Source: Sphingobacteriales bacterium 46-32 (GTDB lineage Bacteria > Bacteroidota > Bacteroidia > Chitinophagales > Chitinophagaceae). From it: a stretch of 64,000 nucleotides of DNA. Where the stretch lies: positions 744,001 through 808,000 of the forward strand of contig MKTY01000019.1 in the NCBI GenBank assembly GCA_001898485.1, read 5' to 3'. The position numbers and the translations under genes are program-made. The notes under the pieces are model-generated. The model did not search any database. It saw only the letters and a program-made list of their open reading frames with translations, and was not told the DNA's origin. Positions 1 through 64,000 of this stretch are shown here, piece by piece; within the stretch, counting starts at the first letter, position 1; every line of letters begins with the position of its first letter.

Positions 1-57
1 ATGTACCAGGAAACCGTTGAAGAGCTGATGGCTAAAAAAGATAAGCTGCACCTCTGA
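1..57 (+). CDS. C-terminal tail of an unidentified gene (cut by left edge)
   Basis: An open frame runs from base 1 to a TGA at 55-57 and gives 18 residues ending in KKDKLHL. The ATG at base 1 may be internal, because the upstream part is outside the window. The tail is charged and probably helical, which is not enough to name a family. A strong hairpin at 179-208 lies 120 bases downstream and could end its transcript. The call rests only on the open frame and the following terminator. Confidence 0.4.
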   Translation: MYQETVEELMAKKDKLHL

Positions 58-177
58 GGGTGTGTATAAGTTCTGCTACATTTCTGTGGTCGAAACAGGA
101 TTTTCGCTTAACTTGAATCTATCTTGATATAGCAGCGGACGCTGCTCCATTTTTGGCGGGTGATATTTCCCGTCGTA

Positions 178-212
178 AAAAGGTGAAGGAGAAACGGCCT
201 TCACCTTTCTTA
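178..212 (+). terminator. Rho-independent terminator before ddl
   Basis: Perfect 11-bp stem AAAGGTGAAGG (179-189) / CCTTCACCTTT (198-208) with an 8-base loop, followed by CTTATTTT. It separates the truncated upstream gene from ddl. The rest of 58-324 shows no other gene. Confidence 0.75.
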
Positions 213-324
213 TTTTACAGTAGAGCGGCTTAATTGGAGAAATAAATGATTTTTAAGAGACTAAATTTCCGGAGCCGCATTTTTTCCTGAATATTTGTGG
301 CGCAAAAAACTAGTATCCATTTTC

Positions 325-1317
325 ATGAAAAAGAATATTGCACTGGTGACCGGTGGCTACTCTGGCGAAGCGGTCATATCTTATAAATCTGCTGCCACCA
401 TTAATAATAATCTCGACCGCAACCTGTATAATGTCTATCTTATAGATATAAATACCGAAGGCTGGTTTCATACGCTGCCGGATGGGGAGAAAGTGGAAGT
501 AGATAAAAACGATTTTACCATTACGACAGGAGGGGACAGGATTCGGTTCGATGCCGTATTTATTGGAATGCATGGCACGCCTGGTGAAGATGGCAAGCTG
601 CAGGGATATTTTGATGTACTGGGTATACCTTATACGAGTTGTGATGCCGCAACCTCTGCCATCACCATGAATAAACGCTATACAGTAGCGGTAGCCCGTA
701 TGGCAGGCATCAGTGTAGCACGTTCGCTGCATCTTTTCAGCCATTCCCCGCTCACGGCCATGCAGGTGCTCGATCAGCTCAGGTTGCCGGTATTTGTAAA
801 GCCCAATAGTGGTGGTTCCAGTATTGGCATGAGTAAGGTCGATAATCCTGAACTGTTGCAGGCCGCCATTGATAAGGCATTTAAGGAAGATAAACAGATA
901 CTTATCGAGGAAATGATCAGCGGCCGCGAGTTTACGGTAGGCGTATTTAAAACAAAAGGTAATATCATCGTATTGCCGCTTACCGAGGTAAAGGCCGATG
1001 CCGATAAGGAATTTTTCGATTTCGAAGCAAAGTACCAGGGCAAGTCAACGGAGACCACACCGGCTCAGGTAGATGAAGCAGTAGCCGACCGCATCAGGGA
1101 AGCTGCCCGCCTGATCTATGCGGTATTCAATTGCCGGGGTGTGGTGCGTATTGACTTTATATACAATGAAGAAGCCGGTCAGCCGTTTATGCTTGAGATC
1201 AACACTATTCCCGGGCAGAGTGCGGCCAGCATCGTACCACAGCAGGTACAGGCCATGGGGTGGAGCCTGCGTGAATTTTATACTAAATTAGCGGAAGAAG
1301 CATTTGAGACGCGTTAA
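325..1317 (+). CDS. ddl: D-alanine--D-alanine ligase
   Basis: An ATP-grasp ligase that joins two D-Ala in the cytoplasm to make the D-Ala-D-Ala end of the peptidoglycan stem peptide. The 330-residue protein has the family features: N-terminal VTGGYSGEAVIS, HGTPGEDGKLQGYFD for substrate binding, FVKPNSGGSSIGMSKV and IEEMISGREFTVGV in the ATP-grasp core, and DFIYNEEAGQPFMLEINTIPG near the C terminus with the metal-binding Glu/Asn. The frame extends upstream to a TTG at 295, but the ATG at 325 (MKKNIALVTGG) matches the usual Ddl start and is chosen. A PASTA protein follows 69 bases downstream, which fits a cell-wall gene cluster. Confidence 0.95.
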   Translation: MKKNIALVTGGYSGEAVISYKSAATINNNLDRNLYNVYLIDINTEGWFHTLPDGEKVEVDKNDFTITTGGDRIRFDAVFIGMHGTPGEDGKLQGYFDVLGIPYTSCDAATSAITMNKRYTVAVARMAGISVARSLHLFSHSPLTAMQVLDQLRLPVFVKPNSGGSSIGMSKVDNPELLQAAIDKAFKEDKQILIEEMISGREFTVGVFKTKGNIIVLPLTEVKADADKEFFDFEAKYQGKSTETTPAQVDEAVADRIREAARLIYAVFNCRGVVRIDFIYNEEAGQPFMLEINTIPGQSAASIVPQQVQAMGWSLREFYTKLAEEAFETR

Positions 1318-1386
1318 CTGCCAGTGAGCTTAGTATTACTTAGATAGTTTTAAAACCTAAAAACGTAGTTCACTAAACAATACTGC

Positions 1387-2196
1387 ATGTTTAAATTCAT
1401 CACCAATCGCCCTCTGTGGGTCAATATTCTGGGGGGCGTGGTCCTGGCACTGATTATCTTTTTCCTGTTTATTCTTTCCCTTGACTGGCTTACACATCAT
1501 GGACAGTCCAAAACAGTACCACAGGTGCTGGGTAAGAGTTATGATGAATCGCTGGCCATCCTGAAAAAAGAGGGCTTTGATGTGGAAATACTGGATTCGA
1601 TCTACGCAGATACCGCACGCCCCCTCCAGGTTTTACGTCAGGTGCCCGAAGCTGATGAGACCGTGAAGGTAAACCGAACCGTATACCTTACTATAAACCG
1701 GGCCGTGCCCCCCCTGATCGAAATGCCCAATATTATTGGTTCCAGCTTTCGCAGTGCGGAAATGACACTCAAAACCTATAACCTTCGTGTGGGTGATACC
1801 ACCTTTAAACCCGATTTTGCCAAAAATGCTGTACTGGAACAACGCTACAATGGCAATATCATTAAACCGGGCACACAGATCCGGATGGGCAGTGTGGTAG
1901 ACCTGGTGCTGGGCGATGGAGTAGGAGACCGGCAGTTTATTGTGCCTTCCCTGATCGGTATGACCTATTGCCAGGCCCGCAGTATGCTCGAGCAGCAGGG
2001 AGTTGCCTTTGGTGTGGTGCTGACAGAATCGGCGGTAACAGATACCTGCAATGCGTATATTTACAGGCAAAGCCCGGAACGGATGGGACCAGACCAGCGG
2101 TATCGTTACATCCGCTCAGGACAGCTGATCGATATCTGGCTGCAAACAGAAAGACCTGTAGTGGATACATTGCCAGCCATTCAACCGGAAGATTAA
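1387..2196 (+). CDS. PASTA domain membrane protein
   Basis: A 269-residue protein with a short cytoplasmic N terminus, one membrane segment (about 13-35) and three extracytoplasmic PASTA repeats (about 42-108, 110-178 and 183-255). The repeats show the pattern P.(V/L)xGxSxxxAxxxL followed by QxPxxxxxVxxGxxVxL. PASTA domains bind peptidoglycan fragments or beta-lactams in Ser/Thr kinases and penicillin-binding proteins, but no kinase or transpeptidase domain is present here. In Bacteroidota such stand-alone PASTA proteins often sit beside ddl, as here. The exact role is unknown; a peptidoglycan-sensing or scaffolding function is inference. Confidence 0.9.
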   Translation: MFKFITNRPLWVNILGGVVLALIIFFLFILSLDWLTHHGQSKTVPQVLGKSYDESLAILKKEGFDVEILDSIYADTARPLQVLRQVPEADETVKVNRTVYLTINRAVPPLIEMPNIIGSSFRSAEMTLKTYNLRVGDTTFKPDFAKNAVLEQRYNGNIIKPGTQIRMGSVVDLVLGDGVGDRQFIVPSLIGMTYCQARSMLEQQGVAFGVVLTESAVTDTCNAYIYRQSPERMGPDQRYRYIRSGQLIDIWLQTERPVVDTLPAIQPED

Positions 2197-2215
2197 TAAC
2201 ACTAAAAAAATCTAT

Positions 2216-2524
2216 ATGCAAACTATAACTGTAGAGGAACTGAAAAAGCGTCTGGATGCGGGCGAAAAATTAAATATTGTAGATGTGCGCGAGCCGCATG
2301 AGCATGCCGAATTCAACATCGGCGGACTCCTGGTACCGCTGGGACGTGTACAAACGATGGATATTGATGAGCTGGAGCCTTTTAAAGACCAGGAGCTTTT
2401 TGTGTATTGCCGCAGCGGCAACCGCAGCGGTCAGGCCTGCCTCATTCTGGATACGCTGGGTTTTAAAAATACCATTAATGTTACCGGCGGAATGCTGGCC
2501 TGGAAGGAAAAAATAGCCCGGTAA
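2216..2524 (+). CDS. Rhodanese-like domain protein
   Basis: A 102-residue single-domain rhodanese. It opens with ITVEELKKRLDAG and VDVREPHEHAEFNI and has the active-site loop VYCRSGNRSGQA, where the Cys would carry the persulfide sulfur. It ends with GGMLAWKEKI. No signal peptide is present, so it should be cytoplasmic. It starts 19 bases after the PASTA gene and is probably cotranscribed with it. The sulfur acceptor cannot be read from sequence. A hairpin immediately after the stop ends the transcript. Confidence 0.92.
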   Translation: MQTITVEELKKRLDAGEKLNIVDVREPHEHAEFNIGGLLVPLGRVQTMDIDELEPFKDQELFVYCRSGNRSGQACLILDTLGFKNTINVTGGMLAWKEKIAR

Positions 2525-2541
2525 TCTGCTGAAATGATCAT

Positions 2542-2574
2542 AAAAAAAGCGACCTCAACAGGGTCGCTTTTTTT
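2542..2574. terminator. Bidirectional terminator between rhodanese and TonB receptor genes
   Basis: Stem GCGACC (2549-2554) / GGTCGC (2562-2567), extended by A7 on one side and T7 on the other, so it works as a terminator in both directions. It lies between two convergent genes. Confidence 0.85.
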
Positions 2575-2592
2575 ATTTGATGACCTATTCTG

Positions 2593-4761
2593 TCAAAGCT
2601 TCACCGTGAGGCTGATCATGAAATTGGTTCCTGCCATTGGGAAATAATAATTGTCTGCCGCAATCACACCGTCATAAACATAACTATAGGTATAACCATT
2701 GGGCTCGTACCGGGTATTGAAGATATTGTTGAGCTGCCCCGTGATATTCCATTCCTTAAACAATTTATTCTTCATTTCCAGTACCACCCGCAGGTCCTGC
2801 GTATAAAATGCATCAAGCCGGCGATGTGCAGACTGGGTATTGTCGAGATATTGCTCACCTACATATTTACCCAGCAGACTAATATTTAACTGTGCTGTGG
2901 GCTGCAGATGCAGACCTAAGTTGGCCACTACGGGAGGGGCAAAGGCAATATTAGTATTTTCGTGAGCAACGGTTTGTTGCCCTATCCAGTCGCCATTGAT
3001 GTCGTACATATCAAGAAACTCGGTGAAGTTTTTAATCTTATTACGGCTGAAAGTGATATTACCAGTGGCCTGTAATTTTTTGCTGAACTGATAACCGCCC
3101 TGCAATTCGATGCCCGCTCTGTAACTTTTGGGCACATTGATACGGGTATAGGCGCCTACATCATTGATCATACCGGTAAGCACCAGCTGGTCTTTGTAGC
3201 GCATGTAATAAAGAGTGGCAGATGCCTGGTACCGGTTTCCTTTTTTCTCTATACCAGCTTCAAAATCATGAAGTGTTTCCTGACGTGGTTGGTTGCTGAG
3301 CGATGCCTCAAAGTCGTCGCGGTTGGGTTCCTTATTGGCCAGTGCATAGCTCAGGAACGCCTGCCAGCCATTTTGCTGGTAGGTGAGACCGGCTTTGGGA
3401 TTTAGAAAATTGAAGCGTCGGTCTATATGGAGCGAGGGGTTGTCGGCAAAGCCATCCATTTTATGCTGCACCCGGCGATATTGCAGATCGGCGAATCCAT
3501 ATAGATGATTGCTGAGCTGGTATTGCCATTTACCATATACATTGATATCCGATTTGAGGGCATCCACGTCGTAGTAGCGAAAGCCATTGTCGAATCCATA
3601 TTTAGCCCATATTACATCTCCGTGGTGGTTGCCATCATAAACAGTCCATCCGCCGCCCAGTGTAACCTGATGTTTCCCGTAAACATATTGAGCAGACAGG
3701 ATTTGGCCATAGAAGTAATTGTCGAGCCATTTCTGCCGTACAAGGTCTGTTTCCTTTACCAGCAGACCGTTGATAGTCAGATCGGGCAGGCCGTAATCAG
3801 CAAAGGCTTCTTCTCCTTTGTAGTTTTCATAGTAACCCAGGCCACGGGTAAGAAAAAGGCCGGTGTTGAAGTGCCAGCGATTACCTGCTTTTTGGTCAAA
3901 GAAAAGCTGATAATGGGTTTGGCGGTAGTTGTCTGTTTCGTTGTCGTAAGGAGCACCGGGACGGTCGGTACCGCTTGAGTTGTAAGTGCGGTTTGATTTC
4001 AAATCCGATTCGGGCACACCATTCCATGCCTGGTAGGTTTTTTCTTTTCCCGAGAAAATGTTGAGACGAAGCGCGGAGTTGTCACCCAGCCAGGCACCTG
4101 ACAGATAGAAGGCCTGCAGTTTGCTGCTGGCGCGGTCAATATATCCATCGCTGCTGATCTGGCTGAGACGGGCATCCAGTGTGAAGTGGTCGTTGAGAAG
4201 GCCGGTGCCTGCTTTTACCGTATGCCGCCAGGTATTGAAAGAGCCATAGCCATTGGTAATTTCAGCATATGACTCCTTGTTTACCTCATTTGTAGAGAGA
4301 CTCACCGTGGCGCCGAATGCGCCAGTACCGTTCGAAGAGGTACCCACACCCCGTTGTACCTGGATAGATTGTACAGAAGAGGTGAAGTCGGGCAGGTTCA
4401 CAAAAAAGCTGCCCTGGCTTTCGGCATCATTGAAAGGAATGCCATTGAGCGTGATATTGATACGCGTGGCATCTGTGCCGCGAATACGTAAACCGGTATA
4501 ACCCACACCGGTACCGGCATCTGAATTGGCTACTACCGAAGGAGTCTGGTTAAGAATAAATGGCAGATCCTGACCCTGGTTGAGCCGGCTGATGTCTTTT
4601 TTAGATAGATTAGTCTTCGCAAACGGGGCCTGTGTGGCTGCTCTGATGGCACGTACTTCTACCGGCGAAAGCGAATAAAAGCTGTCTGTTGATGCTTGAT
4701 TTTGAGCAAATGAGGAACTGGCTGATAAAATAATAGAGCCAATCATTGCAATCCTCTTCAT
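2593..4761 (-). CDS. TonB-dependent outer-membrane receptor, probable thiamine transporter
   Basis: A 722-residue outer-membrane receptor. It has a signal peptide (MKRIAMIGSIILSASSSFAQ), a plug domain with a TonB-box-like start (SPVEVRAIRA) and plug motifs such as GLRIRGTDATRINITLNGIPFND and VQRGVGTSSNGTGAFGA, then a beta-barrel ending in a terminal Phe-rich strand (FMISLTVKL). The open frame continues 66 codons upstream, but that part is the TPP aptamer, so the ATG at 4759-4761 after an A-rich stretch is chosen. The substrate is inferred from the TPP riboswitch in the leader: thiamine-regulated TonB receptors are known in Bacteroidota. No inner-membrane thiamine transporter or salvage gene is adjacent, so the receptor stands alone. 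Confidence 0.92.
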   Translation of the reverse strand: MKRIAMIGSIILSASSSFAQNQASTDSFYSLSPVEVRAIRAATQAPFAKTNLSKKDISRLNQGQDLPFILNQTPSVVANSDAGTGVGYTGLRIRGTDATRINITLNGIPFNDAESQGSFFVNLPDFTSSVQSIQVQRGVGTSSNGTGAFGATVSLSTNEVNKESYAEITNGYGSFNTWRHTVKAGTGLLNDHFTLDARLSQISSDGYIDRASSKLQAFYLSGAWLGDNSALRLNIFSGKEKTYQAWNGVPESDLKSNRTYNSSGTDRPGAPYDNETDNYRQTHYQLFFDQKAGNRWHFNTGLFLTRGLGYYENYKGEEAFADYGLPDLTINGLLVKETDLVRQKWLDNYFYGQILSAQYVYGKHQVTLGGGWTVYDGNHHGDVIWAKYGFDNGFRYYDVDALKSDINVYGKWQYQLSNHLYGFADLQYRRVQHKMDGFADNPSLHIDRRFNFLNPKAGLTYQQNGWQAFLSYALANKEPNRDDFEASLSNQPRQETLHDFEAGIEKKGNRYQASATLYYMRYKDQLVLTGMINDVGAYTRINVPKSYRAGIELQGGYQFSKKLQATGNITFSRNKIKNFTEFLDMYDINGDWIGQQTVAHENTNIAFAPPVVANLGLHLQPTAQLNISLLGKYVGEQYLDNTQSAHRRLDAFYTQDLRVVLEMKNKLFKEWNITGQLNNIFNTRYEPNGYTYSYVYDGVIAADNYYFPMAGTNFMISLTVKL

Positions 4762-4828
4762 TTTTTTTTGTTTTAAACGGTTAAAAAATGAGAGGGAAAT
4801 GCTGTTGGAGAAAGGGCATAGCATGACC

Positions 4829-4928
4829 TCCTTCCCTGCGCAGGCATTACCCTGATCAGGTTTTACGGGTATAATCTCAGATTCCTGAAAGGCCTGGCCA
4901 GCACCAGTCAGGAAACACCCCGGGAAAC
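4829..4928 (-). ncRNA. TPP riboswitch (THI element)
   Basis: On the minus strand the leader holds the conserved TPP aptamer blocks in order: GGGGTG (from 4921), CTGAGA, TACCC, ACCTGATC, AGGGTAATGCC, then TGCGCAGGGAA (ending near 4832). Flanking TTCCC and GGGAA can form P1. Downstream, AGGGAA plus ATGCT (4820-4837) can instead pair with AGCATTTCCCT (4793-4803), followed by a T tract (4783-4788). This looks like an expression platform sharing bases with P1, although I cannot fix the polarity. Repression by TPP is the usual outcome for transport genes. Confidence 0.93.
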
Positions 4929-4969
4929 ACTGAAAACTTACAAAGCTTTCACTTAGCAAGAACTGATAG

Positions 4970-4977
4970 CAAAAGTA
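4970..4977 (-). promoter_or_regulatory. Predicted -7 box for the TPP-controlled receptor transcript
   Basis: TACTTTTG on the minus strand matches the Bacteroidota consensus TAnnTTTG and lies about 45 bases before the TPP aptamer. No clear -33 TTTG is seen at the right distance. Confidence 0.45.
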
Positions 4978-5046
4978 AGGACAAAAAAGCTGAAATAGCT
5001 GTAACTTTTCCAGATACAGCTGCGTATAACTCTAAACCATTCGTTT

Positions 5047-5763
5047 ATGAAAAGAATTTTGTTGATAATAGCGCTGTTTGCCATAGCTGTTCCAGGCTTT
5101 TCCCAATTCACTGTAAAAGATGAGAATGCTGAAGTGAGGCCGGCAAAGGATTTTACGGTAATAAGGATATCCAATGCGTTTGATGTTTATCTGAGCCAGG
5201 GCAATGAAGAGTCTGTAGCGGTGAGTGCTGCCAGTGCCAAATACCTTGAAGAGATTTTTGTGGAGGTTAAAAATGGTGTCCTGGAGATCAGCTATCGTCC
5301 CAAAAATGGCCGCTGGACCAGTGGTAACCGTAAACTCAAAGCCTATATCTCGTTCAGGCAACTGGACAAGCTGAAAGTAAGCGGAGCCTGCGATGTAAAT
5401 ATTGTAGGCGGCTGGAAAACGGAAGGAGCACGCGTTGAATTGTCGGGTGCCAGCGATCTGAAAGGTCAGCTGACCATGCAAAAACTTTCTGTGGATATCA
5501 GCGGTGCGTCAGATATGCAGGTAACCGGCACAGTTGGCCAACTGGACATTGAAGCGAGTGGTGCCAGCAATTTCAAAGGTTTTGACCTGGCGGCCGATTA
5601 CTGCGATGCCCGCGCATCTGGTGCCAGCGATATCCGTATTCATGTCAATAAAGAACTGTCAGTACAGGCCAGTGGCGCCAGCGATGTGGATTATAAAGGC
5701 GAAGGTCACATCCGCGATATTAAAACAAGCGGGTCAAGCAGCGTAAAAAGGCGTAATTCATAA
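5047..5763 (+). CDS. DUF2807 (GIN-type) adhesin-head domain protein
   Basis: A 238-residue secreted protein with a clear signal peptide (MKRILLIIALFAIAVPGFSQ). The rest is a DUF2807 domain: FTVIRISNAFDVYLSQGNEESV, followed by a regular series of short strands with the repeating unit (S/A)SGASD (for example LSGASDL, ISGASDM, ASGASDI, ASGASDV), as expected of a parallel beta-helix. The family is common in Bacteroidota as putative autotransporter adhesin heads or periplasmic/surface proteins of unknown function. It is divergent from the thiamine receptor and is followed by palindromic repeats that probably end its transcript. Confidence 0.85.
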   Translation: MKRILLIIALFAIAVPGFSQFTVKDENAEVRPAKDFTVIRISNAFDVYLSQGNEESVAVSAASAKYLEEIFVEVKNGVLEISYRPKNGRWTSGNRKLKAYISFRQLDKLKVSGACDVNIVGGWKTEGARVELSGASDLKGQLTMQKLSVDISGASDMQVTGTVGQLDIEASGASNFKGFDLAADYCDARASGASDIRIHVNKELSVQASGASDVDYKGEGHIRDIKTSGSSSVKRRNS

Positions 5764-5772
5764 TTTATATTT

Positions 5773-5888
5773 CCCCCCTGGTCTGTCTCAGACAGACCAA
5801 CGTCGAATTAATCCCCCTGGTCTGTCTCATTTTCCCCCTCTGGTCTGTCTCATTTTTCCCCCTGGTCTGTCTCAGACAGACCAGGGGG
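5773..5888. repeat. Cluster of four palindromic repeat copies
   Basis: Four copies of a CCCCCTGGTCTGTCTCA unit lie at about 5773-5799, 5811-5829, 5834-5852 and 5858-5888. The last is a perfect palindrome of two 15-base arms around a central C (CCCCCTGGTCTGTCT / AGACAGACCAGGGGG), followed by T6. The first is a shorter palindrome and the middle two are half-units. The cluster lies between convergent genes and can act as a terminator both ways. A fifth copy lies at 6345-6376, on the other side of the neighbouring gene. Confidence 0.9.
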
Positions 5889-5893
5889 ATTTT

Positions 5894-6301
5894 TTATTGC
5901 TTCCGGAAAGTGGCTTCGATGTTTACACCGCTATAAACTGCCGTTCCGCTCAGGTTGCTGCAATCGAAGCTCTGGATTGTGAGTGGAAAAGGGAAATAGT
6001 CTATCGTAAAGGTATTGCCTGACAATGTCCAGCTTCCCGTGGAGTTGGAAGATGGATCGCAGGAAACGCCTGCATCGGTATAATCGTACGTTCCATCTGC
6101 TTTTAGAGTTACGATATCATCTTTGGTGCAGGTCTGAAAGGTAAGGTCAAGGGCATCCACCCCATTCATTTTAAAAGCGACAAGTCTGTAACTGCCGGCT
6201 ACTGATTCTTTAGTGACTGGGCAGGTTTCTGTTTTGTCTTTTTTGCTGCAGCCTGCACCGGTCAGGATGGCAATTGACAGCAGACACATTAGTTTTTTCA
6301 T
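5894..6301 (-). CDS. Lipocalin-like small lipoprotein
   Basis: A 135-residue predicted lipoprotein: the signal sequence ends in the lipobox LTGAGC, giving a lipidated Cys18. The mature part has the look of the Bacteroidota lipocalin-like families: SVAGSYRLVAFKMNG, TLKADGTYDYTDAG, GSWTLSGNTFTID, four Cys that may form disulfides, and a C-terminal strand EATFRKQ. Function is unknown; such proteins are thought to be small beta-barrels on the outer membrane. The gene is bounded on both sides by copies of the same palindromic repeat. Confidence 0.8.
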   Translation of the reverse strand: MKKLMCLLSIAILTGAGCSKKDKTETCPVTKESVAGSYRLVAFKMNGVDALDLTFQTCTKDDIVTLKADGTYDYTDAGVSCDPSSNSTGSWTLSGNTFTIDYFPFPLTIQSFDCSNLSGTAVYSGVNIEATFRKQ

Positions 6302-6344
6302 AAGCTGGGTGTTTTAAGTTTAGCAGGATTAAAAATAATATACA

Positions 6345-6376
6345 TCCCTGGTATGTCTCAGACAGACCAGGGGGGA
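6345..6376. repeat. Fifth copy of the palindromic repeat
   Basis: ATCCCTGGTATGTCT-C-AGACAGACCAGGGGGGAT is an imperfect palindrome of the same family as 5773-5888 (one base change in the left arm), followed by TTTTTATTTTTTAT. It lies upstream of the lipoprotein gene and before the tRNA promoter. Confidence 0.85.
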
Positions 6377-6409
6377 TTTTTATTTTTTATGGGCAATTCT
6401 CTTTTTTTG

Positions 6410-6441
6410 TTTGGTTGGTAAGTGTAATAAGCCTACCTTTG
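6410..6441 (+). promoter_or_regulatory. Promoter of the initiator tRNA gene
   Basis: TTTG (6410-6413), a 20-base spacer, then TACCTTTG (6434-6441), matching the Bacteroidota -33/-7 consensus. The tRNA begins about 10 bases downstream. Confidence 0.75.
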
Positions 6442-6451
6442 CAGCCCATAT

Positions 6452-6523
<72 letters not shown>

Positions 6524-6660
6524 CAAAAGTCCGCCGCGAGGCGGATTTTTAATTTTCCGGACAGCTGATCATTTCTGGCTGAAAAGGACTGACTACCTTC
6601 TTTCTCTCTCTTGCCCGGGGTGGTTTGGCTTGTCTGGATAAAAAGGAACAGGCCGGTTTT

Positions 6661-7527
6661 ATGAAAGTTGGATTTGTGAACATATTCGGGCGGCCCAATG
6701 CGGGCAAAAGCACTCTTCTCAATGCACTTATGGGAGAGAAGCTGGCTATAGTATCGCCTAAGGTACAGACTACCCGGCACCGTATTAAGGCCATACTGAG
6801 CGATCCCGGTTATCAGGTAATACTGTCTGATACACCCGGTATTATTGATCCGCGGTATAAACTGCACGAAAAAATGATGCAGGCTGTAAAAGGGGCGCTG
6901 GAAGATGCTGACCTGGCCTTGTTGCTGGCAGATGTATCTGATGACCTGGAAGCGGCGCATCAGATATTTTTATCGCTGCGGCTTAAGGTACCGGCACTGG
7001 TAGTGTTGAATAAGATCGATAAAGTGAATGCTGCGCAGGCAGAAGCCGCGGCAACTTTTTTCAGTGCCCAACCTTATTGCAAACAGGTATTGCGTATATC
7101 AGCTGTAAAAGGCGTAAATGCTACAGATTTTCTGCAACCCATTTTGGCGTATCTGCCCGAAGGAGAGCCCTTTTATCCTACAGATGATATCAGCGATCTG
7201 CCCACTAAGTTTTTTGTGAGTGAGCTTATCAGGGAAAAAGTGTATGAATTGTTTGGTGACGAAATACCTTATCACACTGCGGTGCTGATAAGGGAGTTTA
7301 GCGAAAAGCAAACGCTTGTGAAAATAGTTGCCGATATCATTGTGCAGCGCGAAACACAGAAAGTGATCATTATTGGCGAAAAAGGAAGTATGATCAAAAA
7401 ACTGGGAATGGCTGCCCGAAAGGATATTGAAACTTTTTTGCAGCAAAAGGTATTTCTGGAGCTTTTTGTGAAAGTGAAGCCCAAATGGCGTGAAAACGAA
7501 TTTCAGCTGAGGGAATACGGCTATTGA
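6661..7527 (+). CDS. era: GTPase Era
   Basis: A 288-residue essential GTPase that binds 16S rRNA during 30S subunit maturation. The GTPase domain shows G1 GRPNAGKS (10-17), the switch region with KVQTTRHR, G3 DTPG (57-60) and G4 NKID (117-120). The C-terminal KH RNA-binding domain has VQRETQKVIIIGEKGSMIKKLG and ends FQLREYGY. The frame can be read from a TTG at 6625, but the ATG at 6661 (MKVGFVNIFGRPNAGKS) fits the family. It is followed 46 bases later by der. Confidence 0.97.
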   Translation: MKVGFVNIFGRPNAGKSTLLNALMGEKLAIVSPKVQTTRHRIKAILSDPGYQVILSDTPGIIDPRYKLHEKMMQAVKGALEDADLALLLADVSDDLEAAHQIFLSLRLKVPALVVLNKIDKVNAAQAEAAATFFSAQPYCKQVLRISAVKGVNATDFLQPILAYLPEGEPFYPTDDISDLPTKFFVSELIREKVYELFGDEIPYHTAVLIREFSEKQTLVKIVADIIVQRETQKVIIIGEKGSMIKKLGMAARKDIETFLQQKVFLELFVKVKPKWRENEFQLREYGY

Positions 7528-7573
7528 TCAGGTAGCCATTAATAAATATTATCAAGATCTAAAAACAGGAAAA

Positions 7574-8890
7574 ATGTCATTTACTGTTGCCATTGTGGGA
7601 AGACCCAATGTGGGAAAAAGCACCTTCTTTAACCGACTGCTGGAGCAGCGCAAAGCTATTGTGGATGATGTGAGTGGTGTGACACGCGACCGTCAGTATG
7701 GGGTGGCCGACTGGAATGGTAAAAGCTTCAATGTAATCGATACTGGTGGCTTCGTAGCCGGCAGCGAAGACGTATTTGAAAAGGAAATCGCCAAGCAAGT
7801 ATTGATTGCGCTCGATGAAGCAGATGTAATTCTGTTTATGGTAGATGCACAAACCGGCCTTACTGATCTGGACGATGCCATGGCTCATGTATTGCGCCGC
7901 AGCACCAAGCCGGTATTCCTTACCGTAAACAAAGTAGATAATAATGACCGCCTGCTCGAAGCCGCAGAGTTTTACAGCCTGGGTTTTGATCAGGTATTTT
8001 TTATTGCCGCTGCGAGTGGCAGCGGATCGGGCGACCTGCTCGATGCCGTAACAGAACTGATACCTGCAGAGCAGGAAGAGCAGGAGATGGAACAAGGCGA
8101 CTCATTGCCGCGCATCGCCATCATAGGTCAGCCTAATGTAGGGAAATCATCGTTGCTGAATGCCCTGGTAGGACAGGAGCGTACCATTGTGAGTGATATT
8201 GCCGGTACAACCCGCGACACGATTCATACGCATTATAATCTCTTTAAAAAAGAATTTATCCTCATTGATACAGCCGGTATACGTCGCAAAACCAAGGTAC
8301 ATGAAGACCTGGAGTTTTATTCGGTGATAAGGGCTATCAAAGCCGTGGATGAAGCCGATGTATGTATGCTCGTGCTGGATGCCGAAAAAGGAATTACCGC
8401 TCAGGATCTGAATATCTTCAGCCTGGCAGCCCGTAAAGGAAAAGGCCTGGTGGTGCTGGTCAATAAATGGGATCTGGTGAAAAAGGAAACCAATACTGCC
8501 AAAGAATATGAAACAGAATTGAAGAAACGACTGGCTCCTTTTACCGATGTACCCATCCTGTTTATATCTGCGAAAGAAAAAACCCGGATCTTCAAGGCTA
8601 TCGAGATAGCACTCGAAGTATATGAAAACAGACGCCGCAAAATTCCTACATCTGCACTCAATGATACCATGCTGAAAGCTGTAGAGGCTTATCATGCACC
8701 AGTAGTACGCGGACATGCGGTGAAGATCAAATTTGTAACACAGCTGCCTACCGCTGTACCATCTTTTGCATTCTTCTGTAATTTTCCGGATGATATCAAA
8801 GCGCCGTATAAGAATTACCTGGAAAATCAGCTGCGCCAGCAGTTTGATCTCACCGGTGTTCCTATCCGTATTTTCTTCCGTAAAAAATAA
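7574..8890 (+). CDS. der: Ribosome biogenesis GTPase Der (EngA)
   Basis: A 438-residue protein with two tandem GTPase domains, diagnostic of Der, which acts in 50S ribosome assembly. Domain 1 has GRPNVGKS (9-16), DTGG and NKVD. Domain 2 has GQPNVGKSS, DTAGIRRK and NKWD. The C terminus is the KH-like domain (HGAVKIKF-type segment, here HAVKIKFVTQLPTAVPSFAFFCN, ending in GVPIRIFFRKK). The length is normal. It follows era in the same direction, and the pair may form an operon. Confidence 0.98.
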   Translation: MSFTVAIVGRPNVGKSTFFNRLLEQRKAIVDDVSGVTRDRQYGVADWNGKSFNVIDTGGFVAGSEDVFEKEIAKQVLIALDEADVILFMVDAQTGLTDLDDAMAHVLRRSTKPVFLTVNKVDNNDRLLEAAEFYSLGFDQVFFIAAASGSGSGDLLDAVTELIPAEQEEQEMEQGDSLPRIAIIGQPNVGKSSLLNALVGQERTIVSDIAGTTRDTIHTHYNLFKKEFILIDTAGIRRKTKVHEDLEFYSVIRAIKAVDEADVCMLVLDAEKGITAQDLNIFSLAARKGKGLVVLVNKWDLVKKETNTAKEYETELKKRLAPFTDVPILFISAKEKTRIFKAIEIALEVYENRRRKIPTSALNDTMLKAVEAYHAPVVRGHAVKIKFVTQLPTAVPSFAFFCNFPDDIKAPYKNYLENQLRQQFDLTGVPIRIFFRKK

Positions 8891-8967
8891 TAGAGTATTA
8901 AACAATTACGGGTTTGCAGATAACTGACCAAGAGAAAATTCCCGTTATTTAATGTTTTTTTCACATG

Positions 8968-8998
8968 GCCCGGTGCATGCACCGGGCTTAGTTTTACA
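8968..8998 (+). terminator. Palindromic terminator after der
   Basis: Perfect 20-base palindrome GCCCGGTGCATGCACCGGGC (8968-8987), followed by TTAGTTTT. It most likely ends the era-der transcript. Confidence 0.65.
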
Positions 8999-9027
8999 GT
9001 GCAGCTGATATTGGTTGTGGATGGAAA

Positions 9028-11121
9028 ATGTGTGTTATGATAAAATATTGTTGCCTGTTAATGAATTGTTTGCTGATGCAAGTCGTGGTCGCTCAGCTCC
9101 GCTGGGACGGAGAAGGTCAGGATCAGCAATGGGCCACGGCTATCAATTGGGAAGGCGATCAGGTACCTGGTCCGGAAGATGAGGTATTGCTGGATAATAC
9201 CTTTGTACAAGACGATTATGCAGTAATGTTACCTGCCGGTGCCGTATCGGTTGTTGTCCGTTCACTGATTATACAACCGGCACCCGGCAATATCATTACC
9301 TGGATAAATCCAGCTGTTAATACGTCTTCCACTGCCTTTGTGGCTACCGCCGGGGGAGATGCGATTGTGATTGGTAAAGGCGGCATTATGATAAATGCGT
9401 CAGGTGCTTCGTCAGGTACCCCTGTAAGTGTCTCCGCGACCGGGTTTTTCCGGATCAATGACGGAGGACATTATATTCACCGTACGGAGCGGGGGCATAC
9501 CACTAACCTGGTTTCCCGTCTTTCAACTGCACCGGGTACAGAAGCCGGCATATTCGAATTTGATGTACCATCTGCTACAGCCTATACTGTTTCTATCAGT
9601 AACAGAACTTATGGCACATTAATTTTTTCGGCAGCAGCAGCCGGACAAAACAAAACCTATACCGGGTCCGGCACAGGAGTCGTAAATATAAGAGGTCAAT
9701 TACAGATCAGGAACCGGGCTGCGTTTTCCTATGGCGCCAATGTCAGCACAATTAACATTGTCCGTTCCTGTAACATAGAAGCCGGAGGCATTTTTATTGT
9801 AGCAAATGGTGCAAACGCATCGCTCATCCGTCTACAGGGCGATTTGTATAATAATGGATTAATCACCCGTACCGGCACAGGTCCTGCAAGCCGCTTTCAG
9901 TTAACCGGTAATGCGGAGCAGGCCATTTATCAGGATGGGCAAATCGGTGGCCAGGTTATATTATCAGTCAATAATGCTACCGGAATAAGACTGCGTACCA
10001 TATTCCGGCTTGAATATGCGGTTGAATTTATACAGGGTAAATTATTCTCGGCATCAGACGCTTTACTCGTGTTGCAGCCAGGATGCCAGGTACTCAATGC
10101 AGGTGCACATTCTTTTGCGGAAGGGCCGGTTTGTAAAATAGGAGCTGAGGCATTCATTTTTCCCGTGGGAACAGGGGGCATATATACGCCGCTGGGTATT
10201 GGCGGTAATGGCGCTGTTACTGATTCTTTTGTTGTAGAATACAAAAGGGCGAATCCGCAGCAGGTTTCGGGAGTCATCAATCAGGTGGTTATGCCGATTG
10301 ATCATATTAGTTATGTAGAGTACTGGCAGCTTAAATCTAATCCGGCAGCATTGCCCCGGCAGGTAAGTCTGGCTGTTACTCCGCTGAGCTTTGTACGTAG
10401 CCTCGAATCATTGCTCGTAGCGCGTTATGCCGGCGATCGGTGGGTTAGCGAAGGAATTAGTGAAATTGTATCCGGACCTGCGCAACCTCCTTTTGTAACC
10501 GGTACCATCAGCTCAGATGAAGCCGTAGAAGCGTATGGCTATTTTACTCTTGCAACCACCGAGACTGTCAGCGAAAATCCTTTACCAGTCCGGTTCACCG
10601 ATTTCTTCATCCAGTCGTCTGCTGACGGATTTCCGCAGTTAAAATGGACGATTGCAGATCAGGCGGATGAAGCAATGGAGTTTTTGATCGAAAAAGCTAC
10701 GGCTGGTGGATTTTTTGTGCCCGTTGTCCGGAAACCCGCCCTGCAGAATATTTCGGAGTACACTTATCAGGACAGGGAAACAGATCAGGCTGTTCGGTAT
10801 AGAATAAGGATACTGGGTCCGGATACTATACTTGCCACATCTGCCGAGTATTACTGGCAACCAGAAAGCAACCAAAGAAACAATTTTCGTTTACTGACTT
10901 TATCAAAAGACCGGTTGAGGATTGAATGTCCTTGGTTTCTTCATCACTTTCATCTTAATATAATTAATAGCAATGGGCAGATTGTATTCAGGCAGGTATG
11001 GCCCACGCGTACAATTCATGCCTTTGCAGATATTGATCTGTCGGCCTGGCCGCGTGGAATGTATTTTATTGAAGGAGTAAAAGACGGTAGAAAGATAGAA
11101 GTGTGGAAACACCTGCATTGA
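9028..11121 (+). CDS. Large secreted protein with T9SS-type C-terminal domain
   Basis: A 697-residue secreted protein with an N-terminal signal peptide (cleavage probably after QVVVA) and an early motif RWDGEGQDQQWATAINWEGDQVPGPEDEVLLD, common at the start of Bacteroidota surface proteins. The middle is rich in Gly, Thr, Val and Asn, as in beta-helical proteins. Around 510-600 is the LPVRFTDFFIQ...LKWTIADQADEAMEFLIEKA fibronectin-like segment. The C terminus (about 620-697) resembles a type A T9SS sorting domain: NNFRLLTLSKDRLRIECP, NSNGQIVFRQ, LSAWPRGMYFIEGVKDGRK. The ATG at 9037 is an equally good start. Substrate or binding function is unknown. Confidence 0.8.
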   Translation: MCVMIKYCCLLMNCLLMQVVVAQLRWDGEGQDQQWATAINWEGDQVPGPEDEVLLDNTFVQDDYAVMLPAGAVSVVVRSLIIQPAPGNIITWINPAVNTSSTAFVATAGGDAIVIGKGGIMINASGASSGTPVSVSATGFFRINDGGHYIHRTERGHTTNLVSRLSTAPGTEAGIFEFDVPSATAYTVSISNRTYGTLIFSAAAAGQNKTYTGSGTGVVNIRGQLQIRNRAAFSYGANVSTINIVRSCNIEAGGIFIVANGANASLIRLQGDLYNNGLITRTGTGPASRFQLTGNAEQAIYQDGQIGGQVILSVNNATGIRLRTIFRLEYAVEFIQGKLFSASDALLVLQPGCQVLNAGAHSFAEGPVCKIGAEAFIFPVGTGGIYTPLGIGGNGAVTDSFVVEYKRANPQQVSGVINQVVMPIDHISYVEYWQLKSNPAALPRQVSLAVTPLSFVRSLESLLVARYAGDRWVSEGISEIVSGPAQPPFVTGTISSDEAVEAYGYFTLATTETVSENPLPVRFTDFFIQSSADGFPQLKWTIADQADEAMEFLIEKATAGGFFVPVVRKPALQNISEYTYQDRETDQAVRYRIRILGPDTILATSAEYYWQPESNQRNNFRLLTLSKDRLRIECPWFLHHFHLNIINSNGQIVFRQVWPTRTIHAFADIDLSAWPRGMYFIEGVKDGRKIEVWKHLH

Positions 11122-11360
11122 CGGTTCCTGCAAACAACATGTTTGCCAGCGTTGTCTGCAATTGCTCTTGTTGTCTTTTATTATTTTCAGAAATCTGTTT
11201 TTTGGCCTCACCAATATCAACTGTATAGGTTACTACATGAATGTTAAGTATGTTGAATTTTGCACTTTCTCTATTTGTATTATGGCAGATATTCTGCATT
11301 GTAATAGAATTAAACAAGAAGAAAAGAGTGATTTTTTAATAAAACTTGAAACTATCGATT
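11122..11360. other. Intergenic stretch
   Basis: A small hairpin GCAAAC/GTTTGC (11130-11146) may end the upstream gene. The rest is AT-rich and holds no convincing gene. A 70-codon frame crosses it but lacks a family-like sequence and would overlap the start of the next gene. Confidence 0.4.
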
Positions 11361-11688
11361 ATGGGCGATTTTAAAGTTATAGAGGTGGTGAATGCCACGA
11401 CGATTAAAGTGTCCCTTCAATGGAAGTTTTCCCAGAGCTGATGGTACACCGCTAATAGGCGATCTGATTAAAATCGGTGGATTAGATGTGCCGGAAACGA
11501 GTGAGTGGGTTATACATCGTCTTAAAACCCTGTTATTGGAAAGAGAAATTGAGGCCTTTTCTCAGACGGTTACTGTAAATCATAAGGCTCCCATAGAGTG
11601 CAGAATTTTTCTGTCGGAGACAGAGATTTTGTATTATTTCCCGGAATTTCAACCGGCTGGGGATGAGTTTAAGAAGCAGTATGCGTAA
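11361..11688 (+). pseudogene. Frameshifted small gene, possibly SNase-like
   Basis: From ATG 11361 the frame reads MGDFKVIEVVNATTIKVSLQWKFSQS and stops at 11441. The +1 frame carries on with ADGTPLIGDLIKIGGLDVPE and runs to a stop at 11688, ending ILYYFPEF...KKQYA. Joined with a single-base shift between about 11421 and 11441 (TTTTCCC run), the two halves make one protein of about 108 residues. The pattern VIEVVNATTIKV...G..IKIGGLDVPE resembles the OB-fold of staphylococcal-nuclease-like proteins, but the resemblance is weak. Either the gene is broken or the assembly has a one-base error in the homopolymer. Confidence 0.6.
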
Positions 11689-11820
11689 TTGGTTTCGTTT
11701 CCGGAAAAATGGTTTACCAAAGACTCTTTGCAGGAACTGCAGTTAGTTTGCAGATATATTGATGTTGTAAATCAGCTGCGTATCGCTGGTCTGTATACTA
11801 ACCGCTACTCAGTCTTCATT

Positions 11821-14016
11821 TCAGGCCTTCACACGTTTTGTCCACTCCCTGATTTTCTCTCTGAAGCTTTCCAGTTCCTTTATCTGCTGATTAATAAAGG
11901 AATTGTCTTTGAAACTCCCTACTACTTTTTCCATTTCTTCTATGGAGTCATACACCATTTGCCGGAAAGGGTTGCTGTAATCTTTGGCGCGGGACTCCTG
12001 AATTTGAGCTACCATCCATTCGCGGGTCTGAAGAGTCTGACTGAGCAGCTTTTTGAAGACGGTGAGCGTAAGATCAGCAGGCTTCAGCTCTTTCAGTTCC
12101 AGCAAAGAGGCTACTGCATGCAGGGCTTTCTGATCTGCATATTGAGCACTGTGTATATGATAGTATTCATGTACAGCATCCCAGCTGTTGATTTCGCCAG
12201 CATGTATCTGGTGGATCAATTCCTGCAGAGCAGGCTGAGGCATCAGTTGTCCCCCTATATTAACCCAGGCTGTGCGGGCGGGGATCTTATTTTTTTTGAA
12301 AAAGGATTTAAGCGAATCGGCCTCCTGTTTTTCCATCAGGTAAAGCAGTTGTGTGATGCCGTAGTAGACGATCAGTTCTTTGAAAATAGTGTATGATTCG
12401 GTTACTTTTACCAGTTTTACTTTTCGTTTGCTGTTTTCGATGCCACTGGCCAATATTTCTTTTTTGCCCAGCGATTTTTGCTGATCGAGCAACTTCCGGC
12501 CGGCTTTGGTGGCGGCCTCATCTGTAACCCGGCTATTCTTCTTCAGGCTTTTGCCTACACATAACTGCAGGTATTGGAGGGCGTCAAAGAGTTCGTTTAC
12601 GCTATCGGGGGCGAGGTAATCGTATTCGAGGTATTGATTTTTTAATGATCGTTTGTCCCGGCTGGCATATTTACCTTCATTGCGCGCCAGTGCATACATG
12701 TTGTACATAAACCAGTAGCCGGGCATGATGACCAGTTGGTCGCGGCTTACATCGTTGCTCACCAGCGAGAAGGGGATAGGTATATTTAGTTCTGCCGGAA
12801 AATCTCCTTTGGCAATTATAGTAAAGGAAGCAAAGCGGGAGTTGTGTTTGAGGCTTACACAGAGTCCGGGCCAGAAGCCACGGCCAGCAATCAGTTCTCC
12901 ATCTGCTCCCCGTGAATTATGATTAGAGCCGATAGTAGCTCCGGCAGCCATGTTGCTTTGACCGGAAAGCAGGCTGGCGCAGAGAAAAGAATTATTGTGG
13001 TGCTGCTCATGAGCAGGGAAAATGAGCGAATTCAATACTTCGCAACAGGAAATAGTGGAATTGTCGCCCAGGAATGAGTTTATAAGCCGGGCACCATATT
13101 TAAGCTGCGAATGTGAAGCCAGGATGAATCGAACAGCTTTTACACCATAAAAAGCCTTGCAGCCATAGCCAATAATACCATTGACCAGCTCGCAGCCTTC
13201 GCCGATCTGCGTGGGCGATTCTCCGGATGAGTTGATGGTCAGATTTTTTAATTTGTTGGCGCCTTTTATGTAGGCATCTGTACCAATGAGGCAATCCTTG
13301 ATGATACGGGTATTTTTAATAACACAACGATCGCCTACCATGCCATAGTAGCCCCGTTTATTGCTGAATCTTTTTTCTGTAAACTCTTTGAGCTTCTGCA
13401 TCAGCTTTTCATCTGAACGGAAACGCGTCCATAGCCAGGCGTCGCCGGTTTGCATACCATCGAAGAGCAGCACGCTTCGTCCGGCATTTTCATTACAAAG
13501 CTCCATCCAGATACGTACAGCTTCTTTCTCGCCTTCTTTGATAATGCCGTTTCCGAATTTCGCATGGTCGGTCACTTCCATCTCGTTGATGTTGACCAGT
13601 ATTACTTCGTTGCCGATAATATAGTGGCTGAGATAATTTACATTGTTGACAACAACATTATTGCCCAGGTCGCAACTGATGATGGTACTGTTATACAAAC
13701 CTACAGGGAGGCGTACGTCGTGAAACTGCAGATAATAAGGTTGCTGTTCGCCAATACGTACGAGTCCGTAAAATTTACATTGTTGTATCAGCGTTGGATC
13801 AAAGTTGTCATGTACAAGCACATGTGTCCAGTCATCTGCAATGTTGCCGTTTAATTCCAGTTGTTTTATTTCTCCCGTGGTTAAGGCCCGAAAAGGACCG
13901 GCGCCGGTATTCTGCTCGTTGCGCAGGTAATACTCGTTTTTGCCTTTGGGTAAATAAGCAGGATCTATAAACTGATAACCCAGTTGATTAACCGGCACTT
14001 TCAGGATTTTGTTCAT
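11821..14016 (-). CDS. DUF4954 family protein
   Basis: A 731-residue protein with no signal peptide, recognised as the DUF4954 family found in Bacteroidota. It starts ILKVPVNQLGYQFIDPAYLPKGKNEYYLRNEQN. Residues about 150-430 have short repeated strands with G and N turns (GEGCELVNGIIGYGCKAFYGV, GDNSTISCCEVLNSLIFPAHEQHHNNSFLCASLLSGQSNMAAGATIGSNHNSRG), typical of a left-handed beta-helix like that of hexapeptide acyltransferases and sugar nucleotidyltransferases. The C-terminal 250 residues are helical. The catalytic role is unknown. It lies 40 bases downstream of glmS on the same strand and may share its transcript, which suggests a link to amino-sugar metabolism (inference). Confidence 0.85.
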   Translation of the reverse strand: MNKILKVPVNQLGYQFIDPAYLPKGKNEYYLRNEQNTGAGPFRALTTGEIKQLELNGNIADDWTHVLVHDNFDPTLIQQCKFYGLVRIGEQQPYYLQFHDVRLPVGLYNSTIISCDLGNNVVVNNVNYLSHYIIGNEVILVNINEMEVTDHAKFGNGIIKEGEKEAVRIWMELCNENAGRSVLLFDGMQTGDAWLWTRFRSDEKLMQKLKEFTEKRFSNKRGYYGMVGDRCVIKNTRIIKDCLIGTDAYIKGANKLKNLTINSSGESPTQIGEGCELVNGIIGYGCKAFYGVKAVRFILASHSQLKYGARLINSFLGDNSTISCCEVLNSLIFPAHEQHHNNSFLCASLLSGQSNMAAGATIGSNHNSRGADGELIAGRGFWPGLCVSLKHNSRFASFTIIAKGDFPAELNIPIPFSLVSNDVSRDQLVIMPGYWFMYNMYALARNEGKYASRDKRSLKNQYLEYDYLAPDSVNELFDALQYLQLCVGKSLKKNSRVTDEAATKAGRKLLDQQKSLGKKEILASGIENSKRKVKLVKVTESYTIFKELIVYYGITQLLYLMEKQEADSLKSFFKKNKIPARTAWVNIGGQLMPQPALQELIHQIHAGEINSWDAVHEYYHIHSAQYADQKALHAVASLLELKELKPADLTLTVFKKLLSQTLQTREWMVAQIQESRAKDYSNPFRQMVYDSIEEMEKVVGSFKDNSFINQQIKELESFREKIREWTKRVKA

Positions 14017-14056
14017 GCGCGCAAACTTGTTATGATAATGTGCTGATATGTAATGG

Positions 14057-15892
14057 CTATTCCACTGTTACAGATTTGGCCAGGTTACGTGGTTTATCAA
14101 CATCCAGTCCTTTTGACACACCTATGTAGTAGGCCAGCAGTTGCAGAGGAACCACACTCAGCATCGGACCAACAATTTCATCTGCTTCCGGTACAATCAT
14201 TACATCGTTTGATAACTCTGCAGATGTTGAATCTCCATCGGTGATCACCGATACGACCATGCCCTTACGGGCTTTGATCTCCTGCATATTGCTGACTACT
14301 TTTTCGTGATAAGCATCGCGGGTGGCTACAAATACTACAGGGAGTGTTTCATCTACAAGGGCAATAGGGCCATGTTTCATCTCTGCAGCGGGGTAACCTT
14401 CTGCATGAATGTAGGAGATCTCCTTGAGTTTTAATGCCCCTTCCAGTGCTACGGGGAAATTGTAGCCACGGCCCAGGTAGAGGAAATCGCGGGCATCTTT
14501 ATATTTTTCGGCAATAGCACGGATGTGATCGGCCTGCTTAAGTATCCAGGCTACTTTCTCCGGCACTTCATTTAACTCGTGCAGCAGATTACGGTAACGG
14601 TCAGCTGAGATGGTGCCTTTTGTATGGGCAATTTTAAGAGCGATCATGGTAAGCACTGCCAATTGAGCGGTAAAGGCCTTGGTACTGGCTACACCAATCT
14701 CGGGACCGGCATGTGTATAAGCTCCGCCATGTGAAGCGCGCGCAATAGATGAACCTACTACATTGACAACACCCAGTATGATAGCACCTTTACTTTTTGC
14801 GGTTTCAATAGCTACAAGTGTGTCAGCGGTTTCTCCGCTTTGCGATATAGCGATAATTACATCGCCTTCATTGATCACGGGATTGCGGTATCTGAATTCG
14901 GAGGCATATTCTACTTCCACATTGATACGGCAGAGTTCTTCGAAGATATATTCAGCTACCAGGCCGGCATGCCAGCTCGTACCGCACGCAATCATAATAA
15001 TGCGGTTGGCTTTGATAATCTGATCGGCATACTGCTGAATACCACTCATGGTAATAGTACCGGCTTCAGCATCGAGGCGGCCACGCAGACAGTCATAGAT
15101 TGTTTGTGGTTGTTCAAAAATCTCCTTGAGCATGAAGTGATCATATCCGCCCTTCTCAATAGCAGCAAGGTCTATATCGAGTTTCTGTACGTAGGGCGTA
15201 AGCTTTTCGTTGCCCAGGTTTTTCAGAATCAGTTCATCGGGACGTATGATAGCCAGTTCGTAATCATTTACGTATACAACCTCTTTGGTGTATTCGAGCA
15301 TGGGTGAAGCATCGGAGCCGAGGAAATGTTCTCCTTTTCCTACACCGATTACAAGCGGGCTTCCTTTGCGTGCAGCAATGATGGTTTCAGGATCATCCGC
15401 ATCCAGGAGCAGGATCACATAGGCGCCTACCACACGTTTCAGCGCTACCCGTACGGCTTCTTCCAGCGAGCAGTTATTATTATTGCGGATTTCTTCGATG
15501 AAGTTGAGCAATACTTCTGTATCGGTATCGCTTTTGAAGGTATATCCTTTACGGATCAGTTCGTTTTTTAACTGGGCATAATTTTCAATGATACCGTTGT
15601 GGATCATGGCCAGTTTGCCGCTGGCAGACTGGTGGGGGTGGGCATTGCGGTCGTTTGGCTCGCCGTGTGTGGCCCAGCGGGTATGGCCGATGCCGGCATT
15701 GGCGTGGAGATTCTTTCCTACCACGGCCTCTTCCAACTCAGCTACCTTACCCTTTTTCTTATAAACTTTCAGGTCACCATTATGCAGTGCAACGCCTGTG
15801 CTGTCGTAGCCACGGTATTCCAGCCTTTTTAACCCTTTAATGATAACGGGGTAAGCTTCTCTGTGTCCTGTATATCCTACAATTCCACACAT
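14057..15892 (-). CDS. glmS: Glutamine--fructose-6-phosphate aminotransferase (isomerizing)
   Basis: A 611-residue enzyme that makes glucosamine-6-phosphate, the first step toward UDP-GlcNAc for peptidoglycan and LPS. The N-terminal glutaminase domain begins MCGIVGYTGHREA, with Cys2 as nucleophile after Met removal, and has RWATHGEPNDRNAHPH. The two SIS isomerase domains carry SQSGETADTLVAIETAKSKG and GRGYNFPVALEGALKLKEISYIHAEGY...MKHGPIALVDE. The C terminus DKPRNLAKSVTVE is canonical. No glmS ribozyme is recognisable in the 77-base upstream region; a consensus promoter lies there instead. Confidence 0.98.
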   Translation of the reverse strand: MCGIVGYTGHREAYPVIIKGLKRLEYRGYDSTGVALHNGDLKVYKKKGKVAELEEAVVGKNLHANAGIGHTRWATHGEPNDRNAHPHQSASGKLAMIHNGIIENYAQLKNELIRKGYTFKSDTDTEVLLNFIEEIRNNNNCSLEEAVRVALKRVVGAYVILLLDADDPETIIAARKGSPLVIGVGKGEHFLGSDASPMLEYTKEVVYVNDYELAIIRPDELILKNLGNEKLTPYVQKLDIDLAAIEKGGYDHFMLKEIFEQPQTIYDCLRGRLDAEAGTITMSGIQQYADQIIKANRIIMIACGTSWHAGLVAEYIFEELCRINVEVEYASEFRYRNPVINEGDVIIAISQSGETADTLVAIETAKSKGAIILGVVNVVGSSIARASHGGAYTHAGPEIGVASTKAFTAQLAVLTMIALKIAHTKGTISADRYRNLLHELNEVPEKVAWILKQADHIRAIAEKYKDARDFLYLGRGYNFPVALEGALKLKEISYIHAEGYPAAEMKHGPIALVDETLPVVFVATRDAYHEKVVSNMQEIKARKGMVVSVITDGDSTSAELSNDVMIVPEADEIVGPMLSVVPLQLLAYYIGVSKGLDVDKPRNLAKSVTVE

Positions 15893-15912
15893 AAGGTTTA
15901 GATTTTAAAGGG

Positions 15913-15942
15913 CAAAGATACCATTTCTCGCTGGAATGCAAA
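15913..15942 (-). promoter_or_regulatory. Promoter of glmS
   Basis: On the minus strand TTTG (15942-15939), an 18-base spacer, then TATCTTTG (15920-15913), a good match to the Bacteroidota consensus. It lies about 20 bases before the glmS ATG, giving a short 5' leader. Confidence 0.7.
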
Positions 15943-15969
15943 CGATTGTGTGCCTGCAAAAAAACGCAG

Positions 15970-17364
15970 TCAGAGCAGGGTGCCGCTCAGGAACAAATAC
16001 GCAACGGAGAAATAGATCAGCAAGCCGGTTACATCTACCAGGGTTGCTACAAATGGTGTACTGGAGGCCGCAGGGTCTGCTCCAAGTCTTTTCAGTAATA
16101 ATGGCAGCATAGAGCCCATGAGCGACCCCCACATGACAATGCCGATAAGTGAGCAGCCTACGGTAAGCGCAATTCGCAGGTAATGCTCACCAAACGTATC
16201 CGGAGAAACAAGATGCCAGATAAAAATTACCGATATGCCAATGCTACAAAGGGTGGTGCCCAGTAACAGGCCGGAAAATATTTCACGGCGCATGATCCGC
16301 CACCAGTCCCGAATGGTGACTTCGCCCAGTGCCATTGCCTGAATGATGAGTGTGGAGGCCTGCGATCCGCTGTTGCCGCCGCTGGAAATGATCAGCGGTA
16401 TAAACGTAGCAAGAATTACCACTTTGGCGATTTCGTCCTCAAACTGCTGCATGGCGGAGATGGTGATCAGCTCGCCGAAGAACAGGATGATAAGCCAGAT
16501 AATTCTTTTTTTATAAAGCCGGAAAATAGGCATTTCAATATAGGGTTCTTCCAGTGCGGCAGTACCCCCCATTTTTTGCATATCTTCTCCGAACTCTTCG
16601 GCGGCTACCCAAAGTACGTCATCAATAGTTACAATACCCAGTAACTTATTGCTGTTGCTGACAACAGGCAATGCTACACGGTTATTCATTTTAAAGACTT
16701 CGCTGGCCATTTCCTGGTCATCATAGGCATGCAGGGCTACCACACGCTCATCCATCAATTCTTCTACTTTCCGGTCAGGCGGGTTCAGAATAAAATCGCG
16801 GATGCGGATATCATCGAGCAGCTCCCCTTTTTCATTGATTACATAGATGACGTTGATGGTCTCACTGTCTTTGCCATATTTGCGGATCGTGGCAAAAACC
16901 TCCTCAATGGTATTGTCCGGATATACATATACATAATCGGGAGTCATCAACCGGCCAATACTGTTTTCGGGATAACCCAGCAGGCTAAGGGTGATCTTAC
17001 GTTCCTCCGGGTCGAGCAATTTGATGAGTTCGCGTACTGCATTGCTCGGAAGCTCTTCCAGAAAGTCGGTACGGTCATCGGCCGGCAATTCGTTAAGCAA
17101 TGAGGCAATCGTATTGGGAGGTAGGGTCTGGATAATTCTTTTCTGTGTGGGGAATTCGAGAATCTTGAATACGCTGGCAGCCCGGTGTACCGACATATTG
17201 GCTACGATCTGACTTTCATAATCGGGATATTCATACACAAGATCCGCCACATCACTGATGTTCTGATCATTCAGGAAATCGCGTATAAGCAGCTTATCCT
17301 CCGTCAGGATGATTGCTTCAAATTGTTCGCGGATCGATAGCTGTTCTTCTAATTCCTCGGGCAT
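15970..17364 (-). CDS. mgtE: Magnesium transporter MgtE
   Basis: A 464-residue Mg2+ channel of the inner membrane. Domain order is as in the family: a helical MgtE N domain (about 20-140, with LLNELPADDRTDFLEELP and LLGYPENSIGRLMTPDYVYVY), two CBS domains (about 140-265, YVINEKGELLDDIRIRDF and NRVALPVVSNSNKLLGIVTIDDVL), then the five-helix transmembrane domain (about 290-464) with PLIISSGGNSGSQASTLIIQAMALGE, which carries the conserved channel-lining residues, and GCSLIGIVMWGSLMGSMLPLLLKRLGADPA. The gene is divergent from the SET-domain gene. No Mg2+ riboswitch is visible in the 99-base gap. Confidence 0.96.
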   Translation of the reverse strand: MPEELEEQLSIREQFEAIILTEDKLLIRDFLNDQNISDVADLVYEYPDYESQIVANMSVHRAASVFKILEFPTQKRIIQTLPPNTIASLLNELPADDRTDFLEELPSNAVRELIKLLDPEERKITLSLLGYPENSIGRLMTPDYVYVYPDNTIEEVFATIRKYGKDSETINVIYVINEKGELLDDIRIRDFILNPPDRKVEELMDERVVALHAYDDQEMASEVFKMNNRVALPVVSNSNKLLGIVTIDDVLWVAAEEFGEDMQKMGGTAALEEPYIEMPIFRLYKKRIIWLIILFFGELITISAMQQFEDEIAKVVILATFIPLIISSGGNSGSQASTLIIQAMALGEVTIRDWWRIMRREIFSGLLLGTTLCSIGISVIFIWHLVSPDTFGEHYLRIALTVGCSLIGIVMWGSLMGSMLPLLLKRLGADPAASSTPFVATLVDVTGLLIYFSVAYLFLSGTLL

Positions 17365-17368
17365 GCGT

Positions 17369-17376
17369 CAAATTTA
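17369..17376 (-). promoter_or_regulatory. Predicted -7 box of mgtE
   Basis: TAAATTTG on the minus strand matches TAnnTTTG and ends only four bases before the mgtE ATG, so the mRNA would be leaderless or nearly so. No clear -33 TTTG at 19 bases. Confidence 0.4.
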
Positions 17377-17463
17377 CGAACTACAGCCTAACAAGGATGA
17401 AGCCAGTGTTAAATCAATAGCGGCCTGATCCTGCATTTTTGCTGAAATCTTTATTTTCGGGAT

Positions 17464-17853
17464 ATGATTCTGCCGGATTTATTTGTGGGTCCATCACCGG
17501 AACGTGACCGGGGTGTATTTACTGCCATTGATTTGCCAGCCAATACAATAATTGAAATAGCGCCAGTCATAGTCATGTCGGCGTCAGACCGTCAGTTGCT
17601 TGATCAGACACTGCTGCATGATTATATTTTTGAATGGCTGGTAGAAAAAGAAGGCGAAGCCTGCTGTATGTCACTTGGATATGTTCCATTGTATAATCAT
17701 AAAAGTCCGGCCAATTGTGATTATGAAATGGATTTTACCAACCGTCTGATCAGGATACGAACAGTAAAGCCTGTGGAAGCTGGTGAAGAACTGTTTATCA
17801 ACTATAATGGTGAATGGGACAACGTGGCTCCCGTTTGGTTTGATACAAAATAA
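17464..17853 (+). CDS. SET domain protein
   Basis: A 129-residue protein consisting of little more than a SET domain: an N-terminal GVFTAIDLPANTIIEIAPVIVM, then LGYVPLYNHKSPANCDYEMD (the NH cofactor-binding motif) and AGEELFINYNGEW (the ELxxNY motif). SET domains transfer methyl groups from S-adenosylmethionine to protein lysines. Small stand-alone bacterial SET proteins have mostly unknown targets. It is divergent from mgtE, has a terminator right after its stop, and stands alone. Confidence 0.85.
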   Translation: MILPDLFVGPSPERDRGVFTAIDLPANTIIEIAPVIVMSASDRQLLDQTLLHDYIFEWLVEKEGEACCMSLGYVPLYNHKSPANCDYEMDFTNRLIRIRTVKPVEAGEELFINYNGEWDNVAPVWFDTK

Positions 17854-17878
17854 AAAAGCCACCCGAAGGCGGCTTTAA
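17854..17878 (+). terminator. Terminator after SET gene
   Basis: AAAGCC (17855-17860) / GGCTTT (17871-17876), with an internal CC/GG pair and a CGAA loop, between the convergent SET and CHRD genes. The flanking A and T runs are short. Confidence 0.6.
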
Positions 17879-17899
17879 AGCTATGTTTAACAGGTGTTA

Positions 17900-18490
17900 T
17901 TAATCAAACCGGATTTGTCCTCTTATTTCTCCAAACCAACGATACAGGAATGCTCCTGAGCCGGAAACAGGCAGAGTAGTTTTCGTATGAACAGTTATGA
18001 AATAAAGACCGTTGAGCAGATCCTGTTGTCTTACTTTTACTCCGTCTACCAGCAACGTTCCTGTATAAGAACCTGTAGAAGGTCGAAAGGCTTTGGTGGG
18101 TGCCTGGGTAGTCACACCGTTTAGCTCCTGAAGTACTATGTAGGGAGTGGTTGTTATTCCAGTAGGATTTGCACCGGTAAACGAGGGATTCAGAATGGGA
18201 TATCCGACCGGAGCAGGTCCGCAGACACGAATGGCTATTACGCTGTCAGACAAACCAGACCATGTTAAGCTGTAATTAATAATACCCACACGTTTATCAT
18301 AACTTACAGACAGACTGCCTAATCCGGCAGAAGGGCTGGCAACAGGGGCTACCTGAGCACCTGTAACCGGAATGTCTGATTTGGAATAGGCATTGACTTT
18401 ATCTTTCTCGCTATCTTTTTCACAGGAGATAATGGTGCTGGTCAGGGCAAAGCAGAGTGAGGCCAGGGCAGTTAGTTTAAACAATTTCAT
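17900..18490 (-). CDS. CHRD domain lipoprotein
   Basis: A 196-residue predicted lipoprotein (signal sequence ending STIISC, Cys23). The mature part has a CHRD-like layout: YDKRVGIINYSLTWSGLSDSVIAIRVCGPAPVGYP, a central TGSYTGTLLVDG segment, and a C-terminal FITVHTKT...FLYRWFGEIRGQI, matching the H-T and EIRGQ marks of the family. The usual HIHGPA core is replaced by IRVCGPA. CHRD domains occur in secreted proteins of unknown function. It lies 118 bases downstream of the PA14 protein on the same strand. Confidence 0.75.
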   Translation of the reverse strand: MKLFKLTALASLCFALTSTIISCEKDSEKDKVNAYSKSDIPVTGAQVAPVASPSAGLGSLSVSYDKRVGIINYSLTWSGLSDSVIAIRVCGPAPVGYPILNPSFTGANPTGITTTPYIVLQELNGVTTQAPTKAFRPSTGSYTGTLLVDGVKVRQQDLLNGLYFITVHTKTTLPVSGSGAFLYRWFGEIRGQIRFD

Positions 18491-18572
18491 GGTTGCATGA
18501 TTTGCAGTAAATATAAGAATAAATTGTTTTTACCCCATCCCGCCTCTTTTCTTTTGCCCCGGCGTTTATAAA

Positions 18573-18608
18573 TTGTTCAAAAGCCGTTCGGGTGGCCGGT
18601 TTCGGCCC
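18573..18608 (-). terminator. Possible terminator after the PA14-repeat gene
   Basis: GGCCG-GTTT-CGGCC (18594-18607) and an outer GCCG/CGGC pair followed by TTTT on the minus strand lie directly after the stop. The stem is imperfect. Confidence 0.35.
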
Positions 18609-20111
18609 TTATTGCTTCATAAAACGGGCCTGAAATGCGGGTAAATCTGCCGTGGTTATCCGGACAAAATACATACCCGGGGCCAGGCGTTCCGTCTGAC
18701 TGAAAATGGCAGTAACCTGTCCTTTTTCAAGAGTAGCCAGCTCCTGCCGGTACCAGATACGTCCATCGGCTCCTGTAATGGATACGACCGGATGCTGCAG
18801 TCGTTGGGGGCTTTGTATATAGATGGCTCCTGAAGAAACGCTGGTGGGGAACAAACGGATCGTATGAAAGACACCATCAACACGCACTATGGGAGAATAA
18901 GTAACAGCACCACGGGTATCCGTCATACGCAGGCGATAGAAGAACCGGCGGTCTGCGGCATCGGGATCTGTAAAACGGTACATAAGCCGGTTACTGAGTT
19001 TTGTTCCATCTGCACCATCCATAACGCCTATAGCAGAAAACTGTGTGCCATCGTTACTGCGCTCCACCTCAATTTTTGCCGGATCACTTTCTCCGCTAAA
19101 CTCCCATTTCAATACATTTTGCTGCTGTTCACGATTGGCTACAAACGAAAGCAAATCGATTTTAAGAATGATATTCGACTGCATCTGAAAACTGATACGG
19201 TTATCACCGCCATTTTCATAATACTCCAGCACCATATCGGTTAGCCCATTAAGGTTTACGGAATATGCAGAACTGGTAAACGATTGATCATTCCACCGGT
19301 TGATGATCCAGGTGGCACCGCCATCCACACTCAGCCGGTATCCATCATCGCCACCTACTACGAAATTGTAATTGCCGGATGGAAAGTTTTTACGTAATCT
19401 GAACCGAACACTGAATGTTTCAGTCTGCACACTGCAGTTGCTTGTCGGTAAAATTGTATTGCTGCCGCCAAAATTTTCATCAAAGCTGGCATATCCGGCA
19501 CTTCCACGCAGTATCACGCCCTTATAAATATTGAAGTTGGTACCATCGTACACATAACCGCGCCAGAGATCATTAGTGCCGTATTCTGCTGTGTTTTCTG
19601 AACCCATGCAGGTAGTGCCCATCGAAAAGGAAATACGGTTATCGCCTTCATTTTCATAAAACTCAAGAACCAGATCGTAAGTACCATCGAGATAGACTGC
19701 GGCTGTGCTGACAGTATATCCCTGATCGACCCACCGGTCAATGATCCAGGTGGCTCCGCCATCAACGCTCAGGCGATAGCCATCATCGCCACCAACGGTG
19801 AACTCATACCCACCGGCGGCAAATGTTTTGGTTAGTTTATAACGAACACTATAGGTAGAGGTATAAATGGAGCAGCCATTGGTGGTATAGTTGGCATTGC
19901 TGCCGCCAAATGACTGGTCAAATGCCGGATTACCTGCTGTACCTTCTGTAACATAACCGGCATATCCCGTAAAATTGATATTGTCGTATACATAACCGAT
20001 CCATACATCACCTGTGCCGTAGCTGACCTGGTTACCCTGGGGGCTACACTGTGACCTGGTAGTGGAATGAATGATAATGCCAATAAATGACAGGAGTAGA
20101 AGTTTCTTCAT
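18609..20111 (-). CDS. Secreted protein with two PA14-like repeats and T9SS sorting domain
   Basis: A 500-residue secreted protein. After a signal peptide (cleaved near TTRSQC) come two tandem copies of about 150 residues. Each starts with a YGTxDxWxGYVYD...N(F) motif followed by GG.AGYA.FD..FGGSN, and contains FTVGGDDGYRLSVDGGATWI(I)(D/N)RW and a Tyr-Glu-Asn (E/Y)FYENEGDNRISF strand, as in PA14-type carbohydrate-binding beta-sandwiches. A typical Bacteroidota linker follows (LLSFVANREQQQNVLKWEFSGESDPAKIEVERS). The C-terminal 80 residues match a T9SS type A sorting domain (IRLFPTSVSSGAIYIQ, LAPGMYFVRITT). The sugar ligand is unknown. Confidence 0.85.
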   Translation of the reverse strand: MKKLLLLSFIGIIIHSTTRSQCSPQGNQVSYGTGDVWIGYVYDNINFTGYAGYVTEGTAGNPAFDQSFGGSNANYTTNGCSIYTSTYSVRYKLTKTFAAGGYEFTVGGDDGYRLSVDGGATWIIDRWVDQGYTVSTAAVYLDGTYDLVLEFYENEGDNRISFSMGTTCMGSENTAEYGTNDLWRGYVYDGTNFNIYKGVILRGSAGYASFDENFGGSNTILPTSNCSVQTETFSVRFRLRKNFPSGNYNFVVGGDDGYRLSVDGGATWIINRWNDQSFTSSAYSVNLNGLTDMVLEYYENGGDNRISFQMQSNIILKIDLLSFVANREQQQNVLKWEFSGESDPAKIEVERSNDGTQFSAIGVMDGADGTKLSNRLMYRFTDPDAADRRFFYRLRMTDTRGAVTYSPIVRVDGVFHTIRLFPTSVSSGAIYIQSPQRLQHPVVSITGADGRIWYRQELATLEKGQVTAIFSQTERLAPGMYFVRITTADLPAFQARFMKQ

Positions 20112-20272
20112 AGTACTGGATTAAGTATTTACACTTAAACGCCAAGATAACGGCATTCAGCTAAGAGTTATTACTTAGTGTCCGAATACTTGAGAAATGT
20201 CAAACCACTATGCAGGAAAATAAGTGGTTTTACCAGGTAAATACACTTGTTTTCCTGTTATTCCTGATCATA
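20112..20272. other. Intergenic stretch between mutS and the PA14 gene
   Basis: About 160 AT-rich bases between two minus-strand genes. I see no gene, hairpin or consensus promoter that I can support. Confidence 0.4.
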
Positions 20273-22897
20273 TTAGCGAATTTTATTCTTGATTTCCTGC
20301 AATTTAAGCAGGGCTTCCACTGGTGTAAGCCGGTTAATATCGAGATCGGCAAGCGTTTCACGGATATCGGAAAAGGTCTCGGAGTGGGCATCAAAAATTG
20401 ACATTTGGAACTGTGGGCCGGCCAGCTGTTTTACTTTTTCGGTCGTGCTTTCCTGTTTTTGTTCACCTTCAGCCGATGCATGCATACTTTCCAGCTGGGC
20501 CAGTATTTCGTTGGCCCGTTTGATAAGGGAAGGAGGCATACCGGCCATCCGGGCTACATGAATACCAAAGCTGTGCGTGCTGCCGCCGGGTGCCAGCTTG
20601 CGCAGGAAGATAATCTTATTGCCTACCTCTTTGTTGGTAATATGATAGTTCCTCACACGCGTTAGCCGTTGTTCCAGTTCGTTGAGCTCGTGATAGTGGG
20701 TGGCAAAAAGGGTTTTGGGTTGTTCCGGTGCATTATGTAAATGTTCGGCAATACTCCAGGCTATGGAAATGCCATCGTAGGTAGAAGTGCCGCGACCGAT
20801 CTCATCCAGCAGCACCAGGCTACGGTTGGTAATATTGTTGATGATGGATGCTGTTTCATTCATTTCCACCATAAAGGTTGATTCACCGCCGCTCAGGTTG
20901 TCGGAAGCGCCAACGCGGGTAAAAATTTTATCGGTAAGGGATATGCGTGCTTCAGTGGCCGGTACAAAGCTACCGATATGAGCCATCAGGGTAATGAGTG
21001 CCGTTTGTCGCAGCAGTGCACTTTTACCACTCATATTCGGACCAGTCAGAATGATGATCTGCTGATCGGTTTTATTTAATACCAGGTCATTGTTGATATA
21101 GGTTTCGCCTGCCGGCAAATGACGCTCAATGACCGGGTGGCGGCCTTCTTTTACTACCCATTCATCGCCTTCGTGCAATTCCGGTTTTTTGTAGCGGTAT
21201 TGAATGGCGTTGCCGGCAAAGCAGGTGAGGCAATCCAGTACGGCGGCTACATGACCGTTGTTTTGAAGCGCAGCAAGGTATTCCATTAGTCCGCTTACCA
21301 GGTCTTCGTACAGTTGTTGCTCAATTGCAAGGATCTTTTCTTCAGCGCCTACTATTTTTTCTTCATAGTCTTTCAGCTCCGGAGTAATATACCTTTCAGC
21401 GTTAGCCAGGGTTTGCTTACGCATCCAGGTTTCGGGTACTTTGTTTTTATGTGAGTTCGTGACTTCGAGGTAGTAACCAAATACGTTGTTGAAGCCTATC
21501 TTGAGTGAGCTGATGCCGGTATTTTCGGCTTCACGGGCCTGCAGGCGTGTCAGGTATTCCTTACCGCTGTGGGCTATTTCGCGCAGGCTGTCGAGTTCGG
21601 CGCTGATTCCGTTATTGATAACGCCTCCTTTGGCCGTAACAGCAGGAGGATTCTCCATGAGTTCGCGGGCAATCCGTTCGGCGATCTGCGGGCAGGGATG
21701 AAGTTTGCCGCCAAGTTGTTGCAAATAAGGGTTGGCGGCATTTTCACAGTATTGTTTCAATAAGGCTATCTGCTGCAATCCGCGTCCGAGTTGTGCAACT
21801 TCACGCGGGTTGATTTTTCGGAGCGGTATTTTCGATACCAGGCGTTCAATATCGCCGCATTGTTTTACGGCATGGCTGATCTGCTGCCGCAGGTCTGTTT
21901 CGCGGATGAAATATTCTACCAGTTCCAGCCGCTCATTTATCTGCCGCATATCTTTCAGCGGAAAAACGATCCAGCGCTTAAGCAATCTTGCGCCCATGGG
22001 CGATACAGTATTGTCGAGTACGCTCAGCAAAGTATGATTGCCTTCGGCATGGCCATATACCAGCTCCAGGTTGCGGATGGTGAACCGGTCCATCCATAAA
22101 AAATCATCGCGGTCTATTCGTTGCAGGGCAGTAATATGCTGCAGATGGGGATGCTCTGTGTCTTTCAGATAATGGATTACAGCGCCGGCGGCAACAAGCC
22201 CCAGATCCAGATCATCGACGCCAAATCCTTTTAAGGAGTGGGTCTGAAAATGTTTCAGCAGTGTTTCTGTAGCATAAGGAAGATCGAAGAGCCATTCATC
22301 CAGGGTATAAGTGTAGATACGTCCCCCAAATTGCTCCTTGAATTTTTTTTGATGCTGCCGCTGAAATATCACTTCGGCCGGCCGGAAACTTTGCAGCAGT
22401 TTGTCTGCGTATTCGCGGTCGCCCTGGGCCAGAAAGAATTCACCTGTTGAAATATCCAGGAAAGCAAGGCCATACCGGTCATCGGCAGTTATGTGCAGGC
22501 CTGCCAGGAAATTGTTACTGTTATGCTCCAGTAGCTTATCGTTTACTGCTGTGCCGGGAGTCACCATCTCTGTCACGCCTCTTTTTACTACGCCCTTGGC
22601 CTGTTTGGGATCTTCCAACTGGTCGCAAACGGCTACCCGGTATCCGGCTTTCACCAGTTTATGGAGGTAGGTATCTATAGAATGATGGGGAAAGCCAGCC
22701 AGCTCTGAAGCGGCGGCGGCGCCATTATTGCGCTTGGTGAGGGTAATACCCAGCACCTGTGAGGCAATGATGGCATCCTGGCCAAAAGTTTCATAAAAAT
22801 CACCTACACGAAAAAGAAGGATCGCATCGGGGTATTTCTGCTTGATTGCCCGGTGCTGCTGCATCATGGGAGTCTCTGACTGGTTCGGTTTGGCCAT
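20273..22897 (-). CDS. mutS: DNA mismatch repair protein MutS
   Basis: An 874-residue mismatch-recognition ATPase. The N-terminal domain has PMMQQHRAIKQKYPDAILLFRVGDFYETF, including the F-Y-E mismatch-binding motif. Connector, lever and clamp domains follow. The C-terminal ATPase has Walker A TGPNMSGKSALLRQ, signature DNLSGGESTFMVEM and Walker B SLVLLDEIGRGTSTYDG, with ATHYHELNELE downstream. The length matches MutS1. It is divergent from the MuiA-like gene. Confidence 0.98.
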   Translation of the reverse strand: MAKPNQSETPMMQQHRAIKQKYPDAILLFRVGDFYETFGQDAIIASQVLGITLTKRNNGAAAASELAGFPHHSIDTYLHKLVKAGYRVAVCDQLEDPKQAKGVVKRGVTEMVTPGTAVNDKLLEHNSNNFLAGLHITADDRYGLAFLDISTGEFFLAQGDREYADKLLQSFRPAEVIFQRQHQKKFKEQFGGRIYTYTLDEWLFDLPYATETLLKHFQTHSLKGFGVDDLDLGLVAAGAVIHYLKDTEHPHLQHITALQRIDRDDFLWMDRFTIRNLELVYGHAEGNHTLLSVLDNTVSPMGARLLKRWIVFPLKDMRQINERLELVEYFIRETDLRQQISHAVKQCGDIERLVSKIPLRKINPREVAQLGRGLQQIALLKQYCENAANPYLQQLGGKLHPCPQIAERIARELMENPPAVTAKGGVINNGISAELDSLREIAHSGKEYLTRLQAREAENTGISSLKIGFNNVFGYYLEVTNSHKNKVPETWMRKQTLANAERYITPELKDYEEKIVGAEEKILAIEQQLYEDLVSGLMEYLAALQNNGHVAAVLDCLTCFAGNAIQYRYKKPELHEGDEWVVKEGRHPVIERHLPAGETYINNDLVLNKTDQQIIILTGPNMSGKSALLRQTALITLMAHIGSFVPATEARISLTDKIFTRVGASDNLSGGESTFMVEMNETASIINNITNRSLVLLDEIGRGTSTYDGISIAWSIAEHLHNAPEQPKTLFATHYHELNELEQRLTRVRNYHITNKEVGNKIIFLRKLAPGGSTHSFGIHVARMAGMPPSLIKRANEILAQLESMHASAEGEQKQESTTEKVKQLAGPQFQMSIFDAHSETFSDIRETLADLDINRLTPVEALLKLQEIKNKIR

Positions 22898-22936
22898 TTT
22901 TTCTTCATTTCAGGCCTGCCCGGCAGACCATGGCGA

Positions 22937-22944
22937 CAAAAATA
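22937..22944 (-). promoter_or_regulatory. Predicted -7 box of mutS
   Basis: TATTTTTG on the minus strand matches TAnnTTTG, about 40 bases before the mutS start. No convincing -33 element at 19 bases. Confidence 0.4.
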
Positions 22945-22999
22945 AGGAAGTGTTTTGTGTAAGACGGTTGTAAACGGCATCTGTAGATAAAAACTTACT

Positions 23000-24694
23000 A
23001 TGCGTGTATATCTGTTTTTAATCAGTACTCTTATGGGGCTCAACCTGCAGGCGCAGGATACGGCACGTACCCAGGCCACCATGAATAAAGCCACGGTCTA
23101 TTTTGGCTATGGTGCAGAATTATCTCACGAAGCAAAAGCAACCGTATCGGCTACTACCCGATACATTATCATCGATCAGCTAAGTACCAGCCTTGATGTG
23201 GGCAGTCTCCAGGTAAGCTGCCCCGAAGATGTATCTATCCTGTCTCAGCAGTTTCTGTTGTATACGCCACCATCGGCCGCACCTGTAAAAAGTCGTGAAC
23301 AATTACAGGCAGAAGACAGTCTGCGGGTATTGAGCCGCGAAGTGCTGCGGATCGAGAATAAGATCCAGATTGAACAGGAAACAATGAATAAAACCGGCCT
23401 GCTCATAGAAGCTACGCTGGGTGGACAGGGGGGTAAAAATGTTACCAGTGCAGAGGTACTGAAACTGGTGGAGTATTACAATACACGTATTGAAACGGCC
23501 CGCAATAAAATATTCGGCATGAAAGAACAGGTAACCAGTCTCCAGGAGCAGATCACAGCGTTGCGTACAAAAATTGATCAGATGAAACAGACCGGGCTGG
23601 TTCGTTCAAAAACAACAGGCCGGCTGATACTACAGGTGTTAAGTCGTCGTGCGGGACAAATTCCGGTCACCCTCAGTTACTATACGCCTAATGCAGGCTG
23701 GACGCCGGTATATGATGTGCGGGTGAATTCAAAAAATAATAAGGTAAAAATGATTTATAAAGCGGCTCTTACACAAACTACCGGTCTTGACTGGACACAA
23801 ACCCGTCTTTCGCTAAGCACCGGTACACCCAGGTTTGGGGTGGTAGCTCCTGTACTTACCCCCTGGAACCTTCAATTGTACGTTCCTGAAATGTACAAAG
23901 CCATGCAGGACCGGGCGGCTTATATGAACAGCCGGCGTAACCAGTTGCAGAGTTTTGCAAGGGAAAAAGAGCTGGCAGAAGTCGTGGTAACCGGTAATGG
24001 TGCTGATCTCGAGATCAGACAACGGAGTGATACATCGCGTTTCTCCAGTACGATCCAGGACTTTACCACACTTTCGGAAGGGCAGCTCAATACCAATTAT
24101 GATATCGATTTGCCTTATTCCATCACCAGCGATGGCCAGTTGCATAGTGTGGCGATTAAGGAAGAGAATATAAACTGTTTCTTTAAAAATTACGCGGTTC
24201 CCAAAGTAGATAAGGATGCCTACCTGCTTGCAGAAATTGCCGACTGGCAAAACCTGGACCTGCTGCCCGGTGAGGCCAACATCATTATGGACGATACTTA
24301 TATCGGCAAAACCAGTATAGATCCTAATATCACTTCCGATACGCTTCATCTGTCGCTGGGGCGCGATACCCGTGTAGCTGTAAAAAGATCATTGCTCAAA
24401 GACCTGAGCAGTCTTAAATCATCCGGCGGCAGCAACCGGCAGACATTTACCTACGAGATCGTTGTAAAGAATAACAAATCTACCGATGTAAATCTTTTGC
24501 TGAAAGATCAGTATCCGTTGAGCAATATCAAAGAAGTGGAAGTGAAACTGGAAGATGCCGGTGGCGCTATGATCAATGAGGAACTGGGCGTACTTACCTG
24601 GAAGCTGGAGCTGAAACCCGGTGAAAGCAAAAAAATCCGGTTCTCGTACAATGTGAAATATCCTAAGGATAAGAAGATTGTGAATTTAAGGTAG
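23000..24694 (+). CDS. MuiA-like DUF4139 domain protein
   Basis: A 564-residue exported protein (signal peptide MRVYLFLISTLMGLNLQAQ). The N-terminal 20-115 is a DUF4140-like strand-rich region (NKATVYFGYGAELSHEAKATV), then a coiled coil (about 100-200), then the C-terminal DUF4139 domain (about 215-560) with LSYYTPNAGWTPVYDVRVNS, YKAALTQTTGLDWTQTRLSLSTGTPRFG and LTWKLELKPGESKKIRFSYNVKYPKDK. This architecture is called mucoidy inhibitor MuiA family, after a gene whose overexpression affects capsule in other bacteria. A biochemical function is not established. It sits alone and is followed by a strong terminator. Confidence 0.88.
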   Translation: MRVYLFLISTLMGLNLQAQDTARTQATMNKATVYFGYGAELSHEAKATVSATTRYIIIDQLSTSLDVGSLQVSCPEDVSILSQQFLLYTPPSAAPVKSREQLQAEDSLRVLSREVLRIENKIQIEQETMNKTGLLIEATLGGQGGKNVTSAEVLKLVEYYNTRIETARNKIFGMKEQVTSLQEQITALRTKIDQMKQTGLVRSKTTGRLILQVLSRRAGQIPVTLSYYTPNAGWTPVYDVRVNSKNNKVKMIYKAALTQTTGLDWTQTRLSLSTGTPRFGVVAPVLTPWNLQLYVPEMYKAMQDRAAYMNSRRNQLQSFAREKELAEVVVTGNGADLEIRQRSDTSRFSSTIQDFTTLSEGQLNTNYDIDLPYSITSDGQLHSVAIKEENINCFFKNYAVPKVDKDAYLLAEIADWQNLDLLPGEANIIMDDTYIGKTSIDPNITSDTLHLSLGRDTRVAVKRSLLKDLSSLKSSGGSNRQTFTYEIVVKNNKSTDVNLLLKDQYPLSNIKEVEVKLEDAGGAMINEELGVLTWKLELKPGESKKIRFSYNVKYPKDKKIVNLR

Positions 24695-24735
24695 AAAGCA
24701 GGTAAAGGGTAAGGGGGATTAAGGCAAAGGGATAA

Positions 24736-24768
24736 AAAAGGGTGACAAAATCTGTCACCCTTTTCTTA
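24736..24768 (+). terminator. Terminator after the MuiA-like gene
   Basis: Perfect 12-bp stem AAAAGGGTGACA (24736-24747) / TGTCACCCTTTT (24753-24764) with a 5-base loop. The T tract is in the 3' arm. Confidence 0.88.
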
Positions 24769-24920
24769 TATAAAATATAAGTAGAAGGATAGACGCATAG
24801 GGCTGCTTAATGCACAGCAAAACAGCGATTTGTAAATGCAAAGAATATGTTAAAGAGGTTGTTCGAAGTTCTTCGTACGAATATTGTCGTATTTTAGCGC
24901 ATCTAAACCACAACTGATAA

Positions 24921-27737
24921 ATGAGAAAGATTTTTTTGCTGGCATTTTTTATAGCTTGCCAGGTGGCCATGCTTCATGCACAGGGTACGCTTAAAGGAAG
25001 AATTCTGGATTCTGCCAGTAAACAGCCACTGGCTCTAGCCACTGTTACCGTTTTTAAAGCAGCAGATACCGCTATTATTACCTATCGCCTCAGCGATCCT
25101 GAAGGCAATTTCAAAATACCGGGCATACCGGCTGATCTCAATTGCCGGGCGGTCATTTCATTTTCCGGTTATGCTATTTTCCGCAAGGAGTTTATTATAA
25201 ATGCAGGCCAGGGCACGTTTGATATGGGTGAGATACAGATGACACCAGATGCAAAGTCGCTCGATGAGGTACTGGTTATAGCCGAGCGTCCGCCGGTGGT
25301 GGTAAAAAAGGATACGATCGAATTCAATGCATCGGCATTTAAAACATTGCCCAACGCCCTGGTGGAAGACCTGTTGAAAAAACTGCCTGGTGTGCAGGTA
25401 GATAAGGAGGGCAATATTGCGGTAAACGGCAAACCGGTAAACCGGATTCTGGTAGATGGCAAGGTGTTTTTTGGAGATGACCCTAAAATGGCCACGCGAA
25501 ACCTGCCGGCGAATGTGATTGATAAGGTGCAGGTGACAGATGATAAAGAAGAACTGATGCGCAATGGCGATGATAATATCAATAATGTAGGTAAGGTAGT
25601 TAACATTACATTGAAGAAAGGGGTGAAAAAAGGATGGTTCGGTAAACTCTATGGTGGTGGCGGTACAGACAAGTTGTATGAAGCGGGGGGTATAGCTAAT
25701 ATTTACCGCGATACCTTACAACTGAGTGTGCTGGGTTATATGAATAATCTTAACAAAGCGGGTTTCAGTTATGCTGAGCTCATGCAGGCGGGGGGCATGC
25801 AGCGTAATCGCAGCAACAGCAATAGCAGTAGCATCAGTATCTGGAACAGTGCTTCCGGTGGATCCAGTGTTTCCATAAACGGGGTGAATTTTGGCGGCAA
25901 CCAGGGCCTGGGAGGTATCTCAACCAGTAAGGGGGCCGGATTTAATATGAATCACGCCCCCAGTACAAAAAAATCATTTTTCCTTCAGTACTTCCATGGC
26001 AATGTGCATACGGATCGTATTACCGAAACTGAAACACAACAGTTTAACGGCGACACTGTAGTGCGTAATAAAACTCTGCTGAATGGCAGAACAGTTTCCT
26101 ATGCGCATAATATAGGAGCCGGGGCCAGGTTGCTGCCAGATTCGGTGACTAATATTTTGATAAATGCCAACTACACACTTGGGCTTACCAAAGACAGCCG
26201 GAGCAGTTTGATCAGCAGCACCAACAGTTTGCTGGGTGATCTCAGCAGCGGCGATGTACTGCAGCGCAACGATGCAGACAATCATTACTACCGCCATGCG
26301 GTTTATATCACGCGTCTTTCGCGCACAAAAAAAGGACGTCGTTTTAATATCAGTCACAACCTGGATATCAATAACCGGTACAATGATCTGAATACAAATA
26401 CCGGTCTTGAATTTTTTTATCCCACCGCCTACGACAGCCTGGCCGCTCAGCTTCGCAATGAGCGTATTCCCAGAACAGATGCCAGTGTGGGTTTTAATCT
26501 GAGTGAACCATTAAGTAAAAAGACCACCTTGCGAATGGGGGGCAGGTATGAGTATGGTCATATCACCAATAAGGTGAGCACCTTTACGAAAGATCCGCTG
26601 GGTCAGGACCCTGATGTGCCGGATGCAGCCCGCAGCAGCCGTTTTAACCGTCACAGCAACCGTATATTGCTGATGCCAACACTGGAGTTCAAACTAAAAG
26701 ATATTACGATTTCTTCCGGCATACGCGCCTTGTTTCAATACATGGATAATGACCTGGCCTCACTACCGGCACCCGTAAGACAAAGCAGTTCGGATATTCT
26801 TCCCTCGCTTGGCTTCATGTATAAGACATTAAACCTGACTTATAATCGTGATGTATCACTACCGTCTTATATATACCTCCTGCCTGTGAGTGATAACACC
26901 AATCCTTTCTTTATAACAAAGGGAAATACATCATTGCATCCCACGCAGCGGGATAACTTTTCAGTAAATTATTACTTCAATGATCCCAAACGATCGCTGA
27001 ACGTGAGCGTATATGGTAACGGGGGATTTGCAAAGAATGATGTGGTGCAAAGTATCACCATCGATGAAAAAGGAGTACAGACAACCTTGCCGGTGAATGC
27101 CAGTGGCAGCAAAAACTTTTATATCAATTACAACCTGTACAAACAATATAAGAACAACCAGCGGTTCATATTTTCCTGGAATACGGGCGCTAATTATAAC
27201 TATAACAAAAACCGCCTGCTGTATAACGGGGAGCAAAGCTGGCAAACCACCTGGAATTTGGGACAGTGGGCCGGTATCGGCCTTAACTGGAACGATAAGT
27301 TTGAATGGAATTCGAGTGTTTCTTTCAATTACAATTTTACCCGCTACTCCAGCACCCGGTTCAACCGCCTCAATGTACAATCACGTTACTGGGATAATGA
27401 ATGGATACTCCGCTGGCCCAAACATGTGATATGGGAAACACAGGTGGCGTATAATTTTAATAGCAATGTGCCGGCAGGTGCTCCCAAAGAGATTGTTCGC
27501 TGGAATGCTGCAGTTAATTTTACCATGCTGAAAGACGAAGTGGGGGTATTGCGCCTGAGTGTATTCGATATCCTGAATCAAAATCAGAATTTAAATGCCT
27601 ATGCTAACCGCAATATGATCACTACCAGTCAAACCAATACGCTTGCTCAATACTTTATGGCCACGTTTACCTATAATGTAAGGGCGGCTGGTGTAAAGAA
27701 AAAAGTAGGCGGCAGGGAGAGGCTTTTCCTTTTCTAA
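24921..27737 (+). CDS. Outer-membrane beta-barrel receptor with carboxypeptidase-regulatory domain
   Basis: A 938-residue outer-membrane protein. It has a signal peptide (ending in AMLHAQ), a CarboxypepD_reg-like Ig domain (about 23-110: GTLKGRILDSASKQPLALATVTVF...), and a plug-like domain (about 115-235) with VKKDTIEFNASAFKTLPNALVEDLLKKLPGVQVDKEGNIAVNGKPVNRILVDGKVFFGDDP. A long barrel of the OMP_b-brl_3 type follows, ending ERLFLF. It belongs to the SusC/TonB-receptor-like group but has no SusD partner beside it, so the substrate is unknown. A Ser/Asn-rich stretch (about 295-315) probably forms a loop. The 5' region has TTTTAGC-like boxes but no firm promoter. Confidence 0.88.
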   Translation: MRKIFLLAFFIACQVAMLHAQGTLKGRILDSASKQPLALATVTVFKAADTAIITYRLSDPEGNFKIPGIPADLNCRAVISFSGYAIFRKEFIINAGQGTFDMGEIQMTPDAKSLDEVLVIAERPPVVVKKDTIEFNASAFKTLPNALVEDLLKKLPGVQVDKEGNIAVNGKPVNRILVDGKVFFGDDPKMATRNLPANVIDKVQVTDDKEELMRNGDDNINNVGKVVNITLKKGVKKGWFGKLYGGGGTDKLYEAGGIANIYRDTLQLSVLGYMNNLNKAGFSYAELMQAGGMQRNRSNSNSSSISIWNSASGGSSVSINGVNFGGNQGLGGISTSKGAGFNMNHAPSTKKSFFLQYFHGNVHTDRITETETQQFNGDTVVRNKTLLNGRTVSYAHNIGAGARLLPDSVTNILINANYTLGLTKDSRSSLISSTNSLLGDLSSGDVLQRNDADNHYYRHAVYITRLSRTKKGRRFNISHNLDINNRYNDLNTNTGLEFFYPTAYDSLAAQLRNERIPRTDASVGFNLSEPLSKKTTLRMGGRYEYGHITNKVSTFTKDPLGQDPDVPDAARSSRFNRHSNRILLMPTLEFKLKDITISSGIRALFQYMDNDLASLPAPVRQSSSDILPSLGFMYKTLNLTYNRDVSLPSYIYLLPVSDNTNPFFITKGNTSLHPTQRDNFSVNYYFNDPKRSLNVSVYGNGGFAKNDVVQSITIDEKGVQTTLPVNASGSKNFYINYNLYKQYKNNQRFIFSWNTGANYNYNKNRLLYNGEQSWQTTWNLGQWAGIGLNWNDKFEWNSSVSFNYNFTRYSSTRFNRLNVQSRYWDNEWILRWPKHVIWETQVAYNFNSNVPAGAPKEIVRWNAAVNFTMLKDEVGVLRLSVFDILNQNQNLNAYANRNMITTSQTNTLAQYFMATFTYNVRAAGVKKKVGGRERLFLF

Positions 27738-27753
27738 AAGGTGAAGGGTTAAG

Positions 27754-27801
27754 GGTAAAAGGCGAAAGAAATGAAAGGGTCTCTTCCTTTCGCCTTTTAC
27801 C
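27754..27801. repeat. 15-bp inverted repeat between receptor and serine hydrolase genes
   Basis: GGTAAAAGGCGAAAG (27754-27768) and CTTTCGCCTTTTACC (27787-27801) form a perfect 15-bp stem with an 18-base loop. There is no clean T tract after it. It could end the receptor transcript or sit in the leader of the next gene. Confidence 0.7.
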
Positions 27802-27863
27802 TTCCTCCTTCCATCTTTATTGCCTACCTTCATAAGCAGCTTCTTCACCTCAAGTCTCTGCCT

Positions 27864-29000
27864 ATGCGTAAGTTTTTCAAAATTGTTTTCCTGTCACTCT
27901 TTATCCTGATCCTGGCCTTTAGCGCCTTTGCGTTCATCAGTGGCAAGACCTATCTGTTTAAAGCTGTGTATTACAATTTTGCAGATATCGATGATTATAA
28001 AATTTTTACAAATGATACGGTAGCGGCTACGCCGGGTACCGACTGGCCACAGGCTTTGGGGTATAATAACTCAGCGATTCCGGGGGATATGAAGACCCTG
28101 CTGGATGATCTGAAAACAGTCGCATTGCTGGCTGTTAAAGACGGGCAGGTGGTTGCCGAAAATTACTGGGATGGGTACTCAGATTCATCCTGGTCCAATT
28201 CCTTTTCGATGGCCAAGAGTATCACCAGTCTGCTCATAGGAGTTGCAATCAGGGAAGGAAAGATCCATTCGGTAGATCAGCCTGTAGGTGATTTCTTACC
28301 GGAATTCAAAGAAGGTACTGCTGCACGCCTGCGCATACGCGATCTGCTTACTATGAGCAGTGGCAGCGATTGGGACGAAAGTTATGCCAATCCCTTATCG
28401 GTGACTACAGAAGCCTATTACGGCAGCAATCTGTATAAAACCGCTACCGGGGTAAAAATCGTTCGGGAGCCTGGAAGCCTGCATGCCTATAAGTCAGGCG
28501 ATACCCAATTGCTGGGTTTGTTGCTGGAAAAAGCTACCGGACAATCGCTCAGCCAGTATGCGGCAACCAAACTCTGGCAGCCATTGGGGGCCATGCATCC
28601 TGCACTTTGGAGTACCGATAAAAAGGGAGGTGACCCCAAAGCCTATTGCTGCTTTAACAGTAATGCCCGCGATTTTGCCCGTATCGGGCAACTGATGCTG
28701 GATAGTGGCCGGTGGAAAGGAGTGCCCATTATCGACTCGGCTTATTATTCGCAGTCAATCACCCCCTGTATGATCCCCGATGAAACAGGGCAACCCTGCA
28801 ATTATTATGGATACCAGTGGTGGCTTATGCCTGCCTACAAAGGTGTTTTTTATGCCCGCGGCATACTGGGGCAATACATTATCGTCATACCGGCACGCCG
28901 GGTGGTACTGGTACGCCTGGGCCACAAACGATCATCTCAACTGGTAAATGGGGCACCCGCTGAAATAGATGCACTCATCCGCTGGGGACTTAGCCTGTAA
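27864..29000 (+). CDS. Serine hydrolase, beta-lactamase/esterase family
   Basis: A 378-residue protein of the class C beta-lactamase/DD-peptidase/esterase fold (serine hydrolase family S12). It has an N-terminal membrane segment (MRKFFKIVFLSLFILILAFSAFAFI) that may be a signal peptide or anchor. The catalytic SxxK is in NSFSMAKSITSLL and the YxS/N-like motif is AYKSGDTQLLG. The C-terminal strand LGHKRSSQL takes the place of the KTG box. Similar proteins include 6-aminohexanoate-dimer hydrolases and esterases, so a beta-lactam role cannot be claimed. The ATG at 27864 is chosen over an upstream frame start inside the inverted repeat. Confidence 0.85.
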   Translation: MRKFFKIVFLSLFILILAFSAFAFISGKTYLFKAVYYNFADIDDYKIFTNDTVAATPGTDWPQALGYNNSAIPGDMKTLLDDLKTVALLAVKDGQVVAENYWDGYSDSSWSNSFSMAKSITSLLIGVAIREGKIHSVDQPVGDFLPEFKEGTAARLRIRDLLTMSSGSDWDESYANPLSVTTEAYYGSNLYKTATGVKIVREPGSLHAYKSGDTQLLGLLLEKATGQSLSQYAATKLWQPLGAMHPALWSTDKKGGDPKAYCCFNSNARDFARIGQLMLDSGRWKGVPIIDSAYYSQSITPCMIPDETGQPCNYYGYQWWLMPAYKGVFYARGILGQYIIVIPARRVVLVRLGHKRSSQLVNGAPAEIDALIRWGLSL

Positions 29001-29028
29001 AGCCTGGTCAAATCAATCGTCTTTGAAT

Positions 29029-29036
29029 TACCTTTG
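29029..29036 (+). promoter_or_regulatory. Predicted -7 box before the TrmH-type gene
   Basis: TACCTTTG followed by CCGCT and the ATG at 29042, so the transcript would be almost leaderless. The -33 element is not clear. Confidence 0.5.
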
Positions 29037-29041
29037 CCGCT

Positions 29042-29596
29042 ATGCGAAAACTGAGCATGGAGGAGCTGGGGCGAATGTCGGTAGAAGAGTTCAGGCATTC
29101 TCCCAAAATACCAATAGTGGCCGTACTGGAAAATATCCGCAGTGCCTATAATGTAGGCAGTGTGTTTCGTACGGCCGATGCTTTTTTGCTGGAGGCTATT
29201 TACATTGTTGGTTATTCTGCCCGCCCCCCACATAAAGAGATCCGCAAAACTGCCCTTGGAGCAGAAGAAAGTGTGACCTGGAAACATTTTCACACCACTA
29301 CACAGGCACTGGAGGCGCTGGAAGCAGAAGGATATACTGTATATGCCGTAGAGCAGGCCGAAGGAAGTATACCGCTTCACGAACTGACCATCGGATCTGA
29401 AGAGAAAATAGCTGTTGTATTTGGTAATGAAGTGACGGGGGTGGAGCAGTCGACCATCAACCGCTGTGCCGGTTGTATTGAAATTCCACAACTGGGCATG
29501 AAACATTCACTCAATATTGCTACTGCAGCCGGGGTAGTGTTATGGGAGTTGGTAAGGCAGGGTTTACTGGAAAAAAACAGTAACCAGGCCGGCTGA
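29042..29596 (+). CDS. TrmH/SpoU family RNA methyltransferase
   Basis: A 184-residue SPOUT methyltransferase. It carries the three family motifs: VLENIRSAYNVGSVFRTADAF (motif 1), VFGNEVTGVEQ (motif 2) and QLGMKHSLNIATAAGVVLWEL (motif 3), which together make the knotted S-adenosylmethionine site and catalytic Arg/Asn. The family 2'-O-methylates tRNA or rRNA ribose; the exact position is not predictable here. It begins 41 bases after the hydrolase, with its own -7 box. Confidence 0.92.
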   Translation: MRKLSMEELGRMSVEEFRHSPKIPIVAVLENIRSAYNVGSVFRTADAFLLEAIYIVGYSARPPHKEIRKTALGAEESVTWKHFHTTTQALEALEAEGYTVYAVEQAEGSIPLHELTIGSEEKIAVVFGNEVTGVEQSTINRCAGCIEIPQLGMKHSLNIATAAGVVLWELVRQGLLEKNSNQAG

Positions 29597-29613
29597 TGAA
29601 TAAATAAAATGAA

Positions 29614-30498
29614 ATGAGCGGAGTAAAGAATTATCTGAGCCTGATTAAATTTTCGCATACCATTTTTGCTATGCCCTTTGCCATGATCGGTTTTTTTCTG
29701 GGTGTAGTGTCTGTGGAGAAAGAAACCCATTCCAATCCCTGGTATATGCGTTATGGACTCACGTTTGTGCTGGTGATCCTGTGCATGGTATTTGCACGCA
29801 GCGCTGCCATGGCATTCAACCGCTATCTCGACCGCCGGTTTGACGCCCGCAATCCGCGTACTGCCATCCGGGAAATACCTGCAGGCATTCTGAAGGCAAA
29901 TAGCGTGTTGTTGTTTACCATTGCAAATAGCGTGTTGTTTATTGTAGCGGCCTATTTTATTAACCCGCTTTGTTTTTACCTGTCGCCGGTAGCCCTGCTG
30001 GTAGTATTGGGATACAGTTATACCAAAAGATTCACCCCATTATGTCACCTGGTGCTGGGGCTGGGGTTGTCGCTGGCGCCAATAGGTGCTTACCTGGCTG
30101 TGACGGCAGCGTTCAGTTTACTTCCTGTACTGTTTTCGCTGGCTGTAATATTCTGGGTGAGCGGGTTTGATATTATCTATGCCTTGCAGGATGAAGAATT
30201 TGACCGGTCGCAGCAATTGTATTCGATTCCGGCCTGGCTGGGAAAGGCCCGCGCCCTTCGTTTTTCTGAAATGCTGCATTTGCTCAGTGCAGCCTCTGTG
30301 GTACTGGCTGGCTGGTATGGTCATTTTGGCTGGCTGTACTGGGCCGGTGTGGCGGTCTTTACCGGTATGCTGGTATATCAGCACAGCATTGTAAAACCTG
30401 GTGATCTGCGTCGTGTGAACCTGGCTTTTATGACAGCCAATGGAATTGCATCGGTAGTATTTGCCTTTTTTGTAATCAGTGATCTTTTATCCCGTTAA
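29614..30498 (+). CDS. UbiA-family prenyltransferase (MqnP/UbiA-like)
   Basis: A 294-residue inner-membrane enzyme with about eight transmembrane helices. The two Asp-rich prenyl-diphosphate motifs are visible: AFNRYLDRRFDARNPRT (NxxxDxxxD) and ALQDEEFDRSQQLYSIP (DxxxD). The family attaches a polyprenyl chain to an aromatic acid. In bacteria without ubiquinone, such UbiA-like proteins often act as MqnP in the futalosine menaquinone route; in this window no mqn or men gene is present to decide. It lies 17 bases after the methyltransferase gene and 34 before ruvX, so an operon is likely. Confidence 0.9.
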   Translation: MSGVKNYLSLIKFSHTIFAMPFAMIGFFLGVVSVEKETHSNPWYMRYGLTFVLVILCMVFARSAAMAFNRYLDRRFDARNPRTAIREIPAGILKANSVLLFTIANSVLFIVAAYFINPLCFYLSPVALLVVLGYSYTKRFTPLCHLVLGLGLSLAPIGAYLAVTAAFSLLPVLFSLAVIFWVSGFDIIYALQDEEFDRSQQLYSIPAWLGKARALRFSEMLHLLSAASVVLAGWYGHFGWLYWAGVAVFTGMLVYQHSIVKPGDLRRVNLAFMTANGIASVVFAFFVISDLLSR

Positions 30499-30532
30499 GC
30501 AGTGTCTGCACTGCTAACTTCAATTTAATAGT

Positions 30533-30943
30533 ATGGCACGTATCATGGCAATTGATTATGGATTGAAGAGGACTGGTCTGGCAGTAACGGATCCATTACA
30601 AATTATTGCCACCGGACTTACTACCGTGGATACTCAACAGCTTATTCCTTTTCTGAAAAAGTATCTCGCCCAGGAAGCAGTGGAACTGATTATTATTGGT
30701 GATCCGCGCAACCTCGATGACAGTGATACGCATGCTACTCCGCTGGTGAACCGGTTTATCGGAGCCCTGCAAAAAAACTTTCCGCAGATACCTGTGCAGC
30801 GGGTAGATGAGCGGTTTACCTCTGTACTGGCCAAACGCGCTATGCTGGATATGGGACTTAAAAAACAACAGCGCCGCAATAAGGCCCTGGTCGATGAGAT
30901 TGCTGCAACCATTATGCTTCAGGAGTATATGCAGTTCAGATAG
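30533..30943 (+). CDS. ruvX: Putative pre-16S rRNA nuclease / Holliday junction resolvase-like YqgF
   Basis: A 136-residue RNase H-like fold protein. It opens MARIMAIDYGLKRTGLAVTDPLQIIATGL, with the first catalytic Asp in DYG, has VELIIIGDPRNLDD in the middle, and VQRVDERFTSVLAKRAML containing the second acidic cluster. VDEIAATIMLQEYM ends the domain with the last Asp. YqgF/RuvX is best supported as the nuclease that matures the 5' end of 16S rRNA. Confidence 0.93.
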   Translation: MARIMAIDYGLKRTGLAVTDPLQIIATGLTTVDTQQLIPFLKKYLAQEAVELIIIGDPRNLDDSDTHATPLVNRFIGALQKNFPQIPVQRVDERFTSVLAKRAMLDMGLKKQQRRNKALVDEIAATIMLQEYMQFR

Positions 30944-30972
30944 GGCTTTCGGGGCATTTCGCCGATAAGCGT

Positions 30973-30980
30973 TACCTTTG
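30973..30980 (+). promoter_or_regulatory. Predicted -7 box of def
   Basis: TACCTTTG followed by CAGCGCAAT, the same sequence context as the tRNA promoter at 6434. It is about 38 bases before the def ATG. No clean -33 TTTG. Confidence 0.5.
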
Positions 30981-31017
30981 CAGCGCAATTTATTACAGGA
31001 ACAACCCGATTTTTGGA

Positions 31018-31599
31018 ATGATTCTCCCTATTGTAGCATATGGACATCCCGTGCTTCGCAAAGAAGCCGAAGATATTGATGCCGGTTATACCGGACTGGC
31101 CAAACTGATCGAAGATATGTGGGAAACCATGTATGCCAGCAATGGCGTAGGGCTTGCCGCACCGCAGATCAATCGCAGCATCCGTCTTTTTGTAATTGAT
31201 ACAGAGCAGATGTTTGCCAATATGGATGAAGAAGAGAAGCTCGAATATCCGGATAGTCCGGGGCTGAAGGCGGTGTTCATTAACGCCCATATCGAAGAGC
31301 TGGACGGCGAAGAATGGGCCTATAACGAAGGCTGCCTCAGTATTCCTAAAATACGTGAAGACATTGTGCGGAGCGAAGAGGTGACACTTACCTACTGCGA
31401 TGAAAATTTCGAAGAACACACGAGGACTTTCAGCGGCCTCACCGCACGTGTCATCCTGCATGAGTATGATCACATTGACGGAAAATTGTTCATCGATCAC
31501 ATCAGTCCGCTTAAGCGTAAACTGATGAAGAGCAAATTAAATGATATTTCAAAAGGGAAAATACAGGTAGATTATAAGATGCTTTTCCCGGAGAAGTAA
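31018..31599 (+). CDS. def: Peptide deformylase
   Basis: A 193-residue metalloenzyme that removes the formyl group from new proteins. The three conserved motifs are present: GVGLAAPQI, EGCLSIP (metal-binding Cys) and HEYDHIDG (HExxH, two metal-binding His). The protein starts MILPIVAYGHPVLRKEAEDID, and the length is normal. It is 7 bases ahead of a gene of unknown function and may share its transcript. Confidence 0.97.
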   Translation: MILPIVAYGHPVLRKEAEDIDAGYTGLAKLIEDMWETMYASNGVGLAAPQINRSIRLFVIDTEQMFANMDEEEKLEYPDSPGLKAVFINAHIEELDGEEWAYNEGCLSIPKIREDIVRSEEVTLTYCDENFEEHTRTFSGLTARVILHEYDHIDGKLFIDHISPLKRKLMKSKLNDISKGKIQVDYKMLFPEK

Positions 31600-31606
31600 C
31601 TTCCGT

Positions 31607-32554
31607 ATGAAACTAAGGATCGTCTTATCGTTTCTGTTACTTGTATCAATTGCGGTCAACGCACAGGTGCCAGCCGATACGCTGGAAGCCCGGCGGCTGG
31701 CACGAATGATCTCTCTTTCCGAAGTAGTGATCCGCACAGACATCAACGTAGCCAAATTTATTGAGCGGGTAAAGAATGACAGTACTTTCTACAAGGCCTT
31801 CAAAAACCTGCGCATATTGGGTTTTACTTCCCTAAACAATATCTGGATTCGTGACAAAAAAGGGAAGCAGGTAGCCGGCCTGCAAAGTAAGACCCGCCAG
31901 GTAAGGGAAAATGAATGCCGTAGCATGTCGGTGATAGAAGAAACAGTGCAGGGCGATTTTTACGATCGTCATCATCAATACAATTATTATACAGCGGAGT
32001 TGTATGCCTCTCTCTTTTTCACCAAAGGGAAAGTGTGTAACGAAACAAATATTGTAGGCGGCAATCAGTTCAGTACCCGTGGCAAAAAAGGAGTGGAGAA
32101 ACATAAGGAGCAGCTGAAACTCCTGATGTTTAATCCCGGTAAGCGGGTGCCAGGCATTCCGCTCATGAGTGATCGCAAGCTGGATCTATTTGATCCCAAT
32201 CAGGCAGAGTATTATGATTTTTTTATTGATCAGGAAATGTATGAAGGGCGGTCGTGTTATATCTTTTCAATAACAGCACGTCCTGATCTTTCCTCGGGTC
32301 AGCGGGATAAAATTGTAATTGATAAAATGATTACCTGGTTTGATGCCAAAACCATGGAAGTGATGAAACGTAATTACAGTCTTAGCTACGACGCAGGCGT
32401 CTATGATTTTGATGTGGATATAGAGGTGGAACTCACACATTTTGGCGAGCTGCTTGTGCCTAAAACACTTCGCTACACAGGCAACTGGGATGTAATGTTC
32501 AAGAAGAGAGAGCGGGGTGGTTTTGCCGCCACACTGTTTGACTTTACCCGTTAG
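31607..32554 (+). CDS. Secreted protein of unknown function
   Basis: A 315-residue protein with a signal peptide (MKLRIVLSFLLLVSIAVNAQ). I do not recognise the family. Visible features: a basic ARRLARMISLSEVVIRTDINVAKFIERVKND segment, an internal motif RSCYIFSITARPDLSSGQRDKIVIDKMITWFDAKTMEVMKRNYSLSYDAGVYDFDV, and a C-terminal beta-rich part ending in a Phe-rich strand. The pattern of a substrate-binding pocket with alternating strands recalls outer-membrane lipoprotein-sorting or DUF4292-like proteins, but this is weak. It lies directly downstream of def. Its stop codon overlaps the convergent rluD-like gene by 11 bases. Confidence 0.7.
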   Translation: MKLRIVLSFLLLVSIAVNAQVPADTLEARRLARMISLSEVVIRTDINVAKFIERVKNDSTFYKAFKNLRILGFTSLNNIWIRDKKGKQVAGLQSKTRQVRENECRSMSVIEETVQGDFYDRHHQYNYYTAELYASLFFTKGKVCNETNIVGGNQFSTRGKKGVEKHKEQLKLLMFNPGKRVPGIPLMSDRKLDLFDPNQAEYYDFFIDQEMYEGRSCYIFSITARPDLSSGQRDKIVIDKMITWFDAKTMEVMKRNYSLSYDAGVYDFDVDIEVELTHFGELLVPKTLRYTGNWDVMFKKRERGGFAATLFDFTR

Positions 32555-33620
32555 CCTTATACCCTGTAGTACTCACATATTTCCGCCATTTGTCAATAAC
32601 CTGTGTCATATCATCGGGCAGGGGTGACTCAAAAAAGATTTCCTTACCTGTGCCGGGATGTACGAATCCGAGTGTGCGGGCATGCAGTGCCTGCCGCGGA
32701 CAGATGGCAAAGCAGTTATCTACAAACTGTTTGTATTTGGCAAATACAGTGCCTTTCACAATTTTGTCGCCGCCGTAAAAATCATCACTAAACAGCGGAT
32801 GACCCAGGTATTTCATATGGACCCTGATCTGGTGGGTGCGACCGGTTTCCAGTACACACTGCACCAGGGTTACATAACCAAAGCGCTCCAGTACCTGGTA
32901 GTGAGTGATGGCATCTTTGCCATGATCACCTTCGGGATAGGCCTCAAATAATTTACGGAACCGAAGATGTCTGCCTACATGTGCACGGATAGTGCCGCTG
33001 TCTTCTTTGAGATCGCCCCATACCAGTGCTATGTACTGGCGTTTTACCGTATGATCAAAGAACTGGCGTGCCAGTTGACGCATAGCGTGATCGCGTTTGG
33101 CCAGCACCAGTAATCCACTGGTATTTTTATCGATCCGGTGTACGAGGCCAAATCGGGGAAGAGTTTGCTCGCTTAATCCCGGTTGCTGTTTTTGCAAATA
33201 CCAGGCTACGCCATTAAGCAGTGTGCCGGTATAATTACCACTGCCGGGATGTACCACCATGCCTGCAGGTTTATTGATCACCATCAGATCTTCGTCTTCA
33301 AAGACTATGTTTAGCGGAATATCTTCCGGTACAATTTCCGTTTCATCGGGACTCATATCCGAATACACAAGAATGTCTTCGAGCCCCTTTACCTTATAAT
33401 TTGGCCGTACTTCTTTACCGTTTACCAGTACCATACCATTATTGATAGCCTGCTGTAATTTGTTGCGGGTAGCGCCTTCAATCCTGTTCATCAGGTATTT
33501 ATCAATCCGCAGTGGTTCCTGGCCTTTATCGGTCCGGAAGCTGAACCGTTCGTACAGTTCTTCGTTATTATCAGGGGTTTCCTGTTCAGGGCCCGTCAGG
33601 TCCATTGTTTCTTCCGGCAT
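32544..33620 (-). CDS. RluD-family 23S rRNA pseudouridine synthase
   Basis: A 358-residue pseudouridine synthase. The N-terminal S4 RNA-binding domain (about 30-95) has RIDKYLMNRIEGATRNKLQQAINNGMVLVNGKEVRPNYKVKGLEDI. The catalytic domain has FGLVHRIDKNTSGLLVLAKRD, with the nucleophilic Asp in HRIDKNTSG, and LETGRTHQIRVHMKYLGHPLFSDDFYGG. RluD family enzymes modify helix 69 of 23S rRNA; RluC- or RluA-like specificity cannot be excluded. The frame can be read from an upstream TTG (33641); the ATGs at 33620 or 33605 are more likely, and 33620 is used. It is convergent with the gene ending at 32554. Confidence 0.92.
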   Translation of the reverse strand: MPEETMDLTGPEQETPDNNEELYERFSFRTDKGQEPLRIDKYLMNRIEGATRNKLQQAINNGMVLVNGKEVRPNYKVKGLEDILVYSDMSPDETEIVPEDIPLNIVFEDEDLMVINKPAGMVVHPGSGNYTGTLLNGVAWYLQKQQPGLSEQTLPRFGLVHRIDKNTSGLLVLAKRDHAMRQLARQFFDHTVKRQYIALVWGDLKEDSGTIRAHVGRHLRFRKLFEAYPEGDHGKDAITHYQVLERFGYVTLVQCVLETGRTHQIRVHMKYLGHPLFSDDFYGGDKIVKGTVFAKYKQFVDNCFAICPRQALHARTLGFVHPGTGKEIFFESPLPDDMTQVIDKWRKYVSTTGYKANG

Positions 33621-33784
33621 GTTGTAGAGAATTACGGGCAAAATTTGCTTTGCCCAATAGCTAAAGTTTATTTTATGAGGACTTGCAAAGTTATAAAAAT
33701 AGCGGAAATGCGATTCTTATTTCACTGTTCAAAGACATTAGGAGATATTATTAACTTTATGGTTTGTTCAATAAATGGCCAAAA

Positions 33785-34351
33785 ATGGAGACGAATAGAC
33801 GAGAGAGACGCCGTCATCTCTTAAGTGAAAGAGCAAGAGAAGCTACTCCGGCAATAGTGGATGAGGCAGAGTTTATTGAGAATAAATGTTCTCCCAATGC
33901 GAAACGTTTTTCTCAAAGAGTTGAAAATACAAATATTGATATTTGGATTGACAAACATTACCATATACGAAGCCATTTAGGAGATGAGTACGGCAAAAGA
34001 GACGGGATTGAACCAGAAAAAGTGCGTGAGATTGTAGAAGAAGCAATCAGGCATCTTATTGTTTATAGCGGAATTGTAAAAAATTTTACATTTTTGAATT
34101 ATAGACATGCTAAAGGGCAAAGGGCTTTACGGGTTGTATGCCAAAAGGAGTATGACGGAAATAAAACAAACGTTACAATTGAAGCGCACCTGACTAACCT
34201 GAATGAAATCGAAATAACGATAGTCACGGCAATACAAAAAAATGATTATCAGCCAAGTGACGGTCAGTATGTGATTGAATTACTCGGGGGAGGCAATTCC
34301 ACATTACTTCATTTTGCCAGGAATAAACTAAATGAAATTTGTGATTTATGA
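33785..34351 (+). CDS. Hypothetical protein, AT-rich orphan
   Basis: A 188-residue charged cytoplasmic protein (METNRRERRRHLLSERAREATPAIVDEAEF...). I do not recognise it. The middle, IDIWIDKHYHIRSHLGDEYGKRDGIEPEKVREIVEEAIRHLIVY, then FTFLNYRHAKGQRALRVVCQKE and VTIEAHLTNLNEIEITIVTAI, has the spacing of a small alpha-beta fold with a His/Arg pair, like DUF4258- or BrnT-type toxin folds, but this is only a resemblance. Base composition is clearly more AT-rich than the neighbours and AGA/AAA codons are frequent, which suggests recent acquisition. A TTG start at 33764 is possible. No antitoxin-like gene is next to it. Confidence 0.65.
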   Translation: METNRRERRRHLLSERAREATPAIVDEAEFIENKCSPNAKRFSQRVENTNIDIWIDKHYHIRSHLGDEYGKRDGIEPEKVREIVEEAIRHLIVYSGIVKNFTFLNYRHAKGQRALRVVCQKEYDGNKTNVTIEAHLTNLNEIEITIVTAIQKNDYQPSDGQYVIELLGGGNSTLLHFARNKLNEICDL

Positions 34352-34362
34352 GCCAAAAATAT

Positions 34363-34393
34363 TTTGGAATGGCCAGGATTTGCGCTAATTTTG
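34363..34393 (+). promoter_or_regulatory. Consensus promoter of a small intergenic RNA
   Basis: TTTG (34363-34366), a 19-base spacer, and TAATTTTG (34386-34393): an exact match to the Bacteroidota consensus TTTG-N19-TAnnTTTG. No open frame starts after it; a hairpin terminator follows about 70 bases downstream. Confidence 0.75.
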
Positions 34394-34398
34394 ACTCC

Positions 34399-34486
34399 TA
34401 GATAGGACATGCCTCTGGGTAGCCTGAAAAGGCAGGATGCATCTCTGGTCAATCTTTTTAGAGTCGCAGTAATGCGGCTCTTTTTC
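34399..34486 (+). ncRNA. Candidate small RNA upstream of lipB
   Basis: The predicted transcript of about 88 bases begins just after the promoter at 34363-34393 and ends at a terminator. It can fold: ATGC...GCAT encloses a GCCT-GAAA-AGGC hairpin near 34421-34432. No plausible coding frame is present. I do not recognise an Rfam family. It could also be a 5' leader of lipB, but the terminator and a second -7 box (34514) before lipB argue for an independent RNA. Ends are estimates. Confidence 0.5.
34459..34486 (+). terminator. Terminator of the candidate small RNA
   Basis: AGAGTCGC (34460-34467) / GCGGCTCT (34474-34481) with one G-U pair and loop AGTAAT, followed by T5. Confidence 0.75.
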
Positions 34487-34513
34487 ATTTATAGGCCCAA
34501 CCTTTTTTGTTGG

Positions 34514-34521
34514 TAAATTTG
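34514..34521 (+). promoter_or_regulatory. Predicted -7 box of lipB
   Basis: TAAATTTG, 12 bases before the lipB ATG, matches TAnnTTTG. No -33 TTTG at the right distance, so the score is low. Confidence 0.35.
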
Positions 34522-34532
34522 TTGTTTCAATC

Positions 34533-35276
34533 ATGAGTAAGCAGCGTATCTATTTTCAGGATCTTGGGCAAATAGCCTATAAAGACGCCTGGGATTACCA
34601 GGAAAAATTATTGAGCGAAAATGTGGCCATTAAAGGCCGCCTCAGAAAGGCTGCCGAGGAAGGAGAGCCAACAGATGGTCTGCAGACTACCCATCATCTA
34701 TTGTTTGTAGAACACCCCCCGGTCTATACATTGGGCAAGAGCGGAGATCCTGCCCATGTACTGCTGAGCGAAGAAAATCTGGCTGCCCGGGGTATTGAAT
34801 ATTTTCAGACAAACAGAGGAGGCGATATTACCTACCATGGCCCCGGGCAGCTGGTGGGTTATCCCATTCTGGACCTCGAACACTTTTATACCGATATAGG
34901 CCGTTACCTGCGCAATGTGGAAGAAGTAGTGATCCGCACCCTGGCAGATTATGGTCTGAAAGGCGAACGGTCTGCCGGAGAAACGGGCGTATGGCTGGAT
35001 CCCGATAAGCTGGGTAAAGCGCGGAAGATATGTGCAATTGGTGTACGAAGCAGCCGTTGGGTAACCATGCATGGATTTGCCCTCAATGTAAATACCGATA
35101 TGGACTACTTCAGCTTTATTATACCCTGTGGTATTGTGGGTAAGCAGGTGACATCACTGGAAAAAGAGTTGGGGCATGCTGTAGATGCAGAAGAAGTAAA
35201 ACAAAAAGTGCGGCATTATTTTGAAGAGATATTTGAGGCCGAGCTGGTAGAGGCTGACCGCAGTCTGACGCATTAA
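34533..35276 (+). CDS. lipB: Octanoyltransferase (lipoate biosynthesis)
   Basis: A 247-residue enzyme that moves an octanoyl group from acyl carrier protein onto lipoyl domains, the first step of lipoate synthesis. It shows TNRGGDITYHGPGQLVGYPI (94-112), RKICAIGV with the catalytic Lys165, and IIPCGI with the nucleophilic Cys199. Residues 31-50 (an insert of charged residues) are longer than in E. coli LipB. LipA is not in the window. The stop codon overlaps the stop of the convergent downstream gene by 4 bases. Confidence 0.96.
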   Translation: MSKQRIYFQDLGQIAYKDAWDYQEKLLSENVAIKGRLRKAAEEGEPTDGLQTTHHLLFVEHPPVYTLGKSGDPAHVLLSEENLAARGIEYFQTNRGGDITYHGPGQLVGYPILDLEHFYTDIGRYLRNVEEVVIRTLADYGLKGERSAGETGVWLDPDKLGKARKICAIGVRSSRWVTMHGFALNVNTDMDYFSFIIPCGIVGKQVTSLEKELGHAVDAEEVKQKVRHYFEEIFEAELVEADRSLTH

Positions 35277-36001
35277 AATTCTTTTGGTAAAAAGAACTTA
35301 TTCTTTTCTTTCAACTCACCGTTTTCGTACAGTTCGAAATTGAACCAGCCGGAGCTGTAGAAATTACTTTTATCGATTCGGAAGCTTCTTTGTTTGATAT
35401 CTTTCAATTCAAACAACAGGTCGTTATCGAGTGTAAGCACTTTAAGTGAATAGTGTTTGCTTTCGTCATCCGGTAATGTGACACGTATGTAACCTTCCTT
35501 GCTGGTAAATACGAAGGGCGAAGGCTTCCAGCGATCGGCTTTGGGACGGTTATCGGTCGCGAGTACCGGCACATTGCTCACACTGTCCTGACCAAATAAT
35601 GGAGTCGTGATGGTCCGCACATTCTCTGCTTTCTGAGGTCTGGTAGCAGTATAATTGCTGGTGTCCCAAACCGGACGTTTGGGGTCGCTAAACAGAAACA
35701 CTCCTTTGTCGAGCTGGATATAAATTCGGTAAAACATGCGGTCATTATTCGCTTTGGTATCCACGAATCCATTTTCCGGACTGCTGGGATCGGCCACACT
35801 CAAAATGGTCTTATAATTTTTAAGGCTGTCGAATGAACGCTGGATATTGATCTGTTTTACATCCTGGAAACGATTGATCCAGCTGATCACAATCCGGTTA
35901 CTTCCCAGGTTCTTTACCGTAAAGCGGGGCAGGGTATCCTGAGCTGGCGCCAGGTACACAACCAGGGAAAGAATAAACAGTAACGCAAAACGTTTTTTCA
36001 T
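35273..36001 (-). CDS. Secreted protein with a fibronectin III-like domain
   Basis: A 242-residue exported protein (signal peptide MKKRFALLFILSLVVYLAPAQ). Residues about 28-115 look like one fibronectin type III-like domain (FTVKNLGSNRIVISWINRFQDVKQINIQRSFDSLKNYKTILSVADPSSPENGFVDTKA...MFYRIYIQLDKG). A second beta-rich region (about 150-242) begins PFVFTSKEGYIRVTLPDDESKHYSLKVL. No T9SS tail is evident. Function unknown. The start at 36001 is chosen because it gives the signal peptide; the frame continues upstream for 21 codons. The gene overlaps lipB by 4 bases at their 3' ends. Confidence 0.75.
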   Translation of the reverse strand: MKKRFALLFILSLVVYLAPAQDTLPRFTVKNLGSNRIVISWINRFQDVKQINIQRSFDSLKNYKTILSVADPSSPENGFVDTKANNDRMFYRIYIQLDKGVFLFSDPKRPVWDTSNYTATRPQKAENVRTITTPLFGQDSVSNVPVLATDNRPKADRWKPSPFVFTSKEGYIRVTLPDDESKHYSLKVLTLDNDLLFELKDIKQRSFRIDKSNFYSSGWFNFELYENGELKEKNKFFLPKEF

Positions 36002-36182
36002 ATTCAGGACAGATAAAACAGCATCCGCAAGGGTAGCAGTACAGCTACAAATATACAGTTCCATGCTTAAGATTCAGAGTCTATGCCAGCAGACGGATGA
36101 TTGTTGTAAAACATTTCACAAAAATAAGTACAGGTGATAATGTTCGCCCGGCTGTATTCGTGTGATATAACCTGCCGGTAGC

Positions 36183-37064
36183 CTAGCTATACAGCAATGT
36201 ATGTCCGGGCAGTGATGTATTACCCTGTAGTCCGCCGCTATGGATTAATAATAAACGTTTGTCCCGGGGAAAATAATTATCGCGGATCAGTTGTGCCGTT
36301 GCCATAAATAATTTTCCGGTATAGACAATATCACTGGGGATGCCTGTAGCTTTATATAATTCGTTCATAAAGCGGATTTGCTCCGGCGTATACCTTGCAT
36401 AACCGCCATTATGAAAACCATGCAGCAGTTCCCAATTGGTCTGTGTGCCGGTGAGCGTTGTTATTTCTTCCTGTAATGAATGATTGTTTTTAAGCACACT
36501 CACTCCGGTGATGCGGGTACCGGCAGGTGCAGCAAGAGCCAGACCGGCCAGCATGGTGCCGGTACCGCAGGCACAGCATACGGCATCAAACGGTTTATTG
36601 ATCAGCTCCCAGATGGTGCCTGCACCTGCAGCTCCTAACTTACCATATCCTCCTTCGGGAATAATGCAGGTATGGTCGTTTTGCAAATGGGAGGGAACTG
36701 ATTTATTTCTGTAATCGGCGCGGGATTGAAAAAGCAATTGCATACCCAGCTCAGCTGCTTTTTGCAGGGTGGGGGAGTATTGCCGGGGTTCTTCACCGCG
36801 GATGATGCCGGTTGACTTCAGGCCTGCTTCGGCAGCAGCAGCGGCGGTGGCTACAATATGATTGCTCCATGCACCTCCGAAGGTGACGATCTCCGTCTTT
36901 TTTTTCTGAAGGGTATCTGCTATGTAATAACGCAGCTTAAACCATTTATTGCCGCTGATGATGGGGTGAATGCGATCAAGCCTCAATACCTCTACCTGGC
37001 GATGTCCACCATAAAAATCAGATATATCCTGCAGTACTGCCAGTCCGGTATTAATAGATTCCAT
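36183..37064 (-). CDS. PLP-dependent enzyme, ACC deaminase/D-cysteine desulfhydrase family
   Basis: A 293-residue fold-type II PLP enzyme. PIISGNKWFKLRYYIADTL holds the PLP Lys40 in the GNK context, and VTFGGAWSNHIVATAAAAAEAGLKSTGIIRGEE is the family signature for substrate binding. CACGTGTMLAGLALAAPAGTRITGVSVLK is the phosphate-binding Gly-rich loop. The family includes 1-aminocyclopropane-1-carboxylate deaminase and D-cysteine desulfhydrase, which differ in a few active-site residues; the sequence alone does not decide. It stands alone, divergent from the nucleotidyltransferase gene. Confidence 0.9.
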   Translation of the reverse strand: MESINTGLAVLQDISDFYGGHRQVEVLRLDRIHPIISGNKWFKLRYYIADTLQKKKTEIVTFGGAWSNHIVATAAAAAEAGLKSTGIIRGEEPRQYSPTLQKAAELGMQLLFQSRADYRNKSVPSHLQNDHTCIIPEGGYGKLGAAGAGTIWELINKPFDAVCCACGTGTMLAGLALAAPAGTRITGVSVLKNNHSLQEEITTLTGTQTNWELLHGFHNGGYARYTPEQIRFMNELYKATGIPSDIVYTGKLFMATAQLIRDNYFPRDKRLLLIHSGGLQGNTSLPGHTLLYS

Positions 37065-37123
37065 GATAAATAGCTATGAGCCTTAACGAATTTAGTTTAA
37101 TTTGTGCCGCAAATTAAAGCCTT

Positions 37124-38020
37124 ATGCAGCCTACATTAGTAATCCTTGCCGCCGGTATGGCCTCCCGCTATGGAAGTATGAAACAGATCCAGGGTTTTGG
37201 TCCCGGTGGAGAAACGATTATGGATTATTCGATTTTTGATGCTATCCGTTCCGGTTTTGGAAAGGTAGTGTTTATCATACGCAGAGAATTTGCTGATGAT
37301 TTCAAAGAAATTTTTGAGCCCAAACTGAAAGGAAAAATCGCCATTGAATATGCATTTCAGGATATGACCGGTTTTACGGAAGGTTATGCTATTCCTGAAG
37401 ATCGCAAGAAGCCCTGGGGTACCGCGCATGCAGTATTAAGCGCAATTGGTGTGGTAAATGAACCTTTTGCTGTAATCAATGCCGATGATTTCTATGGTGC
37501 AGATGCATTTAAGAATGCAGCCGATTTTCTGGTAAATGATTGCACAGAAAAAAACTACGCAATCGTAGGTTATGACCTGCTGCGTACCCTGTCTGAGCAT
37601 GGCACCGTAAACCGTGGTGTATGTGGTCTTGACGACCTGGGTAATCTGGCTACTATCACAGAGCGTATCAATATTGCCATGAAAGACGGAAAGATACTGG
37701 TTGATGATAACCTGGAGCCGAGGGAGTTGCCGCTGGAAACACGCGTGTCTATGAATTTCTGGTGTTTCCATCCTTCCTATTTCTCCTACACGCAGCAATT
37801 GTTTCGCGAGTTTCTGCAGGCGCATGGCCAGGAACTGAAATCGGAATTTTTTATCCCTATAGTAGCAGACCGTTTTATCAAAGAAGGCGGAAAGGTGGAG
37901 ATTATTCCCACTACCTCTTCCTGGTTTGGCGTTACCTACAAGGAAGATGCGCCTTTTGTGGAGCAAAGCCTGAAAGAACTGATCGGTAAAGGCGAATATC
38001 CTGAGTATCTCTGGAAGTAA
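37124..38020 (+). CDS. Sugar-phosphate nucleotidyltransferase family protein
   Basis: A 298-residue cytoplasmic protein with the Rossmann-like nucleotidyltransferase fold. It opens TLVILAAGMASRYGSMKQIQGFGPGGETIMDYSI, with the nucleotide-binding LAAGxxSRxG motif. The metal-binding Asp lies in AVINADDFYGADAF, and PWGTAHAVLSA matches the base-binding loop. Families of this type activate sugar-1-phosphates with UTP or dTTP, but the substrate is not predictable. It is followed by two strong hairpins. Confidence 0.88.
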   Translation: MQPTLVILAAGMASRYGSMKQIQGFGPGGETIMDYSIFDAIRSGFGKVVFIIRREFADDFKEIFEPKLKGKIAIEYAFQDMTGFTEGYAIPEDRKKPWGTAHAVLSAIGVVNEPFAVINADDFYGADAFKNAADFLVNDCTEKNYAIVGYDLLRTLSEHGTVNRGVCGLDDLGNLATITERINIAMKDGKILVDDNLEPRELPLETRVSMNFWCFHPSYFSYTQQLFREFLQAHGQELKSEFFIPIVADRFIKEGGKVEIIPTTSSWFGVTYKEDAPFVEQSLKELIGKGEYPEYLWK

Positions 38021-38050
38021 TAAGCGAATTTAAAAGGTCTTATAAAGAGT

Positions 38051-38134
38051 TTGTAGCCCGGTTTTTATGGCCGGGCTACAACGTTTATACCGATAGAAAT
38101 TACAAGAGGCTGTCTGATAGCAGACAGCCTCTTG
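38051..38134. terminator. Two stem-loops between convergent genes
   Basis: First: TTGTAGCCCGG (38051-38061) / CCGGGCTACAA (38071-38081), 11 bp. Second: CAAGAGGCTGTCTG (38103-38116) / CAGACAGCCTCTTG (38121-38134), 14 bp with an ATAG loop. Both are perfect, lack long T tracts, and sit between the nucleotidyltransferase and protease genes. They probably terminate transcription from both sides. Confidence 0.7.
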
Positions 38135-38166
38135 CTTTGTTTACCAGGGATAATTAGTTATCGGGG

Positions 38167-39309
38167 TCAGTCGCCATTAACCATAAAAATACAGTCCTGG
38201 ATACGCTCTACCTGCTGTACCTTATCCAGTCCGCTTAACTGCGAGCGGCCGGGAAGTTTTACACCGCGGTAGAGCTGATTTTTCTGTACTTCTTCGATGG
38301 CCTGATAGATATATTTTGATTGTACGGCAAATACGGCCCCCTGTGCTTTTGTTTCGCGGGAGGTGAGTATGCCGATTACTTCGCCTTTATGATTGAAAAT
38401 AGGACCACCACTGTTGCCGGGGTTGGCAGGGATAGATATCTGGATACTGAGCGTATCGCCCTGGTAACCGGTGCGGGCGCTCAGGTAACCTTCTCCGTAT
38501 ACCACTTCATCGCGCGGGTAACCCAGTGTAAAGATGGGCTCAGCAATTTTAGAAGGTGTTTTGCGGATGCCGTAGGGAAGTGAAGACAATGGTTTGAAAC
38601 GACGGTCATCGATTTTGATAATGGCCACATCACGGTTTACATCCAGTTTCACTACAAAGGCATTGAACTGCTGGCCTTTGCTGTTGATGACGCGGATATT
38701 GTGTGAGTTTTGTACAATGTGGGCGTTGGTGATCATGAGCCCCTTGCCATCAATAAGAAAACCTGTACCGCCGGTAGCAGGAGTGAAGCTGGCGGCGTTG
38801 TTGTTGGGCGTATTGTTGATAAAGCCTTTTGCAACTTCTGCCACAGAGGCCTTTACATCTTTAAGATCTTTCTGGATCTTCGAAAACTCATGGTTTTGCT
38901 GGCTGATGCGCCGGCTCAGTTTTTCGGTATCGGCACTGGAGGCCTTTGGGCTGATGGTCCAAACCAGCGAGCTGAAGGTAAGTGCGGTAATACCGGCAAT
39001 AGAAGCGGCAATGGCAGCTACACGCTTGTAGCGGTTCCATAAATAAACCAGTTTACCAGATTTATTGGTCTGTAGTTCACCCTTATCGGTCAGGTTGCTG
39101 TGAATATCGTGCAGGTTGGTCTTAAACTGCTGCCATTCACCAAATCGGTTCATCTGCTGCAGAAACAGGGTATGTTCGACTACCAGCTGGTCTACATCGC
39201 TATTGCTTTTGCGCAGGTTTTCGAAATGCAGGCGCTCATCGGGATTCATTTCACCGCGGATATACCGCTCTACTGCATCCAGCATTTGAATATCATGTTG
39301 CTCATTCAT
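38167..39309 (-). CDS. Membrane-anchored trypsin-like protease with anti-sigma-like N terminus
   Basis: A 380-residue protein. The cytoplasmic N terminus (about 1-75: MLDAVERYIRGEMNPDERLHFENL) looks like the N-terminal region of Bacteroidota anti-sigma factors. One membrane helix follows (about 97-118), then a coiled coil (about 128-162) and a periplasmic trypsin-fold protease domain (about 175-360) with an intact triad: H197 in TNAHIV, D227 in NRDVAIIKID, S300 in NPGNSGGPI. There is no PDZ domain. The gene starts with ATG at 39309, overlapping the sigma factor stop (TGA at 39304-39302) by eight bases, so translation is coupled. It probably binds the sigma factor and responds to envelope signals, but the target is inference. 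Confidence 0.88.
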   Translation of the reverse strand: MNEQHDIQMLDAVERYIRGEMNPDERLHFENLRKSNSDVDQLVVEHTLFLQQMNRFGEWQQFKTNLHDIHSNLTDKGELQTNKSGKLVYLWNRYKRVAAIAASIAGITALTFSSLVWTISPKASSADTEKLSRRISQQNHEFSKIQKDLKDVKASVAEVAKGFINNTPNNNAASFTPATGGTGFLIDGKGLMITNAHIVQNSHNIRVINSKGQQFNAFVVKLDVNRDVAIIKIDDRRFKPLSSLPYGIRKTPSKIAEPIFTLGYPRDEVVYGEGYLSARTGYQGDTLSIQISIPANPGNSGGPIFNHKGEVIGILTSRETKAQGAVFAVQSKYIYQAIEEVQKNQLYRGVKLPGRSQLSGLDKVQQVERIQDCIFMVNGD

Positions 39310-39877
39310 CACGAAGTCCGTTTTTATATTGAGAAAAGAATATTTTCTTTAACCGCATCAGGCATTTATACTTCTGGGTCTTGGCATTTTCGGCATTGGT
39401 ATATCCGAATTCGTCTGCGATAGTCTGCATATTCCTTTTTTGAAGATAAAAGGCTTCCAAAAGGCTTTTGCAGGGCTCACCCAGCCGCAAAATGGCTTTT
39501 TCCATCATTCCGAATTCCTGATCCCTGCGTGTATGCTCTTCCATGTCATCTTCTACGGGAACCAGCGACTCGGTGGTATTCAATTCGCCTGTATACCGGC
39601 TGGCATGTTGCAGCTTTTTCAGCCAGATACGGCGGGATACGGAGTATAAATATGTGCTGATCAGGCAGTTAAGCTCAAAATTGCCCGATCGGGCTTTTTC
39701 ATAGAGAACGATCATGGCTTCCTGAAATACATCACGGGCATCGTCTGCACTGCCATTGTTGTTGATTATCAGGGCCTGAACAATGTTATAATTATCCTTA
39801 TAGATCGTTTCAACGGCCTTCCTGTCGTTACGTGCCAGTCCTTCCAGTAGAATCTTTTCGTTGTGCTCAGGTTTCAC
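39302..39877 (-). CDS. ECF-type RNA polymerase sigma factor
   Basis: A 191-residue sigma-70 family protein. Region 2 (about 20-90) has DRKAVETIYKDNYNIVQALIINNNGSADDARDVFQEAMIVLYEKARSG, and region 4 (about 125-180) has LRLGEPCKSLLEAFYLQKRNMQTIADEFGYTNAENAKTQKYKCLMRLKKIF, a helix-turn-helix for -35 recognition. Its stop overlaps the start of the membrane-anchored protease gene. The pair looks like a sigma factor and its regulator, although the regulon is unknown. Confidence 0.92.
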   Translation of the reverse strand: MKPEHNEKILLEGLARNDRKAVETIYKDNYNIVQALIINNNGSADDARDVFQEAMIVLYEKARSGNFELNCLISTYLYSVSRRIWLKKLQHASRYTGELNTTESLVPVEDDMEEHTRRDQEFGMMEKAILRLGEPCKSLLEAFYLQKRNMQTIADEFGYTNAENAKTQKYKCLMRLKKIFFSQYKNGLRDE

Positions 39878-40020
39878 TATCCGTTATTTAATACTTTTTT
39901 TTAAAAATAGTAACCCTACGGCGACTCAAAAAAAAAGTTTAAAAAATCTGGGTTACCTTTTCCCTCCTTGCGGTATAAACAGTGAAATATTTCAAAAAAA
40001 AATTAAAAATCACAAACAAA

Positions 40021-40218
40021 ATGAAAAAGCTTTTCATCGTTCTGGCTGTAGCCAGCCTGGGTTTTGTAGCTTGTAACAACGAAGCAGAGAAAACTGAAAC
40101 TACAGATACTCCTGCTGTTACTGCTCCTGAAGTAGCTCCCACACCTGCTCCTGACACTACCAAGAAAGACACTGGTGCGGTTACTACTCCTGCTGCTGAC
40201 ACTTCAGCTAAGAAATAA
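40021..40218 (+). CDS. Small Pro/Thr-rich lipoprotein
   Basis: A 65-residue predicted lipoprotein. The signal ends LGFVAC (Cys18), and the mature part is low-complexity: Glu/Lys at first, then Ala-Pro-Thr repeats (TPAVTAPEVAPTPAPDTT) and a basic end. Such disordered lipoproteins are common and mostly unstudied in Bacteroidota. The ATG at 40021 is chosen because it gives the lipobox. It is divergent from the sigma factor and ends at a terminator-like hairpin. Confidence 0.75.
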   Translation: MKKLFIVLAVASLGFVACNNEAEKTETTDTPAVTAPEVAPTPAPDTTKKDTGAVTTPAADTSAKK

Positions 40219-40237
40219 GCTATTTCTTAATAGTATT

Positions 40238-40275
40238 ATAAAAGGCCATTCCGGATTTCTGGGATGGCTTTTTGT
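40238..40275 (+). terminator. Terminator after the small lipoprotein gene
   Basis: AAAAGGCCATTCC / GGGATGGCTTTTT (about 40239-40274) makes an imperfect stem followed by T5. The two arms differ at two positions. Confidence 0.55.
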
Positions 40276-40349
40276 TTGATTTTATGCAGTTTATGCAAGT
40301 TTTCTACCTTTTCTGACGTCTGGTTGCAGGGCAGCCCTGTATAATATGT

Positions 40350-40357
40350 TACCTTTG
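40350..40357 (+). promoter_or_regulatory. Predicted -7 box of the DEAD-box helicase gene
   Basis: TACCTTTG in the gap before the GTG start, about 50 bases upstream. The nearest TTG is 23 bases further upstream, slightly far for a -33. Confidence 0.5.
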
Positions 40358-40406
40358 TGCCCATTGCTGCCATATCCTTCGCACTTTCATTATAATTATA
40401 TATTAC

Positions 40407-42086
40407 GTGATCACATTTGAATCGTTAGGAATCGAGGAAGGCATCCTTCAGTCGATTGCCGCTCTGGGATTTACCCAGCCCACACCCATTCAGGAAAAAG
40501 CAATACCCGTGCTGCTGCAGGGAACCAAGGATTTTGTCGGCCTGGCGCAGACCGGTACCGGCAAAACCGCTGCTTTTGGCCTGCCCCTCCTGCAACTTAT
40601 CCGCAAGGAAGATAAATATCCGCAGGCACTGATTATTTGTCCCACACGGGAACTTTGTCTGCAGATCGCCAGCGATCTCAACGCTTTTAAAAGCCGCAAA
40701 CAACCGGTAACCATTACTGCCGTATATGGTGGTACCTCTATCAGCGAGCAGATCAGGGAACTCAAAAGAGGTTCACATATCGTGGTAGCTACTCCCGGCC
40801 GCCTGATCGACCTTATAGAACGCAAGGCCGTAAACCTGGAGCAGATACACTATGTAGTGCTCGATGAAGCAGATGAAATGCTTAACATGGGTTTTAAAGA
40901 TGATATTGAATTCATCCTTAAAAACACACCCAACCGTCAAAGTACCTGGCTGTTCAGTGCCACCATGCCTTCGGAGATCAAACAGGTGAGCAAACGCTAC
41001 ATGGATAAGCCATTTGAGATTACAATTGGCAAGGTTAATGCCGGCAATGCCAATATCGATCACCAGTATTACATGACCCAGCATGTAAACCGCTATGAAA
41101 CACTCAAGCGGATCATCGATTTTAATCCCGGATTGTACGGTATCATTTTTACCCGTACCAAAGCCGATGCCCAGGACATTACGGAACAACTGATAAGGGA
41201 GGGATATGATATCGAAGCGCTGCATGGCGATCTTACACAGGCACAGCGTGACAAGGTAATGTCGCGTTTCCGCGAAAAAAGCCTGCAACTGCTGATAGCT
41301 ACCGATGTGGCTGCCCGTGGTATTGATGTAACGGGTATTACCCACGTCATCAACTACGAATTGCCCGATGATACCGAAGTTTATACACACCGCAGCGGTC
41401 GTACCGGCCGTGCCGGCAGAAGCGGTATTTCGCTCAGCATCGTTACACCCAAAGAGATTTACCGTATCAGGCAGGTGGAGAAACTGGTCAATACCCGGTT
41501 TCATAAAATGGATATTCCCAGTGGCAAGGATGTATGCCGTAAGCAGTTTTTCTATTTCATCGAAAAAATGCTCAATGCAGATATTAGCAATGGCGAGTAC
41601 GAAGCCTATCTTCCGGTATTGCGCGAAAAGTTTGCCGAAGTAGATAAAGAAGAGATCCTGCAGCGTGTGGCTGCACTCGAGTTCGATCGTTTTCTTAAAT
41701 ACTATGAAAATGCGGCTGATCTCAACCTGCGCGATGACCGCAAAGCTGAGCGGAGTACAAGAGGAGCTGCTGCCGGCGAGCGCGGTGCTGCGCGTGACAC
41801 AAAGGGGCGCAACTTTGGCGGTAGTGGAAATTACCAACGCTTGTTTGTAAACCTCGGCACCAAAGACGGTTTTTACAAAGCCAGCTTCCTGCAATTCATT
41901 CTCGATATGAGTGATCTGCGCAAAGATGTGCTGGGTCGTATTGATATGCGCGAAATGAACAGCTGGGTAGAAGTAGAAGCCGGTGCTGCCAAAAAAATGA
42001 TCCGCGCCATTGATGGTAAAAATTTCAAAGGCCGCAAAATCAGGATGAATGATGCCGTAAGCGGTGGAAGAAGAAAAGAAGGATGA
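40407..42086 (+). CDS. DEAD-box RNA helicase
   Basis: A 559-residue ATP-dependent RNA helicase of the DbpA/CsdA type. It has all the motifs: Q-motif FTQPTPIQEKAIP, I AQTGTGKT, Ia PTRELCLQ, II DEAD in VLDEADEMLNMGF, III SAT in FSATMP, V ARGIDV and VI HRSGRTGRAG. The C-terminal extension (about 400-559) has an Arg/Gly-rich linker (RGAAAGERGAARDTKGRNFG) and a final RRM-like domain resembling DbpA (RLFVNLGTKDGFYKASFLQFIL). It starts with GTG at 40407; no in-frame ATG is upstream or near. Cold-shock or ribosome-assembly helicase is inferred. Confidence 0.92.
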   Translation: MITFESLGIEEGILQSIAALGFTQPTPIQEKAIPVLLQGTKDFVGLAQTGTGKTAAFGLPLLQLIRKEDKYPQALIICPTRELCLQIASDLNAFKSRKQPVTITAVYGGTSISEQIRELKRGSHIVVATPGRLIDLIERKAVNLEQIHYVVLDEADEMLNMGFKDDIEFILKNTPNRQSTWLFSATMPSEIKQVSKRYMDKPFEITIGKVNAGNANIDHQYYMTQHVNRYETLKRIIDFNPGLYGIIFTRTKADAQDITEQLIREGYDIEALHGDLTQAQRDKVMSRFREKSLQLLIATDVAARGIDVTGITHVINYELPDDTEVYTHRSGRTGRAGRSGISLSIVTPKEIYRIRQVEKLVNTRFHKMDIPSGKDVCRKQFFYFIEKMLNADISNGEYEAYLPVLREKFAEVDKEEILQRVAALEFDRFLKYYENAADLNLRDDRKAERSTRGAAAGERGAARDTKGRNFGGSGNYQRLFVNLGTKDGFYKASFLQFILDMSDLRKDVLGRIDMREMNSWVEVEAGAAKKMIRAIDGKNFKGRKIRMNDAVSGGRRKEG

Positions 42087-42093
42087 TATTTTT

Positions 42094-42124
42094 TTTGCTG
42101 ATAGATAATAGCTGATTATATTTG
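42094..42124 (+). promoter_or_regulatory. Consensus promoter of the aromatic amino acid operon
   Basis: TTTG (42094-42097), a 19-base spacer, then TATATTTG (42117-42124), an exact match to the Bacteroidota consensus. The leader peptide ATG is at 42132, so the mRNA would begin at or within a few bases of that ATG. Confidence 0.8.
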
Positions 42125-42131
42125 TTTCATC

Positions 42132-42224
42132 ATGACAATGACAAAAGCATTTTTTGGTTACTTTTTTTATTACTTCTTTTTTGGAAAGAGGCCGGGAATG
42201 CTTTGTTTGAATCTTAGTAAATAA
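42132..42224 (+). CDS. Phe/Tyr-rich leader peptide of the aromatic operon
   Basis: A 30-residue frame, ATG 42132 to TAA 42222-42224. Residues 7-17 read FFGYFFYYFFF, so ten of eleven codons are Phe or Tyr (seven Phe and three Tyr). It starts right after a consensus promoter and stops 18 bases before a strong terminator hairpin, ahead of pheA. This matches the layout of amino-acid leader peptides such as E. coli PheL. Codons 20-22 (AGG CCG GGA) contain the segment able to pair with the terminator's 5' arm. An ATG at codon 3 could also serve as start. The peptide itself probably has no function beyond sensing charged Phe- and Tyr-tRNA. Confidence 0.82.
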   Translation: MTMTKAFFGYFFYYFFFGKRPGMLCLNLSK

Positions 42225-42278
42225 AGAAACTAAATCAGAATAAAGAATCCCGGCCAAAGTGGCCGGGATTCTTGTTTT
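42189..42278 (+). promoter_or_regulatory. Attenuator of the aromatic amino acid operon
   Basis: Terminator stem AAGAATCCCGGCC (42243-42255) / GGCCGGGATTCTT (42261-42273), 13 bp, loop AAAGT, then GTTTT. The upstream segment GGCCGGGA (42190-42197), within the leader peptide, is identical to the first eight bases of the 3' arm and can pair instead with TCCCGGCC (42248-42255), which would disrupt the terminator. A ribosome stalled at the Phe/Tyr codons would leave this segment free; free translation would cover it as the terminator forms. The regulation model is inference. Confidence 0.75.
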
Positions 42279-42310
42279 AATACCTGTAGCAGCAAAACGA
42301 ACAATTGTGT

Positions 42311-43171
42311 ATGGTACAATCAACAAGCGGACAACAGATACCTGAACGGGGTGTGGCTATTCAGGGGTATGAGGGCAGTTTTCACCAGATGGCCGCACAG
42401 CTTTTCTTCGGAAAACAGGTGCCTGTGATCACCTGTGGTACCTTTCGCGATGTGGTACGTATTGCCGGTAACAAACGGGAAAGTGATGGAGGTGTGATGG
42501 CTATTGAAAACTCTATAGCCGGTAGTATCCTCGCCAATTATAACCTGCTGCAAAAAAGTAATCTTCGCATTGTGGGTGAACTCTATCTGCAGATCAGGCA
42601 GCATCTGCTGGTAAACCCTGGTGTGAAACTGGAAGATATCCGCGAAGTACATTCACATACCATGGCCCTGCAGCAGTGTTACGGTTTTCTCGATAAATAC
42701 AACTGGAAGCTGGTGGAGACAGAAGATACAGCACTGAGTGCACGCCACGTACATCAGCACAAAAGCAAATACATTGCCGCTATTGCCAGCAAACTGGCTG
42801 CCGAACTGTTTGATCTCGATGTACTCGCTCCCAATATTCATACACTGAAAAATAATTACACACGGTTTCTGATACTTCGCCGCGAAGATCAGTCTGAAGA
42901 AGTGAGCGGTGCAGATAAAGCTTCTCTTTATTTTCATACCGATCATTCCAAAGGAAGCCTGGCGCGTGTGCTAACGCGTATTGCGGAGGGAGGCATCAAT
43001 CTCAGTAAACTGCAAAGCTTTCCTATACCGGGCTCTGATTTTAAATACAGCTTTCATGCCGATATGGAATTTGAATCGGCTGAACAGTTTTATGAAGTAA
43101 TCAAAAGCATTACACCGCTTACAGAAGATTTGAAAATATATGGTGTATATAAGCGAGGGCAATGGAAGTAA
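42311..43171 (+). CDS. pheA: Prephenate dehydratase
   Basis: A 286-residue enzyme of the Phe branch: prephenate to phenylpyruvate. The catalytic domain opens RGVAIQGYEGSFHQMAAQLFF, and ESDGGVMAIENSIAGSI and NNYTRFLIL are the conserved substrate-binding segments, with the catalytic Thr in NYTRF. The C-terminal ACT domain (about 205-286) has LARVLTRIAEGGINLSKLQSFPI and YSFHADMEF. The usual ESRP regulatory motif reads QSFP, so feedback inhibition by Phe may differ. No chorismate mutase is fused; that activity is in the DAHP synthase protein. It starts at ATG 42311, two codons inside a TTG frame start. Confidence 0.95.
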   Translation: MVQSTSGQQIPERGVAIQGYEGSFHQMAAQLFFGKQVPVITCGTFRDVVRIAGNKRESDGGVMAIENSIAGSILANYNLLQKSNLRIVGELYLQIRQHLLVNPGVKLEDIREVHSHTMALQQCYGFLDKYNWKLVETEDTALSARHVHQHKSKYIAAIASKLAAELFDLDVLAPNIHTLKNNYTRFLILRREDQSEEVSGADKASLYFHTDHSKGSLARVLTRIAEGGINLSKLQSFPIPGSDFKYSFHADMEFESAEQFYEVIKSITPLTEDLKIYGVYKRGQWK

Positions 43172-43205
43172 TAAGTATTAAGTTTTAAGTATTAAGCTAT
43201 AGGTT

Positions 43206-44357
43206 ATGCATGTAAGTAAAAGACTGGATGGAATCGGGGAATATTATTTTTCCAAAAAACTGCGCGAGATCGAAGAGCTCAACCGAACCGGCGAGTCCGT
43301 TATCAACCTGGGTATTGGCAGTCCGGATCTGCCTGCTCATCCTGATGTGATCCGCACCTTACAGGAAAGTGCTTCCCTGCCCAATGCACATGCTTATCAG
43401 TCTTACAAAGGAGTGCTGCAATTGCGCCAGGCAATGAGCGACTGGTACCGCAACTGGTACAACGTATCGCTTAACCCGGATACAGATATTCTGCCATTGC
43501 TCGGCAGTAAAGAAGGGATCATGCATATCTGTATGACCTATCTCAATAAAGGCGATGAGGTGCTGGTGCCTGATCCGGGCTATCCTACGTATAGTGCAGC
43601 CGTAAAACTGGCCGGTGGTAAACCGGTAACCTATAAGTTAAAGGAGAAGAATCATTATGAACCCGATTTTGAGCGGCTGGAGAAAAAAGGATTGCATAAG
43701 GTAAAGCTGATGCTGGTAAATTATCCGCATATGCCTACGGGGCAGGCTGCATCGGAACAGTTGTTTGAAAAGATCGTTGCGTTTGCACGCCGGCATCATA
43801 TACTGGTAGTACATGATAACCCATACAGTTTTATTCTCAACGATCAGCCCATGAGCCTGCTTGCGGTAAAAGGAGCCGGAGGATATGTGCTGGAGCTTAA
43901 TTCGCTGAGCAAGTCGCACAATATGGCTGGCTGGCGTGTGGGGATGCTGTGTGGCGCAGGCGAGCGGATAGCAGAAGTGTTGCGGTTTAAGAGCAATATG
44001 GATAGCGGGATGTTTTTACCCGTACAACTGGCGGCTGCAAAAGCGCTGAGCCTGGGTCGCGAGTGGCATGAGTCGCTCAATGCAGTGTACCGTGAGCGGC
44101 GGGTAAAAGTATTTGAATTACTCCAGGCATTAAACTGCCGCTATTCCCCCAGTCAGACGGGCATGTTTGTATGGGCAGCTATTCCTCCATCTGTAAAAGA
44201 CGGATATGCTTTGAGCGATCAGGTATTGCAGAAGGCACGTGTATTCATTACTCCCGGCGGCATATTTGGTGAGGCAGGAGAAAAATATATCCGTATCAGT
44301 TTATGCAGCCCGGTAGAGACTATAGAAAAGGCGTTCAGCCGCATTGCAGCCATTTAA
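43206..44357 (+). CDS. Class I/II aminotransferase
   Basis: A 383-residue PLP enzyme of the aspartate aminotransferase fold. LGIGSPDLPAHPDVI begins the substrate region, PLLGSKEGIMHICMTYLNKGDEVLVPDPGYPTY is the pyridoxal-phosphate-binding block, and LNSLSKSHNMAGWRVGM contains the PLP Lys. Its place between pheA and tyrA suggests it converts prephenate, phenylpyruvate or 4-hydroxyphenylpyruvate to the amino acid level, but the substrate is not proven by sequence. It lies 34 bases after pheA and 14 before tyrA. The gap upstream holds a short direct repeat (AAGTATTAAG). Confidence 0.92.
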   Translation: MHVSKRLDGIGEYYFSKKLREIEELNRTGESVINLGIGSPDLPAHPDVIRTLQESASLPNAHAYQSYKGVLQLRQAMSDWYRNWYNVSLNPDTDILPLLGSKEGIMHICMTYLNKGDEVLVPDPGYPTYSAAVKLAGGKPVTYKLKEKNHYEPDFERLEKKGLHKVKLMLVNYPHMPTGQAASEQLFEKIVAFARRHHILVVHDNPYSFILNDQPMSLLAVKGAGGYVLELNSLSKSHNMAGWRVGMLCGAGERIAEVLRFKSNMDSGMFLPVQLAAAKALSLGREWHESLNAVYRERRVKVFELLQALNCRYSPSQTGMFVWAAIPPSVKDGYALSDQVLQKARVFITPGGIFGEAGEKYIRISLCSPVETIEKAFSRIAAI

Positions 44358-44371
44358 TAACTGAAACAACT

Positions 44372-45220
44372 ATGGAAAGAAAAACAATAGCGATAGTGGG
44401 AGTGGGACTCATTGGTGGGTCGCTGGCCATACAGTTGCATGAGAAAAAACTCTCATCGCGGCTGATTGGGGTCGATGCCAGCCCGGAACATGCGCGTACC
44501 GCACTGGAGCGTGAACTGGTAGATGAGATACTGCCGCTGCAGGAGGCCATTAAAGAAGCGGATGTGGTCGTGCTGGCCATACCGGTCGATCGTATGACGC
44601 AGGTGCTGCCCGAAGTGCTCGACCTGGCAGACCAGCAGATAGTGCTGGATCTGGGATCTACCAAAGCAACATTAATTGACCGTATCAAACAACATCCCAA
44701 AAGGGGGAGATATGTAGCCACGCATCCCATGTGGGGTACCGAAAACAGCGGACCACAGGCAGCGGTGCGTGGCGCCTATGAAAATAAGGCTGTCATACTT
44801 TGTAATACGCAGGATAGCGATGAGGATGCAGTACAATGGGTAAAGGCCATGTACAAAAAGATAGGTATGCACCTGCTGGAAATGGAAGCTCATGCACATG
44901 ATCTGCATGCGGCTTATGTAAGCCATATTTCACATATCACTTCTTTTGCGCTGGCCAATACAGTGCTGGAAAAAGAGAAGGAGGATCAGGCCATTTTTGA
45001 ACTGGCCAGTGCAGGTTTTGAAAGTACAGTGCGCCTGGCAAAGAGTAATCCTGCCATGTGGGTGCCCATTTTTCTTCAAAACCGCGATAATGTGCTGGAT
45101 GTACTCAACGAGCATATTGCCCAGCTTATCCGCTTCAGAGACAGTATTGAGCAGGGCAATGAGCTGCATTTGCAGCAACTGATGGAAGACGCCAATAAAA
45201 TCAGGCGCATATTGAAATAA
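44372..45220 (+). CDS. tyrA: Prephenate dehydrogenase
   Basis: A 282-residue NAD(P)-dependent enzyme of the Tyr branch. The N-terminal Rossmann motif is TIAIVGVGLIGGSLAIQL. The substrate-binding helices carry THPMWGTENSGPQAA (with the catalytic His) and LHAAYVSHISHITSFALANTV, and RLAKSNPAMWVPIFLQNRDNVL lies in the C-terminal dimerization domain. There is no ACT domain, so no Tyr-binding domain is expected here. The ATG at 44372 is chosen over an extension that would overlap the aminotransferase gene. Confidence 0.94.
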   Translation: MERKTIAIVGVGLIGGSLAIQLHEKKLSSRLIGVDASPEHARTALERELVDEILPLQEAIKEADVVVLAIPVDRMTQVLPEVLDLADQQIVLDLGSTKATLIDRIKQHPKRGRYVATHPMWGTENSGPQAAVRGAYENKAVILCNTQDSDEDAVQWVKAMYKKIGMHLLEMEAHAHDLHAAYVSHISHITSFALANTVLEKEKEDQAIFELASAGFESTVRLAKSNPAMWVPIFLQNRDNVLDVLNEHIAQLIRFRDSIEQGNELHLQQLMEDANKIRRILK

Positions 45221-45297
45221 ATAAATTAACAAAGGCAGTTCTGCTCATACAGAGCTGCTGGCAATAGAATTAATAACTTTACAAACCAAGCGTATAT

Positions 45298-46386
45298 ATG
45301 CAAACAGCAGAACAAACTCAAAAAGACACCGTGCAGGCCGCATGGAATAAAAGGCCGCTGATCATCAGCGGACCTTGCAGTGCAGAAACAGAAGAACAGG
45401 TGCTGGCGACTGCGCAGCGGCTGGCCGCTACCGGCAAAATAAATATGTTGCGTGCAGGCATCTGGAAACCCCGTACCAAACCAGGGATGTTTGAAGGTAT
45501 TGGAGCCAAAGGGTTGCCCTGGCTGCAGCAGGCAAAAAAACTTACCGGCTTACCCACAACTGTAGAAGTTGCTACCGGCAAACAGGTACAGGATGCGCTC
45601 ACGTTTGATGTAGATGTATTGTGGATTGGTGCACGCACTACCGTAAACCCCTTCAGTGTGCAGGAAGTGGCCGATGCACTCCGTGGAGTAGATGTGCCGG
45701 TAATGATCAAAAACCCGATTAATCCTGACCTCGAATTGTGGTCTGGTGCTGTAGAGCGTGTGGCAAGAGCAGGTATTAAACAAATTGGTCTGATACATCG
45801 CGGATTCTCTTCGTACGGTAATACCGAATACCGTAATGCCCCCATGTGGCACCTGGCAATCGAGATGAAACTTAAACATCCCGATATGCCTATCATCAAC
45901 GACCCCAGCCATATCTGCGGACGCCGCGATATTCTGCTGGAGGTAATGCAACGTGCAGTAGATCTCGATTATGATGGACTGATGATAGAAAGCCATATTG
46001 ATCCCGACAATGCGTGGAGTGATGCCAAACAACAGGTGACACCAGAGCGCCTGGCCGAAATGCTGGATACCATCATCTGGCGTAAAGAAGATGTAAACTC
46101 TGCCGAGTATCATGCCGCACTGGAAAAATTGCGTCAGCAAATCAATCACCTCGACGATGAGTTGATGCAAATCCTGGGACAGCGTATGAAGATCGCCGAA
46201 CAGATTGGTCAATACAAGAAGGCAAATAATATCACCATCCTGCAAACCAACCGGTGGAATGAAATTATTGAAAAGGCTTTTGTAAAAGCTGATAAACTGG
46301 GCTTGAGCAAAGAGTTTATTACACGCTACTTTGATGCCGTGCACATGGAAAGCATCAACCACCAAAAGAAAGTACTGGATTCTTAA
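45298..46386 (+). CDS. Bifunctional DAHP synthase / chorismate mutase
   Basis: A 362-residue fusion. Residues about 1-265 are a type I-beta (KDO8P-like) DAHP synthase, the first step of the shikimate pathway: RPLIISGPCSAET, LRAGIWKPRTKPGMFEG, LIHRGFSSYG, INDPSHICGRRD. Residues about 275-362 are an AroQ-type chorismate mutase: LEKLRQQINHLDDELMQILGQRMKIAEQIGQYKKANNITI. DAHP synthase with a C-terminal chorismate mutase is known in Bacteroidota, where the mutase domain can give allosteric control. It puts the entry step and the branch step for Phe/Tyr in one polypeptide. Confidence 0.95.
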   Translation: MQTAEQTQKDTVQAAWNKRPLIISGPCSAETEEQVLATAQRLAATGKINMLRAGIWKPRTKPGMFEGIGAKGLPWLQQAKKLTGLPTTVEVATGKQVQDALTFDVDVLWIGARTTVNPFSVQEVADALRGVDVPVMIKNPINPDLELWSGAVERVARAGIKQIGLIHRGFSSYGNTEYRNAPMWHLAIEMKLKHPDMPIINDPSHICGRRDILLEVMQRAVDLDYDGLMIESHIDPDNAWSDAKQQVTPERLAEMLDTIIWRKEDVNSAEYHAALEKLRQQINHLDDELMQILGQRMKIAEQIGQYKKANNITILQTNRWNEIIEKAFVKADKLGLSKEFITRYFDAVHMESINHQKKVLDS

Positions 46387-46394
46387 ACCCGGAT

Positions 46395-47414
46395 ATGGAA
46401 AAAAAGAACTATCGGTTTTCTGCTGCTGATACCACTTTTTATTTTGCAGCAGGCATCAGTCAGCTGCGTGAGCTTACTGACCCTGCCAGCACCATCCTCA
46501 TCACCGATGAGCATGTGTATGCGGCGCATACCAAACGTTTCAAAGGGTGGAATACCATTGTGCTGAAGCCGGGTGAGGAATTTAAAGTGCAGGCCACGGT
46601 AGACAGTCTTATTGAGCAGCTGATTGAGATGGAAGCAGATCGTAAGACTACCCTCGTAGGTATAGGCGGTGGCGTCATTACAGATATCACCGGTTATGTG
46701 GCTTCTGTGTACATGCGGGGTATCCGGTTTGGTTTTTTGCCTACCACACTGCTGGCCCTGGTAGATGCTTCTATCGGCGGTAAAAACGGTATTGATGTGG
46801 GTGTGTATAAAAATATGGTAGGCGTCATCCGTCAGCCTGCCTTTATTCTGCACGACATGGTGTTTCTGAAAACACTTCCGCAACAGGAGTGGGAGAACGG
46901 CTTTGCTGAGATCATCAAGCATGCCTGTATCCGCGATGCGGCGATGTTTGCCCACCTTGAGGAAAAATCCTTCCGGTCGTTTCAAACCAGTCAGAAACAG
47001 ATCTGTGAGCTGGTGCAGCGCAATGCCGTCTTGAAAGCGCGGGTAGTGAAAAACGATGAGTTTGAAAAAGGGGAACGCCGTTTGCTCAATTTCGGTCATA
47101 CACTTGGGCATGCACTGGAAAACCAGTATGAGCTCATGCATGGCCAGGCCGTGGCAATCGGTATGACTTATGCCTGTCATATTTCAGAACAACTGCGGCG
47201 GTTCCGTAATACCGAACGTGTAGTGCGGGTGATTGAAAAATACGGACTGCCCACTTATGCTGCATTTGATAAAGCGCAGGCTTTTGCGGTCCTGAAGATG
47301 GATAAGAAAAGAGAACGGAAAGAAATGAATTATGTACTGCTCGACAGAATCGGGAAGGGAGTGGTACAGCCCATTGGGCTGCAGCAACTGGAGCAGATTA
47401 TCGAAAAACTTTAA
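46395..47414 (+). CDS. aroB: 3-dehydroquinate synthase
   Basis: A 339-residue NAD+- and metal-dependent enzyme of the shikimate pathway (DAHP to 3-dehydroquinate). GIGGGVITDITGYVASVYMRGIRFGFLPTTLLALVDASIGGKNGIDVG is the NAD-binding and active-site block. Zinc ligands are seen in NGFAEIIKHACI (Glu) and NFGHTLGHALE (two His). The length is typical. It starts 8 bases after the DAHP synthase gene. Confidence 0.97.
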   Translation: MEKKNYRFSAADTTFYFAAGISQLRELTDPASTILITDEHVYAAHTKRFKGWNTIVLKPGEEFKVQATVDSLIEQLIEMEADRKTTLVGIGGGVITDITGYVASVYMRGIRFGFLPTTLLALVDASIGGKNGIDVGVYKNMVGVIRQPAFILHDMVFLKTLPQQEWENGFAEIIKHACIRDAAMFAHLEEKSFRSFQTSQKQICELVQRNAVLKARVVKNDEFEKGERRLLNFGHTLGHALENQYELMHGQAVAIGMTYACHISEQLRRFRNTERVVRVIEKYGLPTYAAFDKAQAFAVLKMDKKRERKEMNYVLLDRIGKGVVQPIGLQQLEQIIEKL

Positions 47415-47442
47415 ACACCGCCCGTTAAGGGCACGGCGAAAT

Positions 47443-48753
47443 ATGAAAGTAATAATCAGTCCTTCTGAATTGAGTGGTGTATTGCAGGCGCCGGCTTCGA
47501 AGAGTTCGATGCAAAGAGCCTGTGCAGCAGCACTTTTGCGGAAAGGACGTACCGTGATTCATAGCCCCGGTCATAGCAACGATGATAAAGCGGCTATTGA
47601 CATTATTCAGAAGCTTGGAGCCTGTGTGGAACATTCTACAGACGCACTCGAAGTAACGAGTGATGGCGTAAATCCCGTGTCGCTGGAAGTGAATTGCGGC
47701 GAAAGCGGATTGAGCATACGGATGTTTACTCCTATCGCTGCTCTGAGTACGCTGCCGGTGCGCATCAACGGATCGGGTAGCCTGGTACAAAGGCCAATGG
47801 ATTTTTTTGATCAGGTATTACCACAACTGGGTGTACGCATCAGCAGTAATGCCGGACGTTTGCCAATGGATATACAGGGGCCGTTACAAGCTCAGAATAT
47901 TACTGTAGACGGATCGCTGAGTTCGCAATTTCTTACCGGTTTGCTGATGGCTTTCAGCACTGCTATCCGTGACCAGCAAATCAGTGAACCCATTACCATT
48001 ACTGTCAATGACCTCAAGAGCAAACCCTATATTGATCTCACGCTTGATGTGATGCAGCAATTTGGTCTGCCCGTGCCGGTACATACCGATCACCGGGAGT
48101 TTACATTTACTTCAGCCGGTGTATTGCCGCAGCCATCGTTGGTAAACTATACAGTGGAGGGCGACTGGAGTGGTGGCGCGTTTCTGCTGGTGGCTGGTGC
48201 AATTGCCGGACCCATTACAGTGCGCGGCCTCGATCCCGGATCTACGCAGGCAGACAAAGCCATACTTACGGCTTTGCAGCGTGCCCATGCCGGAATAGCC
48301 ATTGATGCCAAAGAAATTAAATTGCACCCCGGTCATCTCCATGGCTTCGAACTGGATGCCACAGACTGTCCTGACCTGTTTCCGCCCCTGGTAGCGCTGG
48401 CCGCTTATTGCAATGGGCAATCCCGTATAAAAGGAACCGGACGGCTTACACATAAAGAAAGCAACCGGGCGCTCACACTTCAGGAAGAGTTTGGTAAAAT
48501 GGGTGTCGGTATAGAGTTGAGTGGTGATGAGATGCTCATCAATCCGCCTGTGCGTTTGAAGGGGGCTGCCACACATTCCCGTCACGACCATCGCATAGCC
48601 ATGGCCTGTGCTGTAGCGGCCTTGCGTGCTACGGGCGCTACCGAGATTGCTGAGGCGCAGGCTGTCAATAAATCCTACCCCGATTTTTATAGCGATCTGA
48701 AATCACTCGGTGCACAGATAGATATTCAATCGCTATGGCAGCATCTGCATTGA
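47443..48753 (+). CDS. aroA: 3-phosphoshikimate 1-carboxyvinyltransferase (EPSP synthase)
   Basis: A 436-residue shikimate pathway enzyme that joins phosphoenolpyruvate to shikimate-3-phosphate. LQAPASKSSMQRACAAALL is the N-terminal Lys-containing substrate motif. NCGESGLSIRMFTPIAALS replaces the usual GNAGTAMRP glyphosate-site loop. RLTHKESNRALTLQEEFGKMG and DHRIAMACAVAAL match the second half. The variation in the loop is visible in the sequence; its effect on glyphosate sensitivity is not predictable. The ATG at 47443 gives the normal length; a longer frame from 47332 overlaps aroB. Confidence 0.95.
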   Translation: MKVIISPSELSGVLQAPASKSSMQRACAAALLRKGRTVIHSPGHSNDDKAAIDIIQKLGACVEHSTDALEVTSDGVNPVSLEVNCGESGLSIRMFTPIAALSTLPVRINGSGSLVQRPMDFFDQVLPQLGVRISSNAGRLPMDIQGPLQAQNITVDGSLSSQFLTGLLMAFSTAIRDQQISEPITITVNDLKSKPYIDLTLDVMQQFGLPVPVHTDHREFTFTSAGVLPQPSLVNYTVEGDWSGGAFLLVAGAIAGPITVRGLDPGSTQADKAILTALQRAHAGIAIDAKEIKLHPGHLHGFELDATDCPDLFPPLVALAAYCNGQSRIKGTGRLTHKESNRALTLQEEFGKMGVGIELSGDEMLINPPVRLKGAATHSRHDHRIAMACAVAALRATGATEIAEAQAVNKSYPDFYSDLKSLGAQIDIQSLWQHLH

Positions 48754-48809
48754 TCACGAGTTTAATGTTTAATAATAAGATTACCTTCAGTTAGTACAAA
48801 CCTGCTTAT

Positions 48810-49814
48810 ATGAATTCATTTGGCCGTCTGTTCAGGGTACATATTTTCGGAGAATCGCATGGAGATTGTGTGGGTGTGGTAATCGATGGTTGTGCAGCAG
48901 GCCTGCCATTGACAGCAGCGGATCTGTTGCCTGATCTGGAACGCCGCAAGGGAGGAAAACAAAAAGGAACCACTCCACGCCAGGAGGCTGATTTCCCTTT
49001 TTTCAGAAGTGGTATATTCAATGACCGTACTACCGGGGCGCCGATCATGATTTATTTCGAAAATAACAATACCCGCAGTGCCGATTACGAAAAACAACGA
49101 AGCTTTCCACGCCCGGGCCATGCAGATATGGTGGCTCATCAAAAATATGGCGGTAATGAAGATTACCGCGGGGGAGGCCATTTCAGTGCGCGGCTCACTA
49201 CAGGACTGGTAGCTGCAGGCGGAATTGCCAAAAAACTAATGCAGGGGATTACTATAGACGCCCTTGTGACAGAAGCTGGCGGGGAGACGGATGTAGAAAA
49301 GGGATTACAAAAAGCCATTGAGGCTAAAGATTCGATTGGCGGCATTGTAGAATGCAGGGTTAAGGGACTGCCTGCCGGTTTAGGTGAACCTTTTTTTGAC
49401 TCCGTAGAATCATTGATTGCACATATGGCCTTTGCCATTCCGGCAGTGAAAGGGATAGAATTCGGATCCGGTTTTGCAGCCGCACGCATGTTTGGCTCAG
49501 CGCACAACGATGCAATAGAAAACATGGAGGGCAAAACCAGTACCAACCATGCCGGCGGTATTGTAGGCGGCATCAGCAATGGCAATGAGCTCGTGTTCAG
49601 GATTGCCATCAAACCCACCGCATCTACGCCAAAAGAACAGTTCAGCCTCAACTGGGATTCCGGCCAGATGGAGCAGTTTGCCGTACGTGGACGTCACGAT
49701 CTCTGTGTAGCATTACGGGCTCCCGTGATTCTCGAAGCCTGTACGGCCCTTGTACTGGCCGATCTGCTGATGCTCGAAGGCAAATTGCCCCGTGTATATT
49801 CATCTGCTCATTAA
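48810..49814 (+). CDS. aroC: Chorismate synthase
   Basis: A 334-residue FMN-dependent enzyme completing the shikimate pathway (EPSP to chorismate). Motifs: GRLFRVHIFGESHGDCVGVVIDGCAAGLPL at the N terminus, RSFPRPGHADMVAHQKYGGNEDYRGGGHFSARLT for FMN and substrate contacts, and RGRHDLCVALRAPVILEACTALVLADLLML at the C terminus. It is somewhat shorter than the E. coli enzyme. It closes the aromatic block of the operon. Confidence 0.97.
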   Translation: MNSFGRLFRVHIFGESHGDCVGVVIDGCAAGLPLTAADLLPDLERRKGGKQKGTTPRQEADFPFFRSGIFNDRTTGAPIMIYFENNNTRSADYEKQRSFPRPGHADMVAHQKYGGNEDYRGGGHFSARLTTGLVAAGGIAKKLMQGITIDALVTEAGGETDVEKGLQKAIEAKDSIGGIVECRVKGLPAGLGEPFFDSVESLIAHMAFAIPAVKGIEFGSGFAAARMFGSAHNDAIENMEGKTSTNHAGGIVGGISNGNELVFRIAIKPTASTPKEQFSLNWDSGQMEQFAVRGRHDLCVALRAPVILEACTALVLADLLMLEGKLPRVYSSAH

Positions 49815-49826
49815 TCAATCGTGTCT

Positions 49827-50126
49827 ATGGCACTTATCTATCATATTACTACTGCTACCACATGGGCCGAAGCGCTGAAAGCCGGACAATATGAAGCACC
49901 ATCGCTGCAGTCCGAAGGGTTTATCCATAATTGCGAAGAACGCCAGGTAGGGGCTATTCTGGACCGTTTTTATGCGGATCAGCATGACCTGGTCAAACTC
50001 ATTATTGACACAGACAAACTCAGCTCATCCTTAGTATATGAGTGGTCTGCCTCTCTGCAGGATACATTTCCTCATATTTATGGACCTATTAATCTCGATG
50101 CCGTCGTGGAAGCCGTAGCTCTTTAA
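49827..50126 (+). CDS. DUF952 family protein
   Basis: A 99-residue cytoplasmic protein. ALIYHITTATTWAEALKAGQYEAPSLQSEGFIHNCEERQVGAILDRFY matches the DUF952 start (IYHIT...W..A...G.Y...S...EGFIH), and VYEWSASLQDTFPHIYGPIN its end. The fold resembles ADP-ribosyltransferase-like proteins, but an activity is not established. It follows aroC by 12 bases and is probably the last gene of the operon; it has no evident metabolic tie. A GTG at 49821 is an alternative start. Confidence 0.85.
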   Translation: MALIYHITTATTWAEALKAGQYEAPSLQSEGFIHNCEERQVGAILDRFYADQHDLVKLIIDTDKLSSSLVYEWSASLQDTFPHIYGPINLDAVVEAVAL

Positions 50127-50127
50127 C

Positions 50128-50168
50128 AAAAAAAGCAAGCCTGCATGCAACAGTTGGGCTTTTTTCCT
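50128..50168 (+). terminator. Probable terminator of the aromatic operon
   Basis: AAAAAAGC (50129-50136) / GCTTTTTT (50158-50165) with a 21-base interior, part of which can pair weakly, followed by CCTCTTCC. It is of moderate strength. Confidence 0.5.
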
Positions 50169-50262
50169 CTTCCTGTAACTGGCTGCACTATTTCAGCCCG
50201 GTATTTGTTATTTTGCTGTACCTAATGAGTGCAGGAGCTATTTATTCTATGTAATTCACTAT

Positions 50263-51954
50263 ATGCGAAGAGTCGGACTATTGATCAAAAATGCCAGTGG
50301 TATTGGCTTATTATGCCTGATGGCAGCCTGTGGTAATGGCGATAAACCTGCCACGCGCGATCTGGTGCAATCACCGGATGAGCTGGATCCGAAAACAACC
50401 GAGAATATCCGGCAATTGCTGGACTATGCCGGCACACATAAACAATTGCCCGACGATTCGGCGCTGCTGTTTGACAATGCCCTGCTGAGCAAGGCCTATC
50501 AGGAGCGGGAGTATAAACCCATCTGGGGCAGCCGGGAAGAATGGCAGCCCCTGGCAGATTCTCTTTTTGGTTTTTTACAAACGGCCAAATGGTATGGTCT
50601 GTTTCCTGAAGACTATCATTTTCCCAGGCTATCTTCTATTCGCCAGCGGATTCTGGCAGATTCTGCCCGCAAAGGTGACCGCACAGATGCCGTACTCTGG
50701 GCCAGGGCCGATATCATGCTTACAGATGCTTTTGTACATATAATTAAGGACCTGAAGCTGGGCCGGTTGCCACTTGACAGTATTTCTGCCCGGAAAGACT
50801 CGGTACTGCCGGCAGACTTTTACCTGCAGCGCCTTTCTGCTGCTCGTGGCAAGCAATCGCTGGCGCTGGCGTTTTACGGTTTGGAGCCCAGGCATGAAGG
50901 ATACCGCAGATTGAAGGCGGCAATACCGGCATTTCTCGAGAATGCCAGCGACAGGGTTTACACCCGGGTACCATCGCCCAAAGACCCCGGATTTAAACAG
51001 GCATTGCAGACCCGTCTCTATGAGGGGGGCTACCTCGATCAGGATAGCATAACCGCTGATTCTGCTACCCTGGTAAAGGCTGTCAAAAAGTTTCAGGAGG
51101 AGCATAATATTGCTGTTGATGGCAGGGTGGGAGAGGGTACCGTGCGGATATTAAATACAAACGATAAAGACCGGTTCGTAAATATTGCCATAACCCTTGA
51201 CCGGTACAAGCACCTCCCCGACAGTATGCCCGGGCGTTATGTATGGGTAAATATTCCCGGTTATTACATGTTGCTGCACCAGGGAGATTCGATCAATGTG
51301 GAATCGAAAATTATCTGTGGCAAACCGGCAACCCGCACGCCTTTGCTCACGAGCGCCATATCTGAACTCATCACCTATCCGCAGTGGACGGTTCCTACCA
51401 GTATAATTGCCAAAGAAATATTGCCGGCTGTAAAACGCGATCCCGGTTACCTGGCTAAAAAAGGGTTTAGTCTGATCAATGGTAAAGGCGATGAAGTGGA
51501 TCCCTTTACTGTAGAGTGGAGCAAGTACAGCAAAGGGATTCCTTACAAAGTGGTTCAGGGCAGTGGCGATGCCAATGCCCTCGGGATACTTAAATTCAAT
51601 TTTCCCAACAAATATGCCGTATACCTGCATGATACCAACCAACGCTATCTGTTTGCCCAGGCCATGCGCTCACTGAGTCACGGTTGTGTGCGGGTGCAGT
51701 CCTGGGAAAAGCTGGCTTACAGCATTATACGCTATGATTATAAATCCAGGGAGGATGGCAAACCGTCGGCAGTGGAAGATTCTCTCAATAGTTGGTTGAA
51801 ACGCAAGGAGAAACATCATATTACGGTTAAAAACAGGCTGCCTGTATTTATCCGTTACTTTACCTGCGAGTGGCGAAACAACCGGCTTCTTTTCTATGAT
51901 GACATCTATGGAGAAGACCGGCTGGCGCGGCGTCAGTATTTTGCCGGAAAATAG
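50263..51954 (+). CDS. YcbB-like L,D-transpeptidase lipoprotein
   Basis: A 563-residue predicted lipoprotein (CLMAACG, Cys23). The N-terminal 60-250 is helical with a scaffold-like region as in YcbB, then a peptidoglycan-binding helix bundle (about 245-300: LQTRLYEGGYLDQDSITADSATLVKAVKKFQEEHNIAVDGRVGEGTVRIL), then the YkuD domain (about 315-520). The catalytic motif is SHGCVRV with Cys475 and the His two residues before it. L,D-transpeptidases form 3-3 cross-links in peptidoglycan or attach lipoproteins. It stands alone. Confidence 0.92.
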   Translation: MRRVGLLIKNASGIGLLCLMAACGNGDKPATRDLVQSPDELDPKTTENIRQLLDYAGTHKQLPDDSALLFDNALLSKAYQEREYKPIWGSREEWQPLADSLFGFLQTAKWYGLFPEDYHFPRLSSIRQRILADSARKGDRTDAVLWARADIMLTDAFVHIIKDLKLGRLPLDSISARKDSVLPADFYLQRLSAARGKQSLALAFYGLEPRHEGYRRLKAAIPAFLENASDRVYTRVPSPKDPGFKQALQTRLYEGGYLDQDSITADSATLVKAVKKFQEEHNIAVDGRVGEGTVRILNTNDKDRFVNIAITLDRYKHLPDSMPGRYVWVNIPGYYMLLHQGDSINVESKIICGKPATRTPLLTSAISELITYPQWTVPTSIIAKEILPAVKRDPGYLAKKGFSLINGKGDEVDPFTVEWSKYSKGIPYKVVQGSGDANALGILKFNFPNKYAVYLHDTNQRYLFAQAMRSLSHGCVRVQSWEKLAYSIIRYDYKSREDGKPSAVEDSLNSWLKRKEKHHITVKNRLPVFIRYFTCEWRNNRLLFYDDIYGEDRLARRQYFAGK

Positions 51955-52033
51955 GCGTCCGTGCTGACAAAAAAACAAGGGGATAACACAAAAATCTCCA
52001 CTCAAATTGGTGAATATGAGTGGAATAATTTAT

Positions 52034-52064
52034 TTTAGGATATAGGACAGACCTGTTATTTTTG
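52034..52064 (+). promoter_or_regulatory. Promoter of the OmpA-family gene
   Basis: TTTA (52034-52037), a 19-base spacer, then TATTTTTG (52057-52064). One mismatch in the -33, the rest consensus. The ATG is at 52094. Confidence 0.65.
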
Positions 52065-52093
52065 TCACGTTTATCAAACCAAACTATCTCTTT

Positions 52094-53422
52094 ATGAAGA
52101 AGATCCTAGCCGTTCTTTTGGCCTTGTATCTGTTTGTGCCTGCAAGCTTCGGGCAGGACGATGAAGTAAGGCCGGCAGCCATTGGCCTTAGCTATGTTCT
52201 GAACGATTTTCGGACAGCTAATCTGATACGGACTACCTCACTCTCTTCTGTTTTAGCGAACAAGCAATGGACCAAGCCCAAACAAATGAGCCCCGGTATT
52301 GCTGTGAGCTATTTCAAAGGCTTATATAAAAAAGTGGATTTTGCCGGTACAGCCGCATTCTCCTTTCTGCGTTACCCCATGACAGGCAAGACTTTTTTTG
52401 CTGATCGTCTGCTGGTAGAAACAGATGCCTCTCTGAATCTGAAAATGGTTTCTGAAAAATACTGGGTACAACCATACCTCATTGCAGGTATCGGTGCAAG
52501 TATGTATGCCGGTAAATATTTTGGTGCTTTTATACCTACTGGTGTTGGTCTGAAAGTAAATTTCTTTGATGATGCACACCTGTTTGTGACCTCACAGTAC
52601 CGGATTCCCGTAACAACGGAAACCACCAACTACCATTTCTTCAATCAATTTGGTATTGCCGGACGTATTGGTAAGAAAAAAGAGCCCGCTCCGCTGAAAC
52701 CCCTGCCTCCGGCTCCGACTCCTCCTGTTGATACCGATAAGGATGGAATTGTTGATAGCCTCGATAAATGTCCGACTGTACCAGGTCTGGCCAAATACCA
52801 GGGTTGCCCCATCCCAGATACAGATAAGGATGGTATCAATGATGAAGAAGATAAATGCCCCACAGTAGCCGGCCTGGCCCGCTACCAGGGTTGTCCTATT
52901 CCCGATACGGATAAAGATGGTATCAATGATGAGGAAGATAAATGCCCCACTGAAGCCGGTCCCGCCAGCAATAATGGCTGTCCTTTCGTTGATACAGATG
53001 GCGATGGTATCATAGACCAGGAAGATTGGTGCCCCAACGAAAAAGGTCTGCCTGAGAATCACGGATGTCCCAAACTGGAAGAGTACAACTTCAATGCGAA
53101 GAGTGTTCAGTTTGCCACCGGTAGCGCCAAACTGCTGCCTTCGGCTACTAAAGAACTCGACAAACTGGTGACTATCCTCAATGAGCATGCTAATTTCAAT
53201 ATCAGCATCGAAGGTCATACTGATAACACGGGTAAACCTGCATTAAACCAAACCCTGTCTGCCAAACGTGCAGAGGCTGTGAAAGCGTACCTCGTGAAAA
53301 AAGGTATCAGTGCTGAACGTCTGTCTGCTGCCGGTTTTGGACAGGACCAGCCGATTGAGGATAATAAAACAGTAAAAGGCCGCGCCGCCAACCGCCGTGT
53401 GGAATTCAAGCTGGTAAAATAA
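52094..53422 (+). CDS. OmpA-family protein with thrombospondin type 3 repeats
   Basis: A 442-residue outer-membrane protein. Signal peptide (MKKILAVLLALYLFVPASFGQ), a beta-barrel region (about 22-195), a Pro-rich linker (PAPLKPLPPAPTPPVDTDK), four thrombospondin type 3 (calcium-binding) repeats of 29 residues (about 213-328, D.DKDGI.D..DKCP pattern), and a C-terminal OmpA domain (about 335-442: FNISIEGHTDNTGKPALNQTLSAKRAEAVKAYLVKKG...GRAANRRVEFKL) that binds peptidoglycan non-covalently. It should link the outer membrane to the wall. Confidence 0.93.
   Translation: MKKILAVLLALYLFVPASFGQDDEVRPAAIGLSYVLNDFRTANLIRTTSLSSVLANKQWTKPKQMSPGIAVSYFKGLYKKVDFAGTAAFSFLRYPMTGKTFFADRLLVETDASLNLKMVSEKYWVQPYLIAGIGASMYAGKYFGAFIPTGVGLKVNFFDDAHLFVTSQYRIPVTTETTNYHFFNQFGIAGRIGKKKEPAPLKPLPPAPTPPVDTDKDGIVDSLDKCPTVPGLAKYQGCPIPDTDKDGINDEEDKCPTVAGLARYQGCPIPDTDKDGINDEEDKCPTEAGPASNNGCPFVDTDGDGIIDQEDWCPNEKGLPENHGCPKLEEYNFNAKSVQFATGSAKLLPSATKELDKLVTILNEHANFNISIEGHTDNTGKPALNQTLSAKRAEAVKAYLVKKGISAERLSAAGFGQDQPIEDNKTVKGRAANRRVEFKLVK
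52730..53077 (+). repeat. Four 87-bp tandem repeats inside the OmpA-family gene
   Basis: The units begin at GAT codons 52730, 52817, 52904 and 52991, exactly 87 bases apart. Units 2 and 3 are near-identical over most of their length, pointing to a recent duplication. Each encodes one calcium-binding thrombospondin type 3 repeat. Confidence 0.9.
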
Positions 53423-53441
53423 TTTTTCATACCTATTTTTT

Positions 53442-53478
53442 GCAAACCCCTTCCCAACAGGAAGGGGTTTGTTGTTTA
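53442..53478 (+). terminator. Terminator after the OmpA-family gene
   Basis: Perfect 12-bp stem CAAACCCCTTCC (53443-53454) / GGAAGGGGTTTG (53460-53471), loop CAACA, then TTGTTT. Confidence 0.9.
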
Positions 53479-53838
53479 TAGAATGTCGCGCTGGCGATAG
53501 GTGATTTCACGCAGTGCCGGTATTGGGTTTCCTGCTGAGCGTAGAAAAAGTTTAAAAGAAATAATTAAAAAATAAGTGTTAACGATTATTAAGTACAGGT
53601 GTTTGTGCAGATTAGTGTAGGTAAATAATACTAATTTCTGATTTTTTTATATGCAAACACTTAACATCTGATTTTTCGTATTTATGTTTATGTCCTGAAA
53701 GACAACTTTTAATTAAAACCAATATCCACCATGCCCCGCACTATGCACCCCTTGCGTGCGCGAATAACCTGACTGTAAAAGTCCACCCACATTCGCAGCA
53801 TTTTTCATTCCACCATACATACTGATAAAGTCAATCCA
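53479..53838. other. Long leader region before the 1115-residue secreted protein
   Basis: About 360 bases with no gene that I can support. A very AT-rich part (53560-53720) probably contains the promoter of the downstream gene. No exact TAnnTTTG is seen. A 13-codon frame at 53731 (MPRTMHPLRARIT) is probably spurious. The second part (53720-53838) is C-rich and looks like an untranslated leader. Confidence 0.4.
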
Positions 53839-56800
53839 ATGAAACCCATCATCCGAACCATGCTATTGCTGGTACTGATCAGCTGTAGCACCAAGTCTAT
53901 CTATGCGCAGTTAAGCGATCTGCATTATCTGCCACCATTGAAACAACGCAGTACTGCCTTTGTAGATCAGTTGATTTACCTGTCTACACCAGAGACCACG
54001 GCATTTACTGTTACTGCCTATCGCGGTACCAGTACCACTCCGCTTACTACCTTTACGATTTCCAAATCGAGTGGCGCAACCTATAATCCTGGTAATGGAG
54101 ACAACGATCTTACACTGCTTACCGAAGCCAAAACGGGCTCTGTACAAAGCAATGCCGGTTTGCGTTTTGAAGCGGCAGATGGTCACAAGTTTTACGTAAA
54201 CTGGCGGGGCAGATCAGCCAGCCAGGCCTCCTCACTGACCTCCAAAGGCCGTGCAGCACTGGGAACAGCCTTTAAATGGGTGGGAGCTCCGAACAGGGGA
54301 ACGAATGCAGCCATGTTGTCGAACTCGCTGGGTATTATGGCTACAGAAGACAATACTACCGTTACTATTTTTGGTTATGACCCCAACTGTACATTCCGGC
54401 TGGGTACAACAGAGGTTGGTATTACAGATGATGTCATCACCATTAGTTTGAATAAAGGCCAGACCTATGTACTGGAAGCTCCCGTAAGCACTACTTCCAA
54501 CTACAACCGCAACGGATGGATTGGTGCCAGCATTACATCCAACAAAGCAATAGCCGTAAACTTTGGGCAGATGCATTTTCAGCCGCGTACGGTCAATAGC
54601 CAGGACTGTGGTATCGACCAGATCATTCCGGAAAATACGCTGGGCAAAGAATATATCTTTGTGCGGGCAAATGGTACCGACTCGCTGGAAGTGCCGGTGA
54701 TCATCGCCACGCAAAATGATACGAAGATTTATGTAAATGGAAGCAATACGCCTATAGCTACGCTCAATAATGGCGATTATTTTGAAATACCGTCTACCAA
54801 TTATTCCCAGTCATCTCCATCGGGCAACGTAGCAGGAGGTAACCTGTATGTTCGGACATCGAAGGAAGCCTATGCGATACAATCAATCGGCGGAGCAAGT
54901 AATGAAGCTACTGCCGATATCAATTTCATTGCTCCGGTAAACTGTCTGCTGGCTAATAAAATGGATTATATTCCTACGGTAGATAATATTGCCGGACAGG
55001 CTATCAGCGGTGGAATTACTATTATTGCTTCTGCACTTATTGACGATGCTAATATTACTGTAACAAGTAATGGTTCTGCCGTTGCTACGAGTACGCTTAC
55101 CGCGGCTAAAAAAACTGTTGCAGGTACGTCTGACTGGAAGACATATTATCTGGCGGGTCTCACAGGCAATGTATCTGTATCAGCAAATGGACCAATAGCT
55201 GTAGGATATTTTGGTTTCTCCGGTGTAATTGGCGCCTCCGGTTATTTTTCCGGATTTGAAACCATTCCTACTATCGAAGTACAGCGTATTGGCGACGGTT
55301 GTCTGCCGAGTACTATATTGTCTGCCACGCCCGGCTTTACTGCTTATACCTGGTACAGAGATGGCGAACTGGTGCCCGGCATTAAAACCAATTCTTATGC
55401 CCCTGACAAAGCAGGCAAGTTTACAGTAACGGTTTCGAATGGCAGTTGCTCTTATACATCAGCCAATCAATATATCTATGATTGCAATCCCGAGATTATT
55501 GTCAATACCACCGCCGATAAAAACGGTATTCTGGCTGGCGAAACGGTTAAATTCCAGGTGTCTGTTCGTTATCTCAGCGATGTGAATGTAACCAATCTGG
55601 TATTGACAAACCTGGTGCCTTCCAATGTAACGGTTACCGGCACTTCTGCTACCTATGGTACTGTCAGCAATACTGGTTCTACCTATACGTGGAATATTGG
55701 TACCATGCGCAACGGAGAAGAGCATTTGCTTACGATCACTGCTGTGGGTAATACAGTGTCTTCTCCCACTACAGGAACCCTTACAGTATCTAAAACACAA
55801 ACATTTGCCCTGGGAACTGAAGCCAATAAAGTGCCGGATGATTTTTCAGAAACAGTGACGGTGTACAGTGCGCTCGAAGCCGAGCCCACTGCTCATCCTA
55901 CCGGCTTATATTTTACCAACACAGGATCGGCGCATCCCTACAACAATGTGCTGAATTTTACTGCATCAGCTTCTGCAGACGGCTACCTGGTAGTACGTAA
56001 GACAGGTACGGAGCCTACTTTTGTGCCTGTAGATGGAACAAGCTACACTGCAGGGCCCAATGGCGGCAATGAAATTGTGTATGTGGGTAGTCTTACCCGC
56101 GTAACAGATATGCTGGCATCGCCCGCAACCGATTATCACTATGCCATTTATCCATACAAGGGTGGTGGTGCAGCCACCAATTACCTGACCACAAACCCGG
56201 TAAAAGCAGTGATCAATAACCGTGTTGCTGATAATTTTGCCATGGCCACTTCGACCAAAAGCTCTTCAGCAGGTCTGGCCGATGAAGGCGTAAACGTAAC
56301 CTTTGTGAATGGGGTGGTAAGCGGTGGCACTACCATTACTGCAGAAAAATTCAAGGATGTACGTCCCGCCAATTTTACCCGCGGTCTGCCATCGGGGTTG
56401 CAGTCGGTTAAGAAATTGTATTATACCGTCACATCATCTGCAGCTAATCCCGGCAATTATGTGATTGTGCTCGATTTCTCCGAATTGAATATGACAGAGG
56501 CGGAATGGGATGCAGCTCGTGTGCTCAAACGCAGTAACTCCAGTGTTGCCTGGGAAGAGATTACCAGCAAGGTGGTTAATCGTAAAACGGATGGCTTGCT
56601 GGGGAAACTGGTCATTACCGGCCTTAGCAGCTTCTCCGATTTTGCAATTGGCTCAACCGAATCAACCCTTCCTGTGACCTGGCTCGACTTTACGGCCAAA
56701 CTGCAGGCTGGCGTAGTGGCCCTGGAATGGAAAACAGCCAGCGAGCAAAACACAAAGGATTTTGTAATACAGCATAGTACCAATGGTATGGACTGGACCG

Positions 56801-57186
56801 ATGCGGGCACTGTTGCTGCCGCCGGCAATAGCGCCACCGTTCGCTCATACCGCTTTGTGCATAATACGCCGGTAGCAGGGGCCAACTACTATCGTCTGTT
56901 ACAGCGCGACCTGGATGGAAGATCCAGCTACAGCATTGTCAAAATGCTGAGTGTTTCGGGAAGCGGAGCAAAACCGGTGATACTGGGCAATCCCGTTGAA
57001 AACGGTTTGCTGGAATTGAGCATTGGTGAAAATGCCCGCGTATCGCTGAAAAGCATGGATGGCCGCACGCTTTATGTCAAACAACTGAATAAAGGAAAAC
57101 ATCAGATTAATGTTCAGCACTTATCAACCGGAACCTATGTATTGCAGGTAAACCAGGAAGTAATGAAAGTGATGATAAAAAAATAA
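53839..57186 (+). CDS. IgGFc-binding-like T9SS surface protein
   Basis: A 1115-residue secreted protein. Signal peptide (to about residue 24, SIYAQ). N-terminal half (about 30-450) has IgGFc-binding-like features (FYVNWRGRSA, GIMATEDNTTVTIFGYDPN, LNKGQTYVLEA, IGASITSNKAIAVNFGQMHFQP, RTSKEAYAIQSIGG). Then an Ig-like Cys-containing segment, a DUF11-like conserved repeat (ITVNTTADKNGILAGETVKFQVSVRYLSDVNVTNLVLTNLVPSNVTVTG...), and a fibronectin-like block. The C terminus has PVTWLDFTAKLQAGVVALEWKTASEQNTKDFVIQHS followed by a type A T9SS sorting domain ending LSTGTYVLQVNQEVMKVMIKK. A surface adhesin is likely; its ligand is unknown. Confidence 0.88.
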   Translation: MKPIIRTMLLLVLISCSTKSIYAQLSDLHYLPPLKQRSTAFVDQLIYLSTPETTAFTVTAYRGTSTTPLTTFTISKSSGATYNPGNGDNDLTLLTEAKTGSVQSNAGLRFEAADGHKFYVNWRGRSASQASSLTSKGRAALGTAFKWVGAPNRGTNAAMLSNSLGIMATEDNTTVTIFGYDPNCTFRLGTTEVGITDDVITISLNKGQTYVLEAPVSTTSNYNRNGWIGASITSNKAIAVNFGQMHFQPRTVNSQDCGIDQIIPENTLGKEYIFVRANGTDSLEVPVIIATQNDTKIYVNGSNTPIATLNNGDYFEIPSTNYSQSSPSGNVAGGNLYVRTSKEAYAIQSIGGASNEATADINFIAPVNCLLANKMDYIPTVDNIAGQAISGGITIIASALIDDANITVTSNGSAVATSTLTAAKKTVAGTSDWKTYYLAGLTGNVSVSANGPIAVGYFGFSGVIGASGYFSGFETIPTIEVQRIGDGCLPSTILSATPGFTAYTWYRDGELVPGIKTNSYAPDKAGKFTVTVSNGSCSYTSANQYIYDCNPEIIVNTTADKNGILAGETVKFQVSVRYLSDVNVTNLVLTNLVPSNVTVTGTSATYGTVSNTGSTYTWNIGTMRNGEEHLLTITAVGNTVSSPTTGTLTVSKTQTFALGTEANKVPDDFSETVTVYSALEAEPTAHPTGLYFTNTGSAHPYNNVLNFTASASADGYLVVRKTGTEPTFVPVDGTSYTAGPNGGNEIVYVGSLTRVTDMLASPATDYHYAIYPYKGGGAATNYLTTNPVKAVINNRVADNFAMATSTKSSSAGLADEGVNVTFVNGVVSGGTTITAEKFKDVRPANFTRGLPSGLQSVKKLYYTVTSSAANPGNYVIVLDFSELNMTEAEWDAARVLKRSNSSVAWEEITSKVVNRKTDGLLGKLVITGLSSFSDFAIGSTESTLPVTWLDFTAKLQAGVVALEWKTASEQNTKDFVIQHSTNGMDWTDAGTVAAAGNSATVRSYRFVHNTPVAGANYYRLLQRDLDGRSSYSIVKMLSVSGSGAKPVILGNPVENGLLELSIGENARVSLKSMDGRTLYVKQLNKGKHQINVQHLSTGTYVLQVNQEVMKVMIKK

Positions 57187-57364
57187 TCAGCGTATTGATT
57201 ATTTAACAGTATGCATATTACCGGGATCACTTTTGTGATCCCGGTTTTTATTTATACAGGGTTGTATCCGGGCGGCTATACGGAACCTGTTGCAAATAAA
57301 CGCAGCCATATGACCATGAAACGACGTATTTTAGTAGTCAATACCTGCCATAACAAAACCGATC

Positions 57365-58348
57365 ATGATGCGCCTGTTTGTTTATCTGCCATTTATTATC
57401 CTGTCTATCGCCTGCAACAACAAGGAGAAAAACGAAAAACCTGTCACTACCGATCCTTATCCCACACTGGAAGTGCAGCGGGCTGCACTGGCCGGCAAGC
57501 CTTATGCCACACCGGTACGTTTAATAGACAGTCTGCAACTGATCAGTGACCTGCAGTTTCTTTCATCGGCAGCCTGCGAAGGGCGTGAGCCGGGTACAGC
57601 GGGTCATGCACTGGCCAGGACACGCATACTGGAACGGCTGAGGGCAACTGCGGTAGATAGCCTGGGCGGTTCTTTGATTCAGCCGTTCAGCAGTAGCAAC
57701 ATCAATGGCAGTACAGAAGGGTTGAATGTGATTGGTTGGGTAAAAGGAACCAGTAATGCCGGTAAGTATCTCGTACTTACTGCTCATTATGATCATCTGG
57801 GCAAAGACGGAAGTACTATTTATTATGGGGCAGACGATAATGCCAGTGGAGTGGCCTGTCTGCTGGCGCTGGCAGACTATTTTAAAGCACACCCCCGGCC
57901 ATACTCTATTGTATTTGCTGTACTCGACAGGGAAGAAACAGGGCTCCGGGGAGCCTATGCTGCGGTAGACTGGCTGCAGGCAAAACTGGGTAATCAGGCA
58001 CTGGCATTTAATATCAATATGGATATGATTGCGCGTAGCGATAAAGGGGAAATATTCGTGTCTGGTGTAAAACACTTTCCCGATTATGCCTATGTGGTAA
58101 ATGATGTGCAGCCATATACCAATGTAAAGGTTTTAATGGGGCACGATAGCGGTTCACCGGGCGATGACTGGACGCTGCAGAGCGATCATGCTGCTTTCTA
58201 TGCAAAGCAGATCCCTTTCCTGTATGTCGGAGTGGAAGATCATCCGGATTATCATAAGCCTACAGATACATTTGAGCGGGTCAATCTTTCTGATTATCTC
58301 GAGAACTGTAATATGGTTCTTCAAATGATAAAAGCGCTTCGCCTGTAA
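57365..58348 (+). CDS. M28-family zinc metallopeptidase lipoprotein
   Basis: A 327-residue predicted lipoprotein (FIILSIAC, Cys17) of the M28 aminopeptidase family. Metal ligands are visible in order: His/Asp in TAHYDHLG, Asp in YGADDNASG, Glu-Glu in LDREETGLRG, Asp in NMDMIAR and His in EDHPDYHKPTD. It probably acts on the outside of the outer membrane on peptide N-termini. Family members include aminopeptidases and glutaminyl cyclases, so the exact substrate is unknown. The stop codon is inside the 5' arm of the terminator hairpin. Confidence 0.93.
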   Translation: MMRLFVYLPFIILSIACNNKEKNEKPVTTDPYPTLEVQRAALAGKPYATPVRLIDSLQLISDLQFLSSAACEGREPGTAGHALARTRILERLRATAVDSLGGSLIQPFSSSNINGSTEGLNVIGWVKGTSNAGKYLVLTAHYDHLGKDGSTIYYGADDNASGVACLLALADYFKAHPRPYSIVFAVLDREETGLRGAYAAVDWLQAKLGNQALAFNINMDMIARSDKGEIFVSGVKHFPDYAYVVNDVQPYTNVKVLMGHDSGSPGDDWTLQSDHAAFYAKQIPFLYVGVEDHPDYHKPTDTFERVNLSDYLENCNMVLQMIKALRL

Positions 58349-58366
58349 AGGGAAGCGCTTTTATTA
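58330..58366 (+). terminator. Terminator overlapping the end of the M28 peptidase gene
   Basis: Perfect 11-bp stem AAAAGCGCTTC (58330-58340) / GAAGCGCTTTT (58352-58362), with an 11-base loop containing the TAA stop. It lies between convergent genes and can serve both. Confidence 0.85.
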
Positions 58367-58386
58367 TCGGCGTGATTATTTTTCTA

Positions 58387-59532
58387 TTAGATCTTAACCC
58401 AGGCCTGTTTGCGGGTACTTTCCAGTATACGCTCGCAAATAAGCAGTTCCCGGTACCCATCGGCAAAAGTGGGATAGCTGGGATTGTCTGGCTGACGGCC
58501 AGCCGCCACAGCCTGATATACTTCTTTGAAGAGTTGCTTGGAAGTATCGGGGAAACCTTCATTATGTCCTCCCGGAAAACTCATAATCTCCCGTGCTTCC
58601 GGATAGGCCAATGCGGGATCGCGCAAGAGTGATTCATTATATCCATCGCGGTTGCCGATCCAGAGTTCGTTGGGAGCTTCTGAATTCCAGGCAAAGGTTT
58701 TTTTAGAGCCGGAGATTTCCAGCCGGAGTTGGTTCTTGCGGCCGGCAGATACCTGCGATACAGTGATGCTGCCCCGGTTGCCATTATCGAAGCGAAGCAA
58801 TACGTTGGCATGATCTTCTGTAGTAATGGGTACATCTGCATAATCTTCGGGCTGCAGCATTTTACCGGAATAGGTTTCCACGGCTTTGAGTGGTTTCTTC
58901 CTTGTTTTATGGATCGTATTGAAATCGGCCATAACCTCTGTAGTGCGGAGACCGGTAATGTATTCAATGATATCCATCAGGTGAGAACCGATATCGGCGA
59001 TAGCGCGTGAGTCGCCCGATTTGTCGGGCTCAAGGCGCCAGTTATAATCCGTAGCATAAAACAGCCAGTCCTGCAGGTAAGAGCCAAGTATGGAATAAAT
59101 TTCTCCCAGATCGCCTTTTTCGCGCATGGTCTTCATTTGTCTGACCAGGGGGTAATAGCGCAGGTTGAAGTGTACGGCATTTACCAGTCCGGTTTGCCTG
59201 GCCAGTTCCACCAGTTCTTCTGCTTCTTTAAGATCTTTGGCCAATGGCTTTTCACATACCACATGTTTACCTGCCAGCAGCGCTGCCTTTGATTGGGGAT
59301 AGTGTAAAAAATTTGGTGTACAGATATGTACAGCTGTAATATCGGGCATAGCGAGCAACTCGTCAAATGTGCAGGCGCGTTCAATACCCAGTTGGGCTGC
59401 CTTTTGGCGTGCCAGTTCGGCAGTAGCTTCACAGAGTGCCGTTACTTCCACATTGGGCAGGCGTCGCAGTGCTTCAATGTGAGCAGGACCGATAAAGCCG
59501 GTACCCACTACACCAACTTTGATTTTGGACAT
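58387..59532 (-). CDS. Gfo/Idh/MocA family oxidoreductase
   Basis: A 381-residue NAD(P)-dependent oxidoreductase. N-terminal Rossmann domain: KIKVGVVGTGFIGPAHIEALRRLPNVEVTALCE; the nucleotide contact segment DITAVHICTPNFLHYPQSKAALLAGKHVVCEKPLAKDLKE contains the EKP motif with the catalytic Lys. The C-terminal domain (about 130-381) holds DIGSHLMDIIEYITGL, with the His of the active site. Members act on sugars, myo-inositol or related alcohols; the neighbours do not specify the substrate. No signal peptide is present. Confidence 0.95.
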   Translation of the reverse strand: MSKIKVGVVGTGFIGPAHIEALRRLPNVEVTALCEATAELARQKAAQLGIERACTFDELLAMPDITAVHICTPNFLHYPQSKAALLAGKHVVCEKPLAKDLKEAEELVELARQTGLVNAVHFNLRYYPLVRQMKTMREKGDLGEIYSILGSYLQDWLFYATDYNWRLEPDKSGDSRAIADIGSHLMDIIEYITGLRTTEVMADFNTIHKTRKKPLKAVETYSGKMLQPEDYADVPITTEDHANVLLRFDNGNRGSITVSQVSAGRKNQLRLEISGSKKTFAWNSEAPNELWIGNRDGYNESLLRDPALAYPEAREIMSFPGGHNEGFPDTSKQLFKEVYQAVAAGRQPDNPSYPTFADGYRELLICERILESTRKQAWVKI

Positions 59533-59574
59533 GATCAGAAAGATGAAAGGGGTGAATAATCTGGTTGGATATAC

Positions 59575-59600
59575 AAAAGCCAGTAGCGGAGGCTACTGGC
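59575..59600 (-). terminator. Terminator of the glycine-rich RNA-binding protein gene
   Basis: On the minus strand the 9-bp stem GCCAGTAGC / GCTACTGGC (59600-59579) with loop CTCC, followed by TTTTG, directly downstream of the RRM gene. Confidence 0.85.
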
Positions 59601-59619
59601 CGGATGCTAAAAAGAGTTA

Positions 59620-60042
59620 TTACTTATTGTACCGGTCGCGCTGATCAGGGCGATAACCACCGCCACTGTTACCACCACCACGATAACCGCCGCCGCCGCC
59701 ACCGCGATAGCCGCCACCACCACCGCCGCCACGGTATCCACCACCACCACTGTTACCACCACCACGATAACCGCCACCGCCACCACCGGTATTGCCACCG
59801 GGGCGATCATCAGCTGCTTTTACAACCAGGGGTTTTTTACCCAGTGAAATATCGTTGAGGTTTTCAATAGCATCTTTTGCTTCTGCTTCATTTTCCATTT
59901 CCACAAAACCAAAACCTTTACTCTTTCCGGTTTCCCGGTCAATGGCCACTTTAGCGGATATGATAGTGCCGAATTTCTCAAAAATCTCAGTCAGTTCTGC
60001 ATCATCCAGATCATACGGCAGGCCGGCAACAAATATTTTCAT
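59620..60042 (-). CDS. Glycine-rich RNA-binding protein with one RRM
   Basis: A 140-residue cytoplasmic protein. The RRM (about 1-77) has RNP2 KIFVAGLPYD and RNP1 KGFGFVEM with the expected aromatic residues. The C-terminal tail (83-130) consists of GGGGYRGGG-type repeats, a low-complexity part like that of plant and cyanobacterial glycine-rich RNA-binding proteins. A role in RNA chaperoning or cold response is inference. The low-complexity DNA is where length variants should appear. Confidence 0.92.
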   Translation of the reverse strand: MKIFVAGLPYDLDDAELTEIFEKFGTIISAKVAIDRETGKSKGFGFVEMENEAEAKDAIENLNDISLGKKPLVVKAADDRPGGNTGGGGGGYRGGGNSGGGGYRGGGGGGGYRGGGGGGYRGGGNSGGGYRPDQRDRYNK

Positions 60043-60200
60043 TTCAGTTTTTTTGTAAATGTAGCAACTAAATTGGCAATCTTTTCAAAACAGTACAAAT
60101 TACATAAGGGATCATTTTACACAATTTTGCTGATGCTCTGGCAACCGTTTTCACGTATCTTTAAGTAGGCAGATTTCCCTACCAAAATAAGTTTCAGCTC

Positions 60201-60878
60201 ATGGATCCAAAAGAAAGTGCAGGCCGGGCAGCGGCTGCACGGGTTGAGCCGGGTATGACCCTGGGCCTTGGTACAGGCAGCACTGTTCGCTGGCTGATAG
60301 AAGAGTTGGCAACCCGCCATTCCCAGGGACTTTCTTTTACTGTGGTGCCCACCTCACGGCAAACTGCCGAACTGGCTGCTGAGTATAATATACCCTTAAC
60401 GGATATTAATACGATCGAAAAGTTGCCGCTTACCATTGATGGGGCAGATGAGATTGACCCATCCGGCCACCTGATCAAAGGCGGGGGAGGTGCTTTACTA
60501 CGGGAGAAAATTGTGGCAGCAGCATCCGATTACCTACTCATTATCGCGGATGAAAAAAAGCTTGTACCAGCACTGGGACAGTTTCCTTTGCCAATTGAGG
60601 TTATTCCTTTTGGTCACCGCCAGGTACAGGATCAATTGCTCTGGTCGGGCCTTTTTGCACAGGTTGTCCTGCGCCAGGCAGGTGAGCGTACTTTTATAAC
60701 CGATCAGGGGCATTATATTCTTGATTGCAAAGTGCAGCGGCCGTTGAGCAATCCTTACCAGCTGGAAAACCAGCTGCGTTCCATAACCGGGATTGTGGAA
60801 ACAGGCTTATTTATTGAAATGGCCGACGAAGCGCTGATTGGCTATACAGATGGCCGTATCGAACATATCTTCTTCTGA
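60201..60878 (+). CDS. rpiA: Ribose-5-phosphate isomerase A
   Basis: A 225-residue pentose phosphate enzyme (ribose-5-P to ribulose-5-P). Motifs: LGLGTGSTVRWLI (phosphate-binding), PLTIDGADEIDPSGHLIKGGGGALLREKIVAAAS (catalytic Asp/Glu/Lys region), and IADEKKLVPALGQFPLPIEVIPF. The C terminus ends GYTDGRIEHIFF. The length is normal. It is followed by a hairpin. Confidence 0.96.
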   Translation: MDPKESAGRAAAARVEPGMTLGLGTGSTVRWLIEELATRHSQGLSFTVVPTSRQTAELAAEYNIPLTDINTIEKLPLTIDGADEIDPSGHLIKGGGGALLREKIVAAASDYLLIIADEKKLVPALGQFPLPIEVIPFGHRQVQDQLLWSGLFAQVVLRQAGERTFITDQGHYILDCKVQRPLSNPYQLENQLRSITGIVETGLFIEMADEALIGYTDGRIEHIFF

Positions 60879-60939
60879 GATAACCGGCATTGCCTGCAGA
60901 TAGATGTTGTTGTGGGAAATATCAAAGCGACAGGCATAA

Positions 60940-60966
60940 AAAAACCGGCCAGGGCCGGTTTAATAA
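60940..60966. terminator. Terminator between rpiA and a small membrane protein gene
   Basis: AAACCGGC / GCCGGTTT around CAGG (60943-60961), with A runs on the left and TTTAATA on the right, so it can act for rpiA and for the minus-strand gene. Confidence 0.75.
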
Positions 60967-60984
60967 AATGTTGAAATCAGTTGC

Positions 60985-61098
60985 TTAGCTATAGTAAGCA
61001 ACCAGCCAGGTAAGCAGACCGGTAATCAGGAAAACACCACCAATCACAAAAGTGGCAATTACATTTTCATTCTTCATTTGAGTGTTGATACGCTTCAT
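60985..61098 (-). CDS. Small membrane protein of 37 residues
   Basis: ATG at 61098-61096 to TAA at 60987-60985 gives 37 residues: a basic start (MKRINTQMKNENV) followed by one hydrophobic helix (about 14-36, IATFVIGGVFLITGLLTWLVAYYS). A terminator follows on the same strand. The layout (basic start, one helix, terminator) supports a real small gene, although no family is recognised. A start at codon 8 (61077) is also possible. It is not overlapped by any larger frame. Confidence 0.5.
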   Translation of the reverse strand: MKRINTQMKNENVIATFVIGGVFLITGLLTWLVAYYS

Positions 61099-61479
61099 GC
61101 ACAAAAGTTTTTGTGTTTCAAAAAAATAATTAATAGGGCAAAGGATTCCCTGGGATAGAGGAGCTATGAAACAATAAGCTTCTGTGATTCTTTATGAGGG
61201 ATTGGAAGAGGTACAAAAATAACACTTCATACCTGTTCTGTCAAGCGAAGGAGCCTCTGTCTCTAATAATATTTGAAGAGGTGGCATCGTATATCTACTA
61301 CCCGACGAATGCTTCTCCTTTAACTACAGACTGGCCTGGTAAATCTACGAATGCCTTTTTGAGGTTGCCGGGAGACAGAAAAGCCGGATTTTAAATTGGT
61401 CTGATGGGCCGGCAATTAACATTTTATTGGCGGGGTAGCAGTCCCGATAGGGCAGGCGATGATATACTTTTAATCTATT
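61099..61479. other. Intergenic stretch with doubtful reading frame
   Basis: About 380 bases. A 66-codon frame at 61194-61394 has no recognisable features and is not called. A box TACTTTTA at 61465-61472 could be part of the promoter of the next gene. Nothing else supported. Confidence 0.4.
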
Positions 61480-62181
61480 ATGTTATCCCGCACACTGTTT
61501 TTGAGCCTGTTTTTTTTCATAAACGCATCTGCCTGGGCGCAGTCCGTACTTACCGGACGTGTATTTGATGGATTTTCTGAGATCAGCCTGGGCGATGTCA
61601 GCGTCTATAATAAGTCAACCGGGTTTCGGACCAAAGCAGGGGTTGATGGTGTTTTTTCGGTGGAGGCCAGGGAAGGGGATAGTATCATTTTTACCCGAAC
61701 CGGATTTGTACCCGATACGCTGCGGGTTAGTTTTGAACACCTGCTTACCCGGTATGATGTGAACCTGCAGCATGAGGATGTGCTGCTAAAAAATGTCACC
61801 GTCAGGAATAGCTATGGGGCCGACTCACTGGCCCGGCGCAATTACTATTCTGATATCTACCGGCGGCAGGCAGGGCTTACCGGTTACAATACACCCTCCT
61901 CCGGATTTGGGGTAGTGCTTAGTCCGGCCAGCTTTTTTTCGGGTAAGGCCAAACAAAAAAGAAGGCTGAAGAAGCGGCTGGAAAAAGAGGAGGAAGAGAA
62001 GTTTATTGATTACTCTTTCCCCCCTGTCTGGGTAGAAAGGATGACCGGGTTGAAGGGCGATTCCCTGTCGCTTTTTTTATACCGTTACCGGCCCTCTTAT
62101 GACTTCTGCCGGCGTACTACACGCGCTCAGATGCTGGTTTATGTCAATGATTCGCTTAAAGCCTTCCGCAAACCTGATTAA
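61480..62181 (+). CDS. Carboxypeptidase-regulatory-domain protein
   Basis: A 233-residue exported protein with a signal peptide (ending NASAWAQ). Residues about 21-105 form a CarboxypepD_reg-like Ig domain (SVLTGRVFDGFSEISLGDVSVYNKSTGFRTKAGVDGVFSVEAREGDSIIFTRTGFVPDTLRV), as found at the N terminus of Bacteroidota outer-membrane receptors, but no plug or barrel follows. The middle has a basic charged stretch (KAKQKRRLKKRLEKEEEEKF, about 152-171). Function unknown. Confidence 0.82.
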   Translation: MLSRTLFLSLFFFINASAWAQSVLTGRVFDGFSEISLGDVSVYNKSTGFRTKAGVDGVFSVEAREGDSIIFTRTGFVPDTLRVSFEHLLTRYDVNLQHEDVLLKNVTVRNSYGADSLARRNYYSDIYRRQAGLTGYNTPSSGFGVVLSPASFFSGKAKQKRRLKKRLEKEEEEKFIDYSFPPVWVERMTGLKGDSLSLFLYRYRPSYDFCRRTTRAQMLVYVNDSLKAFRKPD

Positions 62182-62565
62182 TGTCTTAAGTTGAATATGA
62201 TATATTTCTTACTGTATATTAATAATCAGCTTATTAATTTAATTAAATAGCTGCTTATTCACCGAATTCATTCTGTATTCTCTTCAGGTCTGTTCTTTGT
62301 TGAAAAGTTCAGTTTTTGGCGTAAAAGCGCATGAAAAAAGCCGGGATAAACCTGATTTTTATTGTTTATTAATATTTTTTAATAAATATCTGATTATCAT
62401 ATTTGTATGTAGTTTATTTGAAATAAAAAATTATATCAGGCTATTTATTATTTTTCTTCTCACATTTTTTCCCGGGGCCTGTGAATAAATGATTTGTGTC
62501 CGTTTCTGCAATTATCTTCATTTCCACTAAATTCGCCGTCTGACTTTTAAAAAACAGGAAATCTT
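62182..62565. other. AT-rich intergenic stretch before smc
   Basis: About 380 very AT-rich bases. A 63-codon frame (62297-62488) with hydrophobic residues is not convincing. The region probably holds the smc promoter, but I find no exact TAnnTTTG box. No hairpin of note. Confidence 0.4.
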
Positions 62566-64000
62566 GTGAGATTAAAGAGCTTAGAAATCAAAGGGTTCAA
62601 AAGTTTTGCCGATAAAACGGTGGTGAACTTTGACGACAATATCACCGGCATCGTGGGACCGAACGGCTGCGGTAAGTCAAACATCGTGGACAGCATTCGC
62701 TGGGTAATTGGTGAGCAGAAGATCAGTCACCTGCGCAGCGAAAACCTGGACAGCCTGGTGTTTAACGGTTCTAAAACCCGGTCCGCTTCGGGCCTCGCTG
62801 AGGTAAGCCTCACTTTTGAAAACACCAAAAACCTGCTGCCAACCGAATTCAGTACGGTTACCATCACCCGCAAATTTTACCGCAGCGGCGAATCAGAGTA
62901 TCGGCTCAACGATGTGCAGTGCCGCCTGAAAGATATCCAGAACCTGTTTATGGATACCGGGGTGAGTACAGACAGCTATGCCATCATCGAGCTGGGCATG
63001 GTAGATGATCTGATCAAGGATAAAGACAATAGCCGCCGCCGGATGCTGGAGCAGGCGGCCGGGATTTCGATTTATAAGACCCGTAAAAAAGAAGCCAAGG
63101 CCAAACTGGATGCTACCGAACAGGACCTCGCCCGTATCGAGGATTTGCTGTTTGAAATCAACAACCAGTTGAAAGCCCTGGAATCGCAAGCCAAGAAAGC
63201 CGAGAAGTACCACGAGATAAAAAAAGACTACCGCGAGATCAGCATTGAACTGGCCAAGGCAGCGCTCGAAGGATTCAACCTGACCTATAAGGAACTGAAC
63301 GAACAGCACGATGCGGAGACCGACAAAAAGATCCGCATGGAAGCAGAGATAGCCAACGAAGAGGCGGTACTGGAGCAGGAGAAGGTTGGTTTTATTGAAA
63401 AGGAGCGTCAACTGCAAAGTCTGCAGTATTCCTTCAATGAACTGCAACAGCAGGTGCGGACCAAAGAGAACGAAAAGAACCTGGCAGCTCAGCGACTCGA
63501 ATACCTGAAAGAGCGGGAAGGCAGCCTGGCTGAGTTTCTCCAAAAAGCCGGGGGCCAGCTCAAGGGTATCGACGAAAGTATTGGTTTTACCGAACTGCAA
63601 CTGCGCGAAGAAAGCAGCTCACTCGAAGGACTCACAGAGCAGCTGCAGCAATTCAGCAACGATACTGCACGCAAACGGGAGGTACTGGATGAAAAACGCC
63701 GTACCCTCGATACCCTCCGCGGCGAGTACCAGCAGGTACAGCGCAATCAGTTTGATGCAGAAAAGAAGGTGGCCGTAGCCGATACTTCGGTTCAGAACCT
63801 GCAGCGTGCTATTGGCCAGATCGAAGAAGAGCGCAAAGTCCGTGACTCGCAGCGGCATCAGCTCGATGAAGAGCGCCTGCTGAAAGAAAAAGAACTCGGC
63901 ATCAAAAAAGTAGACCTCGAGCAATTACAGATACACCAGGAAAATACCAAAGAGCAGATTCTTCAGACCCAGTCGGTGGTGGAAGCACTCCGCAACGAAC
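62566..64000 (+). CDS. smc: Chromosome segregation protein SMC (cut by right edge)
   Basis: The first 478 residues of SMC, an ATPase that organises and segregates chromosomes. It starts with GTG at 62566 (MRLKSLEIKGFKSFADK). The Walker A motif GPNGCGKS is at 31-38 and is followed by IVDSIRWVIGEQ. The N-terminal ATPase lobe continues with FNGSKTRSASGLAEVSLTF and LNDVQCRLKDIQNLFMDTGVSTDSYAIIE. From about residue 170 the protein becomes a long Glu/Lys/Gln/Leu-rich coiled coil (KTRKKEAKAKLDATEQDLARIEDLL...). The hinge and the C-terminal lobe are outside the window. Confidence 0.96.
   Translation, partial: MRLKSLEIKGFKSFADKTVVNFDDNITGIVGPNGCGKSNIVDSIRWVIGEQKISHLRSENLDSLVFNGSKTRSASGLAEVSLTFENTKNLLPTEFSTVTITRKFYRSGESEYRLNDVQCRLKDIQNLFMDTGVSTDSYAIIELGMVDDLIKDKDNSRRRMLEQAAGISIYKTRKKEAKAKLDATEQDLARIEDLLFEINNQLKALESQAKKAEKYHEIKKDYREISIELAKAALEGFNLTYKELNEQHDAETDKKIRMEAEIANEEAVLEQEKVGFIEKERQLQSLQYSFNELQQQVRTKENEKNLAAQRLEYLKEREGSLAEFLQKAGGQLKGIDESIGFTELQLREESSSLEGLTEQLQQFSNDTARKREVLDEKRRTLDTLRGEYQQVQRNQFDAEKKVAVADTSVQNLQRAIGQIEEERKVRDSQRHQLDEERLLKEKELGIKKVDLEQLQIHQENTKEQILQTQSVVEALRNE

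Follow-up and report, generated by a model that had tools for sequence, protein, structure and literature searches.

A candidate Phe/Tyr leader-peptide attenuator ahead of an aromatic amino acid operon in Chitinophagaceae

The enterobacterial leader peptide pheL contains Phe codons and is not known to contain Tyr codons. Attenuators of the his, trp, leu, thr, ilv, and pheA operons of enterobacteria have long been known (PMC1183508). Outside Proteobacteria and Actinobacteria, a passage of a 2010 survey counts no leader-peptide system before its own case from Firmicutes (PMC2965389). AroR of C. glutamicum, taken here from its description in a review, is a Phe-Tyr-Phe leader of the aroF (DAHP synthase) operon that acts by ribosome stalling; Phe limitation acts through it and Tyr availability had no effect, so Tyr codons in a leader need not sense Tyr (PMC11802643). 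For Bacteroidota, passages of a study on Flavobacterium psychrophilum mention leader-peptide attenuation before amino-acid operons and, in Flavobacteriaceae, a structured 5′ element upstream of pheA that matches no Rfam family (PMC9723704); these passages concern Flavobacteriaceae only and describe neither codons nor pairing regions. The Bacteroid-trp motif (RF01692), named for trp, likewise appears in the passage cited as a candidate cis-regulatory RNA of Bacteroidetes (PMC2864571).

Here, we describe a locus in a 64,000-nucleotide stretch of DNA from Sphingobacteriales bacterium 46-32, a member of the Chitinophagaceae (the whole stretch is called the window below). As in the pheL-pheA arrangement, a Phe-containing leader peptide and a terminator precede pheA. 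Unlike in pheL-pheA, Tyr is always mixed in, the operon includes the common pathway, and the host belongs to Bacteroidota. The leader resembles AroR, as reviewed, in mixing Phe with Tyr ahead of an operon that includes DAHP synthase, but comes from a different phylum and has ten aromatic residues where the review passage names three (PMC11802643). An initial annotation had called a combined Phe and Tyr sensor unfamiliar in Bacteroidota; it is less so given the attenuation and the pheA 5′ element mentioned for Flavobacterium psychrophilum in passages of PMC9723704. Beyond the passages cited, our literature search found no description of a Phe/Tyr leader in Bacteroidota, and a first description is not claimed. 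The attenuator reading is well supported and of a kind already known, with the double Phe/Tyr input as its one potentially new trait. A 2010 survey by Lopatovskaya et al. may list some such leaders.

Comparison with Rfam release 15 gave no match above threshold for the leader element. The best resemblance was to Phe_leader (RF01859), which scored 39.3 bits in the window against a gathering threshold of 55; elsewhere it scored 40.9, 34.2, and 31.5 bits in three of the 20 loci searched and 30.2 bits in L022. Every listed score being under 55, membership of Phe_leader was rejected as tested. Bacteroid-trp was also rejected, having no match in the window at gathering and none at the leader up to E 10, as was a T-box, since none of the 28 Rfam matches listed there at E 10 or better was a T-box.

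A DEAD-box helicase gene (40407-42086) precedes the locus and pheA follows it; all features described here for the leader and the operon are on the + strand. A promoter of the Bacteroidota type occupies positions 42094-42124 (TTTG at 42094-42097, N19, and TATATTTG at 42117-42124); a pattern scan recovered this same site as one of five matches in the window, against a shuffle mean of 1.57. The predicted transcription start is near 42129, three bases 5′ of the first ATG. The leader ORF (42132-42224) has 30 codons plus a stop, with an ATG at 42132, a further in-frame ATG at 42138, and TAA at 42222-42224; its translation is MTMTKAFFGYFFYYFFFGKRPGMLCLNLSK. Codons 7-17 (42150-42182) form a run of seven Phe (codons 7, 8, 11, 12, 15, 16, and 17), three Tyr (codons 10, 13, and 14), and one Gly, which would be the regulatory codons. 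An intrinsic terminator, the putative attenuator, follows at 42243-42278, starting 18 bases 3′ of the leader stop, with arms AAGAATCCCGGCC (42243-42255) and GGCCGGGATTCTT (42261-42273) and a T tract that extends to 42278; its stem is the longest among 12 terminator-like sites in 42000-50400. Within the ORF, GGCCGGGA at 42190-42197 is identical to 42261-42268, the start of the terminator 3′ arm. The promoter, the 30-codon frame with ten Phe/Tyr codons, the 13-bp terminator, and the 8-base repeat had all been reported by the initial annotation, and each was read again at these positions. The leader stretch has a folding z-score of -5.35, which none of 200 shuffles equalled.

Seven genes follow. 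The first is pheA (prephenate dehydratase, 42311-43171, with ATG 42311 taken as the start), which matches NCBIfam PRK11898 at E 1.6e-56, under the curated cut-off. It is followed by an aminotransferase gene (43206-44357), whose best profile is LL-diaminopimelate aminotransferase, under cut-off, and whose gene context points to an aromatic role. Next come tyrA (prephenate dehydrogenase, 44372-45220; NCBIfam PRK08507 at 366 bits, cut-off 295) and a gene for DAHP synthase with a C-terminal chorismate mutase domain (45298-46386; profiles under curated cut-offs). The last three, each above its cut-off, are aroB (3-dehydroquinate synthase, 46395-47414; TIGR01357), aroA (EPSP synthase, 47443-48753; TIGR01356), and aroC (chorismate synthase, 48810-49814; TIGR00033). 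From the attenuator to the end of aroC, no terminator-like site is listed on the + strand. The next one on that strand is a weak site of five pairs at 49821, 3′ of aroC; the seven genes therefore look like one unit, and the distal genes would be under attenuator control.

The locus has a short ORF with a codon run for an operon product, and its sequence provides an intrinsic terminator between that ORF and the first structural gene as well as a mutually exclusive antiterminator that uses a segment of the ORF. We propose, at a probability of roughly 90%, that ribosome-mediated attenuation of transcription at this site controls the aromatic operon pheA-aminotransferase-tyrA-DAHP synthase/chorismate mutase-aroB-aroA-aroC. 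Four RNA regions would take part. Region 1 (AAAGCAT, 42144-42150) faces ATGCTTT at 42198-42204, and in the minimum-energy fold the RNA from 42144 onwards pairs with 42182-42204 in a hairpin that spans 42144-42204. Region 2 (42190-42210; GGCCGGGA, CUUU, and UUUGA) is the 5′ side of the antiterminator. Region 3 (UCAGAAUAAAGAAUCCCGGCC, 42235-42255) can pair with region 2 or, through its last 13 bases, with region 4, the terminator 3′ arm.

In the proposed mechanism, RNA polymerase would start near 42129 with a ribosome translating the leader close behind. When charged Phe-tRNA is scarce, and by extension charged Tyr-tRNA, the ribosome would stall in codons 7-16 and cover region 1, so that region 2 stays available for pairing when region 3 emerges; the antiterminator so formed would block the terminator, and the operon would be transcribed. 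When both charged tRNAs are plentiful, the ribosome would reach the stop codon and come to rest over regions 2 and 3 or between them; pairing of region 3 with region 4 would follow, and transcription would end near 42278. In the absence of a stalled ribosome, a further hairpin of regions 1 and 2 may tie up region 2. That the ribosome stalls, in which order the structures switch, what region 1 does, that Tyr is sensed, and that the distal genes are controlled are parts of the model that we infer.

To follow the Phe/Tyr run in relatives, as the initial annotation had proposed, we assembled 100 pheA loci, of which 20 came from a genome-collection search (20 of 39 genomes matched) and the rest were the best 80 of 199 contig loci. 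The window's own locus (L001) is counted among them, and the 80 contigs are assigned to a family by record title only, many titles giving Chitinophagaceae. A similar leader was found in 97 of the 100 loci: an ORF in which 6-11 of 12 codons encode Phe or Tyr, then a terminator. It is missing from L018, L019, and L020, which are also the sole representatives of the order's other families among the 20 genome-collection loci. When the terminator cut-off was fixed, 96 of the 100 loci had the F/Y-rich ORF plus terminator, a combination present in none of 981 control segments taken from other parts of these loci and in one of 1000 dinucleotide shuffles. The F/Y-rich ORF by itself, defined in this control scan by 6 or more Phe/Tyr in 12 codons, occurred in 35 of the 981 control segments and 38 of the 1000 shuffles.

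Five of the 97 positive loci were removed as their first 80 bases duplicate another leader, which left 92 distinct leaders; three pairs of loci (L002/L021, L003/L037, and L005/L058) probably represent the same genome in two collections. The runs of the 92 leaders hold 484 Phe, 332 Tyr, and no Leu. Both Phe and Tyr are present in every one of the 92, with 2-6 Tyr per run; the first Tyr codon often precedes the first Phe, and the commonest pattern (26 of 92) is Phe 10, Tyr 7. An untranslated T-rich tract is expected to contain TTA and TTG. Since the U-richness here takes the form of TTY/TAY codons with no Leu, the run is probably translated; that the runs lack stop codons is so by construction and carries no evidential weight. 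Trp accounts for 15 of the 2496 residues of the 92 leaders, no obvious enrichment for a third sensed residue, and is present in 26 of the 65 clear leader ORFs of the phylum survey described below.

We then asked how well the proposed pairings are kept, and compared native with species-swapped pairing energies over the 92 distinct leaders (20,000 permutations). Native pairing was stronger for 2:3 (-16.2 vs -14.9, z -8.4), 1:2 (-18.1 vs -16.0, z -7.0), and 3:4 (-20.2 vs -16.2, z -17.7), with none of 20,000 permutations as good in any of the three. Of the control pairings, 1:3 gave z +0.5, and 1:4, which is not fully flat, gave z -2.5 (153 of 20,000). For alignment A1, five reversed loci of the 92 were left unused, thinning at 88% gave 74, and L012, L013, L053, and L079 were removed by hand as divergent, giving a final 70 rows. 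This hand removal favours the covariation counts for 2:3, 1:2, and 3:4. In A1, the antiterminator proved longer than first noted, with GGCCGGGA facing UCCCGGCC, CUUU facing AAAG, and UGUUGA facing UCAACA. Its 2:3 helix was 86.9% paired, with a covariation of 0.145 vs 0.097 for shuffled alignments (0 of 500 as high) and at most 0.064 when slid; column pair 89/119, for example, was G-C in 43 of the 70 rows, A-U in 18, and U-A in 2, with 7 rows unpaired. The 3:4 helix was 94.3% paired, with a covariation of 0.266 vs 0.162 (0 of 500) and at most 0.152 when slid. The antiterminator (2:3) and terminator (3:4) pairs covary, both in the swap test and in the A1 counts, as the initial annotation had suggested checking. 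On a PheA protein tree, at least 5 changes fell on the G-C/A-U pair and at least 21 on a terminator pair; sign tests on independent pairs were too small to discriminate. The leader-peptide attenuator reading of the initial annotation is supported by the conserved Phe/Tyr run, by the covariation of 2:3 and 3:4, and by the stretch free of + strand terminator-like sites up to the aroC end.

Region 1 gave a less uniform picture. In A1, the 1:2 helix was 71.7% paired with a covariation of 0.126, which 30 of 500 shuffles equalled or exceeded and which slid helices surpassed (up to 0.144). Measured against 100 synonymous versions of each leader, the codons of region 2 pair with region 3 better than the mean in 91 of 92 leaders, and 1:2 pairing lies above the mean in 81 of 92. 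The window's leader itself pairs 1:2 no better than synonymous codons do (z 0.16). Support for the 1:2 helix across the family is weaker than for 2:3 and 3:4, and mixed. The initial annotation had seen no clear region 1; a partner does exist at 42144-42150 and relatives tend to keep its pairing, but the pairing of the window's own copy is unexceptional.

The stretch after the run behaves differently from the run itself. The conserved CUUUUGUU of region 2 is read in frame 0 in 57 leaders, frame 2 in 21, and frame 1 in 2, with 12 unmatched. Frame 0 leaders are mostly PGMLLL-like, and frame 2 leaders end in C, stop; the stop lies 7 bases from the motif start, within region 2, in frame 2, and 18 bases on in 45 of the 57 frame 0 leaders. 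Because CUUUUGUU is read in differing frames, it is kept as RNA, the peptide sequence there not being kept; the run, for its part, is kept as codons. A ribosome at the stop codon would hold regions 2 and 3 apart in either frame. In several A1 rows (L057, L062, L014, and others), a single-base shift after the run alters frame and stop, and the region 2 RNA is retained.

We also modelled the ribosome as a footprint, hiding the RNA beneath it and folding the RNA downstream. With the ribosome at the first Phe, the antiterminator captured region 3 at P > 0.5 in 90 of the 92 leaders; the count was 91 of 92 at the first Tyr and 0 of 92 at the stop codon, the last result assuming that pairing cannot cross a ribosome. 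In the window's leader, the antiterminator probability stayed near 0.86 through codon 15 of 30, fell to 0.57 at codon 16 and 0.23 at codon 17, and was 0.00-0.01 later. Under this model's assumptions, a ribosome past the run would block 2:3. With no ribosome at all, the antiterminator formed in 88 of 92 leaders, so equilibrium folding does not show region 1 as a default-off hairpin.

To look beyond the family, we searched with a covariance model (R1), which found the window's leader in its own genome at E 9.5e-24 (next match 2.4e-3). R1 matches turned up in 39 of 149 genomes searched from the order (E 0.001) and in 56 of 198 from the phylum (E 0.01). Among 44 R1 loci inspected, with the following genes recognised by eye from the N-terminal residues, 28 lie before pheA, 2 before DAHP synthase, and 14 before other or unrecognised genes. 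In the two DAHP synthase cases (L152 and L153), a Phe/Tyr leader precedes that gene in place of pheA; the first operon gene seems to change and the leader stays. We surveyed 133 pheA upstream regions, not a random sample but the best matches plus about one per genus of the rest, drawn from 172 and 66 matching genomes. These comprised 65 clear leaders from 11 families of the phylum, 4 weak ones, and 64 with none; one of the 'none' rows (L211) is void, having been cut at the wrong place, and another (L220) is 'none' by terminator score, yet its ORF has 10 Phe/Tyr in 12. Rows of the window's own family were clear in 13 of 15 cases, weak in one, and none in one. By a crude N-terminal signature, all 65 clear leaders go with one pheA type (65 of 89 rows, and 0 of 44 others, L211 among these). 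The same pheA type has no detectable leader in L222, L223, L226, the f3 rows, and most f12 rows, where it may have been lost, missed, or moved; the genome of L226 has a leader before DAHP synthase instead (L153).

Terminators differ widely among the 52 leaders outside the family, and in these the native 2:3 energy was -14.5 vs -9.6 kcal/mol when swapped (z -13.1), with -9.4 for between-family and -9.9 for within-family swaps. Outside the family, the leader segment (region 2) changes in step with the terminator sequence.

Readings in which no attenuator operates fit these results poorly. The hairpin could be an ordinary terminator of the upstream helicase gene (40407-42086), starting about 156 bases past its stop codon, and the frame a chance ORF, as T-rich DNA readily gives Phe codons (35 of 981 controls have an F/Y-rich ORF). 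A Bacteroidota-type promoter intervenes between helicase and leader, though, and the combination of ORF and terminator is kept in 97 of 100 loci against 0 of 981 and 1 of 1000 in controls, with no Leu codons in 92 runs and with 2:3 covariation across families. This conservation, the controls, and the covariation largely refute the helicase-terminator reading, which we consider the least probable of all. Scarcely better placed is a true small protein gene that has its own terminator and is kept for its product, an aromatic membrane peptide; the hydrophobicity of the F/Y-rich peptide and the conservation of its run speak for this. We rejected it on what follows the run, where the same RNA falls in three reading frames (57, 21, and 2 leaders) and codon choice follows region 3 pairing (91 of 92 leaders).

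The closer contest concerns what the attenuator senses. The same attenuator might respond to Phe only, its Tyr codons being tolerated aromatic filler with no effect on readthrough. A single mutation turns TTT into TAT, the operon begins with pheA, a gene of the Phe branch, and AroR with its Phe-Tyr-Phe leader responds to Phe limitation and not to Tyr, according to the review passage (PMC11802643). Against this, Tyr never drops out, with 2-6 per run in all 92 family leaders and a presence in all 65 clear phylum leaders; the first Tyr often comes before the first Phe, and the footprint model frees region 2 at either; and tyrA lies within the operon. We regard Phe-only sensing as a tentative alternative, on balance doubtful. 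The combined Phe plus Tyr sensor proposed by the initial annotation stands as to its codons, both residues occurring in 92 of 92 family and 65 of 65 phylum leaders, and is conjectural as to Tyr sensing. We lean towards an ancient two-input attenuator of Bacteroidota, in effect an OR gate, in which a shortage of charged Phe-tRNA or of charged Tyr-tRNA would by itself open the whole shikimate/Phe/Tyr operon. It would have been kept despite terminator turnover and frame changes, and would be near-leaderless in the window's family.

That last trait is predicted from the distance between promoter and start codon. An exact TAnnTTTG box lies at most 60 bases upstream of the leader start in 76 of the 92 family leaders vs 6 of 158 control 60-base windows, and 69 of these 76 boxes are 4-10 bases from the leader start codon, as chosen by script. 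Taking the box to lie at -12 to -5, from a passage of PMC9723704, the predicted 5′ UTR would be 0-6 bases in the family and, in the window, 3 bases if the first ATG is used or 9 if the second is. For comparison, 3.7% of B. thetaiotaomicron mRNAs have a 5′ UTR under 10 bases according to a passage of PMC7366714, and 5.5% of F. psychrophilum mRNAs are leaderless according to one of PMC9723704. Outside the family, 18 of the 52 leaders have an exact box. We rejected a near-leaderless start as a general trait, since 15 of these 18 boxes are at least 17 bases away; it fits the window's family but not most others.

With control of this kind, the large phylum Bacteroidota would have a conserved and testable means of regulating aromatic amino-acid synthesis without a transcription factor. 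It offers a natural case for asking if one leader senses two amino acids, a question that AroR, as reviewed, answered with no for Tyr (PMC11802643). The predicted near-leaderless start would be useful for studying ribosome-polymerase coupling in a phylum described as having no Shine-Dalgarno sequences.

The same genome holds two further candidate leaders. On contig C8 (L299), an ORF ending MKQQFNTIQWWWHTQSPGLL (WWW), 173 to 89 bases upstream of where a Chorismate_bind gene presumably starts, is followed by a terminator and is a probable Trp leader. On contig C19 (L300), an ORF with MQLYIHIHHHHLALSGVGSDGIM (HIHHHH) lies 130 to 37 bases before the presumed hisG start; it is a probable His leader, for which the scan found no terminator. 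Nothing clear was seen in this genome before two homoserine dehydrogenase genes and ilvD. Given the WWW and HIHHHH ORFs, the organism may use the same principle for Trp and His. Elsewhere in the window, Rfam matches above gathering mark a TPP riboswitch at 4815-4932 on the - strand and a tRNA gene at 6452-6523 on the + strand.
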